From Naganishia liquefaciens (lineage: Eukaryota; Basidiomycota; Tremellomycetes; Filobasidiales; Filobasidiaceae): a stretch of DNA of 64,000 nt. Under the pieces are notes generated by a model. It was not told the origin of the DNA, searched no databases, and was given only the letters and a program-made list of their open reading frames with translations. This document shows, piece after piece, positions 1-64,000 of the stretch. Numbering within the stretch: the stretch's first letter is position 1; the number at the start of each line of letters is the position of its first letter. The stretch is taken from assembly GCA_013423385.1 (NCBI GenBank), contig BLZA01000040.1:496001-560000 (forward strand), given 5' to 3'. The position numbers and the translations under genes are program-made.

Positions 1-465
1 CCGTCCCGGCGGGGCCGTGAACCGCGGATTATACATCGTCGGCGTCCCGACGGGTGATGGCTCACGACTTGCCCCAAGATTCGGGAGACTCATTCGCCCG
101 AGGGTCGGGTATCCGTTCTCGGTCGGGAGCGGGGCGTATCCTTCGTTGATGGTCCGTCGGTCGGTGTGCTTGATGTACCGGAGTAGGCGAGCGTATGCGA
201 TGCTGATGAGGGTGATGGCGAGGCATGATAGCATCATTTGGAGTGGAGAGTGGATGTGCCATGCGGGGAAAACGACGCATGTGTCGGCTATCTGGGAGTT
301 CCAGAGCATTTGCGGCTGGGTTAAGGGATGGGTCAGAGCGGTGGGCTTGACGAGGTATGAAAGGGGGCTCACGGCGCATTGGGAGGAACCAGAGCCGTGT
401 TTCATTCCTCCGTGATCCATTCCTCCATGGTCCATTCCTCCGTGATTCATGTCTCCGTGGTTCAT
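1..465 (-). CDS. CTR-family copper transporter, 3' end cut by window edge
   Basis: CTR proteins are trimeric plasma-membrane or vacuolar channels that import Cu(I). The reading frame opens at an ATG at 465 and stays open to base 1, so at least 155 residues are present and the C-terminus lies outside. The N-terminus carries five copies of a Met-His-Gly repeat (MNHGD, MNHGG, MDHGG, MDHGG, MKHG), the metal-catching ectodomain seen in this family. A Trp/Cys stretch reading ADTCVVFPAWHIHS then leads into the first membrane helix (about residues 70-95). The second and third helices, with MxxxM and GxxxG, would lie left of base 1. It is divergent from DNA ligase with 207 bp between the two ATGs. Identification is from motif pattern and is firm for the family, not for the paralog. 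Confidence 0.85.
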   Translation of the reverse strand, partial: MNHGDMNHGGMDHGGMDHGGMKHGSGSSQCAVSPLSYLVKPTALTHPLTQPQMLWNSQIADTCVVFPAWHIHSPLQMMLSCLAITLISIAYARLLRYIKHTDRRTINEGYAPLPTENGYPTLGRMSLPNLGASREPSPVGTPTMYNPRFTAPPGR

Positions 466-573
466 GGTGTTGTACTGGACACGAGGAACAAGACAAACCG
501 TCCAGATTGGGAGGACAGCCCTTAGCTTGATAACCCCCCACCCCGTGCGCGCGGAATCAACCGGGCCCCCGCG

Positions 574-596
574 CGATCGACAGCCAGGGTCGATCG
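574..596. promoter_or_regulatory. Perfect 8-bp inverted repeat in a divergent promoter
   Basis: CGATCGAC at 574-581 and its reverse complement GTCGATCG at 589-596 are separated by 7 nt. The pair lies in the 207-bp gap between the copper transporter and DNA ligase start codons, where a dimeric regulator could act on either gene. No TTTGCTC-type copper element was seen. Confidence 0.4.
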
Positions 597-672
597 AACG
601 AGGGATTCAACTTCTGCTGATAATGACGTCGGTACATCACGTCCTACGAGATCCTCACCCAACGACGCTTGC

Positions 673-3600
673 ATGCCGCCAAAACGACAGCCAGACACGC
701 AGCGGAGCCTTGAGACGTTCTTTGTCTCGCCGAAAAAGGCCAAAGTGGATGGCGCGGCACAGGGTAAGGGCAAGGGCAAGAGCAAGGTAGAGGGAAACGG
801 GAACGGGAAGGGCAAGACTGAGGACGTGATTGATCTGGAAACGGACGAAGAGGACGAGATCGTTTGCGTTGGAGGATCATCAACCGCCAAGTTGGCACCC
901 AATACCACAAAAACGAAAACGACCGTCAAGGCGGAGACCACAAACGCTTCACCGCCGTCAACGCCCACAGGCAAGAAACGCCGACGAGAAACAACTCCAC
1001 CCGTAGATCCCGCATCCAAGCTATTCATCGCCCAGACACCCACAAAGAGGCGCATCCCGCCAAGTCAGACAATGGGCTTGCAGAGTCCGCATGGCACAGA
1101 AAAGGTAAAGGATGAACCGCTCGTCAAGGTCGACTCCAATCCTTTCGCGCCTTCGATACCACCGCCGACGCCTCCGCTAGACCTCGATACGGATCCGCTG
1201 ACGTTTGATCCGCGGCTGGTGGATGTAAGCGGGTGGAAAGCTACCGGCGGGAGGCTGCCGTACGAGGTATTGGTGGAAGCGGTGTATCTGCCCGTAGCGG
1301 GGACGCGGAGTCGATTGGCGATTGGCAGGGTCTTGTGCAAGTGAGTTCTCGAGGATTGGCGGGAACTGAAACGAGCGGAAGAGCGGGAGGAAGGTGGAAA
1401 GTAGTGGGATTGGAGTCCATCAAGAGGGCACAGCGGGATACGAATGAGGCGTGCTGGCGCCGTGCAGGACATGGTCAAGAAAGCCGCCAGCATTAAGATG
1501 CTGCGAGCGGGAAAGACGTCGGATGACGTGAGACGCGGCCGTCTCCACCGGAAGGGGATTTCAATTGGAACGTCATATCTCGCACACGATATTCTGCACT
1601 GCCTTTATTTCGGGTCAAGGAGGAGACAAGGGTTGCAACGGAGAGACATTCGTCTTGCGCTATGAACAATGACACTTGGAGGCAATTCCCTGATTGCAGC
1701 AGAGCATCCTCATGGATTGCATATCGGGAAAATGGCCGAAGAAAGAGTCCTCGTGATTTCCGAGCGGAAGCCAATGACTAGGGAGCAGAACCAGGTCGTG
1801 GAAAATAGGCCGGGTCAGCGAGCAGCGGATGATTGTCCGAACTGACCATCCGCCGCGGATGATCGTCCGTGACCCTACTCTATTCAACCTGCACGCGCTG
1901 AAACTCTTCAGCTTTCTTCGCTTGCTCATCACGCACTCGCCCTCGGACCTGTTGCCGTCAATCTACCTTCTCTCCAATCACCTGTCACCGTCCTACATTC
2001 CTCTCGAACTTGGCGTTGGGTTTCAGATCCTCAACAAGGCCATTACCGAGGTCAGCGGCGTCAATAGAGACGGGTTGAAGCGGCTCTGGGATCGTTATGG
2101 GGATCCAGGAGATGTGGCGTTTGAGGCAAAGGTGCGTGGAATCGTAGGCAGAATTGATCTTGCGGCTGACCGGCTCCACAGTCCAATCTTCGGACATTGG
2201 TCAGACCGGCACCGTTGGCTGCTCACAGGCTGTATTCCCAGCTAGTGACGATCGCCAAAACGAAGGGGTCTGGTGCCGGGAAGATCAAGGGTGATATCGT
2301 GAAAAAACTGCTGGTCCAGGTCAAGGGCGAGGAGGTCAGGTACCTCGTGAGGACGTTGATCTCGCATCTGCGCATTGGAGCGGTCAAACTGGCAAGTCCA
2401 CTCCGAACGTCTTCGACCGAGCTGACGTCTTGCAGACGCTACTCGCTGCCATGGCACGTGCGTTTGCACTGACCCGTCCGGCTACTTGCCGGCCCACAAC
2501 TGCGGCGTCCGAGCGATATCATGTCACGCCTGAGGAACTAGCAGCTGTGCAACCTCTAACCGAGAAGGGCAAGGGCAAGAAAAAGGTCAAGGAGGAGGAC
2601 GATGCGGCGAGACAACGAGTCGAGGCAAAGCTCGTCGAAGCGACGGCTCTGCTGCGAAAGGTTTAGTGAGTCGCATTCCGACCCGTAAGGCGTGCGCTTA
2701 GTTGTGTTCTAGCGTCAGACATCCCAACTATGAAGACCTTTTGAATGCGCTTCTCGAGCAAGGCTTTGAAGACTTGTTTGATCGAGTCCCGCTTTCAGTG
2801 GGAATCCCGCTGTCGCCCATGCTCGGCTCTATCACGCGTTCTCTCAACGAAGTGTATACCCGACTTGGGACATTGCCCTTCACCTCTGAAGCCAAACTGG
2901 ACGGCCAGCGAGTGCAAATACATGCGCGTATAGCCGGCCCGAGCGGGAAGCCCGATGGCGGTGGGCGTTGGGTAGTCGATGCGCGGGACAAGCGGAGGCG
3001 GGTCTGGGTAAGGCTGTTTAGCCGACATTTGGAAGATATGACGGAAAAGTATCCCGACGTCTGCGAAATGGTGGCCAGTCTGCTCGAGCGCGGTCTTGCA
3101 CCGATTTCTCAGCGACCCAAATTCCCCTCGACGCCGGGTCTGACAAGACCGGATGAGGCGATGCGGGCGTTGTGTAGCGCAGAAAATGTCACGAGTTTTG
3201 TGATGGATGCCGAGGTCGTTGCGGTCGACAAGGACAACGGCGCATATCGCACGTTCCAGGAGTTGTCGAATCGTGCGAAAAAGGATGTCAAGTTGGAGGA
3301 TATCAAGGTCATTGTGGGCGTCTTTGCGTTCGACTTGATGTTGGTGAACGATGCAGTGAGTTGCGCCTTGTCAATTCGGAATAAAATTGACGCTCTGTTA
3401 GCCGCTATTGAATCAGCCATTCTCCATCCGGCGGCACCTTATGCGCACGCTCTTCACGCCGTTTGCGAAACCCGACGATCCCACCATTGCGCGCTTTGCC
3501 CATGTCGACTCAATCGATTCGACCAAGCCCGAAGACGTACAGGCCTTCTTCGAGCAAGTGGTGTCGCAAAAGTGTGAGGGTCTCATGGTCAAGCTGCTCG

Positions 3601-4508
3601 AGAGCGGGGAGGGGTTGACGGGCGAAGACGAAGAGGCCGAGGAGGGCGAGGACGGCAAGAAGCGCAAGTCTGGTGGCGGGACCAAGAAGCCATTACCATC
3701 TACATATGAGCCGGATGCACGGTCACAGGGCTGGCTCAAGGTCAAAAAAGGTGAGTTTGCCACTAAGACGGGAACTCGTCAGCTGACGCGGTGCAGACTA
3801 CCTCGAGGGCATGGGCGATTCGCTCGATCTGGTGCCGATTGGCGCCTGGTGGGGTCTCGGCAGAAAAGCCGGATGGTACAGCCCGATCCTGTTGGGCCTT
3901 TATAACCCAGAAACGGGCGCCCTGGAGGCAGTCTGCAAATGCATTTCTGGTAAGTCTTCGAGATCCACAAGGGCGCGGAAAATGACGTTTCTACAGGCTT
4001 CTCGGATGCATTCTACAAGGACCTGCTGGTCAGATTCCCGCCGGAAGGCAGTCCTGACAAGTGCCGAAAGTCGGAACCGTTCACATATGTCGAGACGGGC
4101 GGCCTTCGCCCGGACCTATGGTTCCAGCCAAGCGAGGTAGGCTTGGTACCCCGCGTACGCACGAAACGTCGAACGCTGAACACGCACACAGGTATGGGAG
4201 ATCCGGGGCGCCGATATTTCCCTGTCGCCCGTGTACACGGCTTCATCGAGCCATCTCGGCGGGGAACGCGGGCTGAGTATCCGATTTCCGAGGTTCATTC
4301 GACGGAGAGAGGACAAGTCTTGGGAGGAATCGACGACGGCCGAGCAGTAGGTCGAGGGGCGAACGTGAATCGGGCTCTGTAACTGACTCTTTTCAGGTTT
4401 GCCGAAATGTATCGAAAACAGTCTGCGAATCCTGCGGCACAGGAAGACGTAGGCGTGGAGGCCGACGCCGCGGACGCCGGTTCGGATGAAGAGGTGCTGG
4501 AGGAATGA
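673..4508 (+). CDS. CDC9: ATP-dependent DNA ligase I
   Basis: Seals nicks in lagging-strand replication and excision repair, in the nucleus. Exons: 673-1340, 1912-2131, 2182-2391, 2436-2665, 2713-3355, 3402-3750, 3797-3949, 3997-4136, 4192-4346, 4397-4508, giving 959 aa. Residues 10-17 (QRSLETFF) form a PCNA-binding PIP box, followed by a basic, low-complexity tail. The DNA-binding domain starts near residue 200 (ALKLFLRLLITHS-like region). The adenylation domain has catalytic Lys about 504 in EAKLDGQR, then FVMDAEVVAVD, KCEGLMVK and WLKVKKDYLEG; the C-terminal OB fold ends with RFPRFIRRREDK. Intron 1 (1341-1911, 571 nt) is ten times longer than its neighbours, and intron 3 (2392-2435) is GC-AG. 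The stop is 58 bp from the convergent NKAP stop. Confidence 0.96.
1341..1911 (+). other. Exceptionally long first intron of DNA ligase
   Basis: A 571-nt intron (GTGAGT donor, TTCAG acceptor) in a gene whose other introns are 44-55 nt. Ligase homology is continuous across it (RVLC to NFLRLLIT), so it hides no obvious exon. Two 15-mers differing at one base (1825-1839 and 1855-1869) sit near its 3' end. I see no snoRNA-like C/D box set. Confidence 0.75.
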
Positions 4509-4566
4509 TACGGGCGGCACAGGACATAGATAGAGCCATGCCAAACGATACATGATTTCCACTGCA

Positions 4567-6069
<1,503 letters not shown>

Positions 6070-6334
6070 GGTATGTGTGTGTGTTGTTAGCTGGATGGTG
6101 GTCGGGTGGGCGGTGTTGCAAGAACGAGCAATGTTCAATCCCCTGATGGCTGGCGGGGGCGAGGCGGGCTGCAACTGGCGGGGGGTCTGATGAATGCTTG
6201 CTTACCTAAGAGCACGATAGTTTGGGGGCCTCTTTCCCGCGGGGACGACTGTTGTGGTCCTCCCGCGCGGTTCTTCACGTTGCCCTTGTCCTGGCATGCC
6301 CATTTCCTCCGCAGTTCCACCAACACACGACAAG

Positions 6335-9125
6335 ATGCAGGTAGACGTCTCTTCCAACCCAGACGTCGTCGCGCACGATCAGTCCTCGGCGCCGGGAAAG
6401 GAGCGCGAGCGCGACCCGATTCTCGGTGGGCAGGTATCCAACATCACAAATGGCATCAACGGTACGTGGTCTCTGCGCACGGGCCTCGTTCGTGGGTTCG
6501 TATGGCTGACGCTGATTGCGGTAGGCACCCCGGCTCCAGAGGATGAGCAAACCAAAGATGACCCCGACGCAATGGAGGACGATCCGCAGGTGCTGCACAA
6601 CCTCGCCGTCACCTACCTCGCGGCCCAAACCCATCCCTTGATCATTCCATCCTACGCATCCTGGTTCTCATTCGCGACCATTCACCCGCTCGAGCGTCGC
6701 TCTTTGCCGGAATTCTTCAGCGGCAAGAACCGCAGCAAGACGCCGGCGATCTACAAGGACTATAGGGATTTCATGATGAACACGTATCGGTTGAATCCGA
6801 GCGAGTATCTGACGGTGACGGCGTGCAGGAGGAATTTGGCCGGGGATGTCGGGGCGATCATGAGGGTGCATGCATTTTTGGAGCAGTGGGGGTTGGTTAA
6901 TTATCAGGTGAGCGCGAGCGTCGAGCGAAGCGAGGATACCTTGAGCGACCGAAGGGAGCGAGAATTACCAGCGCCGCAGGCAAGAAATTCCGAGCGCGCC
7001 GCAGGGCGCGCGAGAATCCCTGGCTCGTCGAGCGAAGCGAGATCACCCCCGAGCGACTGCAGGGAGCGAGAATACCAGCGCCGCAGGCAAGGACTCTTGA
7101 GCAACCAGAGGGAGCGAGAATCCCTCTGCCGTCGAGCGAAGCGAGAGTCCCGGCGCTGCATACAAGGATTTTTCCGGGATCTTGAGTGAAGCGAGAGACA
7201 AGACGCTGCAGGCACGAACACGTCGTCGGCCACCTGAGGATCACAACTCGTCCAGCCTCAGCGAGATACAAACTCTGTAAGATCCCAGTCTATCGCAGGG
7301 CGGCCTTGCACGAGCGATCATTTGTCGGTCGTTAGCAGCTCTCCGCCAAGTTTACACTCCACAACCTTGACGAGACGCGAGCTCCCTCCTCACGCGCCGA
7401 CGATTACAACGTGCAATGTTCAAACGGCCGGCCGGCGATCGCGCTGGAGTCCACACGGATAATTCACTATGAGCGACATCCAGGGCTTTTGAAGCCAAGA
7501 CGTCTCGCCCGAGTTTCCCGGACACTCCAGCCGTTTCAAAGCTCTCCCGCTTCCGCTTCTTGGAACATTCGCTAACCCGACTCTGCCTCCAGGTCGACCC
7601 GGAAACCCGCCCGGCGCCACTGGGCCCTCCCTTCACGGGCCACTTCCGCGTCACACTCGACACGCCCAAGGGTCTCCAACCCCTCCACCCGGGCACACGT
7701 CCACCGGCCAACCTGCCCAAACCCGCAAAACCCGCCGGCCCGGCCGCCTCGTCCAATCTTGACCTGCGCAAGACCATCTACTCGTCCTCAACCGTCGCTA
7801 CCCGCCCGCTCACCCCGCAGGAAGCGCAAAAGACCATCAACGAACAAGCGGCCGAGTTGCGGTCGCGCTCTGGGCCTTCGGCCAAGCGTACCTACACGTG
7901 CGACACGTGCGGAACCGACTGCACGCGAACACGCTACCATTCTCTCAAGGATGGCCAGTACACGCTCTGCGTCGCATGTTACACCTCGGGGCGATTCCCG
8001 GCGACGATGCATTCTGGTGGGTTTGTGCGCATGGACGAAGAGGCGTTCAAGCATGCGCTCGGATCCTCGACGGCTGCCGAGTGGACGGATCAGGAGACGC
8101 TGTTGCTGCTCGAGGGTATCGAGATGTACGACGAGGACTGGGACAAGGTGGCCGTGCACGTCGCCACGAGGAGCAAAGAGCAATGCGTCATGCACTTTTT
8201 GCAGCTTCCGATCGAAGACGAGTACCTCAACGAACCCGATGCCCAGCTTGGACCGCTTCAGTATTCGACAAACGCCGGCGGTGTCGCTGGTTTGGAGGGC
8301 TTGCCATTTGCGCAGGCAGACAACCCTGTCATGAGCGTTGTTGCGTTCTTGGCGTCGGCTGTTGGCCCGGGCGTGGCCGCCGCTGCCGCCCAGAGCGCGC
8401 TGGGCGAGCTCACAAATGGTCTCAAGACTCGCATTCAAAAGGACAAGCCAGAAGAAAAGCCCAAAGCGGATGCCGAAGCCGAAGCCGAACCCGCAGCCGC
8501 AGCCGAAGCCGAGACGGAAATCGAGGGCAAGACCGACGACAAGACAGAAGGCATGGATGTTGATCAGGAGCAAGCCACGGAACCCGTCAAGCCGGCAGAG
8601 GAATCAACAGAGCCGCCGGCTGAGCCAGATGCGTCCCTTCCGCGCAGCCAAGTCGAACGTGCCGCCGCTCTCGCTCTCGGCGCCGCCGCCGCCAAGGCAT
8701 CTACCCTCGCCGTTCATGAAGAACGCCACATCCAGTCTCTGGTCACACGTTTGATCCAGGCCCAGACGCGCAAACTCGAGTCCAAGATTTCCATGTTCGA
8801 GAAATTCGAAGAGCTGCTCGAGCAGGAAAAGCGCAACGTCGAAATCGCCAAGCAACAATTCTTCAAGGACCGCCTGGCCCTGGTTGGTCAGCTTCGACAG
8901 GTACAAGGACTGCTGACACAGGCTCGCCAGCTGAATGCTGGTCCGATCAACGAGCAAGTGGTCAAGCAAGCCGAGGAGCTCGAAAAGAGGCTGGCACCTG
9001 TCGCGCAAAAAGTCGTCCCAACGACGGCTGGCTCGGCAGCGGAAGTGCCCCAGTCGCAAGTACAAGCTCAGGGTGAAGCCGCGATCGAGTTGCCAGAGGC
9101 GGGAACGTATGCGACGCTGTCTTAG
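6335..9125 (+). CDS. Swi3/Rsc8-type SWI/SNF chromatin remodelling subunit
   Basis: Scaffold subunit of SWI/SNF or RSC. Exons: 6335-6461, 6525-6907, 7593-9125, giving 680 aa. Domains in order: SWIRM (about residues 80-170, with IIPSYASWF and [11 protein letters not shown]), the [18 protein letters not shown] linker typical of the family, a ZZ-type zinc finger (CDTCGTDC ... CVACY), SANT ([14 protein letters not shown] ... [10 protein letters not shown]), an Ala/Glu low-complexity stretch, and a C-terminal coiled coil ([16 protein letters not shown]-like). An in-frame upstream ATG at 6296 would add 13 residues; 6335 was chosen for its better -3 context. Intron 1 (6462-6524, 63 nt) has no stop and is in frame. 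Intron 2 (6908-7592) is 685 nt and holds a tandem repeat. Swi3 versus Rsc8 was not resolved. Confidence 0.94.
6921..7200 (+). repeat. Degenerate ~105-nt tandem repeat inside the SWI3-like intron 2
   Basis: GAGCGAAGCGAG occurs exactly at 6923-6934, 7030-7041 and 7134-7145, with a variant GAGTGAAGCGAG at 7184-7195. Each of the first two copies is followed at a similar distance by GGGAGCGAGAAT and CCAGCGCCGCAGGCAAG. Copy spacing is 107 and 104 nt, and the last partial unit is shorter. Confidence 0.8.
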
Positions 9126-9620
9126 GGCGCACGCGAAAGGTGGAAACTCGGTCTGTTTGGGTTCCCGTGTTGTATCGGTATCGTGGATGCGGATATGACC
9201 AGCTGCATCATGTGAACATCTCAAAACGAACGCCATATGCTTGAATAGTATTGAAAGACGTGGCGGCTACGGTCATGGCTCAATACGCAAACTCTCGGAG
9301 ATTGCCTTCAGTGCAGAGGAACGTCGAGGGTGCATAGGCTGCGGTGCTGTCATTTGCTCGCATATGATATGATACCATGTCAGCGAGCTATCTGCGCTAC
9401 TAGCGCACTTGACAACCAGCATTCTCATGAATGTGTGAAGGCGCTGGATCGAGAATGATCATCAGAGTTGCTGAAACTAATTTATATTCGCAGATGCTTG
9501 GGCAGATCAACTATATATAGGCTAGTTGTAACAAGGCAAGATTGTCCGATACACTGAGACTGAAGAGCGGAGAGCGGGCTTTTCGTTCTCACTTCCATTG
9601 CTCTTCTTGAGCCGTCCGTT
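9126..9620. other. Intergenic, convergent 3' ends
   Basis: Lies between the stops of the SWI3-like gene and tandem paralog 1. AT-rich near 9480-9530, with a short inverted pair around TATATATA (near 9505-9525). No gene seen. Confidence 0.6.
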
Positions 9621-10230
9621 CTATGCAAAGGGTCCCCCTCGTAGGATGATGATTGCAAAGAAACCGAGCGTATACATTCCCGCCGCAATCGTGAACACTT
9701 CCAGGATTTGACGTCTCGAGATATCTTTCTTTGTCGGGGCCCTGGCTTCAAATCCCGGCGGCAGCATTCAAGCTCACTCAGGGTCATGCCCTCAGCCTTC
9801 ACGAAACATGCAACAATTGGCTTCGCGGTGAGGCCTGGGTTTTTGTTCCTGAGTTCGTCTCCAATAGACTTCAAAGCCTTCTCCAGGGCTTGTCGAACAG
9901 ATTCTTTGCGTTCCTTTTCTGCACTACCGGGCTCCAAGCTGTTGATGACTTGGTCCAAATCAAAACAGCGGACAGAAGATCTTCGGAAACGACCGGAGGA
10001 TCAATAGTGATCCCGGTAGGACAATTGGAGCCCGAAAGCATGCAAGCTGAACTCGCTGGAGATCGCGTTTGGAAACCTGACACAATGGAATGGCCGCAGG
10101 ATTTTTCCGAGGGTGTGCCTTGCGGATCCCAGTTGACAGGTGAACATGTAGTCTGTGCAAATGCCAAGCCAGATAGGGCAGCCGAAGACGGGCAGATGGC
10201 GGTGCCAGCGATGAAGGTGGAAAGGCTCAT
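9621..10230 (-). CDS. Unrecognised tandem family, member 1 (shorter, intron-containing)
   Basis: Unknown function. Best model: exons 10082-10230, 9778-9980 and 9621-9724, 151 aa. The N-terminus has a CP ... CS pair (ICPSSAA, TTCSPVNWDP) like the two paralogs to the right. The middle part ERKESVRQALEKAL ... KPIVACF aligns with their EK-rich helix and PI-x-WF segment. After splicing intron 9725-9777, the C-terminus reads NISRRQILEVF plus a hydrophobic stretch (TLGFFAIIIL). About 60 residues present in members 2 and 3 (around KPT..KRI) are missing or unrecognisable here. The first intron (9981-10081, donor GTCAGG) is the weakest call; a frame break by decay is possible. Confidence 0.5.
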
Positions 10231-11267
10231 GAACAACGCAGTGTAATTGAATGTTGGTGACTAGACCGAGCGAATGATGGCGACTCAGCCATTTTTCCAG
10301 CAGTGGTAGTGGGCCTGTCTATTATACCACGATTCGAGCTTTAAGGGTCTCCTTTGTAGTGTCTCCTGGAAGCGAGAAGAGAAAGGAACAAAATGCGTCA
10401 TTGTGCCATTGGTCTCCTTCGGTACAGCGCTGCCTTGAAATCTCATCAATGCTTTTCTGCACGTCGACGGTCTTCCTTCATTTTACCGAACTTTGCCCTG
10501 ATCTAGTCAATCACTGCTGTTACATCTGGCGGGAATGTCCGATAGCCTCAGTGCGTGATGGGCCAATGATTGCAGCTGGGACGTCCGCTCGGCTTCTGAG
10601 GGTCTGATACTCAGCCGGGACAGTCGCGTGCGAGGCGTGTCGTCGGATTTCCACTTCGTTGTGTACCAGTGATTGGCGTTCGATCTCCTCTTTGACACCA
10701 GCTTTGACATTGCAGAGATGGAACTTTCCTGGGGAGTTGAAACTCGTATCAATTGAGACGCGGTGATCTGACTGTGAGAGGCTGTCCTAATACGACCAGA
10801 TATGGTATATATGTAAATATTTTCGAGATGCACGTGAAAAGCACAATTAATGTCTGGATCTATGATATCAATGCTTGTCATTATACAACAACTCCATCCG
10901 AAAAGAGGTTTGAAGAATGTCACACTATTCGCTTGGTCATGAACTGAGCCTCGACTGGGTCTGGTTCACGCCAAACGAGCAATGACGCTATAACAAGCAA
11001 TATTCGGTCGGAGAGAGGACTACTACAACATGTTTATATAACGGACAGTCCACTTCTCTTGTTTACCATTTTTGGGCGCTTGGAAAATGACTGGTCTTCT
11101 ATAACATTTCCATCGAACCATTGCCACCATCGCCTCCTGACTAAGCACGCGCTCGAGTCCAGATTTGCATTCATGACAATCCTGGAGATGGCTGTAAAGC
11201 AGTGTAACCATGTTATATTCAATTCTTGACTTTCTAAACGAGTGTGTCCGCAGCTGAAGTATGTGCG
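10231..11267. other. Intergenic, upstream of tandem member 1
   Basis: Holds the shared upstream element of the tandem family at 10349-10374. A very AT-rich patch lies at about 10800-10830. Short ORFs here show no family resemblance and I do not support any as a gene. Confidence 0.5.
10349..10374 (-). promoter_or_regulatory. Shared upstream element, copy 1
   Basis: Plus-strand CTCCTTTGTA followed by a TC-rich half and GGAAGCG. In gene orientation the core is TACAAAGGAG. It begins 119 nt upstream of the ATG at 10230. Exact 10-bp matches lie at almost the same distance before the other two paralogs. Confidence 0.6.
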
Positions 11268-11921
11268 TCACTGCAAGAAGAGGCGTAATGCATCTAATAG
11301 CAATAAAGTGCCCCCCAGGAGCTTTGCCTTGCGTAACATCTCGTCGAGTTGACGCTGTTGCAATTGTTCAATCGACATGCCTTCAAAGTCTAGTGTCAAT
11401 ACCGGACGAAAGGAATCTCGGATTCTATCAGTCTTGAACCATATTTTGATCGGCTGGCTGGCCAGCTCTGGACGTATCTCCTTGAAATCCCTTGCCATGG
11501 GCCCCAAAGTGGGGGCCAGGACACGTTGGATTTCCCGTTTTTCCTCCGAACCCAAGTCTTCTCGCAACGAGGTAAGATCAAGGCAAAGGACTTGAAGACC
11601 CTCTGGCAGAACTGAATGAAGGTCACCAAAAATATCGTATCCCAGCCCATCAAGTAGCATGTTGATTCGCTTGTACTTGGTCGGCTTCCCGATCGGGACA
11701 TTGTCCATGTGACAGGGGTTTTCCTGAAGCATTGTGACGGCTCGAGTCACGGCTCTATCTCGCTCAGAGGAAGCCTCTGACGGTAGTGAAAGGTAATCTT
11801 GGGGAGGTGCAGTGCGCGGACCGTATTCGACCGAGCACCATGAGGCTCTCGGGAAGGAATTTACGGATGGGCAGGTCCCAGTAGCGGCGATCGTGGTGAA
11901 GGTGGAGATAGAAGAATCCAT
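11268..11921 (-). CDS. Unrecognised tandem family, member 2 (intronless)
   Basis: Single-exon gene of 217 aa with a true ATG and a TGA stop. I do not recognise the family. Clear paralogy to member 3: shared blocks include CPS and CSVEYGP near the N-terminus, KPTKYKRINMLL, EGLQVLCLDL, SEEKREIQR, ARDFKEIRPEL, PIKIWF, RDSFRPVL and FEGMS..QL..RQLDEMLR. The last about 20 residues are hydrophobic (LLGGTLLLLDALRLF), which could be a tail anchor or a buried helix. There is no convincing cleavable signal peptide. The central half looks helical and charged. It lies in tandem with members 1 and 3, with the same strand and spacing (about 1.4-1.7 kb from start to start). No catalytic motif is visible. Confidence 0.75.
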   Translation of the reverse strand: MDSSISTFTTIAATGTCPSVNSFPRASWCSVEYGPRTAPPQDYLSLPSEASSERDRAVTRAVTMLQENPCHMDNVPIGKPTKYKRINMLLDGLGYDIFGDLHSVLPEGLQVLCLDLTSLREDLGSEEKREIQRVLAPTLGPMARDFKEIRPELASQPIKIWFKTDRIRDSFRPVLTLDFEGMSIEQLQQRQLDEMLRKAKLLGGTLLLLDALRLFLQ

Positions 11922-12614
11922 GGTGAGAACGAGCTATTCTGAGAGGCTGGAAAGATGAAATGTGTTTTAACATTTGATGTTGCAAATAACCGCCAGTTGG
12001 GGCGAGTCTTTATAGTAAAGATCATTATCCTCCGGGCAGCCCTCCTTTGTATTGCTCGCCAGGAAAGCTGCGACCTTACTTGACATATATACCTTTAAGA
12101 TCATGGTTTGATCTCTGGCATGTTTCGCTGATCCCCTCCAAAATATCTGGCATACGGAGTTAGCTAGCGCTGTTGAGCAAAAAGCTCCATGCTTCACCTC
12201 GGTTTGGGGAGAACAACATTCCTTTCTTAAATTGAAAGAAAGGCTGCTGTGGATTATTGAAAGGTAAAGGGTCTGGTATGAGTTTGTGATAGACCTCGTG
12301 AGCACCCCCATGATCTCAAAACGATCATAGCTGGTTTTTGCCTATCGCTGTCCTTCAAGCATCTCCGCGGTCCTCCCTTGGCTTTGAAATGGGATCGTTC
12401 ACATTGATGTATTGCGATTGTGTAAAAAGCCTCGCAATAAATTCTTGTTACAGATGTCACAGTATCGATATCTCTTTGAATCATACCGCTCGCTCCAAAA
12501 GGGTTGTTCCCAGCCAGGTTACTGCCTTTAACTGAAGGTGTTTCAATTCTCGAACAGCCCTTCGCAGAACTTGACTTGACGACAAAGAATCTGCAGCGGC
12601 TCCTGCTGCGAACT
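11922..12614. other. Intergenic, upstream of tandem member 2
   Basis: Carries copy 2 of the shared element (12042-12068) and the 3' flank of member 3. No other gene recognised. Confidence 0.55.
12042..12068 (-). promoter_or_regulatory. Shared upstream element, copy 2
   Basis: CTCCTTTGTA on the plus strand, then a GCTCGCC half and AGGAAAGC. It begins 121 nt upstream of the ATG at 11921. The second half matches copy 3 better than copy 1. Confidence 0.6.
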
Positions 12615-13298
12615 TTACTCCGCACGTCGTCTGAGAGCCCGAAAAGCTATTACTGATAGCCCTCGCCACACAGATGCAACTCCCATCTCAAACGCCCATG
12701 TCAACATTTCCACCCGCAACATTTCCGATTGTCGCTCGCTCAAGGTTTGAGTCGACATGCCCGCAAATTCCGGTCCTAACACTGGCCGCATAATATCACG
12801 GACGTCATCAGCCTCAAACCAAACTGGAATTGGGTGGCAACCAATCTCTGGTCGCATCTTCTTAAAGTCCCGTGCGAGTCCATTCAAAGTTGCGGCTAAA
12901 GCGTGTTTAAACTCCTCTTTTTCCCTGAGATCGAGATTGTTCGGCAACGATTTCATGCCGAGACAGAGGATTTGGGCCCCCTCCGATAGCCCCGATCCAT
13001 TAATGTTGAAGCTATTGTCTATTATCATATTCAGTAGCTTGTCGATTCGCTTGTTGCCAGTCGGCTTGAAGATCTGGATGTAGTCCAACTGGCACAGGCC
13101 CTTGAGTTCTGCTGAAAACTGACTTGACAATTCATCTCTAGAAGGCTCTGTAGTAGACGACGGAATCCGAATGGCATCGGATGGTGAAGTTTCAGGACCA
13201 TACACGACAGAGCAGAAGGGTGCTGTCCCAAAGGTGTTTGAGAGCGGACAAATCGAGGGAAGACCAGTAGCGGCGGTAATGGAAATAGAAGATGTCAT
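12615..13298 (-). CDS. Unrecognised tandem family, member 3 (intronless)
   Basis: Single-exon gene of 227 aa, true ATG, TAA stop. It aligns with member 2 over almost its full length: ATG.PSICP and FCSVVYGPETSP at the N-terminus with the same 11-residue spacing between the two cysteines, then KPTGNKRIDKLL, EGAQILCLGMKSL, REKEEFKHALA, ARDFKKMRPEI, PIPVWF, VRDIMRPVL and FAGMS...L.ERQSEMLR. The tail is hydrophobic then basic (VASVWRGLSVIAFRALRRR). The function is unknown. The even conservation across the core with divergent loops suggests a folded, still-selected protein rather than a decayed copy; that is inference. Confidence 0.75.
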   Translation of the reverse strand: MTSSISITAATGLPSICPLSNTFGTAPFCSVVYGPETSPSDAIRIPSSTTEPSRDELSSQFSAELKGLCQLDYIQIFKPTGNKRIDKLLNMIIDNSFNINGSGLSEGAQILCLGMKSLPNNLDLREKEEFKHALAATLNGLARDFKKMRPEIGCHPIPVWFEADDVRDIMRPVLGPEFAGMSTQTLSERQSEMLRVEMLTWAFEMGVASVWRGLSVIAFRALRRRAE

Positions 13299-14084
13299 CA
13301 GGACAATGCGCTACACTATGTTGGCTGAAAAGACCATGTCAAACCAGCTCGTCAATTATTGGAGAGAGTTTGAAGGTCTCATAGTGATTTCTGTTGATGC
13401 TTTTTCAGGCTCTCCTTTGTAGCGCTCGTTGGAAAAGCGCCGCTCTCCGTTTCAGTGTACCCCTTTCGGGTGTTACCTTCAGTTCGCGTAATCCGGATTT
13501 CCAAACAGAGCTTTAGGACGAGAAGGACAGGTTAATGCGGAGGCACCTCAATCAACCTACCGTTGAGTCTAAAGGCATATGAAACTCCTTTTGTTTCAAG
13601 TGAATGCAAAGGCTAATGGTAGCTACTAGCAGGCCAAAGTGACATGAAGAAAAGCTATGCCATGAACTTCTTCCAGACTTCATGCAACGCTTAAGCGCAA
13701 TGACAGAATCTCTTGAAAGGGTGCTCTGCTATTTCGTAAAGTCGTCAGGCCGAAGACAGCCTGGCGTCTTCTCGCATTATTCTGACCATGATGCCTCGCT
13801 TCGTCTCCTAAAGGGGAGTTTGATCGGGTCTGCTTCAAGTTCCGATAAATGGCAGAAAGACTACAACCTTTCCTGGCATTTCAACCTAGTCGCCTTGTCG
13901 GTCTCTCTCATATCATGGGCTGGACATGTACAGCGAGGAATCTCTCGCCAGAAGCGGCCACATAGCTTTGTATTTCAGCCGTTTTCGGAACTCTGGTAAT
14001 CATACAACGTCGCAAAACCCCATCGAGCTAACCGGTTCGTTATACAGATAGAACCAACAGACCAAGCGGGTGTGAAGTTCGCTG
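13299..14084. other. Intergenic, upstream of tandem member 3
   Basis: Contains copy 3 of the shared element (13412-13440). An ATG-started ORF of 105 codons at 13682-13999 (+) has no recognised domain and may be chance. The right end is the 3' flank of sulfite oxidase. Confidence 0.5.
13412..13440 (-). promoter_or_regulatory. Shared upstream element, copy 3
   Basis: CTCCTTTGTA on the plus strand followed by GCGCTCG and GGAAAAGCG. It begins 114 nt upstream of the ATG at 13298. The three copies agree at all ten core bases. Confidence 0.6.
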
Positions 14085-15791
14085 CTATGCCTCGACTAGC
14101 TTGACGCTCCATCCATCGAATCCCACTCCCCGTAAGTTCCAGTCGGGCCATCGCGTCTGTTCGCGGCCGTTCGCGTCAACTGCCAAAGTAACCAGACACA
14201 CAAAAACCCGAAGTCAACAGATTCAAAGAGTCAGTAATTGCCTCTCTTCCTAGGTGTTTCGATGACGTACTTGCTTTCGCGACAGCGACGATCTGTCCCT
14301 GAGTCACCCCTCCCGTCATCGCGTGCAAGTCATCCAAAGCTACCTCTGCCTCCCACAGGTTCCACCCCCAATTTTTCTTTCCCGCTGCCGAGGCGATCTT
14401 GACTCGCTTCGCTTCGCCAGACTTTGCCGCAGCTTGCTTCGTCAATTCTTCGTCGAGAGATGGGTTGTACGGCTGATCGGAGGGCAGTGTCAAGAAAAAG
14501 ATGTCTACTTCCGTCAAGGGCACGCCTGGCGAGAAGGGGGGGTAAAACCCCTAATTAGCCTCGTATGGATGATCAGTGAAAGAACCTACCTTTCTCGCCG
14601 AGACCGTACCCCTTTAGCAAGATCTTTACCGCACCACCTTCATTGCCCTCGCTGCCTCCATCGCCTACCTCCTGAACCTTCATCTTGGCTTTCGTGATGA
14701 CGCATTGCAGGGGACTCCAGTTCATTGGCTCGGTTTGTGCCATCAGTTTTGCCTTTTCTTCGCTCGACGGTGCCTCTTTGAAGGGTGGATAGGGAATGGA
14801 TTTGTAGTCTTGCTGTTGTGCGTGATGTTGAGACTGAAGTCAGGCGTGGAGGGTCTATCAGATGTAACGTTCCGAGGATTTGCCCCAGAATTAAAGCTTA
14901 CAGGCTTGCGGGAGATGATTATCTTTCGCAACCACTTGATCGATCTTGCGCCGATACTTTGGAGACCGTCGATAGCTTTAGCAGTCTTCGCCACTGCACT
15001 ACATCAGCGAGAGCGTACATTCCCGGTACTACCACCCGCAATGGAGCTCCGTGTTGCAGAGTGAGCTGCTCGCCATCCTGCTGCCATGCCAAGAGAACGG
15101 GAACCGTGGAATCTCTGCAACAGCAAAAGAGTGCCCCATCAGTTTCCACGGGACCTTGGGTGAGCGATAAACACTGCATGAACTCACAGTGCAATCTTTC
15201 GCGGAATGCTGCCTCCAAACACGCCACCTTCATCCTCACCGCAGTCTTGGCTACTCTCGAATATGACATGCCATTCCTCGTCGCTCTTCTCTTCCAGACG
15301 AGGAAAAAGATCCACGAGTACCGAGCGTAGGAGACAGCCCTTCCAAATGATATTGGCAATGGTGGATTCTTGCCATGGGATGCCTTCTGTAGGCGGGTTT
15401 GTGTGAGAGAAGAGGTCTCTTCTGTTTCCTGCGCACTGCGGGGAAGTTAGAAATTGATGAAACGATCACTTTGAGCTGTAGTAGTCGCCATATGACGCAC
15501 CTGCAAAGCGATATCTTCCTCGACGGTTTCGTACTTGTCCTGCAATTGAGCCAGTGTCACACGCTTGCTTACACTCGCGCCATCGAGCACTCCATCCTCA
15601 ATCTCCAGGACAACCTCCCAAGATCCCAGCCCCTCAGATCCCTGACGAAACGCTTCCTCTGCGTCTCTGGGAACGGGACCATGGTTGCGATGGTAGAAGA
15701 GGTTGACAGGCGTGACGTCATTCTTGACCAGGTCCTGAGGCTTTGGTTCTGCGTTCAGGGGCTCCTTGGAGTGGGTCACGAGGTCAGACAT
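14085..15791 (-). CDS. Sulfite oxidase (molybdenum cofactor enzyme, no heme domain)
   Basis: Oxidises sulfite to sulfate with a Mo-molybdopterin cofactor. Exons: 15501-15791, 15188-15435, 15019-15114, 14902-14956, 14590-14812, 14271-14525, 14085-14179; 420 aa. The Mo-domain signature LNAEPKPQDLV..VTPVNLFYHRNHGPVP opens the protein. ALQCAGNRRDLF holds the Mo-binding cysteine, exactly across the first splice junction. VVPGIIGARSIKWL follows, then QDYKSIPYPPF, and a dimerisation domain ending WPDWNLRGVGFDGWSVKL. The size and lack of an N-terminal cytochrome b5 domain match the plant/fungal form. There is no SKL-type tail. The donor at 14901 (intron 14813-14901) was chosen by phase. Confidence 0.93.
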
Positions 15792-16106
15792 GGTGAGTGT
15801 GTCGGCTAAGCAATATTGTTGAAGAGCAAATGGACTGGGGCAACAATGTCGCTATGCGGGACCATGCCATCGTCAATCCCACACCCAGTACGATTTGCTC
15901 GACATAGTGCTCGATCCTGAAACACGAGCGGAATCAAATATAAGGAGGTATATACATATAGTGACACACGCCTCCACCCCGCCAGCTACCCCGCCCGACC
16001 CGCCAAAGCTCGCTATCAGCCCTCCCACGCCAGACCTTCGCTTCGCCTGATACACGGCACCCGTGCTCATGCAGGCCGCTGCTAGGCCAAGATATATATT
16101 TTACCT
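15792..16106. other. Sulfite oxidase upstream region
   Basis: Separates the sulfite oxidase start from the SRP54 stop. Contains a TATACATATA-like AT tract near 15950. No gene seen. Confidence 0.5.
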
Positions 16107-18649
<2,543 letters not shown>

Positions 18650-18942
18650 GTCGAATGTGGGATCTCTATGGGCGTGCGAGTGGGAGAGGTGTTCGCTTGT
18701 GATTCACACACTGATGGTCCGAGCTGACTTGGTTATGGGGATCTCCTACCAGGGCAAGGGTGATTGATGTGCAACAGCCAACGCCGCCGGCTGCTCGCCG
18801 CTGTCGATTGCTCGCGCGTTTGGTCGATCGTTCTGGAGCGCCGTCCTGTCATCCCATATAGCGTTCTATACGCAACGGACAAACAGCCCCCTTTCTCATC
18901 TTCGCATGGTGTACAGTTTGCTTGCCCAGCACTAAGACGACC

Positions 18943-19786
18943 ATGCCATCTCAGTCATCTGTCCTCCCTGCCGCATATTACTACTTTTTCTTCTTGGTCG
19001 AGCCGGTATGCTTTCTCCCCGAGCAGATTCAGGACATGCGCTCACAAGCGACCTCGCGGAACAATCTTCGTAGCTCCTGACGCTCGCGGGCGCAGCATAT
19101 GCCATCTTTCTTCCCGCGACGTATGGACGAGAGCTCTTGCCTCGCGGACTTGAAACCTTTTCAGATGCCGTGGGACATGGTATCCGCGGCAGGCTCCTCG
19201 TCGGCTGTCTAGGCAATTGTATGCAGTCCAACCTTTCCCGCACGATACTTTTTGTCTTACCAGCAATGTACACCATCGGGACACAGGCTTCTTTCTCTTG
19301 GCCATGATCTCGCTCAGCTTATTCCCAATTCTCAAGACGGAACTAGGGCACCTTCCCATCTTGCAGGAAAAACTCGTCCGCGCGCTCCTGATGCCTCTTG
19401 CGATTGCGGATGTGAGCAACCTTTAGTTTCGCATAGCAACGCATTGACCGTGCTTCCCCTCGGTACCCGGTTGCACAGATCACTCAGTCAGTTTGAGCGT
19501 TCCCCAAACGGTGAAGCCTGAGTTGAAACGGGATTTTTTTTTACCTTCAGTATCATGCTGTCCCTGATCCCGCTTCCAACATCCCTCGTTCTCCGACCGG
19601 ACCTGTGGACGGGACTCATATGGGGCAATGTCGGGATCACAGCCGTTCTATTCACCGTCAGGTGAGCAGCGCATACGGGCAGTACTGAAGTTGCCCCTAC
19701 ATGTAGTTGATCCTTTGATGCGTGGCAGGACTATGTGGTTTGTCGGGATCGGCAGACAATCTGCTACACGCCAGAAAGCCGAGTAA
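18943..19786 (+). CDS. Small four-helix membrane protein (DUF7704-like)
   Basis: Function unknown. Exons: 18943-19005, 19074-19218, 19287-19411, 19479-19486, 19551-19661, 19729-19786; 169 aa. Four hydrophobic segments are visible: AAYYYFFFLVEPLLTLAGAAYA, LGNCFFLLAMISLSLF, ALLMPLAIADITHIMLSLIPL (split here by the exon 4 borders) and WGNVGITAVLFTVRTMWFVG. The pattern (VEP in helix 1, LGNC, AD-x-TH, WGN-x-G, TMWF) resembles a widespread fungal family usually annotated DUF7704; the family name is from memory. Exon 4 is only 8 nt (ATCACTCA), needed to restore frame and the ADITHI motif. Divergent from SRP54 (293 bp), convergent with eIF3g (148 bp). Confidence 0.75.
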
Positions 19787-19934
19787 GGCTTCTCCAGAAG
19801 TGCAGCATTGCTTACAGAAAGGAAATTGTACCTTGTTGATATCTGTTCAACATGACCTATGAAGGTATTACAAAGATCCAAGACGGTCCAATGATCATAC
19901 AATCCGAGCAAGACGGCAAACGGCCACGACGCGT

Positions 19935-21124
19935 TTAATCTCGGGGAGGACGGGGTTCTGTGGAGCAAAGTATCAGTACCGGGACGGGCGATGCTCTAAG
20001 GACTACTCACCGAGTACCTGTACCGAAAGAATGAGGTTGTCGTAACCTGCGAATAACGTAAACCCAAGGCGATCAGTAAACTATACAGTCGGTAAAGGCG
20101 AATAAACGTACCATGACCATCCATCTTGGCAGCGGCCGTCTCGGCGTCCCTCTTCGAGTCGAAAGCCACGAACGCGAATCCCTTTGACTCGCCCGTCTCC
20201 CTGTCTCTGACAACGTTGACACGCGCAATGTGACCGAAACGACCAAACAAGCTTCGAAGATCGTCCTCGTCGGCTTCGGAACTGAGCGATGTAACACGAA
20301 TCGTCGGCATGTCTTCTCGTCGGAACATTGACTCGCCGGTACCCTTGGCGCCGGCTCGCATCGATCTAGGGATAGAGGCCGGTATACGTAAGTTCGGATA
20401 AGCGCCAGATTATGTCCGGTGGTACTCACGGAGGAACGTATTTGCTGCCACCGGCTCCCGCGCTGGGTCCATCGTCGGCAGGAGGCATCTCACCACCCAT
20501 CACGTCACCCATACCAGCACCCTCCAAAGTCTCCCTCAACGGACACTTTGACGTGTAGTGGTCACCTTTACAGAATCGACATGTGATTCGCTTGGTGCCG
20601 ACCGTCGCCTTGGCCTTGGCAGCCTCATCCTCTGCAGGCTCAGCCTTCTGGCCACCGGCAATGACCTTGAAGTTGATGTTCTCTCCGACGGTTGTCGTCG
20701 CTCGGTCAGGGCCAGCAGGCTTGCCCTTGTCCGCGCCGAACTTTGACCAGTGCTTGCGCTCGGCAACGGTGTGGCTGACTTCCGAGGTTTGCAGTCTGCG
20801 ACGAACGCGACGCGTGACCTTGACTTTGCGGTCATTCTCATCCAACTTCCATTCTACGATCGTGATGATACCATCGGGGCCGGTCGTTTCCGTAGGCTTA
20901 GGCAAGACGTCTGCGGCAAAGGGATGTCAGTGATTATAATCGGATTAATGCGGGTCTGCTTACCATCGTCATCCTGGTCAGCCCAAGAGCTGGGGCTGGC
21001 AACAAGTAGATGATCAGCTCAATCTCATGGGCAACGCGGGCAGGTGGCGTTCGCTGCCGAGGATGACCCAAGTCTTCGGAACTGTAACTCACTCGGCGGC
21101 AGGTGCGTTTGAAACGGCAGACAT
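19935..21124 (-). CDS. TIF35: Translation initiation factor eIF3 subunit g
   Basis: RNA-binding subunit of eIF3, needed for scanning and reinitiation. Exons: 21093-21124, 20964-20995, 20430-20910, 20112-20365, 20011-20046, 19935-19957; 285 aa. The start MSAVSNAPAAD..SSWADQDDD is typical. A zinc knuckle CRFCKGDHYTSKCP (C-x2-C-x4-H-x4-C) sits near residue 125. A C-terminal RRM has TIRVTSLS (RNP2) and KGFAFVAF (RNP1), ending GHGYDNLILSVQ and a short Arg/Pro tail. The first two exons are 32 nt each. Arginine is mostly encoded by CGA or CGC in the core. Confidence 0.95.
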
Positions 21125-21771
21125 ATTCGGAGTCGGTTTTTTTACGTTTCGTTCGAGGATCGTCGTCCCTTTAGTGTTTCGTGTCTTTCAGAGGACCTCG
21201 GACACTGGGTTTACACTGATCAGCGCTGCTAGACAAGTTGCTGAACAAGCATGTGAAGCAACTTGTCATCCTCGATCGCCCCGCTCGAAGTTCCAAAAAG
21301 AGGCTAAGCGCGACTTTTGCGCTTCTTGGGACAGCCAGGCGCTGCAGGTCCAGGCCATGAATTCGCCACCGTCATATGGCCTGCTATTCGTGCGCAGGCC
21401 AATCCCCTCGGGAACCCTGGCGGACAGGACGTGCAGGAGGACCTACACCAGGGACGATTCGTTAATGCATCGCTCAACGGCAAGAAAATTGGGATGCGTA
21501 GTGATTGTCGGCTGAGCTCTTTTCACTCGCGCTTGATCGCGCCAATGCCGAATCCTTCCCCTCAATTCCCTCATCTCTGGGACTTGAGTACCACTCAGCA
21601 TTCAGCTCTCAGTTTCTAAATATGCGTCTGCCATGACCTTCACACAGACACACACGATGTATAATGATATGACAATCTATCACTTGACAACCCATATACC
21701 AGTAATACATGCTTTCTAATTTTGTCCGACTACGTTTGTCCGTCTTTTCGGCAGAAAACCGTACCCACACG
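21125..21771. other. Intergenic, eIF3g upstream region
   Basis: Promoter side of eIF3g and 3' flank of the GH63-like gene. ORFs at 21317-21619 lack any recognisable domain. Nothing else supported. Confidence 0.5.
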
Positions 21772-24700
21772 CTACAACTCATCGGGCTCCGGATACTCGC
21801 TATAAGAACACAGTATATCAGCGGACTTTCCAACGAGCGGCAGAACCAAAAAAATACTCACGACATTGTGGTCGAGTACGCAGACATTGGCCCGTTAATC
21901 TCGTCTCCCCATTCACTCGGCGTGCTGTGGAGGGAGAGCATGAGACACGGAACAACTTTCCAAATTCGAGAAATGACCTACTTGATGACCTCGTCAAAGT
22001 AGTGTCGAGCCATGGATCGAGGAGTTTTCGGGGTCTTGGGCAACCGGCAACGTTCTCCGGACTGACCGATGGACCAAGCAATTAGACCAGTCCAACCGTT
22101 CTGGTGGTTGGCACCGAGACCGCGGCCGTCATCACCGTTGAAGAATTCGTGGAAGAACAAGTAGTCTCGGAAGTGTGGGTCCCGGTTTAATTTCGGGTTG
22201 CCACCGTTGCAGGCTCTGCGACCTTCCTCGTCCCGAGCAAAGATGTGGATCATGCGATGCTGAATCTCTTCGGCTGCGCCAGCGAGCGACATGTACTGTA
22301 AGGCAAGTAAGCATCTTCTAACACGTGCATCTCGCTGATAGACTCACGTCGCCACTTCCGACTGGACACTCGACCTGGACCTCCTCGCCGTAGTACTGGT
22401 AGAAACGCTGCAAACTCTCGATGATGAGGAAATTGACGGCCAACCAGATCGGGCCTCGCCAATTCGAGTTTCCACCGAACATGCCTGACTTTGAGTCTCC
22501 CGGCCAGTACTGCACTCCGTAGTCTTGGCCATTCACGTTGATGTTGAAGGGATGGTCTTTGTGGTACCGAGACATCGATCGAACACCATAATCGGACAGG
22601 AACTCGCTCTCATCCAGCATCTTCTCCAAGATTCGAACCAATCGGTCTTTGGAGCACAAGGCCAGGAGCTTTCGGTCACCTCGACCGGAAGACTTGATAT
22701 TGGCGATGTTTCGCTGCGAGATCTCGGGTCGGTTCTCGATGAACCAGTCCATTCGCTTCTTGAATCCAGGGAATCGCTTGATCACATTCGGCTCGAGCGT
22801 AAGCGTTGCGTAAAGCGGGATGAGGCCGACCATGGATCGAACGGGAAGTTGTTGAGAGTGACCGCCTCCCCACGAAATGGCATCGTAGTAGAAACCGTCA
22901 TCTTCGTTCCAGAGCGAAAGTTGCTCATCGCCGCATCCTCCGCTGGGGAAAGTCATCGCATCGGCGATGAACAAGAAGTGTTCAAAGAACTTGGACGCAA
23001 TGTCTTCGTACGTCGGGTTGTGTTTGGCCAATTCCAGCGCAATGTTCAACATATTCAGGGCGAAAAAGGCCATCCACGCGGTTCCATCGGCTTGTCGGAG
23101 AGTACCACCCGTAGGCAGAGGTTCCGACCTGTTGAATGGCCCGACATTGTCCATACCCAAGAAACCACCCTCGAACACGTTGTTGCCGTCGGCGTCCTTG
23201 CGGTTAACCCACCTAGGAGCATGGTTTTAGAACAGACAAATCTCGAGGGACGGCGTGCTCACCAAGTAAAGTTGAGAAGTAACTTTTGGAATACTCGCTC
23301 CAAGAAGTTCAAATCTTCTCGTCCAAAGAGCTTTCGCTCAATCTTGAAGACTCGGAAGGTGGACCTAGGTTTCGACGCATAAGTGAGATTGCCAAAGTAA
23401 CCTTGTAGCTTTCTCACCAGGCGTGGACTGGCGGATTGACGTCACTAAAGTTCCACTCGTAGGCCGGAAGAGCTCCGTCGGGCTTCATATACCATTCACG
23501 GGTCATCAAATCCAACTGCTTCTTGGCAAAGCCAGGATCAATCATGGCAAGAGGAATGCAGTGGAAAGCGGTATCCCAGCTATAATTCGAGATGATCAGC
23601 GGCAAACTGGCGCAGCTGTTCGCGGACATACGTTGCGAACCACGGGTACTCCCACTTATCGGGCATAGACAAGATATCGTTTATGTGCATATGCTTCCAT
23701 TCCTGAAGCGAGAGCCAGAATGAGAATCCGGGATAGTCTAATGTTCTCAGGACATACCTTATTTCTGATCCACTTCCTCTCGGGAGGAGGGGGAGGTTGT
23801 CCATCGTCTCCCTCGATCCATTCCTTTTGAATGAACTGGTAGTACTGCTTCGTCCTAGGGAATCCACGTTAGCGATAGTACAAATGCACACGCGGTCAGG
23901 CTGCTAATTACCACATCATACCACCAAGGGCCTGTCGGAGGACGTTCCTCATGTCGTCGCTAAGAGGTCCCTTGCAGACTCGGTGGTAGAACTCGTCGGC
24001 ATCGACTCGTCGGTCCTCAACAGTATCGTCGAACAATTCTTCGTCATCAATGGAAGGGTCTTCTTCGGGCGTATTCTGCGTAAGCTTCAGCCGCATCACC
24101 ACGCAACCACCCTTGGCGGGAACCTGGGGGAAGAAGTAATGCGCCGCGGCCTTGGTACCGAATTTCTCTGGGTTGACAAACTTTTTCCCTTCTTCTTCCG
24201 CGCTAGGTCGAGGAGGAGGCGGGACAATGTTCTCGGCTTCATCGTCCGTGTCGCTAGACTTTGCCTTTTCCTTTTGTATTTCGGCCGGGGTGGGACGGTG
24301 TGAGGGGATCAAGTAGTCGTGGAATGCGTCCTTGACGTAAGGCGTCCTGTTCTTGCCATTGTAGAGTCGCTCAAAGTTGGTCTCGTTCTCGGTGAAAAGC
24401 AATTCCGGAGTCACGCTGGGTCCATCTACCATGACGACGCCTCCCTTTGCCGGGGCCGCCGGGGCTGGACTGGGAGTCGCGTAAAAGTGCATCTTCTCCA
24501 TGGTCGGGTGGTTGATCTCGATATCGCCCTCGCCGACTTGGCGCATCTCGGGTCGATCTTTGGGCATCTCCTTTTTCCACGACCAAGTGTTTCGGAAGAA
24601 GACTTGCGGCAAGATGTGCAGATCGGCCGGCTCGGGACCACGGTTGTAGGCGGTGATTCGGATAGAGATGCCGTCAGGACCCTGTTCGTCTTTGGCGTAC

Positions 24701-25980
24701 TGAAGGCAAGAGCTCAAAATCGGGCCAGATACATGGAAGATCGCAAACTCACCTCGACAAAGATATCCCAGTATCGGTCCTCGTCGAATGCTTCGGTATC
24801 CATCAACTCGTACTCGGGCACTTCACGACTCCTCTGTGCATTCTCTTCCAAGAGCTGCTCGTACGGATAGGCCATCTGCGGGTATTTGTACAGGAACTTC
24901 ATGTACGAGTGAGTCGGCGTCGAGTCGAGGTAGTAGTAGATTTCCTTGACGTCTTCACCATGGTTACCTGTAGACGGAGATGTCAACACACACCTTGCCA
25001 AGGACCCCCACATTACGCACCTTGTTGACCGGTAAGACCAAACAACCTTTCCTTGAGGATCTTGTCTTTGCCGTTCCACAAAGCCAACGAGAAGCACACA
25101 CGCTGGTGATTGTCACTAGGATTGCAACGTTAGATATCGTTCAATGCATGCTGGGCATCACTCACGAAATACCACCGATACCGTCTTCTCCCCATCGATA
25201 TGCCCGACTCCTTGATTGGTTAAAGTCGAACGAATTCCAGGCATCGCCGTTTGCCGAGTAATCTTCTCGGACAGTACCCTGTAATGACCGATGAGTTTTT
25301 CGAGTATGGTCAAGATTGCTCGAATCACTCACCCATTGTCGTTCCGAGAGGTACGGCCCCCATCGTCGCCAATGCTTTTCGTAGTGTTCCGCCTGATCGA
25401 GCCTGAATTCTTCGACACTCGTATACCGCGGACCCATACTACGCATAAGCTTGTCACGCAACGTCTCCTCATCGCGGTTCCGAGGTGTGTCCGCCTCCGA
25501 GGCGCCAGCCGTTCGAGGCTCGGCTTCGTCGGCTGTGTTCTTGCTAGCTTCGTCAGTCGGGGTGCCTGTCTTGGGGGAAGACTTGATGGACTCCGGTGCT
25601 GGAATCTCGCCCGAAGAAGGGAGAGACGGACGTTTCGGAAGCGTGCTAGCACTGTCGTTCTTGGCAGCGGTGTCGTTTGGGCTGGCGGTACCGCTGTTGG
25701 GCGCGATATTGAGCCGAAGGTTTTGGGCGTTAAGTGCAGCAGGCATGGTGGGAGTGGATGTGCCCGAAGAGACTGGTGCTTCTTTCGGCGAGGCGGAAGG
25801 GAGAGTGAGATTCAATTTCCCGGCCTGGGATCCTTCTTCTGTTATACCACGGGATGAAAGGGTAAGCTAAAGGACAGCGAAAGGGCCAATTTTTTACAAA
25901 CCTCCTGGAGATGATTCACCGCTGGCTGGCTGAGATCCACCTCCGAACAAGCGGTGCTGAAGCTTCTTTGCACTGCTCAT
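21772..25980 (-). CDS. GH63-like (YMR196W-type) glycoside hydrolase family protein
   Basis: Homologs include yeast YMR196W, an uncharacterised GH63-clan protein with an (alpha/alpha)6 barrel; the substrate is unknown. Fourteen exons: 25902-25980, 25333-25838, 25166-25278, 25021-25115, 24753-24967, 23912-24699, 23758-23854, 23632-23702, 23418-23579, 23263-23364, 22348-23212, 21982-22295, 21862-21924, 21772-21799; 1165 aa. Ser/Thr/Pro-rich N-terminus, then [77 protein letters not shown] and [10 protein letters not shown]. No signal peptide, so probably cytosolic. The TAG after DEVIK (21978-21980) is spanned by a GTAGGT donor; splicing adds [17 protein letters not shown] and a final EYPEPDEL. 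Confidence 0.92.
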
Positions 25981-26731
25981 TATGATAGCTAAGAGGCAGA
26001 ATGGGGAAGGACTGTGCCGTCTGACGAGTAATGAAAAGCCAGACCAAGCCGACCAGCTGGAATGAATGCTGCACAAGAGCGCGAACCCGATAGCGTCAAA
26101 TCACGTGGAGGTCGATCGGAATAGGAATGCGAGCGGGGGCTGGGGGAGATGCTGGGCGTCGCGTCTGGGTGCGCGTGTCCAGGGGGGGGGAATGACGACC
26201 TGGAGGGGGGCAAAACGCAGGCAGACGACGCCCAACCTCGCCCCGCTGTCCGAGCTGTCATCCGTCAGTGTGTTCAGTGCTCAGCGAGCAGGCCACATTG
26301 GCGAGCAGGAGGCCCGTTGGGCGACGACGCGATGACGCAGGAGGCGGCCTCGGAAGCGTCGACCAGGCGCTTCCGCACTTCGGAAAGAAGCCTCGGTTTG
26401 CCGAACACGATTCGTGATTGGCAGCAAGCAAGCGAGTGCGGGCGGCTTCGCGACGCGAGTGACTGTCTCTCGGGCCCCGTGAAAGAGCATGCGGGTTGCC
26501 ACCGTTTCGGAAACGCTTCCGGAGCGAGCGAGGGATCGCGGCAAGTCGAGATGATGATGACGACAAGACCGGGAGATGTCTTGCTTTGAAAGCTGCTTTG
26601 GGTTTCGATTTGTAGCAGCGAGACTGCCTTCCATGATTCTACCCCAACCTCCATTGTCTCGTATCCCATACTCAAGCCCAGTGCTATCATTCGTGTTCAT
26701 TCGTGTTGCAAACGCAGAGAGATGACAATGT
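25981..26731. other. Upstream region of the GH63-like gene, G-rich
   Basis: GC-rich, with runs GGGGG at about 26134 and 26142, then GGG tracts, a 9-G run near 26182 and a 6-G run near 26206. A G-quadruplex on the plus strand is possible. No gene recognised; HTD2 ends at the right border. Confidence 0.5.
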
Positions 26732-27853
26732 CTACATCAGATATGCGATCGCCGTCATACCCACTTTTCCGTCCTGCATCACCCAGAGTCTCATCTTCCC
26801 GCTGCCCTCCAGCGACTGACCATATATCCGCGTCTCCCGGTCCACATACATCGGACTCGTCGCCCGGTACTCGAATTTCCGCATCGTCTTGCCCCTTCCC
26901 CGACTCGAAGCTTGTGTCCATTGTTCGACAAGCTCGATACACAGTAACGCGCTCAGCGGTCCATGCACCACCGGTCCTCCATGCGGACTTGATGCGTGAC
27001 CTTCACGGTCGCGCGCCCACGTGGCGTCGTAGTGAATGCGGTGGGCGTTGAAGGTGAGTGCCGAGAATCGGAAGAGCAGGGGCAGGTTGGGTGTATAGGT
27101 GAAGGAAATATCGAAGGGCTCTTGGGGAAGGCTGGGTGCTTTCTCTGCAGGGGGTTCACTTCAAGAAGGGATCGGAAGCAAGCTCTCCCGACTTACTGGT
27201 AGGTTTCGGTTCCTTTGCATCCTTGGTGGGATTCCGCTCGAGACTCGGACGAAAGACGTGCATTCGGATCTCTTTTAGCAGACTCGCCCTCCCGCCCATC
27301 GCCTTGTATTCCTTGAGCTGGTGCACGAACACCATGCCTGCTTTTGCTTCAATCTTTGGCACGCTGGTTTGCTCGGTCATGCTGGACCCAACGAGGAGCC
27401 CCTGAGGCTCTTGCGTTGTGGGATCTGTCACCGGCCATTCAAACGATCCACCGGCCCACATCCGACGGCTGTATGGAGCGGGCGCATTATAGTCCTGTTC
27501 GGAGAGTCAGATGGCAATCTTGAAGTCAATGATAGACTTGCTCGAGACGAACCATCCTCTCCCAGCTGCTCATTTTCATTCTTTGGCCAGAAGTAGGCCA
27601 GATGATGTCCCTTGCCCAACGCTGTTCCCCATTCCGGCAGAACTTGGCTCTTGCCCGTCCTCGTGGGTAAGACCCGGCAGAGCTGTTGAGCTCGTTCTAG
27701 GTCGATCAGGTCGGTTGTTGTCTTTGGCGGAGCCGAGGTCATCTGTTGAATCCATGCTTGTAGAGCGGGTTCTGGTGAGGAAGACAGCTGTCGAGCATAA
27801 AGCTGTCGGCGTAGCGTTTGGAGCAGGCCTGCCCGAGCATGCTTGATCAACAT
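26732..27853 (-). CDS. HTD2: Mitochondrial hydroxyacyl-thioester dehydratase type 2
   Basis: Dehydrates 3-hydroxyacyl-ACP in mitochondrial fatty acid synthesis (the route to lipoic acid). Exons: 27542-27853, 27197-27494, 26732-27144; 340 aa. The N-terminus (MLIKHARAGLLQTLRRQLYARQLSSS) is Arg/Leu-rich with no acidic residue, a likely mitochondrial presequence. Then LPEWGTALGKGHHLAYFWP, APYSRRMWAGGSFEWP, FRFSALTFNAHRIHYDATW (hot-dog motif with catalytic His) and GPVVHGPLSALL. The first intron (27495-27541) is GC-AG; it is the only donor that joins GSSR to DYNAPAPYSRR in frame. Upstream lies a 1-kb divergent promoter shared with the fasciclin gene. Confidence 0.9.
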
Positions 27854-28868
27854 GGTCGGCTGAAGCTTTGCGAAGATTCAGGAGTCGCGACAAGTATCAC
27901 TCGTGATCTCAGTCTCAACGGGGGTCGTCCTACAGCCGATCGATGAACGGCGTTCTGGATCTCCGCGCGTCGCTGTTTTCCCGCCAAGTCATGCATGTTG
28001 CAAGTCGTGTCCTCCGGGAAAGGTGCATGCATGTTATGAGCACCATTGTGATTAGAAGATGAGGCAGAGGGATGAGAGGGCTAGGCGGCCAATCGAGTAT
28101 CCCTGAACATTGACGAGAGCAAAACGATGGCGAAGCGATAGTGAACACCCACCTCGACATGACCAAATCAAAAGCGCTTTCCATCATTCATCCGGATGTG
28201 ACAAGTTTGGCACCCGAAGGCAGATCCGCTCGCTTTCATGTGTTTTGATGAGTCGTCATTAGCGCGAGCAAGCAGCAATCGGGCTGTAAGCTTGGCAAAC
28301 GAAAACAATAGCAAGACTCGGCCACGTCCCCCATGTTTCCCTTGCTGGTCTCGACCCCTCCTTTGTTCGTGAAACTCGACAGCGCCCAACGAGCGGACTT
28401 TCGATCGATACATCAAGAACCCGTTGCGTTTCGACACTATCGACATCCCGCTCAGAGGTCCCGACCTACCCACATTCGTTTCTCAAGCCCGGTTTCGCCA
28501 GACACTTTCGTTTCACACACACTCCCTTTGACGGTATTTTTTACGAGACGATCATTCCTGTTCAAGCTTTCTTGCCTGGTTCCAACATCGCGCTGAGAAA
28601 GAATATATCCTGAATTCGCTCCAGTTCAAACCGTCTATCGCTCGACTCGACCTTGGATTCCTCTGGATCAATCGACTCGACTTCACACTCTCTTGTCGGC
28701 TTCATCACCTTGACGTTCCGGTCAGTTTGAACTTTGTGTGCTGGTCATTATAATCGTCAGGTACGCACTTCCTTTGAGATGTACCGCTATGCTGACCCGA
28801 CTGTCCAACAGCTAATCGTATCTGCAAACATACGTCTTCGATAACCCAACTTTCGTTACATACCCACA
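27854..28868. other. Divergent promoter region of HTD2 and the fasciclin gene
   Basis: Pyrimidine-rich toward the right. A likely 5'UTR intron of the fasciclin gene lies at 28761-28811 (GTACGC donor, TGCTGAC branch-like sequence, CAACAG acceptor). No ORF here is supported as coding. Confidence 0.5.
28761..28811 (+). other. Probable 5'UTR intron of the fasciclin gene
   Basis: GTACGC donor after GTCAG, TGCTGAC 20 nt before the CAACAG acceptor, 51 nt long, ending 57 nt before the ATG. The signals match those of coding introns in the window. Inferred from sequence only. Confidence 0.45.
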
Positions 28869-30359
28869 ATGCGATACACCGCCACCCTGCTGTCTTCCCT
28901 TTCCTTGCTTGCGGGCCTCATCTCGCCTACCGTCGCTCAATCCGCCGCGCAGACTCCCGTCTCGGTAGAATGCTCCCAGTCATCAGACTTTGAGGGCTTC
29001 CTGAATGCCCTCTTGACGACGCTCCACTACTCTGGGAACTCGGCTTTCGAAGAAGTCGTTGCGGAATGGAGTGAGACCGAGGCTGGCTATGAAGTCTTGG
29101 AGGGCGTCTTTACCGCTGTTTCTGGTCAGGAGAAATGGACCATACTCGTGCCTACTGATGGCGTGAGTCTGGCTGTCTACAAGAGATTGTCCGCGACTGA
29201 TCACTGTCCCGACAGGCCATCTCCGCCGCCGGCCTGTCCGCTCCATACACCAATGCTCCGGCTCTAGATTCGATCCTGGCCTACCACGTGATCCCCATGG
29301 CACTTCCGTCATACGATTCATTCAACGCGTCGCACTACATTGCTGAATCGCTCGCCCCCGTGGCCGCTTCCTCGGACGTTGGCGCCGACCTCGTGTTGCA
29401 AAAGGGATCCACCGAGGGCCAAATTTCGGTTGTCGCTCTCAACGGTCAATCAACGATTACCGGTGAGATCGCCAAGGGCGGTCAGGCGGGTACGTTGGGC
29501 GGATTGACCCTGATGAGCGTTGATGCGGTAAGTCGCGCGGAAAAAGGACTGTCGTCCACTCGGTCTCTAATGCCCTAATCCCCCCAGGTCCTTCCCGCTC
29601 CCGCCAGCCTGCAAGAAGTTCTCATCACTTTGACCAAAGCCACGACCGGCGCCTCGTCCTCCGGTCTGTCGCTCTATACAACCGCCTTGAACAACACCAA
29701 GGCGTTGAATACCTTGGCCAATTTGAACGTTACAAACGCGCGGGGATTGACCATCTTTGCGCCTATTGATGCCGCCTTTACCGGTGACCAGGCTAGCACC
29801 AGCGCCACGGCATGGCAAAAAGTCCTTGCCGGCCACGTGAGTACCACGAGCGAAAAGAGGGGCATGAGAATGCGATCTAATCTTGCCAATCCTTGCGCCG
29901 GACGCGTGTAGTACACCTCGTCGCAGACCGTGTACTCGACTGCATTCACCCCTGCCACCAAGCTCTACATGTCTTCGGGCAACGGCGTCAGCTTTGTGAC
30001 CAACTCTACCGGCACATACGTCGTCTCGACCGATGCGTCCAAGAGCAGCGCCAAGATTATCCGTTCCGACATTCTGCTCGAGGGCGGAGGTGTCTTGCAC
30101 GTGAGTCTTCGGCGAGCCTTGCACACATCGATGCGAGACAGATCAGGCTGATCGGGGACTCCTTTTTTTTTCACAGGTCGTCGATAGGTTGTTGGCTAGT
30201 ACCACGCTCGAGACCACCACCGCCAAGAACGGGACTTCCAGCGCGACCGGCGGTGAACTGGCGTCTGGCGCCGTTCGAGGGCTTGCCACGGGGTCACCGC
30301 TCCTCGTCGCGGCGTGCCTCTCCCTGGCGACGCTCGCGACGGTCGCTTTCGGTCTCTAG
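28869..30359 (+). CDS. Secreted fasciclin (FAS1) domain protein, probable GPI anchor
   Basis: Cell-surface adhesion-type protein. Exons: 28869-29162, 29216-29527, 29588-29836, 29912-30100, 30177-30359; 408 aa. Signal peptide MRYTATLLSSLSLLAGLISPTVAQ. Two FAS1 domains: residues about 35-205 (WTILVPTDGAISAAG ... ILAYHVIP ... LMSVDAVLPAP) and about 210-355 (LTIFAPIDAAFTGDQ ... GGGVLHVVDRLLA). The end, Ser/Thr-rich then GSPLLVAACLSLATLATVAFGL, fits a GPI signal. Several N-x-S/T sequons. All four introns are phase 0, unlike most genes in the window. It is convergent with uL6m. Confidence 0.92.
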
Positions 30360-30768
30360 ATGCCGTCAAGCCCCTTTTGCGCGGGCGTGGCGCTCTAGAG
30401 AAGACGTTTTGGAGCGGCTCGTGCATACACCTCGACTGCGCCGAGGTGGTTCATTGTCAGCTATCGAGAAATCGTCTTCGGCTTGTGGTGCAGAGTCTAT
30501 TTATCGGCCCCCCCTTTTTTTTTGTTTCGCGTTGTTTTGCCTTGTGTAGTCAGGCTTGATGCCTGCTCATATCCATGGAATGGTTCTTTGGCTCATCTTG
30601 CAAGCGGCGCGTGCCAGCGAACAGATATCATGTTGGAACGTGGGGGGGCAGCGGGGTCGCCATGTGAAGCGCATTGACAGCCCCTATGAGAATAATGCAA
30701 GTTTTCCATTGCATGCCGCTCCGATGCGATGAGACGGAAAAAAATACAATCCTGCCCTGACCCCTAGC
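30360..30768. other. Intergenic, convergent 3' ends
   Basis: Lies between the fasciclin and uL6m stops. Contains a C-then-T homopolymer stretch near 30510-30530. No gene seen. Confidence 0.55.
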
Positions 30769-31679
30769 CTATTTCTTCTTGATCTCCTTGAGCTTGATCG
30801 TCTCATCTCCCACAAAGATACCCTGCGCGGCAACCCAACTCGATCAGCAAAAAGCCCCCCACCCCCCCCCCCCCCCCTGCAACAGCATGCACCGGACGGG
30901 CACACCTCGGAACTCACCTTTCCACGATACGGTTCCGGCTTCCTCCACCTGCGGATCTTGGCGGCAAACAACCCGAGCCGCTGCTTATCCGTCCCGCTCA
31001 GGACGATCCGTGTCGGCTGCGGGGTGGTGACGGTAATATCCGAGGGAATATCCACGTAGATTGGATGCGCATACCCGAGCTTCATGTTGAGTCTATGCGT
31101 TGGCGGTGCGAGCGTTGGCGTCGGCGTCGAGGTTTGCGTCGCGCGCGCAGGAATCCGACTGGCAATGTTCCGCAACGATTCCGGAATCTCTTCGACGTGC
31201 GCTCGGTATCCGACACCGACGAGCCTGAGCGCGAGCCTGTATCCCTCCGAGACGCCCGTGAGCGCGTTGGCGAGGAGCGCACGGGTGAGACCCCATAGTG
31301 CTTTTTGGGATTTCGTCGTTGGGTCTTGGACGGCGAGGGAGAGGGTGCCGCTCGTGAGGCGTGATGAGGAGGCGGAAGCTGCGGTGGTGGGTGGACGAAG
31401 CACGATGGGCGCCGGGATGGAAAGGACGTGTTGGCCGAGTGGTCCACGAATGGTGATGGCTCTCTTGGCGGATGCGCTCTGGTGCGGAATGTGCGCGGGA
31501 AGGGCGAGGTGCGGTGGAAGGTCGAGGGTGACGCCCGAGGGAATCGTCAGAGGGAGTTTACCGATTTGAGAGTGGGCCGGACGCGAGGTGGTGAACGTGC
31601 GGAAAGGGACGGCTGTCCGGCGTGGGAGGGCCCGGAGGAGGGTTGTTGCAGTGGCGGCGGTGGTGGTGGACGTGGACAT
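30769..31679 (-). CDS. MRPL6: Mitochondrial large-subunit ribosomal protein uL6m
   Basis: Mitoribosome structural protein near the factor-binding site. Exons: 30918-31679 and 30769-30822; 271 aa. The N-terminus is Thr/Ala/Arg-rich (LLRALPRRTAVPFRTFTTS), a likely presequence. L6 features: KLPLTIPSGVTLDL, IRGPLGQHVLSIP, ANALTGVSEGYRLALRLVGVGYRAH, LGYAHPIYVDIPSDI, SGTDKQRLGLFAAKIR and PEPYRGKGIFVGDETIKLKEIKKK. The single intron (30823-30917, 95 nt) contains a 16-nt C run on the plus strand (30862-30877). Insertions of low-complexity Thr/Pro lie between the conserved strands. The ATG at 31679 starts the Ser/Thr-rich leader. Confidence 0.92.
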
Positions 31680-32094
31680 GGTGGTGGTGCGAAACAACTT
31701 TGCCTGTTTCTGTCGTTGTGCCTGTCCTATGCCCGACCGTCTAGAGTTGTGTGGCATATGGAGGACCCCGTCCGATCGCCCAAAAGACTCTGCCGCTAGC
31801 GCAGGCAGAAGCGCACCCGCACGAGGGGGGCGAGGGAGGATTAGGTAATCGGGGCTTTGGGTGGTTGGTTTGCTTCCGCACGAGACCGGGCCACGCAAAC
31901 AAGCCCGCCGGATGCCGAGCAGAGGAGGACAAGGCGGGGTGAGGGATGCCAAGCAACAAGCACGAAGCAGGTCACGAGAGCACCGGGCGAGCGAGTACAA
32001 TAGACAGCGAGGCCCCGCCTTGCCCTCCCTCTCCAGGTATCCCATCCCTATCGCATCCCATCCCATCCCATCCCATCCCATCCCATCCCATCCC
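31680..32094. promoter_or_regulatory. Bidirectional promoter between uL6m and acyl-CoA synthetase
   Basis: A 415-bp divergent gap. The right end is the CATCC microsatellite. No TATA box was picked out. ORFs crossing it are chance reading frames. Confidence 0.5.
32054..32093 (+). repeat. (CATCC)8 microsatellite abutting a start codon
   Basis: Eight perfect 5-bp units end one base before the CATG that contains the ATG of the acyl-CoA synthetase at 32095; the start codon looks like a ninth, altered unit. It would lie in the 5'UTR. Confidence 0.9.
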
Positions 32095-34546
32095 ATGGCT
32101 CCGAGAAAGCACAACGAAAAGGCTTCGTGGGAGGTCGACGCCGACAAGCCCAAGCCGCAGGGAGAGACGCGCGCACGCAGGAGCTACTGTGTCAAGGAAC
32201 TGGTCACGAGTGAGTGCGGGGGACGATGATGCGTCAGGTCAGGAGCGTCCTGCTCACAATCCCCCTTTCCTACCCCCCTCCCCCCCCCCTCCCTTCGGCT
32301 CAGGCCCCGCGCCGGGTATCGAGACCATCCACGACATTGCGCTCTACGCGGCACGCACACACGGCAAGAAGAATGGATTCGCGACCCGGCCCGTCAAGCG
32401 GATGGTGTACGAGGAAAAGGAAGTGACCAAGACGAATGCACGCGGGGAAAAGGTCAAGGAGAAGAAGAAGTGGACGTATTACGTCTTGGGCGGATACGAG
32501 TGGTTGAGCTATGAGCAGTTTTTGGACAAGGTCAGGCGCGTCGGCAGTGGGTTGCGCGAGCTGGGCGTCGGGGGCGATGAGGAGACCATGTTCAATATTT
32601 ACGCATCGACAGCGTGAGTCGGATGAAATCCCAGAGGTCCGTACAACGGCCACTCAGACGTCTGCGCTTCCTTCAGCGTCAACTGGCAAATCATGGCCCA
32701 CGCATGTGCCTTTTCCGCCGTCACCATCTGCACCGCGTACGACTCGCTCGGCCCGTCCGGTCTCGCCCATTCGCTTCAGGAGCCCGGCGTCCGCAGCATG
32801 TTTACCAACGCAGAACTACTGCCAACGCTCATCAAGGTCATTGACGAGTGTCCGACTGTGCGCTTGGTGGTATACGACGGAACACCCGATGAAGCGCTTC
32901 TGGAACAGCTGCGCGGTAAGCGAGACGGGCTCAAGGTCGTGCATATCGACGAGGTCGAGCGACTCGGACAGGACAAGCCGTGCGAAGCTGTGCGAGCCAA
33001 TCCGGACGACGTGTATTGCGTCATGTATACCTCGGGATCCACGGGCACACCCAAGGGCGTCATGCTCACGCACAAGAACATTATCGCCGCCGTCGGCGCC
33101 ATTTGGCACTTGCTTTACGAATATCTCACCCCCGTCGACACGTACCTTGCCTTTTTGCCGCTGGCGCATATCCTCGAGTTTGTGATCGAGACGAGTTGGC
33201 TGTTTGCCGGGTTGTCGATCGGGTATGGAAAGATCAAGACGCTGACGGACGCGAGCGTCAAGGATTCCCAGGGTGATATTCTCGAGTTCAAGCCGGTGAG
33301 TTGTTGTTGTTGTTGTGGGCATCGGTCTCGCAGCCGCGCGCCCTGACCGTCAATGACGCACAGAGTATCCTCGTCGGTGTTCCCGCCGTATGGGAAACGA
33401 TCCGAAAGGGTATCCTCGCCAAGGTCGACAAGGCCGGAAGTGTCAAGAAAGCCATCTTCAACAAGGCGCTCAAGCTCAAGGGCTCGGGCTTGCCCGGTAT
33501 GGGCGCCATCACGGACGCCGTCGTTTTCAACGCCGTCAAGGCCCAGACCGGTGGACGACTCAAGATTTGCTTTAGCGGCGGCGGATCACTCTCACCCTCG
33601 ACGCAGAGCTTTGTGACCAACAGCTTGAACATTCTCATCCAGGGCTACGGCCTGACCGAGACAGTCGCCATGGCGGCCATCTTGCATCCGCAATTCTATG
33701 CCGTCGGCGTCGCGGGCGGGCCCGTGCCCTCGACCGAGGTCAAGCTCGTCGATGTGCCCGAGGCCGGGTACCTGTCGACGAACAAGCTGCCCCAGGGGGA
33801 GATCTGGCTCCGTGGACCGAGTATCGCCAAGGGATACTACAAGCGGCCGGATCTCGACAAGGAGGCGTTCATGGCCGACGGATGGTTCAAGTCGGGCGAT
33901 GTAGGGCAGTGGAATCCGGACGGAACACTGAGCATTATCGATCGTGTCAAGAATCTCGTCAAGCTCAGTCATGGCGAGTACATTGCGATTGAACGGCTGG
34001 AATCGCTCTACAAGTCGTGTCCGCTGGTCGCCAACGGGTGCGTCATTGCCAAGCAGGACCACAATGCGCCCGCCATGATTGTCGTCGTCCATCCGGCCAA
34101 TATCATGTCATTTGCGAAATCCCACGGTGTCGACGCCGACGCGGACGATCTCGAACACTTGTGCAGGAACAAGAAGCTAAACGCCGAGGTGCTCAGGGAG
34201 CTGAATGAACATGGCAGGAAGCACGGGTTGCACAAGATTGAGCTGTTGGAGGGAGTCATCTTGACGGCCGATGAGTGGTATGTCGAATGCCCTTGCACCG
34301 CTGTCGTTCAACTTGATTGACATGATTGTCTCCTGCAGGACACCGGAAAGTGGGCTCTTGACCGCTGCCCAGGTGGGTTCATTCCTTGTTGATCGTTCCG
34401 CTTTGGACTCATGCCTGTTGTCGCGATAGAAACTGCAACGAAAGCAGATTGAGAAACGGTACGAAGATCAGATCAAGGTGAGTAGTCGTCCGGCGCTCAA
34501 TCCGGCTGTTGCTCATACCTGTTGGCTCTAGGAACATTATCCTTGA
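32095..34546 (+). CDS. Long-chain fatty acyl-CoA synthetase (FAA-type)
   Basis: Activates long-chain fatty acids to acyl-CoA with ATP, at ER, lipid droplet or peroxisome membranes. Exons: 32095-32209, 32304-32613, 32677-33295, 33364-34277, 34339-34372, 34430-34477, 34532-34546; 684 aa. AMP-binding motif YTSGSTGTPKGVMLTHKN; PLAHILEFVIE; GYGLTETVAMAA; DGWFKSGDVGQWNPDGTL; FACS signature region IDRVKNLVKLSHGEYIAIERLE. The last three exons are tiny (34, 48 and 15 nt) and encode the conserved TPESGLLTAAQKLQRKQIEKRYEDQI tail in pieces. Intron 32210-32303 is a long pyrimidine tract; intron 33296-33363 starts with GTGAG then TTG repeats. No peroxisomal tail. Confidence 0.95.
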
Positions 34547-35052
34547 TGCGCTCGTTATATGTATGGGTCATGTGCTTGTTCATTTCGATTTCCGTTCGTG
34601 TTATAACGATACCCCTGCAATGTTCACACAAGAGGTCCGTTTTGATATCACGAGAATAGCTCGCTCCACCCGGCAGATGACGCTCCGCTCGGGTTTGTAA
34701 CGCGATACCATCAGTTTGAGAGCCTGTAGAAGCAAAACAATGCAAGAGCGGTCGTTGGCGACCGCGGGGTGGGAAAGCTCGGTCAGGCCAGGCTCGATAA
34801 ATCGCTTTCTTACGACAGCGAGAGCTCAGTGTTGATAAGCCGGGACGCCTAGCGTTCAACAACATTCAAGTCCCCTCCATCGCCCAAGATCAAGGTGTCG
34901 CTGACCGCACCTCGCTCGCTCGTGGAAACCCTTGGATCTCTCGATGAATTCACGCCATCAATACTGTAACAACGGGTATTGATATGTGTAAGGTACAACG
35001 CACTCCTTTTCGGTTTCTCGCTTTGTCAATCATTGTCCATAGTCGTGGTCAT
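34547..35052. other. Intergenic, convergent 3' ends
   Basis: Separates the stops of the acyl-CoA synthetase and the TauD-type dioxygenase. No gene or repeat recognised. Confidence 0.55.
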
Positions 35053-36321
35053 CTACCACTTTTTGCCCTCGGCCGCCAATGCCTCGCGACGAGACGAGCT
35101 CGATGGGTCAAAGTACGGCGCCTCGCCGACAGAGCAGGCCCTGTCACCCGCTCGGGGCTGATTACCCACATCGTAGATTGCGCTGTGCTGTGTTGAACGG
35201 TTGTCCCAAAGAGCCAGCGAACCGGGCTTGGCCCATCGGAATCTGACATGCGCGTCAAAGTTGTTGTGGCAGAGTGCATGCAGATAGTTGAGGAGGAAAT
35301 CGCTTTCGTCTTTGGTGACATCGTTGATTCGCTTGGTGAAGGCCTTGTTGACGAAAAGACCTTTCCATCCTGTGACGGCTAGAGAACAAGACACCTGAGC
35401 CTCGAGTCACGGAGAGACATGATGAGACTTACGATTGGTTCGGATGATGGGATGCACAGCTTGCAGGTTCTCGCCTTGGTTGAAGGGACTACCACGCTGA
35501 CCGCTTCTGATCTTGATGCCCAAGCGCCTGGCCTCGTCGTGGAAAAAGTTGGCATCGTGGGTCGCCGTCAATGTCTCGAGCCACCGTGCCATGGCCGGAC
35601 TGAGTTTATCGTAGGCTTCATACATGGATGCCCAAAGTGTGTCGCCACCGCTCTCCGGCAAGGTATGGAGTTTCAGCATGGCGTAGTCACTGGGTATCGG
35701 CTCGAATGTGATATCGCTGTGCCAGGCATTGGTGGCGAAAAGCGATCGGTCGTCGTGGACGTGCAGCAGACCGCCGCCTTTGGCTTGCTTTTCGCTGCTA
35801 ATGACGGCGATTTGGTCTCCGAGCTCTGAGCTCTCCTCGGTTAGAGGATGAACATGAAGGGTCGAATCGGTAGGCTTTCCAGATAATTCGCCCATTCGCG
35901 CGGTGAGAGTCGCCATCTGCTGGGGCGACAGATCCTGCTCTCGGAAGAAGCAGACTCCGCGGCGTGAAACTGGGTTGAAGAAAGTCAGCCGATATTTCGC
36001 CCAAGGCGTATTTCACGCTGACGAACCAGTGATGGCAAGATCTCGTATCAGTTCATCGGAATTCGGGGCGTCCAACAGCTCCGCAAGCTGAAGGTCCTTG
36101 AATTCTCGACCGATGGCGGGAGTGACTTCAAAAGACTGCAAGGGCGTGAGCATGCAGTAAGGCGACAGGCCGTGAATACTGACCTCGTACTTGTCGAGCG
36201 AACCTCCATACTTGAGCGGGGCCTTGTTTCTAGATCGAGGAGGGCTCTCGCTACGCAGGGACAGGGTAGCAAAGTTGGTCGCGGTGGCTCCAGTTGAAGT
36301 TGCTGTGCGCGAAGACGACAT
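35053..36321 (-). CDS. TauD/TfdA-family Fe(II)/2-oxoglutarate dioxygenase
   Basis: Enzymes of this family (bacterial TauD, yeast Jlp1) hydroxylate taurine or other sulfonates and release sulfite. Exons: 36027-36321, 35433-35969, 35053-35378; 385 aa. The iron facial triad is visible: NAWHSDITFE supplies the H-x-D and STQHSAIYD the distal His; GSLALWDNR precedes it. YGGSLDKYEVS and TPAIGREFKDLQL are typical of the fungal branch. The N-terminus is short and polar with no presequence. Neighbours are a DUF1295 protein on the same strand and a DAL5-family transporter beyond it; in yeast JLP1 also sits near a DAL5-family transporter (YCT1). The substrate here is inferred, not shown. Confidence 0.9.
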
Positions 36322-37278
36322 TTCGTTTTACGTGGAGAACAATGTGGACGACACTGGAAAGGGTTGTGCAATGTGTTGCTTCCCCGACGTTTGCTGCCAT
36401 TCGTGTGCGCTCAACATCTTATATTGTAAACCGAACATGTCCCGGCCGGGTTTGATTTGGCAGCGATAATGGGCTCACGCAAGAAGCCGGTATGTCCAAT
36501 AGCTCGCTCTATTGTTTCCTGTCCTTGCCAGATCATGCGGAGCCGCGGAGAAACCACTCGGGCATCTGCTCGCGGAATGCGTTGCCAAAAGGTCACCAGG
36601 CAGCTTACCAAGATGACCAATAGGTCGGGCGGGAGAATTGTGGCTGAATTCTTGCTAAATCGGCAGGAGGTCGCCGCAACTTCTACACCCAACTTGAATT
36701 TCGGACAACCGGCCCGAACCGATCACGCGATTGATCGCAGAGCCCCGTGGCCTCGCGGTAAGCTCTACGGCAGCTTGCTTTGCCTATAATAATACTGTAA
36801 GCGATTCAACGTCACCGAGGTAGTTTATCACCGATTTGTTAAGCTGTTTGTTAGTGCTGTTTGGTAACTCGATTGTTTGCAAATACGCGATGGCGCAATC
36901 CTGAGCTTTGCTCGTATGGCAAGACATCTATCTCCACAAGCTTCTCCACATCAACCTAGACCTGGTCAGAAGAGACATCTGCATCGAGGCTTGCAGCTAG
37001 GCTTGCATTTTGAAATGTACACCGCTGTCAGCGCAACAAGAGGCCCAGCGGTCATGTCAGCTTCCTAGCCCTCCGGAGTTTGAGAACATTTCAACTTCTC
37101 CAAAGCGGTTTCTAAAGCTTTCAACAAGTCATCTCGTGGCCTCGACTTTGCGGGAACGGCAGCCCGTGCTCCATTTGGTACCAATCCTGACCAACTCGCC
37201 TTCAGCCTCGACACGATTTGGAAATGCAACCATTATAATAATTGAGACAATGCAAGCGAGGCATATCATGGAATGACT
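36322..37278. other. Intergenic, upstream of the dioxygenase
   Basis: Promoter side of the TauD-type gene and 3' flank of the DUF1295 gene. TTATATTGTAAA near 36420 is a possible weak TATA. No coding frame supported. Confidence 0.5.
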
Positions 37279-38767
37279 TCATTGTCCGACGGCCTTTGAC
37301 GTGGGTTTGCGTGACATTGCCTTGTCCTCCAGCCCTTGACCCCAAACCACTTCCACCAAGCGCGGCCGCAACCCTGTCAGTCGCGCCCAGACACCTTTCC
37401 AGATCGTCGATTGAACCGCGAATTCGCCAACGAGCGTTTGATAGTCTCGGTATTCGGGGTACTGAACGATCTGAGAGTCAGTCGCGTTTCTGGAAGCGTG
37501 GAATCGGGCATACCTTTGCGGAACTCAGACTCTCGGTAAACCAGGTAGAGGAGACGAAGAGCATGCTCATCTGTGAAAGGCGTCAGTATAGAGATAGCCA
37601 CATGATCATCCACGTACAGCAAGAGCGGTATAGAGTGGATTCATCAAGACCATCCAACGCGCCTTGGTAAGCTCGCTAGGACGGCCACTGAGCAGAGGAA
37701 ACAAGCTCTGCAGCAGCCACATGACCTGTTCACAGGCAAAGTTTGGGTGGCGCGACCAACGGAAAAGACCTCGGGTGAGGAATCCGCGTTTGATATCACG
37801 GGGTGTCCATTCAATGCGCGATGAGCCGTGCTGCCAGACTTTATGTTTCTGGATTGCTTGGTTGTCGGGAGGGGAGGCTTTCAGGGCGTGCTTGTATGTC
37901 TGATACGAGTATTGTTGATTGTCGGAAATCCATTGCAGGTAGATTGTCAAAACCGACAGACAGGCAAGCGCGATATCGGAGAGGTGAAGACCCAACGGAA
38001 GGGCGAGCAGGCTGGCCTTGTGTTCGTTGGCCGGTGTGACGAGCGCATTGTGAAGCGGAAGCGCCATGGCAAGGAGCAGTATCGATTGCGCACCAGCTAT
38101 AGGCAAAGCGTGAGCAACTATAGGCAAATTCTTGCGGTCTTGACTGACAAACGAAGAAGAAGGAGAATAATTGGAAGAACCATGCGGGCACCATCTTTCG
38201 CCATTGGGTGTACCGGTAATCTTCCTCGTTACTACAAAGCTTCAGTATACCGTGTACTTGAAAAACTGAAGCACTCACAAGCTATACAGACCCCTTCTTG
38301 CTGTATGGTATGTGAGTCGTACGCACCAGAGTACCTGAAGAGAGAATCAGCAGCTACCCCGCTTGCACACGACCGGGACTTGCCTGCATGGCAACCATCA
38401 ACCATACGCGTGGAAGGTTGTGCACGAATGCGGAACCATGCTCATTGAGAAGCGGGAACAGCGCAAAGTGAAGGGAGTAGATGACCGGGAAAGTCGTCCA
38501 CATCCTGTCGACCTGACTGACGTTGCGCGTGAGAACGCTCATCACGTAGGTTGCGATGATGACTGTTCCTAGGAGAGGAAGCACGGTATGAATCGGATCG
38601 GAGGCGGTCCGGTAGAAGTAGGCATAGCTTTGGTACCACGGAACATTGTTCTTCGGGTTGCGAAAATGCAGAGCGATTGCTTGAGGCGCCGTTTGTAGCG
38701 GGTGAGGAAGATACGGTGCAATTTGGGCAAACAGCGAAGCGGAGTGTTTGACGAGCGTCGACGCCAT
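37279..38767 (-). CDS. DUF1295 integral membrane protein (steroid 5-alpha-reductase-like fold)
   Basis: Substrate unknown. Exons: 38384-38767, 38279-38334, 38149-38231, 37618-38096, 37514-37570, 37279-37470; 416 aa. About six hydrophobic segments. Family motifs: VSQVDRMWTTFPVIYSLHFAL, VLWCVRLTYH, NEEDYRYTQWRKM, ISDNQQYSYQ, TRGLFRWSRHPNFACEQVMW and VSSTWFTESLSS..QYPEYRDYQTLVG. The SRHPNFACEQ block is the reductase-like signature of DUF1295. Intron 1 (38335-38383) is GC-AG. Exon 5 codes for only 19 residues, bounded by two phase-0 introns. The C-terminus is a charged cytosolic tail. Divergent from the MFS gene to its right. Confidence 0.88.
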
Positions 38768-39696
38768 TGTATACGGCTACACGGGCAAGTGACCGTCCTT
38801 GAGATGCAGAATAGAAATTCCAAGTCTCGCGATGTACAACGGGGGTACTGTGAAAGTAGCGGTTGTCTCCCCTTTGGTCAGAAGACAAGTCTTCGTCCAG
38901 TAGTGTCTCACCTATCCGATCGATCGACTTGACGTCATACAGACTTTCACTCATTGATGCGACTCTGCTTGTCTCTGTACTTTAGAGGACTTGTACTCAT
39001 TCTCTCATTCTCACCACCGCAAGTCGAGACGGTCTCCTAGTGCTGCCATGATCGTGTGTATTCTCCAAAGCTGCTCACACGCTACCCCTTTCATTTCTAC
39101 CAGATCCATTTTTCGGGATTCAGTGCATGTCTGCGGAAGTATCCTCGGCGGCCGCTTCTTCAGGTCAGCTTTCAGGTCCCAGGTGCGATCTCGGGCGCTA
39201 GGACTCCGCGTATCAAATAGCCGATGTACCTCACCAGCTTCTGCCAGTCTTCCCGCCTTGCCCCACATGCCCCGGATTCTTTGCTGATTAGGCCAAGGGA
39301 ATATCAAACTTGCTCGCACGTCTTTGAGGATGTCGTCAGATGCCCGTCTATCGCCTTTCCCTGGCTGGGCACTTTATGGCTTTTTCGGTTTCTGTAATTG
39401 GTGTCGTTATTGCATTCGCATTTTATTTACCCGACTTGCGTCTTTCAGTGACGACACTCAAACTCTCTTGCTGATTCATCGACGGGTTCGAGGCATTTGA
39501 TACAGGCGGCAGAGGCGCTATAAGTTCTGCATGCTAAAGATCCTTCCATACGGCTCGTCAACAAACGTGGGATCCATCAAAACACGACTTCTGGGTGAAA
39601 GACTGAGATCTGCAGTAGATCAGGGACTTGGACATTGACCAAGAGCACCAGGCGTTGTTTCGACACAGGCATTCGGTGTATACTGCTTCAGACACG
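38768..39696. other. Divergent promoter region, DUF1295 gene and MFS transporter
   Basis: 929 bp with no recognised gene or repeat. Moderately AT-rich near 39360-39430. Confidence 0.5.
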
Positions 39697-42236
39697 ATGG
39701 GCAAGCCAACGTTTGCACACGAACACGAAGAAAACGACGGACTCCACGCCACTCTCCACCCGGCGGAAGACAAGGATGCCTATGATGACGCTGTTCTGGA
39801 CAAGACAAACTCAGCGTCCTTGACGGACTACATTCCCGTCGGACGTGAAGCGCTCGCAGACAAGGTGGCACCTAGTGATGCGTACGAGGGCAAACATCTA
39901 TGGGACCCTGAGGCAACATGGACCAAGGGTGAAGAACGCAAACTGGTTCGAAAGATTGATTTCTGGTTGCTCAGGTGAGTGCCTCCAGGCTTAAAATAGG
40001 GGATCTTATTCACTGGGTCCAATAGTGTTGTCTGTATCATGTGTAAGAGGAGATCTGTTGTCAAGTGGCTCTCATCCTGAAGTTTCTCGAAGTTATCGGT
40101 CTCCAACTCGACCGAGGCAACTTGGGAAATGCTGCGACGGATAATCTTATGAACGATATTGGTATCACCCAGAATGAGTATAACAACGGTTCAACGTAAG
40201 TCTGGCGGACATACGTCACGCAACGATATTGATTTTCTGCAAAAGAATCCAGCTCGTTTGCTTTATGGCCGCCGAGGTAAGCATTCGTTCGAGCAGATTT
40301 GCGGCGATGCACCGATACTAATGGCGAATCATAGTTTCCATCACAAATGATCCTCTCAAGAGTTGGATTTCAGCGATGGCTGCCATTTCTGATGTGGGTC
40401 AATCTTCCCCTGATATATAGATAGCTCTTACTCAGACCGTTCATCCTTCAGGTTTGCTTGGGGAGCGGTTTCATTGTTCCAAGTGAGGCATTGCCCAGAG
40501 TCTTTCCCCTAGTGCAATGTGGCGCTCATGATTCCTCTCTTTAGGCTTTTATGAAGAACAAGACCGAGTTTTATATCACTCGAGCGCTGATCGGCCTTTG
40601 TGAGGGAGGGTGAGTGCATCTTGCAGGGTGGTCACACAGATCTATTGGATTTACGACTTTGCCACAGCTTCATCCCTGGAGCTGTCCTTTACACTTCTTT
40701 CTTCTATAAAACCGGGGAATTGGCGATCCGACTGTCGCTCTTCTGGTACGTCATTCGTTCGTCTGGAGCTAGCTAGGGCTGACTTCGTCACAGGTCGAGC
40801 TTGAACCTCGCTCGAGTATTCTCGAACCTTCTGGCCGCGGCTATCCTGCCCATGCGTGGCGTCGCAGGCAAAACCGGCTGGTTCTGGTTGTTCACCATCG
40901 AGGTATGTATCTGAAGATTCTGTATGGTCAGTGAGGCTTACTGGCATTGATAGGGACTTCTTACGTGTGTCGTCGCTATCTTCTCATACTTGTGGTTGCC
41001 TGTTAGCCCGGTCGATACCAAGACCTTCATCGTTCGTAAAGGCTGGTTCTCTGAGCGAGAGGAGATTATCGCCGTCAACGTAGGTCCAGCCGCATTTTCT
41101 GTGATACCTTGCTTACACCTTGCCGGCAGCGAATCCTCCGGGACGACCCAGCCAAGGGCTTGTCATCCGTCAAAAACGCCATCAAGTGGAAAGATATCAA
41201 GGAAGCCTGGACTGATCCAGCTCTCTGGGGTCTTGTCTTTATCGGTTTGATCGCGTACATTCCGCAGAACCCAGGTAGGCAGCCGTATGTGCTGAAGGCA
41301 TCGGGGAGACTGATCTCGTCACTACTTCCAGTTCAAGCCTACTTGAACTTGAGTTTGAAGCGAATGGGTTACACCACTTTCCAATCCAACATGCTGGGAA
41401 TCCCAAGTGCGGTATTGCAGATCATCAGTGAGTCAGCTCTTTTGTCTACAAAGAGGATGACTGAGATGTCCCCCCCCCGCGCCCCCGTCCCCGTAGCCAT
41501 GTTGCTGCTCAGCTACTCATCCGACTACTTCAAGGAAAGAACCTGGCAAGTTTGCGATCGCCTTTCCTTTGACCCAGATACTAATCTCAAGTCTTTTGTC
41601 AACAGGCACTGTTTCTTCGGTGAAGCTTGGTCTCTTCCTTGCTTGATCGCGCTATTGGCCATCCCCGACGGAGGACGGGAATGGGGCCGATTCGCGTTGA
41701 TCACTTTGATTGCCGGCTGTGAGTATCACTAACGTGACCCGGAGTCCATGTTGACGATCATTCTCTAGACCCATACTTCCATCCCATCATGACCTCTTGG
41801 ATCAGTGAAAACTCGTTCTCGGTCAAGAAGCGATCCATTAGCGTTGCCACGTATAACATTGTAGTACAGTGGGGCGCGATTGTCGGTAAGTTTCTAGTCT
41901 ATCTGCGTGCTTCAAGAGCTGACGATGTGTTCCCTCCAGGGAGTCAAATCTACCGCAAGGACGATGTGCCTTATTGTGAGCTTCCTGCATACCGCGTTTT
42001 CCGACCTCTTGCTGACAAACTTTTCAGACCACCGAGGCAACAAGATTCTGATTTCCCTCTGCTTGGCTACCCTTGCCGCATACGTGCTAAACTGGATGTG
42101 GATCGGACATCTCAACAAGAAGAAGTCCCGTGTCTGGGAGGCCATGTCAGCAGAGGAACGCTTCGCATACCAGGATGACCAAAAGGCTAGGGAAGCGGAT
42201 GGAAACAGGAGACTCGACTTCAGGTTCAGTAGGTAG
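39697..42236 (+). CDS. MFS transporter, DAL5/anion:cation symporter family
   Basis: Plasma-membrane symporter of the family that carries allantoate, nicotinate, cysteine or sulfonates. Seventeen exons: 39697-39974, 40026-40042, 40093-40195, 40246-40276, 40335-40393, 40452-40482, 40545-40609, 40668-40745, 40794-40902, 40954-41079, 41130-41274, 41332-41427, 41497-41545, 41606-41718, 41769-41885, 41940-41975, 42028-42236; 553 aa. Signatures: LVRKIDFWLL, IGLQLDRGNLGNA, TRALIGLCEGGFIPGAVLY, RLSLFWSSLNLAR and WFSEREEIIAVNRILRDDPAKG. Long acidic N-terminus, charged C-terminus. Exon 2 is 17 nt. Intron 41546-41605 is GC-AG. The substrate is not readable from sequence; its position near a TauD-type enzyme hints at sulfur compounds. 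Confidence 0.9.
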
Positions 42237-42786
42237 TCTGGTATCGCAGTCCTTTTTGTAGTGTAACCAAGCCAGATCGGCGCCGGGAACCAAGGTGGTC
42301 CTTATGGGGCTCTTATGTACTGGGTGTATTTACCATCTATGAGACACTTCCATTGGCCAGTCAATTGTACACTGAATCTACCAGGAGCTTGCGAATCAAG
42401 TTGATCCAAGGAGCTTGTTGATCCGTGTTGACCCAGTGTGATAGCTGCATGCATATGAGCGTTCGATCGTGAGAGCCTCGGTAGTCGCATCAGTGGCTGG
42501 AGTAAGCGGGCTCCTGGTGTCAGCTTGAGGTCAATACGAGGCTTGGATGCTGTGAGATAGTTGTGAGGCGTGAGGATCACAACGAGAACGGGGCGCGCCT
42601 GTGAAAGTCATGCCAAAGAATTGCGGAAGCAATCATCGCCGTAGTGTTCACTGATCATCTATCCTCGAGCCAACTGTCTCAGCCGCGAGCAATCCGATAT
42701 TGTTTTGTGTTCGACTCGGCGGCGGCAATCCGCTCGGTTCACAAGTATCAGCGACAGACCCTACACCCAGCATCAGCACAGACGGC
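42237..42786. other. Intergenic, upstream of the BRCT gene
   Basis: Tandem plus-strand genes flank it. No repeat or second gene seen. Confidence 0.5.
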
Positions 42787-45108
42787 ATGTCGGACCACCG
42801 AGTTACGCAGACAGGAAGGCAAGCTCCAGAAGCTGAACCCGCTGTTCCGCTCCCGAGTCGTTACCTAACGAGGTCTGCCACGCGAAGAGGAACAGCGAAT
42901 ATATCCCACATTCTGCAGAGAGCACCTGCCACAACTCGACCATCAAGAACGACCAAGGCTTCTATAAGTTTGTCAGCCACCGCAACGGCCCCATCGAAGA
43001 CCCGGACACCCTTTATCGAGGCGTTGAACCGCGTTGCAGACTCACACGATACAGTCAATGCCGAGCCTTCATCCAGCAAGCAAGGCCGTACAACTGGGCA
43101 TAGGCCTGCCAATCACTTGGAACCTCATCACGACGATTTCAGCCAGATTTCATCTCCGGCCAAGCCCCTGCCGGTCAATAGGAAGCGTCCAAGCAATGGG
43201 ACGCTTTCTAGCCCCAGGGGGATCGAGAACTCGCCAAACAGTAGGCCGCGCAAAGTAGCCAGGATGCCGCGTATTGTTGGTTTGGGGCCCTCACCACTCA
43301 AATCTCTCGTCAGGTATCAGCAGCCGGCCATCAGGTCCGACGCCTTGTCCGGACCGCAGGTTACTAAAGGCGAGGCAAGCACTGTGCCTGTTATACCGTT
43401 TACACAGACCGCAACACAGGCAAGAGACAACAGCGTTTCAGGCTCCACCGTCGATAGTAAGCCGAAGTTCTTCTCCCCAGCAAAGGTGCCTGTCGGATCC
43501 CAGACGCCATTCCGGTACGGTACGAATCGGATATTAGACGTCCCCCTTTCGGCGGTCAAGAAGGGCGGACGCTGGTCGCTGGCATCAGATTTGTCGGACG
43601 ACTCGCTTTTGCTCGCTGCGTCTCCAAAGAAGCCAGTCGACCGTCCAAAGACATCACATTCGAGCATGTCAATCAACCCATCAGGCAAAAAGACTGAGGA
43701 GGGTCGTCATGCGCTGAATGAAACGGCGAAAAACCTGGAACTAGTGTTCTTGGAAGAGGATTCGCCAGATGGCATACCACCCGATTCAAGAAATGTTCTT
43801 CAGCCAAAGATGCCTCCCTCCACCGGAACGCTTGCCAAGTATACACTCGAAAAATCACGCAAAGCAGTGCCGCAGAAAACATCGGCGGCTCGGATCGTAC
43901 ATCGTGCGCAAAAATCATTGTCACTTCCGCGGACCACTTCGTCGTACGCGAATCCGACAAGATCCTCTATGAACGCTGCCGCTATCACCGCGGCATCAAT
44001 CGACGCACGTACGTCTTTGAAGAATGCTATCAAGGAGCCATCCCGAAAGCCATTCTTGACTCCAGCAACCGAGATCTCGGCGCCGTCGCCAACAGTATTT
44101 GCACGCCCTTGTGGGATCCAGTCCAGAACATCGACAATTCCCCCAAGTACGCATCAACCGGTCTCGCCAAAACCTTGTTCCGCTACATCAAACCCTTCAC
44201 AGCAATCCCCAGCAAAGAGTCCCGTAAAACCCGGGTCATACATACCGATCAGCCCGATTCGAGAGCGGAACGCGAATATCCCGAGCGGGGTCCACAGATC
44301 TACTATTCAAAGCGACGCTATCGGACTGGGACGACCGGCACCCGTCGTCAATAACGCTCGTCGAAAGAGCCTGACCATGGAAACGTCGAAATCGCTCTAT
44401 GGCTTGAGCGCAGCTCTGGCAAAGTTGACCGTAAAGCGACCTAGTCTGGAAGGCAGGCCTCCAGATGCGGAATCCTCGAAGCCCAAAAGCCGGCAAATCA
44501 AGTCAGATGACGCATCTCAGCAGGCGAGTACCCAGCCTACGAAGCCCGTGGCCATCAGTCGGATACCGAAGAGCACCAGCATGCACGGGAGAAGCTCTCT
44601 GACCGGTCTAGGTAGGGGATCTCTCGACGTGAAGGCAGGGTCACTAGGTGAAAGCGTCGCGTCGAGTCTAAAAGACACTCGCCCCATACATCCGGGACGG
44701 AGCGAGACAATTCTCAAAGGCGTCATCGCTTTCGTTGATGTTAGAACGGCCGAAGGTGACGATACTTCGGCTGTATTTGCAGAGATGCTTCGTTCGTGCG
44801 GAGCGAGGGTTCGTGAGGCGGGACTCATGACCGCGCATATCACTGACCTTCCTAATCACCAGGTGTTGACGAAACCGACAGAAAGCTGCACACATATCAT
44901 CTTCAAATCTGGCAAGATCTCCACCCTCATCTGGTGGAGAAAGCAGCCGGAGCCGAAACCGCACATGGTTGGAATTGGGTGGGTCACAAAATGTAGAGAT
45001 TCGGGGGAACGAGTCGGGGAGACCGGCTTCAACGTCGATGTTGCTGCTCAGGCGGTGTTTCAGAAGGCAGGTCGAGATCGACGAAACGGCGAGAAGATAA
45101 ATGACTGA
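42787..45108 (+). CDS. BRCT-domain nuclear protein (microcephalin-like C-terminus)
   Basis: Probably a chromatin or DNA-damage adaptor. Single exon, 773 aa, the only long intronless gene here; the ATG at 42787 is the first true ATG of the frame. Residues 1 to about 640 are Ser/Pro/Lys-rich, disordered and basic (RYLTRSATRRGT, RPRKVARMPRIVG, PLSAVKKGGRWSLASD). The only folded part is a BRCT near residues 645-760: LKGVIAFVDVRTAEGDD, FAEMLRSCGARV, CTHIIFKSGK..TLIWW and HMVGIGWVTKCRDSGERVGETGF. The DVRT opening and W-V-x-x-C segment resemble microcephalin and fungal relatives. Convergent with the purine gene. Confidence 0.8.
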   Translation: MSDHRVTQTGRQAPEAEPAVPLPSRYLTRSATRRGTANISHILQRAPATTRPSRTTKASISLSATATAPSKTRTPFIEALNRVADSHDTVNAEPSSSKQGRTTGHRPANHLEPHHDDFSQISSPAKPLPVNRKRPSNGTLSSPRGIENSPNSRPRKVARMPRIVGLGPSPLKSLVRYQQPAIRSDALSGPQVTKGEASTVPVIPFTQTATQARDNSVSGSTVDSKPKFFSPAKVPVGSQTPFRYGTNRILDVPLSAVKKGGRWSLASDLSDDSLLLAASPKKPVDRPKTSHSSMSINPSGKKTEEGRHALNETAKNLELVFLEEDSPDGIPPDSRNVLQPKMPPSTGTLAKYTLEKSRKAVPQKTSAARIVHRAQKSLSLPRTTSSYANPTRSSMNAAAITAASIDARTSLKNAIKEPSRKPFLTPATEISAPSPTVFARPCGIQSRTSTIPPSTHQPVSPKPCSATSNPSQQSPAKSPVKPGSYIPISPIRERNANIPSGVHRSTIQSDAIGLGRPAPVVNNARRKSLTMETSKSLYGLSAALAKLTVKRPSLEGRPPDAESSKPKSRQIKSDDASQQASTQPTKPVAISRIPKSTSMHGRSSLTGLGRGSLDVKAGSLGESVASSLKDTRPIHPGRSETILKGVIAFVDVRTAEGDDTSAVFAEMLRSCGARVREAGLMTAHITDLPNHQVLTKPTESCTHIIFKSGKISTLIWWRKQPEPKPHMVGIGWVTKCRDSGERVGETGFNVDVAAQAVFQKAGRDRRNGEKIND

Positions 45109-45514
45109 CGCATAACCTCAGAGGCGCAAGTCTATGGAACCAAGGCAATTGCATGCACTCATGGGCACTTCGCTTGAGTCTATTGGTAAGACATCGCGCT
45201 CGGCAGTGGCAACACATCGCTGACTCTGAGACGCCGCAGGATCGGCGACTGGGTCTTCGAATCATCCCAATGAGACACCTGCTCGCCGAATGTCGATGCA
45301 CTTTGGGCAAATTTAGCGCTGTAAATAGTTCATGCACTTGTGCCTTGACCCAATCATTGATCATTGGATTGAAATGCAAGGGACTTCTTGACAATTGGGC
45401 TGGATATCGTGTCATGATGGCATAGTTGATTGCCCTGTTGTCACGTCCCCGTGACATTTTTGGCTCATTCTGCAGACGTTGAGGATTATTCATACAACCG
45501 ACGGGGAAGAAGAC
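45109..45514. other. Intergenic, convergent 3' ends
   Basis: Holds the 3' ends of the BRCT and ADE16/17-type genes. A stretch at 45170-45270 superficially resembles tRNA boxes but does not fold (see rejected). Confidence 0.5.
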
Positions 45515-47664
45515 TTAGTGGTGGAACTAGTAAAGGACAAAGTCAGACCCGGTACGACCAATCGAGCCTATCAGGACTTACGAGACGCAAGTTGGTGTGG
45601 GCGAAGACGATGCCGTAGTTGTCGGCGGTCTTGATGCACTCGGCGTCCATGATGGAACCGCCCGGCGCGGCCAGGTACTGGACACCGCTCTTTCGAGCTC
45701 GGTGGACATTGTCCGGGAAGGGGAAAAAGGCGTCCGATGCACAAGCAACACCCTTGAGTTGTGCCATGAACGAGTCCCGTTCCTCTTTGCTCAGAGGCGC
45801 GGGAGCTTCGTCGAACAAGCTTTCCCATTGAGCGCGCTCCGAAGGGTCAGCCTCGAACACCTGACCAGTAACGAACAAGTCGATGGCGTTGGCCTTGTCG
45901 GCTCGCTTGGTGCCCTTCTTGAAGGGCAAAGCCAAGACACGCGGGTGGTGACGCAGCCACCAGTTGTCGGCCTTGTCTCCTGCCAATCGGGTGCAGTGGA
46001 TTCGGGACTGCTGACCAGCACCGAGACCGATGACGGCTCCGTTGAGTGCATAGCATACAGAGTTGGATTGAGTGTACTTGAGGGCCAAGGTCGCGACGGT
46101 CAAGTCGGTGATGGCTTGTTTGGTCAACTAGAGAGGGCGTCAATCGCCGTCGACGCACAGAAACGAACTACTTACCTCCTTGTTGGAGGTGACAATGTTC
46201 TGGAACAGCGATTCATCAATCTTGCAGTCGTTTCGTCGCTGTTGGAGCGAAATGCCGTAGACCTGACGGGTCTCGATGTCGGGTGGGACGTAAGTGGCGT
46301 CCATCTAACGAAAAAGTCAGATCTTGATCATCTCAACAAGGACGAAGCGCCTACCTGCAAAACACAGTACTTTCCGCCCTTCTTCTTTTGCAGGATATCC
46401 AGAGCTTCCTGGTCGTATCCGGGGGCAATCACACCATCAGAAACTTCTCGGTTGATGATCCTAGCGGTGACCGCGTCCACGGTGTGGGACAGGGCGATAA
46501 AGTCACCGAACGACGACATTCGGTCGGCGCCTCGAGCTCGGGCGTAGGCGGAAGCCAACGGCGTCAAGCTGTCCTTGATGTCGGCAACACCAAAGACTTG
46601 AGCTTCACGTTCATCCAGAGGAATACCGACGGCGGCGCCAGCGGGAGAGACGTGCTTGAAGGATGCGGCGGCAGGAAGAGCCGGAGTGAACGCCTCGGCG
46701 AGTTCCTTGACGAGTGCCCACGAATTGAGGGCGTCCAAGAGGTTGATGTAACCGGGAGAACCGGACAAGATGGTGATGGGCATTTCACCTTGCTCTACAA
46801 AGGCCTGGGCCGGCTTCTGGTGGGGGTTGGCGCCGTATCGAAGCGGCAGTCGCTGGTAGCCGACCCCGGCTCCGGCGATCATGTCCTTGTCCGAGTCAAT
46901 CGATGCGTACATCTTTCGGAAGTAGTCAGCAATGGCTTCGTCGTAGGACTTGGTGCTCTCAAACGCCTTGAGGGCCAATCCTCGCTTGGTAGCGTCGGAG
47001 ATGGCCTTGTTCTCCTTCCATTCACTCAAAATGACGTCGTAGTCGGAAGGGGATGAGATGATGGAGACACGTGCATGGTTCTTGGCGGCAGCTCGAAGGA
47101 GGGTCACGCCTCCAATGTCAATCTCCTCGATGGCGCCGGCAAGGGTGCAGTCGGGCTTCTGGGTTTGAAGTACGAAGGGGTAAAGGTTGCACACGACCAA
47201 GGTAATGGGCGAGATCTTGTTGGTTGCCAAGTCGGCCAAGTCGGATTCGATGTCCCTGGACAAGATACCTGAGCAAGATTTCAGCTATAAGATTCCTTGA
47301 TACTGAAACTCGACATACCACCGTGAACAGCAGGGTGAAGAGTCTTTACTCGTCCGCCCAACATCTCAGGAGCCTTGGTGATAGAGGAAACATCTCTGAG
47401 GTGGTAGATATCATGAGTCTTCATTCGTAGCACTGTGACAACGCTTCTGAAACTCACTCGATTTCCATACCAGCCTCTCGGATCTGTTTGGCAGTGCCGC
47501 CAGAGCCGAGGAGCCTGAAGCCGAGCTCCTTCAAGCCCTTGGCGAAGGGCAAGAGGCCGGTCTTGTCGTAGACAGATAGGAGAGCTATGAATCGATCGTC
47601 TTGAGCTCTAAATCTCGGGTGGCAGTGATTCGAATGACATACCGATGGGAGCCTGGGACGACAT
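45515..47664 (-). CDS. ADE16: Bifunctional AICAR transformylase / IMP cyclohydrolase
   Basis: Catalyses the last two steps of de novo purine synthesis, AICAR to FAICAR to IMP. Exons: 47643-47664, 47458-47584, 47319-47395, 46355-47268, 46176-46304, 45582-46127, 45515-45526; 608 aa. N-terminal cyclohydrolase: [43 protein letters not shown] and [16 protein letters not shown]-terminal transformylase: [14 protein letters not shown], the catalytic Lys-His pair in [21 protein letters not shown] and [13 protein letters not shown], ending AHTNLRLFHH as in animals. The last exon is 12 nt (Phe-His-His-stop), and the first is 22 nt. One enzyme would do the work of the yeast ADE16/ADE17 pair. Confidence 0.96.
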
Positions 47665-48201
47665 GTTGTATGTGTGGAAACAGAGATGTGGAGACCAGTC
47701 TCTACGACAATTGCCCTGCGAAGACGACTATGATATGGATCTTGCTTCACGACAACCGCACCGACATTCCCTGCGTCGTCTGTCAATCGTTCCCACATTT
47801 TGCATCCGCATCCGGCCCATTTTTTCGAGATTTCCTTAGCGCGCAGAGCCATTCGAGATTTCGGGTTAGAAGGGGATTGTTTGGATAAATGGCTGCAGTT
47901 GGCGGAGCCAGTGGCGAGGGTTGTAGCCTGAGTAGATTCGTGTATAGATGGGTGGCCGATCTAAGCGATCCACACAAGTAGCCGTTCAGCACCCTGTCGA
48001 CGAATCGGATGGACCGTGTTTTCCTCTTTCGCCAGCATAGACAGCTGCATAGATTTTGAGATCCAGCTTTCGCTTGTGGAATTCCCAGATTGTGGGACTG
48101 AGGATGAGCGAAAGGAAAGGTGATACGAATGGTCAGGTCAATAAATGGATACATGGGATCGTGTCGCTTAGAGTTTACAAGGTTGGCTTGCGAATCATCG
48201 C
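47665..48201. other. Upstream region of ADE16/17-type gene
   Basis: Tandem minus-strand neighbours. Contains a direct repeat TTCGAGATTTC (near 47823 and 47852). No gene seen. Confidence 0.5.
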
Positions 48202-50518
48202 TTAGTATGTGTACACAAACTCGTCATTCTGACGATCAGTCAAGTCGGCGAACGCATTCTCGCCGAGTCTCGGTCCTTCCGTCACGCCGTCTTCGCCAGG
48301 CTCAGCCTGATGATCTTCTCGCGCAGAGTACTGCGCACGCATGGAAAGGTCTTCCAACTTCGCTGGCTTCCCATTGGCGACTCGTTCCTTTTCCTTTTGC
48401 TTGTTGAGGAAAAATAGCAGTGCTTCCAGAATACTGAGAAGAGACATGGTCAACTAAGCAGCAAGGCGCGCTCTCAAGGAATCACGTACGCGACGCATCC
48501 GATGGTCGCGATGAAGATACCCAGAATGGCTCGCAAGCCACCCTCGTATTTCGGCGCCTCCTTGGATTTGAACAGCAGTGGTCCACTATTGAATGCGCAC
48601 GATCCTCGGGTCAACACTGGATTTCTAGTAGCTCTGCGAAAACAACTTACACAATGTTTCCTGTTGCGCTACCCATGCCATACAAACTCAAACAAATAGA
48701 CTTCTTGGTGTGGCCCGCGATGTTGCCAGCCATGAAGGACAAAATGAGAGGATTGGCGCCGAACAGAGCCGACAGCAGATAGTAGCCGAACAAAAGGGGA
48801 CCAGTATCGCTAGGGGAGCGACCAAGACCTTTGTTGAGAAGCCCATGTCAGTACAAGCCTTGTATCGCGGGGGAAATACTGCTTACCGTAGAGAAGGCCA
48901 GAACCGACACAGCATGGCACCATGAGGACGACAATGAAGATACCCTTGGATTTCCATCGCATCGCAGCCCAGGCTGAAGCAAGAATGACGCAGGTCTGCA
49001 AGACTAGTCGTTCGAGATAAACCATTAGTGAGTTAGTTGTCGCGCGCCGCGAAGAAGCCTACTTACAGCCAAAGGGCATGTTGAGAAGAATGGTCACCCG
49101 CGACGTGAAGCCAAAGCTCTTGATGATCAGAGGGCCGCTGTGTGCGAAATAGCCGTCAGTATGTTGCAATGACAACCATGATAGACAGCGGACTGACAAG
49201 ACATTGACGACGGCTCCTCCGGTACTAGAAGGCAGCGATCGTATGAGTTTAGCCTGGCCAGGACGTGGATAAAGCAAACTTACTTCACGCAAAAAGTCAG
49301 CGCAACGAACAACCACAAGAGAGGGCTGATGCAGGCCTCAAGCGCCTGGTACCACTTGAAGTGTCCTTTCGGGGATGGCTGCACAGTCAGCTTGCTAAGC
49401 TTCCTGTGCTGTAAAGCCCACTCACTGTTTTCGATACCCGTATTGTTGTCACGAAGACGCTCCACCGCCCAAAGTCTCTCTTGCGGAGTCAGGAAACGCG
49501 CCGTCGCCGGGCTATTGTCCAACTTCCAGACGATATACGGAACGGTCAGAACCGTCATCAATCCGACAATGAGGAAGAGAATCTGGTAGATATAGAGATG
49601 GCTCTGGTCTGCGAAAGATACGGCCCAGGCGAGGAAGCTGCCAAAGATGTTGGCTGCAAGCAAGTCATCAGCGCAATCCTGCTGTCGAGAGCTCGATGAC
49701 ATACCGATACCATTCTGGGAGTAGAACATGGCAATCGCCCAGGTACATTCGATTTTTCGGTAGAAGGACGTGGCGATGACGGTAAACAGGGGCAAGCAGC
49801 CCGCTTCGAAGAGACCGAGCAGGAAACGGTTGGCCAATAGAGGACCAAAAGAAGTGGAGAACGCCATGCCGATCATACTGACGCCCCAAGCCCCGACGAG
49901 ACACTGGGGATTTCCTGTCAGATCGGAACAAGACATCTGAACGCTACTTACAGGCATCAGGATTCTTGGAGGGACTTTGACGATCAAGTATGCAGAGAAT
50001 GGCTGCCATGCTAGCTGGGCCCAGTAACCCGCACTACCTATTGTAGAGTACTGATCTCCGGTGAGATGCTGAAAAGAGAGACGTGGGTATAAGAAAGTAT
50101 GGCGACAAAGTAACGCTTACTGCATCCTCCCGCAAGCCAAATGTAGCTCCATAACCGATACACGACTTGTCCAAAATTTGCAGGAAATATACCCTAGGAG
50201 GCCTATCAGAGGCCAGTCTTGAGACATCTCCCTTCACTCACCATACAAGAATGGGAAGAATGTGGCGGTCGATTTTCCGACGAACCAATCGACTCTGTTC
50301 GCAAAGAAGATTGAGCGTGAGATTTCGATCGCTCAAGATACGAGACTTGCCTGTTCATCCGTCATGTACACGCGCTCGTCCTTTGATGCCTTGAGGTCAT
50401 CCTCATCACCGCCGCCCACCCGGGCCATCTGGATATCGTCCGTCTGAGCATCTCGTTGCACAAATTCTTGATGTTGCGCTGTGCCCTTGGCTTCGGCTTT
50501 CTGACTATCGGCGGTCAT
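48202..50518 (-). CDS. MFS transporter, DAL5/anion:cation symporter family (second copy)
   Basis: Plasma-membrane uptake carrier, substrate unknown. Thirteen exons: 50351-50518, 50242-50294, 50121-50193, 49952-50068, 49705-49903, 49426-49653, 49284-49365, 49198-49224, 49067-49137, 48887-49003, 48651-48828, 48490-48585, 48202-48433; 546 aa. Landmarks: LVRRKIDRHILPILVW, YFLQILDKSCIGYGA, ANRFLLGLFEAGCLPLF, TPQERLWAVERLRDNNTGIENR, FGPLIIKSFGF and SLYGMGSATGNIVGPLLF. It belongs to a different DAL5 subgroup from the transporter at 39697 (LDKSCIGYG versus LDRGNLGNA). Intron 1 (50295-50350) is GC-AG. The C-terminus is long and acidic. Exon 8 is 27 nt. Confidence 0.9.
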
Positions 50519-53480
50519 GTTTGCGTCCTTTCAACTCGATAGGATCCTGAGTTGTGGCGAATGGGGAACCCCGCAACTTTTTGAGATGGGAACGCGGGGC
50601 AGAACGGTCGACCTATATGGCAGGGGCCTTGATTCGAGCGTTCGTAGCTGCGTTCGTGCGACTCCGACAACACTTCGTGGACGCTGGGCCCCTCGTTGAT
50701 GACGAACCGGTCCGGAGTTCTCTTGATATCGGAGGATCGGACTGGTATTGATATTCGATGAGAACTCGTAGTCATCCGCAAAGTAATGCCTTTCTTTTTC
50801 TCGGCGCCGTGCTGCATGTGCCCACAACGAAGAACGGGACGTTGTCCCGAACACTCCGGATCTGGCTCACGGCCGCTCACATGTTCATCTGTGAGTGACA
50901 TGGGGTGAGCAACTGGGGGACCCAGGGGCCAGCTCAGAGAACAGCGAGCTGTTTTCTCCACACCTTGCAAGCGATAGTCGGCTGGAAAGATAAAGGTGAA
51001 TCTCGTTTACCGAGTTTCCGCTAAAAGACGTGACTGGCGGCTTGCCCTTTTTACGCGTCATCCCCCGAAATTCACTCAGCTTCTGCGGTCCAGCCCGCTT
51101 ATGCTCATCTCAATGTGTAAGTGCATAGGGCGTCCAGTGATGTTGATGTCGTCTGCCGCTCTGCCCCTCATGAAGACATCAGCATCCAAATCTCGTCGAC
51201 ATTTGGTGCTTTTCGAAGCTTGCTTGAAGCCTTTACAAGTACGCTACAAACCGCAGGAAAGCATGTGAACATGTCCGGAATTAGCATGCACACGTGATCC
51301 GGTCTACTGCCGCAGCGAGATAAGATTAGGGAAAAGCTTTGAGGGGCAAGGAAGCTGTAAAGCAGCTGGTGAGACGCATCCAGCCGACTTCTTGATGCCC
51401 AGCTGGCTCTTGAGAGCTCTCTTCAGCTTCTCCGCCTACGTCTCAGACAGCTTCTCGGACCTTGCCAGCTACCTTGCCCGTACAGCCCCGGACATCGGCT
51501 AGACTGCATCCTCAGCTGTATCCTCCATCAATCCGTGTTTTGTCGGACCGGTGAGGATGACCCTTCTTACACACGTCCGTACCGGTCTCCGAGCGAGAAC
51601 TCGAGGATCGCATTGACAAAGGTCTCCTTTTGATGAGTGGAGCGCTGTGCACTGGGCTCGGAGTGTGGGCATGCAAGCTGGGAGGAAAGGATCTTTTACG
51701 GGCAGAATCGCGGACCGGCCCTCAAATGCACAAGGTCAAGCAAATTGGAAGCGACTTCGATGATACGGCCGTTCCGACACCGGCAGCACAGTGCGCATGA
51801 GGCATCGCCGGTGACGAAGCCAAGTTCCTCTGATTGACGTCAGACAAGCGTACATCCGACCGCGAGGACTTGACGCAGAATGTCGATGTATGCGATAACG
51901 CCGAAACGTGGAATTCAACGTGAGTCGCGATGAATCTGCTTGGGATCTGCGTAGGCATACAGGTGGTTATAGTCCAGCGAGAGTGGAGCAATATGTTGGG
52001 ACTTGCATCACTGCCTTCGCTTTTGGCTGCGTCGTCTGAGGGGAAACGTCACAATAAAGTCTTCCTGTCAAAGGGACGAGTTGCGTCGATTCCGGAAAGT
52101 CAGTCTCCTGCGTCGTCCATTTTGTGCTCGGGGGGCTCAGGCTTGACACCTTCATCCCACGAACCGTCTTGTATTGATGCTGACGTCTATGTACTCAGCT
52201 CACCTCCAAACCAGCCAGACTCGCAAACATCAAACAGGAAAGAATGCACCGAAGATATCCCGTTCCCCCTCCAGCCTTCGACCGTGACCGATCCTATATC
52301 CCCCGAGAGCGGTTCAGCACTTTATCGATCAGAATTATCCGAGCGTCAAGGTCATTGTCAAGCGATATCAAATATGCTGAAGCTAAAGTCTCCGCTATGT
52401 TTCCGGATACAAATACGTCTCGTCGCTCCTGGTGTTCGTCAATGTAGGCTTCTCTTCGGGCATTTCATCCTGGATTGCTGAAGTTCTGCATCACGTCACG
52501 GCCTTTGTGTGTAAGATATCATCTTGACAGACATCGACTGTTGTAATGAAGCTGACCGCAGTGCCCCTCTGAATCAACCAAACCAGAGTGATCAATTTTT
52601 ACTGCTCTCGCGCACTTTTCTGCCGTAGACGACAAGTGGGGTCACTCTTTGGGCTCCATTGCAACCGCCAGCCGGAACGGATGTACGACGAAAGGTTATA
52701 GGCACAGGCAGGATCGCAGACTGGCTTGCATTTCGCATCCGACACTCCCCGCGAATGGTTGGGGCAAATGGGAACCTCATCATAGCGCCAGGTTTCGCCA
52801 ACACTTCAGATTCGCCGTCTTGGCTGATACATATGGTTCCACGATTGTGCAGACGAACGGTGGCAATCGTCAGGGGTTCTGCGCAAGATCGACAGGCCAA
52901 GCGCAACCGACCATTGTAGGCTCAAGCCTTGAGCATCTTGCTAGACGCAAGGCTTCAAGAGATTCCAAGGTCTGCAATACTCACTATACCACGGTATCCC
53001 GCTACCGTGGCATCTGATGCAGCCCGCGAAATGCGCTACCGATTCCCAGAATCGCGCAAACGGAGGCTTTGCTACTGTTTCGATTCCACTTGGATTGTGC
53101 AGCACGGTCATCGGTATGTCAATATATCTTGAAAAATACGAGATATGCGACCATAAATGCTATGCAGTAACAACGACGCCATACTTTGTAGGATACATGA
53201 GGAGAACAGGGAAGCGTGGGACCATGCTGTCACTCTGCGGTAAGCTCGAAGAAACTGTTGACCGTGCGTTTGCTGCGTGGTCGATACTGTAGCATCGTCC
53301 GGGCAACGCATCGAAATGCACCTCGCCTGATTAGAGCCACTTGGGAGTAGTAGCGACATTGCCATCTGCAAGGTCGGCAACAGATATCAGGCAGCGTCTA
53401 GCGTCCCACCGTGAGACTTGTTGATATTCATAAGCGGGCGCCGTAGAACGCGCCTTCATGTGCCTCGCTTACACGCTCTA

Positions 53481-53507
53481 GTTCGGTCGCGTCTCACTAG
53501 ACCGAAC
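53481..53507. promoter_or_regulatory. Inverted repeat directly upstream of a TATA box
   Basis: GTTCGGTC at 53481-53488 and GACCGAAC at 53500-53507 form a perfect 8-bp inverted repeat with an 11-nt spacer, ending 2 nt before TATATAAA. Confidence 0.5.
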
Positions 53508-53509
53508 GA

Positions 53510-53517
53510 TATATAAA
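53510..53517 (+). promoter_or_regulatory. TATA box of the BET bromodomain gene
   Basis: TATATAAA, 309 nt upstream of the ATG at 53819. The gap would be a long, A/C-rich 5'UTR. A match to the TATA consensus, with no other candidate nearer. Confidence 0.5.
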
Positions 53518-53818
53518 CTGAGCGCCGTCGCGCCCGCCATAATTTCCCCCGCCCACAAAATAAACAAACCGAAGCAAACCAGACGACCTGGTCGGCACGC
53601 GATTCCTTGCGGTGTCGTTTGTCGTTTCAGCATACGGCATCTCTCTTCTTTCGACTTTCGATTTCTGTCTTTTACCATCGCGTCTTGGGAGCTCCTCACA
53701 GCCGCTCCCCGCGTATTTTATTTTCACGCCGGACTCATTCAGTTGAACATCCGTCGTCTGTCTGATTCGTCATAAACACATCCCTTCATCAACAACCCAA
53801 CGCATCACATTCATCAAC

Positions 53819-56395
53819 ATGTCGCAACCACTCGATCAACCGTCCGACGCACCCGCTGCTGATGCTGTCGTTCAGTCTACAGGTGAGACCTCAGGCTTGA
53901 AGCAGCCTTCTCCCTCAGTCGATCAGCAACCGCAATCTCCTGTCCAACAACCTTCCAGCGAACCAATGTCCGTTGATCAACCGACTGTAGAACAATCGTC
54001 TACTGTGAAATCGTCCAACGAAGAGCCAACCGATGAGCAGCCATCCACCGAGCAACCATCCACCGAGCAACCATCCACCGAGCAACCATCAGCCGAGCAA
54101 GACACACCCATGCAGGAGAATAGAGCTCCTGCAGGAGATTCAACGCTTGGCGCCAACAAAAGGCAAAGCTCTCATGATGGTGATGATGATGGTGAGGAGC
54201 GAGCTGCGAAGCGCGTAAAGGAGGATCATGCAGTAAGCACTTTGAGCCAGTTCTCGGCGCATGTCGAATTGATATAGGACCCGTCCGCTCAGAGCGACAT
54301 CGTTCCGGCTCAGTCGGCATCATCTCCGCACCCAGCAACCTCAAACGCACAATCATCGATGCCTCGTGAAAGCAGCGTGTCTGCGGCAAGTCCGCAAGCC
54401 ACAACCCAAGAATCACCGGCATCTCGCGCGCAGGAGCTGCCGACCCCTCAACCTCAAAATCAGTCACTCCCAAATGGCGAAGCTCCCGCTATCTACGTTC
54501 CCGGTAGTTTCCAACCAGAACATCGCGAACCTTTCGGTCCAACGACCCCTATCACCGGCCAGCAATGTCGATCCCTGCTTGCCATCGTGAAACAGGTCAA
54601 AAAGACGCGCGAAGCCGGTCCATTCAATAGCCCTGTCGATCCTATCGCGTTCAATATTCCGCACTATGCGAATATCATCAAGCGGCCCATGGACTTGTCG
54701 ACAGTAGAAACAAAGCTCAACGCGTCGAACCCGGCTCCGCCAAAGGACAAGAGCAGACCGGTCAAGAAGGATATGAGTTTGGGAACTTATGCCAATGTGC
54801 AGGAGGTGGTGGAAGATGTTCGGCAGATCTGGAACAACACGCGTATATTCAACGGTCCTCAGCATGCAGTGTCGCTCAATGCCAACAAGTTGGATGACAT
54901 GTTTGAAACTGCCATCCAGAAAGCCAAGTTGGGCGAGGAGACGTCAGGTATGTCCATACGCGGTGCGTTTCAGCAGATGCTGACAAGTCACATAGCTCGT
55001 CGAGCGTCAATCTCACATGCTCCAGCCATTAAGCAGCAAATCTCGGATGAACACGGAGAGAATTCTCGGCCACGACGAGAAGTACATCCCCCTACGCCCA
55101 AGGATTCAGCATGGGTCGCCGAGCAGTCCTCATCAAAGCGCAAAGCTGGGCGACCGACGGAAGAGGACAAGATTGCGGCCGTGCGCAAACTTCTGGATGA
55201 ATTGACATACCGGAAACAGTACATGGATATCGTGGCTGCATTTTTGTACCCGGTCGATCCCGTCGCGCTCAACATTCCCGATTACCTTCACATTATCAAG
55301 CAGCCCATGGACATAAGCACAATACAAAGTCGAATTGCGCAGCACCAATACAGCACCGCACAGCAGATATATAACGATTTCAAGCTCATGCTCAACAACT
55401 GCTTTACGTATAATCCTCCGGGGACGCCAGTTCACGAGGTGGGACGGCAATTGGAGCGGGTCTGGCAGGAGAAGTGGAACGGCAACCCCGTCTTACATGC
55501 TCGACAGGATGCGCCAGAGTCCGAGGACGAGTTCCCAGGCGTCGACGTTGAACATGAGATCCGGATGCTCGAGAAACAGATTTCCGACATGACCAGTCGT
55601 CTAGATCGTTTGCGTGCTTATCGAACGCGGAATCAGGAAAAGGCCCGCAACAAGGCTTCATCGGCAACAAAGACCAAGACCGCTCCGTCGGGGACGAGCT
55701 CGAGTAAACCTCCCAAGAAGTCTGCGCCCAAGGCTGCGGCCGCCAACAAGCCGAAGAAGCAGGCCAACGGAAATGCGCATTCGAAAAAAGCAAACTTCAA
55801 CTATGACGATGAAGAGGATGACGAACCGGAAGCTACGCCCGCGGTGACCCTCGCACAGAAACAGCAATTGGCGGACAAGATTGGCGAGGTGGATCACAAC
55901 ACGTTGCAGAGCGCCTTGGAAATTATTTCAGCGTCAACGTCGGTCGGAGATGTGAGTAAATGGTTCGATAAACGGCAGCGAAAATACTGACGCCTCGACA
56001 GGGCAACGACGAAATCGAATTGGATATCGACGCTTTGCCTTCGCACACCGTTTATCAACTGTACAATCTTGTCGTTCTGGGCTATCCCAACGGCAAGGCA
56101 CCAAAGAAGAAGAAGGCGCCTGCAAATCGAGCCGGAGCTGGCGGTGCGGCATCTAGCAGGCGAGCCGGCGCAGGCGGTGGAGGGCAGAGGCGGAACAGCA
56201 AGCAAAATGGCCACGAGACGGATAGGATCCGCGCTTTGGAGGCGCAATTGGCATCATTGGAGGGACAACCGGGAGGCAATGACAATGACGGTCAGTCATG
56301 GCGGTCCGGGTTGGCGGCTGTTGCTTATAGCTTTTTTTTTTGCAGATGACAACAGCTCAGTCGCCTACTCAGAGGAAGACAGCGACGAAGACTGA
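53819..56395 (+). CDS. BDF1: BET-family double-bromodomain protein
   Basis: Reads acetylated histone H4 and recruits TFIID and other factors. Exons: 53819-54232, 54278-54947, 54996-55951, 56002-56290, 56346-56395; 792 aa. Disordered N-terminus with an EQPST repeat. Bromodomain 1 at about 233-335 (FNSPVDPIAFNIPHYANIIKRPMDL, WNNTRIFNG); bromodomain 2 at about 420-520 (LYPVDPVALNIPDYLHIIKQPMDI, NNCFTYNPPG), both keeping the acetyl-lysine Asn. A coiled stretch, Lys-rich linker, NET domain (TLAQKQQLADKI ... IELDIDALPSHTVYQLYNLV) and acidic tail follow. Intron 54948-54995 is 48 nt, in frame and stop-free, so retention would add 16 residues. One BET gene is normal in basidiomycetes. Confidence 0.95.
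54035..54100 (+). repeat. 15-bp coding minisatellite (EQPST repeats)
   Basis: A 15-bp unit encoding Glu-Gln-Pro-Ser-Thr is repeated about four times in tandem, the middle copies identical in DNA sequence. That suggests recent slippage. Confidence 0.85.
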
Positions 56396-57295
56396 GCAGT
56401 AAGGGGAGATACCGCCTAAGACAGCACTCTCGCAAACATAGAATCCACATGCATCACACAAGATTCGTTTCACCCAATTCCGCAAACTCGTTTGGGAAAT
56501 CCAATACCGGGGGGAAAGAGCCCGGCCCCGCATATATTGTAAAGACGACGAGCGGTGTCGCAGAGATTGTACGAAATAAAGAAGGAACCAAAAAGTGTAT
56601 ATGTGTCTGTTCATGCTGTCGCATTGTGTATTTGTTGCGGTCGTACAATCAGACCAGCCGATGTTGGTATATCGTGATTGCATTTTTGCATTTCTAAGCC
56701 TTGAGGACCGCGTCCTGTTGGCCGTCTTTGCCTTGCATCCTTGCGTTGCATCAAAACGCGCCTTTCACCAACGGTCCTGCCGCTGCAGGCAATTTCGGAT
56801 CTCCAGCAGATGGCAACACCCTCTGCTCACTCGTTATTTTAGTGTTTTCCAGTTGGATCCTTTCAACAGCTCAGCTCACTCTGTGGCCAACCGATGCTCA
56901 TCCTCGAGTCATCTCGAACCAGGGTACTACCGACGCGAGCACGTTGTTGCCCGTATCACGAATTCCCCCTCCGAATGAATGCGCATCACCTAATTCGCAT
57001 CCGCGTCTTCGGGTGAAGGCCTAGCGCGCGCTTGCGGGCTGCCCGATTGGGGCGCGATCGACTTTTCACGCATTGTCCTCGCCCCTGCGCGAGTGCTTGC
57101 CCCCCTTCCCCCCGATGCCTCGAACGATCCCAGGCCGCGTGTTGTGCTGTCGCGCCGCCCGGGCCAATCGCTTGCGTGCTGCCCCGGGACGAGGCCGGGA
57201 TATATAGACCCGGGACGTCCCCGTTGATCACCCTGCGTCCCCCTTTCACTCCCCCCCATACACTTTTAGTGTTTTCCTCTTCTTTCCTTTCCAAA
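56396..57295. other. Intergenic, MET6 promoter region
   Basis: 900 bp. TATATA at 57201-57206 lies 95 nt before the MET6 ATG, followed by a C/T-rich leader typical of highly expressed fungal genes. GC-rich from about 57020 to 57190. No gene seen. Confidence 0.6.
57201..57206 (+). promoter_or_regulatory. TATA box of MET6
   Basis: TATATA, 95 nt upstream of the ATG, in a GC-rich context and followed by a pyrimidine-rich leader. Confidence 0.6.
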
Positions 57296-59695
57296 ATGTC
57301 TGGTGTCACATCCGCTGTTTTGGGTTTCCCCCGAATCGGTATGTTGGCTTCTCGCATGCACCTTGAATGCCGTTCTGACGACGTTCCACAGGTCCCAACC
57401 GAGAAATCAAAAAGGCCGTCGAGTCCTACTGGGCGTTCAAGACCTCGGCCGAGGACTTGCAGACCGTCGCCAAGGAGGTCAAGCAGAAGCGATGGGAGAG
57501 CATCAAGGGCAAGGGAGTCGACTCGATCCCGGCGTAAGTGCATTGATGAATGCGTGGAAGGCTCTGGCTGATCCCACTACAGCGGTGACTTCACCTTCTA
57601 CGACCACGTCTTGGACCACTCTATCATGTTCAACGCCATTCCTGAGCGATACACCAAGAACGGTCTTTCCCAGCTCGACGTCGCCTTTGCCATGGGTCGA
57701 GGCCGACAGCAGCTCGACCAGGGCATCGACTTGCAGGCTTGTGAGATGAAGAAGTGGTTCGACTCCAACTACCACTTTGTCGTCCCCGAAATCTCGCCCA
57801 ACACCCAGTTCAAGCTCAACCGAAACCAGCCGCTCGAGGAGTACCAGGAGGCCAAGTCGTACGGTATCACTACCCGACCGGTCTTCCTCGGTCCCGTTTC
57901 CTACTTGGTCCTTTCCAAGGCCGCTCGTGACGCCCCGTCCGGCTACAAGCCCCTCTCGGCTTTGGACTCGCTCTTGCCCGTCTACGTTGAAGCTCTAAAG
58001 CAGTTGAAGGACGCCGGTGTCGAGAACGTCCAGATCGACGAGCCCATCCTCGTCCAGGACATCGGAGAGACCTTGTCGGCCGAATACACCAAGGCTTACA
58101 AGCAGTTGGCCGAGGTCGCCCCCAAGATCACGTTCACCACCTACTTTGGCCGAATCGGCAAGTCGGTCGACTTTGTCAAGGAGTTGCCCGTTCACGCTCT
58201 TCACATCGACTTGGACCGTGCACCGGATCAGCTCGACGACGTTGTCGCCGCCGTCAAGTCCACCAAGCTCGTCCTTGAACTCGGTGTTGTTTCCGGTCGA
58301 AACATCTGGAAGACCGACTTGGCTGCCGCCAAGAAGGTTGCCGAGAAGGCCATCAACGAATTGGGTGCCGACCGAGTTGTCGTCGCTACTTCGTCGTCTT
58401 TGCTCCACACCCCTGTCACCTTGACTTCCGAGACCCGATTGACGCCCGAGCAGACCGCTTGGTTGTCGTTCGCTCTCGAGAAGTGTGAGGAAGTCGCTTC
58501 GTTGGCCCAGGCTATCGGTGGTTCGGAATCCGACTACTTCAAGCAGAACACCAAGGACATTGCCGCCCGACGAGATTTCGAGCGAACTTCGGACTCGGCC
58601 GTCCGTGATCGATTGGCCGCCGTTACCCCGGAAATGCTCTCCCGAAAGTCGCCCTTCCCGCAACGACGAGAGGCCCAGAAGACTCACTTGGACTTGCCCA
58701 AGTTCCCGACTACCACCATCGGTTCGTTCCCCCAGACCAAGGAGATCCGAGCTGCCCGAGCCAAGTTCAACAAGAACGAGCTCTCCAAGGAGGACTACGA
58801 AAAGGCCATGGAGAACGAAGTCGAACAGGTCGTGCGATTCCAGGAGAAGGTCGGATTGGACTTGCTCGTCCACGGTGAACCCGAGCGAAACGACATGGTT
58901 CAGTACTTTGGTGAACAGTTGAACGGATTCATCTTCACCCAGCTCGGTTGGGTTCAGTCGTACGGATCCCGATACGTCCGACCTCCTATCATCGTCTCGG
59001 ACGTTTCCCGATCGCAGCCCATGACCGTTCGATGGTCGCAGTACGCCCAGTCGGTCACCAAGAAGCCCATGAAGGGTATGTTGACTGGACCCGTCACCAT
59101 CTTGAACTGGTCCTTCCCCCGAGCCGATGTCTCGCGAGAGGTTCAGTCCAAGCAGTTGTCGTTGGCTCTTCGAGACGAAGTTGTCGACTTGCAGAACGCC
59201 GGTATCTATGCCATCCAGGTCGACGAGCCCGCTATCCGAGAGGGTCTGCCCCTCCGAAAGGTTGACTGGGACAACTACTTGACCTGGGCTGTGGACTCCT
59301 TCCGACTTGCCACTTCGGGTGTCGAGGACTCTACCCAGGTCCACTCGCACTTCTGCTACTCGGACTTTGCCGACATCTTCCCGTCCATTCAGCGATTGGA
59401 CGCCGACGTCATCTCCATCGAGGCCTCCAAGTCTGACTTGAAGTTGCTCGAGACTTTCCGAAACCACGGCTACTCGAACGAGATCGGCCCCGGTGTGTAT
59501 GACATCCACTCGCCCCGTGTTCCGGGAGAGCAGGAGATCAAGGACCGAATCGCCGCCATGGTCGAAGTCTTGCCCAAGGACTTGCTCTGGGTCAACCCCG
59601 ACTGCGGTCTCAAGACCCGAGGCTGGAAGGAGACCGAGGAGTCACTCCAGAACCTCGTCCAGGCCGCTCGATGGGCCCGAGAGACCTACGCCTAA
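57296..59695 (+). CDS. MET6: Cobalamin-independent methionine synthase
   Basis: Transfers a methyl group from 5-methyltetrahydropteroyl-glutamate to homocysteine. Exons: 57296-57338, 57392-57533, 57583-59695; 765 aa, the usual fungal length. VLGFPRIGPNREIKKAVESYW opens the N-terminal barrel; FPTTTIGSFPQTKEIR starts the catalytic barrel. Zinc ligands are visible in VHSHFCYSDF and WVNPDCGLKTRGW; IQVDEPAIREGLP binds substrate. Both introns lie near the 5' end, a pattern common in strongly expressed genes. By hand count, arginine is encoded by about 39 CGA and 4 CGT with no other codon, and Leu is mostly TTG or CTC. A strong TATA box and pyrimidine leader agree with high expression. Confidence 0.97.
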
Positions 59696-60344
59696 ACGGC
59701 TCCAAAACAATAGATGCAGCTTCAACAGCATCTATGGGTCGCCATCCGACCTGACACTTTCTGTATAATCATCATCACCGTCCCTAAACGCGGACGTGTG
59801 TCTCTCGACAGCATCGGTCTCAGCAACAACAATTTCAACAACATTTTGTATCGTATTCAACTAACGACCGGCGCCAAAAGAAGCCCCAACCATTTGTATT
59901 CGGAAAAATCATAGATAGACAGTAGACAAACAAGCTGTAAAAAAAGGTCACCAGTGTGGACCTATTGTGCATGACGAATATGAATCGTTCAACAACGAAA
60001 TCTGGGTGTCGTGCTGGGATAGCACGAAGGGCAAAGGTGTTGCGAGACAATAACAGCTAAGAAAACCAAGATCGTCGAGAGTCACCCGTTGAGGAACACG
60101 AGAATTCCAGCGTTATTCCGCTGTTCTGCTCGGCATTCCAGACGCGTACCGACGCTCGGGCGCTAAGATGATGACGTTTGACACGAGCCGTTCTCATCTA
60201 CTGGAATCCGTTTGATAGGTGACTGCCCATGTTCATGATGTCAGGCGGAATGCGATGTGTTCGATTGGCCGCATCGATGCTCGATGCAGGCCGATATAAG
60301 GCTCGCATGCCATCGGTGGTCATGGCGAACGGGCGATCGTCCGG
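59696..60344. other. Intergenic between MET6 and the DUF2231 gene
   Basis: 3'UTR of MET6 then promoter of the next plus-strand gene. No recognised element. Confidence 0.5.
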
Positions 60345-61377
60345 ATGTCGGCCATCTGGAACTACTTGTTTAGGAGGTCGAATCCTGACCCTCATCTGCT
60401 CTTCAGCGACAACTGTGCCATCTGCGAACGTGAACGACAGAGAATAGAAGCGGAAAATATGGGTATCATGGAGGCTTATCGTCAGTGTGGCCTTTGCCAT
60501 CGCATGCAGCAGGGGGGTGCTAATCATGATGCAGACAAGTTGTGTTTGGGTGACGTCGCTGGGAACAGTCATCCGTAGGCTTTTCCTCCTGGCATAGCCT
60601 ACGTCCAAAGCTCACTTGCCCTTAGCATTCACCCAATTACGGTGCACTACCCATTGACAACGCTTCTCGCATCATACGGCATCGACTCGATCATCGTCGG
60701 TCGAAAATACCTACCACAGGTGGTATCAGCCGTTCTCCCCGCCACCAAGATCCTTAGCGAGATCTCGTACTATTCCAACCTCGCTGGATTGGTATTGCTC
60801 GCTCCGGCATTGATTACCGGATTCCACGAGTGGTGGGAGATTGCCAAGTATAAAGGGGAGAACAAGTTTGTCGACGGCGTGGTGAGTTGGCGCCTTTGAT
60901 TTCCTGCGAGTCCCTTTGCCTGCTAACCCCGTTATTGCTCAATGCAGAAAGTGCAGTCGTATCCGAATCGCACTTTCAACGTCGCGACCATCCACGGCTT
61001 GCTGAACGTCGGAGTCGGTAAGGCAATTTCCCAAAAAAAGAGTTGGTTAGGGGTTGCATTCTAACTTTGTTTCCCGCTACTCTTCAGGTGCCTACTCCCT
61101 GTGGACATGGAGACAACGACGCCTAGTACCCAACCACATGCCGAGCACGAAGATTGGCGTTCTTTCCGGTGTCATGCTTGGAAGTCTCATTTTCTCGGTC
61201 AGTTTTGCGTTTTTCTTTGCCCGTACTTCCGCCATAGCTAACCATTATGCTACGAAATCCCAGGCGGCTTTAGGAGGGAAATTGGTTTATGATTATTCCA
61301 TCGGAGTGCAGAGGATGGGTGCTGGGGTTGAGGAGAGAAAATTGATGTTTACCGACAACAACAAAAAAGCTCAATAA
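60345..61377 (+). CDS. DUF2231-like membrane protein
   Basis: Function unknown; DUF2231 proteins are four-helix membrane proteins with conserved histidines, possibly heme-binding. Exons: 60345-60574, 60626-60881, 60948-61017, 61088-61377; 281 aa. A soluble N-terminus contains two CxxC pairs (CAIC, CGLC). The domain starts HPITVHYPLTTLLASYGID, then ISYYSNLAGLVLLAPALITGFHEWW, FNVATIHGLLNVGVGAYSLWTW and KIGVLSGVMLGSLIFSVSFAFFF. The exon 1 donor (GTAGGC) was chosen because it joins NSHP to IHPITVHYPL in frame; an earlier donor is possible. The C-terminus is basic and cytosolic-looking. Confidence 0.72.
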
Positions 61378-62172
61378 TCGGTTTTTGTGGCCAATTCGAC
61401 AGACAGAAGTGGATAAACAGCCTCATCCAGCATTCCGGACAGACCAACAGCGACTAGGCAAGCCCCTGTCTTTTACGTCAACGTATCAGCCGGATCATGA
61501 TCATGAATAATTATTTGCAAAGTTCAATGTTTTCCGCACTTGTGATCTGCCTCGATGCTCCTTCCGCGAGCAGCACCTGAAGTGACATCAAGGGACCAAG
61601 GGCCGTGCTGCGTACCTCGATCAGTCCTGTCGGATTTTCGCTCACCGTTCATACTGCGACAGGCGACCAAGTACTGTTTTGAGCTGAAGCATATCAGCTT
61701 GCATCGCTTTTGCGACTCAGCGCAGTGCGCAGATATGACCTGTCCATCCGTTGTCCTGCCTAGTCACGCGGAGATAGCAATCATGCAACGCCTTTCATTG
61801 GAATGTCTTTTGAAAGAACAACTTCTGCGATTTGTTTTTCCTTTCGTGTCAGCGGTATGGCAACTTGTCCGGATTGCGGGTACCTTCAGGCTTGTCGCCT
61901 CTCTTCGGACCATAATTCGCATCCTGAGAACTCTTCAATTGGACGACCTGTATGGTCCGGACTGAGGCCAAGTCTCACGAGCTCAAGTTCACGTGAGCAC
62001 ATGCTGAACTGGAAATGTGTTCCCTGCATCGGGATGGAGGTTCTTTGACAGTAAAGGTATGTATACCCGCACACATTTGTTAGCCCGCTGCGACCAGCTC
62101 GAGCTGAGTACATAACAAGGTATTCGAACCGAGCAAGAGTTAGTCGTGCTCAAAAATCCTCCTACTGGCCGT
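61378..62172. other. Intergenic, convergent 3' ends
   Basis: Between the DUF2231-like gene and the zinc-knuckle gene. The 137-codon frame at 61555-61965 has no domain. Nothing else seen. Confidence 0.5.
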
Positions 62173-64000
62173 TCAGTAGCCTCCGTAATAACCTTGACGC
62201 CCTACGTGTCCTCCACCACGCGGGCCGCCGTTCCCATAGCCACGTCCGCCTCCACGATATTGCCCACCGCCCCGGGAAGATCCTTGGATTCCATAACCCT
62301 GTGCTGGTCCTGACGATCGGAAATGCTGATCCGACCGACGAAAGTCACTCTCCCATTCGGCAACGGATCCGCCTCCCTGCCCGGAAGCGTAGAAGCTATG
62401 TGCCGCGTTGTCCCTATCGTTCGCGGGGTATTTGCTCCGGCGATCCGACCCATAGTTGCCGTTTCTATTTAAACGCGAATCTTGTGGCTGCATTCGCTGA
62501 GCAAGAGTCGGCGTCGATCCGTGCGACGTATCTCCTGTATTCCCCGCCGCGCCTCCAATGCCTCGAATCTGTATGTTGACGCGTCCACCGCCTCTGGGGC
62601 CACTGGGCGGTCCCAGTCTGTTCCCTCGCCCGGGGAACTTGCTGTTCCCCCTGTTCGCCTTGTCGAACCAATCATCCTCCTCTTCCGCCGCTGCTGAACG
62701 ACCGGCATTGCTCTGCTGACGCATGATTTGCTTTTGTCTTTCTCTTCCCATCATGCCTGGTCGAAGATTCGCGCCTCTCGTAGAGGCGCTCTCGTGCATC
62801 AACTTTTGGCTTTGCACGAATTCCGGGTCCCGCTCGGAAAGCTCATCTTGATCGAAGGGACCAAGCAGGGCATTGCTTCGCCCGAATGCGGTATGGGGCG
62901 AGCGCATTCCGCTGTGGTGCGGGTCCGGGCAGTCCTGTAAGGGATTTGTTAATGCGGTTTTCAAATGCGATCCGCTCACTTACGTCACCCCAGTGTCCAG
63001 TCTGCAAAGGAAAGATGGGTCAACGGTCATCAGCCGGGGCCACGATGGAGTACGCACTCTGCCGCAGTTGTAACATCGCCCAACCGTTCCGTCCCGGACA
63101 AGAACCCCGACTGCTTCGTATTTCCAGCCTCCCTCGTCAGCTATTGCAGCTTTCCGGCTGATAGCAGCTTCCCGCTCTTCTGGCGTATGATACACGTAAT
63201 CTCTCCAAGAAGCCGAGCAGTACTATGGCATTCTGTCAGTAGCGCTCAATCACATGGTCAAGGAACGCACTTGCGACGTATGGCCAGTACGTTTGCAAGA
63301 AGCACACATCAGACTCTTCGAGCACGCTTCACTGTGTGCCATGATCCCGCCACACTCGGCGCACTATAGATATTGCATCAGCGCTGAATATCCACTCATC
63401 GAGACCCACATACCATAACCTCTCCGGTCGCCTTGGCTTTGCCCTTGTCTGACGGCCCTCGATTCGGGAACGCTTGTGGTGGCGTACGCCCTCTATCCCT
63501 GCCACGCGATGAATCTGCTGTCGTGAATCCCGGTGGTCTGAAATCATCGTCGTCATCATCCGACACGTCCAAGGCCATAAAGTCGTCTTGATCCGGATTG
63601 AAAGCGGCAGCGCCATTTGGTATGGGATCCAACTTTGCCTGGTCGGCTTTTTTCGGTGGCGATTGGTCATCGTCAATGTCCATATCCATCGAATCAGACG
63701 AGATACGGCCATCCTCCGCATTCTTCGAAGCGGGATCGTCGTTGTCGTAATTCATGCTCTTTGAGCTACTGCCTGCTTGACTCGCATCCGCCGCGCCTTG
63801 GACTTGCGATGCGCGTTCACTTGGCTTATCATTGAGTCGATCCGCAAGCTTCCGTGATTGCTTGTCTCTCGACATCCCCTCGTCTATGCGTGAGGATGCA
63901 GTCTGAAAGCTTGCAGTCGAGGAAGAAGGCGAGACTGCATCCCGCGTCCTCTTTCTTCTTCTATCGGCATCGCCTTCTAAAAACGCATTGACATCGGTAT
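62173..64000 (-). CDS. Zinc-knuckle (CCHC) protein, Air1/Air2-like, 5' end cut by window edge
   Basis: Resembles the RNA-binding subunit of the TRAMP polyadenylation complex that feeds the nuclear exosome. Exons (3' to 5'): 62173-62934, 62984-63001, 63058-63222, 63271-63363, 63414-64000 and beyond. The visible N-terminal part is acidic and disordered with a basic cluster (DRRRKRTRD). Knuckles: CAECGGIMAHSEAC (variant C-x2-C-x5-H-x3-C), CASCKRTGHTSQYC and CYNCGRTGHWGDDC (both C-x2-C-x4-H-x4-C). SWRDYVYHTPEE after knuckle 2 matches the C-P-x-x-W-R-x-Y pattern of Air-like fungal proteins. The C-terminus is Arg/Gly-rich (RGG). An 18-nt exon encodes TGHWGD of knuckle 3. Other zinc-knuckle families remain possible. 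Confidence 0.75.

Follow-up and report, generated by a model that had tools for sequence, protein, structure and literature searches.

The 64-kb window (the whole stretch of DNA from the deep-sea yeast Naganishia liquefaciens N6 that was analysed) contains three related copies of a short gene, all on the minus strand. M3 (12615..13298, protein database entry P0001) and M2 (11268..11921) are intact in tandem, each being a single uninterrupted open frame, of 227 and 217 amino acids, respectively. The same-strand array of three genes originally predicted here is thus borne out for this pair but not for M1 (9621..10230), a related copy that is split over three different frames and is a probable pseudogene. 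The family, which had been put at three, also includes a fourth relative that had been missed. This gene, M4 (NliqN6_5708, 187 amino acids), lies outside the window, ∼25 kb from M1 and on the opposite, plus strand (C20:479904-480467, equivalent to L007:3904-4467); C20 is the contig of 714,613 bases to which the window belongs. A genome-wide copy count, carried out with M3, M2, M4 and the M1 core as queries, returned four loci in total in the 19.4-Mb genome, all on one contig; this number is a lower bound. The genome searched comprised 28 contigs, and the N6 assembly is described as 19.44 Mb in 59 scaffolds (PMC7679087). RNA-seq runs deposited with that paper (DRR237068–DRR237071) cover growth in YPAD with and without 10 mM CuSO4, in two replicates each.

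According to their Pfam domains, the genes flanking M1–M3 are a SWIRM/SWI3-like gene and a molybdopterin-oxidoreductase gene, while protein mannosyltransferase and Sec20 domains are encoded in the surroundings of M4. The first of these neighbours encodes a SWI3/RSC8-like protein in two separate frames on the plus strand, with the SWIRM domain at 6254-7189 and a ZZ/Myb/SWIRM-associated part at 7560-9125. A GC-rich dispersed repeat sits at the end of the SWIRM frame (6919-7160 in the window) and recurs at L008:952-1751, where it has periods of ∼25 and ∼80 bases; the copies lie in opposite orientation and are 69–89% identical in pieces. The stretch at 14919-15359 on the minus strand carries an intron-split piece of a molybdopterin-binding oxidoreductase that is probably sulfite-oxidase-like.

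It is almost certain that N. liquefaciens N6 holds a real, unnamed gene family at these loci. M2 and M3, which had been described as aligning nearly end to end, do align over most of their length: of 197 columns, 41% are identical (tblastn E 6e-41), and their alignment score reaches a z of 69.5 against 200 shuffles. The corresponding z values are 17.7 for M3–M4 and 12.9 for M2–M4. The paralogs within this genome are therefore related beyond chance, as members of a taxonomically restricted family would be.

A dN/dS near 1 had been named in the original prediction as the sign that the frames are not selected. For M2–M3, the NG86 method gave dN 0.55, dS 1.54 and a ratio of ∼0.36, which carries the limit that dS is near or past saturation in the pairs among M2, M3 and M4; LWL85 agreed (dN 0.53, dS 1.52). 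The same limit applies to M3–M4 (NG86: dN 0.76, dS 2.07, ratio ∼0.37), and for M2–M4 dS was undefined owing to saturation. Differences between M2 and M3 amount to 46, 34 and 56% by codon position, and the two share 42% of their amino acids and 54.7% of their nucleotides. When an equal number of changes was placed at random 500 times, amino-acid identity averaged 27% and never exceeded 33%, and just 0.2% of the placements remained stop-free. With an identity above that of all 500 random placements and a ratio of ∼0.36 instead of one near 1, M2 and M3 show the pattern of purifying selection on their coding frames. The description of these genes as fast-evolving is plausible in that M2 and M3 are merely 41–42% identical, but the pattern of their differences is a purifying one. 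Residues 64-217 of M2 are matched at 152 of 154 positions by a metagenomic protein, P0122, and this near-identity implies that M2 is present outside the N6 assembly.

M1 keeps the N-terminal motif, the core (9746..9985, minus strand) and the hydrophobic tail in order, with each found in another frame upon three-frame translation and a stop codon at 9621-9623 in the tail frame. Its core matched M4 with an E of 6e-6 when the window and three further loci were searched, and with E values of 0.0017 and 5.8e-4 genome-wide. Because M1 reached only E 0.27 against M3, and its N-terminus E 0.58 against M2, in the first of these searches, its place in the family depends mainly on M4. Models with single introns of 30–250 bases and with candidate pairs of the right phase were enumerated, and none of them had a YAG acceptor to go with a consensus-like donor, by a consensus that may differ in the N. 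liquefaciens genome. A consensus-like donor is missing at the first junction; at the second there is one, GTGAGC, but a YAG acceptor is lacking. The simplest reading is that M1 is probably a pseudogene. A working gene with unusual introns is unlikely: such a gene would account for the preserved order of N-terminus, core, tail and stop, for the upstream element (described below) that still precedes M1, and for the consensus-like donor that opens the candidate second intron, but it would need two separate introns, and no enumerated candidate has a YAG acceptor together with such a donor.

Conservation between M2 and M3 tracks the predicted domains of the protein. Identical residues number 21/47 in the N-terminus, 2/28 in the linker, 12/30 in residues 76-105, 46/90 in the core and 5/20 in the tail. 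Of the motifs that had been proposed as common to the family, the N-terminal cysteine pair is present in M1–M3 but absent from M4, and ARDFK..RPE is no family hallmark, being confined to M2 and M3. The hydrophobic C-terminal tail is likewise strong in some members only. In M4, its Kyte-Doolittle mean is 2.22 over 19 residues, a value reached by 4 of 2000 shuffles, and the tail in the third frame of M1 has a mean of 2.21 over 19 residues (calculated without a shuffle control). The tails of M2 (1.25, reached by 180 of 2000 shuffles) and M3 (1.14, reached by 305 of 2000) are weaker. By this measure, the M4 and M1 third-frame tails are at transmembrane-level hydrophobicity and those of M2 and M3 are unexceptional. 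A C-terminal helix that attaches the protein to a membrane is possible but doubtful; since the tails of the intact M2 and M3 are ordinary compared with shuffles, it is unproven for these two.

Structure prediction, which had been suggested for M2 and M3, gave models of low confidence for both (M2: pLDDT 50.2, pTM 0.42; M3: pLDDT 47.1, pTM 0.40), but these concur on the order of the core: strand, long helix, strand, helix, strand, helix. Values within the core are mostly 55–77, too low to be relied on. The agreement suggests, with low confidence, a small alpha/beta core in both proteins.

A short upstream element, TACAAAGGAG, occurs three times in the 64-kb window, always on the minus strand and before a member of the array: at 10349..10358 (128 bp before the M1 ATG), at 12042..12051 (130 bp before the M2 ATG) and at 13412..13421 (123 bp before the M3 ATG). 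It was not found in loci L007–L009, and M4 is preceded by just a weak version, TACAAATAAG, at −100. Genome-wide, the exact word occurs 33 times and its backward control 53 times; what is special is therefore not the word as such but its recurrence at one distance. A longer TACAAAGGAG pattern, allowing up to 3 mismatches, was found at 4 places, compared with 5 for the backward control, with no mismatch before M2, 1 before M3 and 3 at the other places; the M1 site was missed owing to a one-base difference in spacing. By eye, TATA-like words begin 32 (M1) and 37 (M2) bases after the start of the element, and TATGAG stands 37 bases after it in M3.

Ungapped identity around the element is 17/34 for M1–M2 and 23/34 for both M1–M3 and M2–M3. 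Between element and ATG, similarity was seen for M1–M3 (z 3.0) and M2–M3 (z 2.3) and none for M1–M2 (z −0.7). With upstream similarity in two of the three pairs, the element may be shared partly by descent. Whether it acts as a shared regulatory element of M1–M3 is, on the sequence evidence, evenly balanced in our judgement.

Searches for relatives outside the four loci returned little. M2, M3 and M4 had no Pfam family at E ≤ 10, nor did two pieces of M1 at E ≤ 1, and the sole NCBIfam match was of M3 to NF040510, which scored 11.2 bits where the cut-off is 625. No member could thus be placed in a curated family of Pfam-A or NCBIfam at the curated score cut-off, and the strong match to a known family that would have spoken against a novel one did not appear in either collection. 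In a protein search with M3, 370 candidates were scored and M3 itself was the lone match; a profile search, built from M3, M2 and M4, scored 3002 candidates and found just M3, M4 and P0122. Both were seeded by shared exact 5-residue words, and remote relatives may escape such seeding. PDB and fold searches identified no relative from outside the family. The missing relatives in Pfam, NCBIfam and the protein database support the earlier view of an unrecognised, lineage-restricted family that arose by local duplication. The restriction of M1–M4 to close kin is rather likely.

Alternatively, the family is not young: it could be a branch that diverges fast within an older family of fungi, with relatives in other yeasts that fall below the sensitivity of a word-seeded search that scored only 370 and 3002 candidates. 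As a control, the bromodomain protein of the window reached a relative in Naganishia vaughanmartiniae at 63% identity, so the protein database includes at least one other Naganishia species. Since this conserved protein is merely 63% identical between species, and M2 and M3 merely 41% identical within one genome, faster-changing orthologues could be missed, and we regard the older origin as a serious possibility, somewhat short of even. That the genes are viral or mobile-element remnants, or were acquired from a prokaryote, is highly improbable. Such an origin would sit well with the uninterrupted frames of M2, M3 and M4 in a strain in which 93.7% of predicted genes contain introns (PMC7679087), and with their G+C of 0.493–0.514, which lies below the 0.533–0.614 of three coding frames in the window that served as controls. 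However, the best PHROGs match had an unconvincing E of 0.35, no viral fold was found at E ≤ 0.001 (with query models of low confidence), and pattern-seeded searches confirmed none of 25 matches in viral contigs and none of 34 in prokaryotic genomes. Only four genomic loci of the family were found, all on one contig.

The tails of M1 and M4, which end a few residues short of the C-terminus, bring to mind secreted cell-surface proteins with a weak N-terminal signal, a short exposed domain and a C-terminal lipid anchor. In a hydropathy scan, the best 11-residue mean at the N-terminus was mildly hydrophobic in M1 (1.74), but the values for M2 (1.04), M3 (1.34) and M4 (1.45) are low for a classical signal peptide, and charged residues lie within the tails of M2 and M3. 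A cell-surface role is improbable.

We slightly favour a four-copy, lineage-restricted family that arose by local duplication and is kept by purifying selection; its tandem copies would share a promoter element, and a membrane tether is possible. Local duplication would have spread the family, leaving M2 and M3 in tandem, M1 probably decayed and M4 25 kb away and inverted. As all three retain the same short element upstream, M1–M3 were probably switched on together. The encoded proteins would begin with a probably disordered region rich in Pro, Ser and Thr, bearing two cysteines in M1–M3, followed by a small alpha/beta core with the strand 'PIxVWF' between the long helix and the next helix; a hydrophobic or amphipathic C-terminal helix would hold this core against a membrane from the cytosolic side. 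As for function, it can only be guessed that the core interacts with a partner or ligand as part of a stress or competition response specific to the lineage. The boldest form of this account, in which a new family with its own fold was born in Naganishia and M1–M3 constitute a co-regulated, element-driven and membrane-tethered tandem cassette with M1 in decay, is distinctly unlikely.

A find of this kind, a set of orphan paralogs, is common, and as it stands the family is one more unnamed case among the many orphan families that fungi have. If it is young, it would offer a compact case of gene birth, duplication, promoter-element sharing and decay at one locus. A transformation protocol has been published for N. 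liquefaciens (PMC10684384).

Two known systems invite comparison. Tail-anchored membrane proteins likewise end in a strongly hydrophobic segment, as do M4 and the third frame of M1, but the tails of M2 and M3 are just moderately hydrophobic and no sequence relative of the family was found among the known members of that class. The orphan gene families of fungi are a second parallel, for example the lineage-specific genes of Neurospora (PMC10684091), which are likewise short, unrecognised, locally clustered and decaying. The Neurospora features include a telomere bias and HET-domain neighbours; the neighbours identified here by Pfam are ordinary genes.
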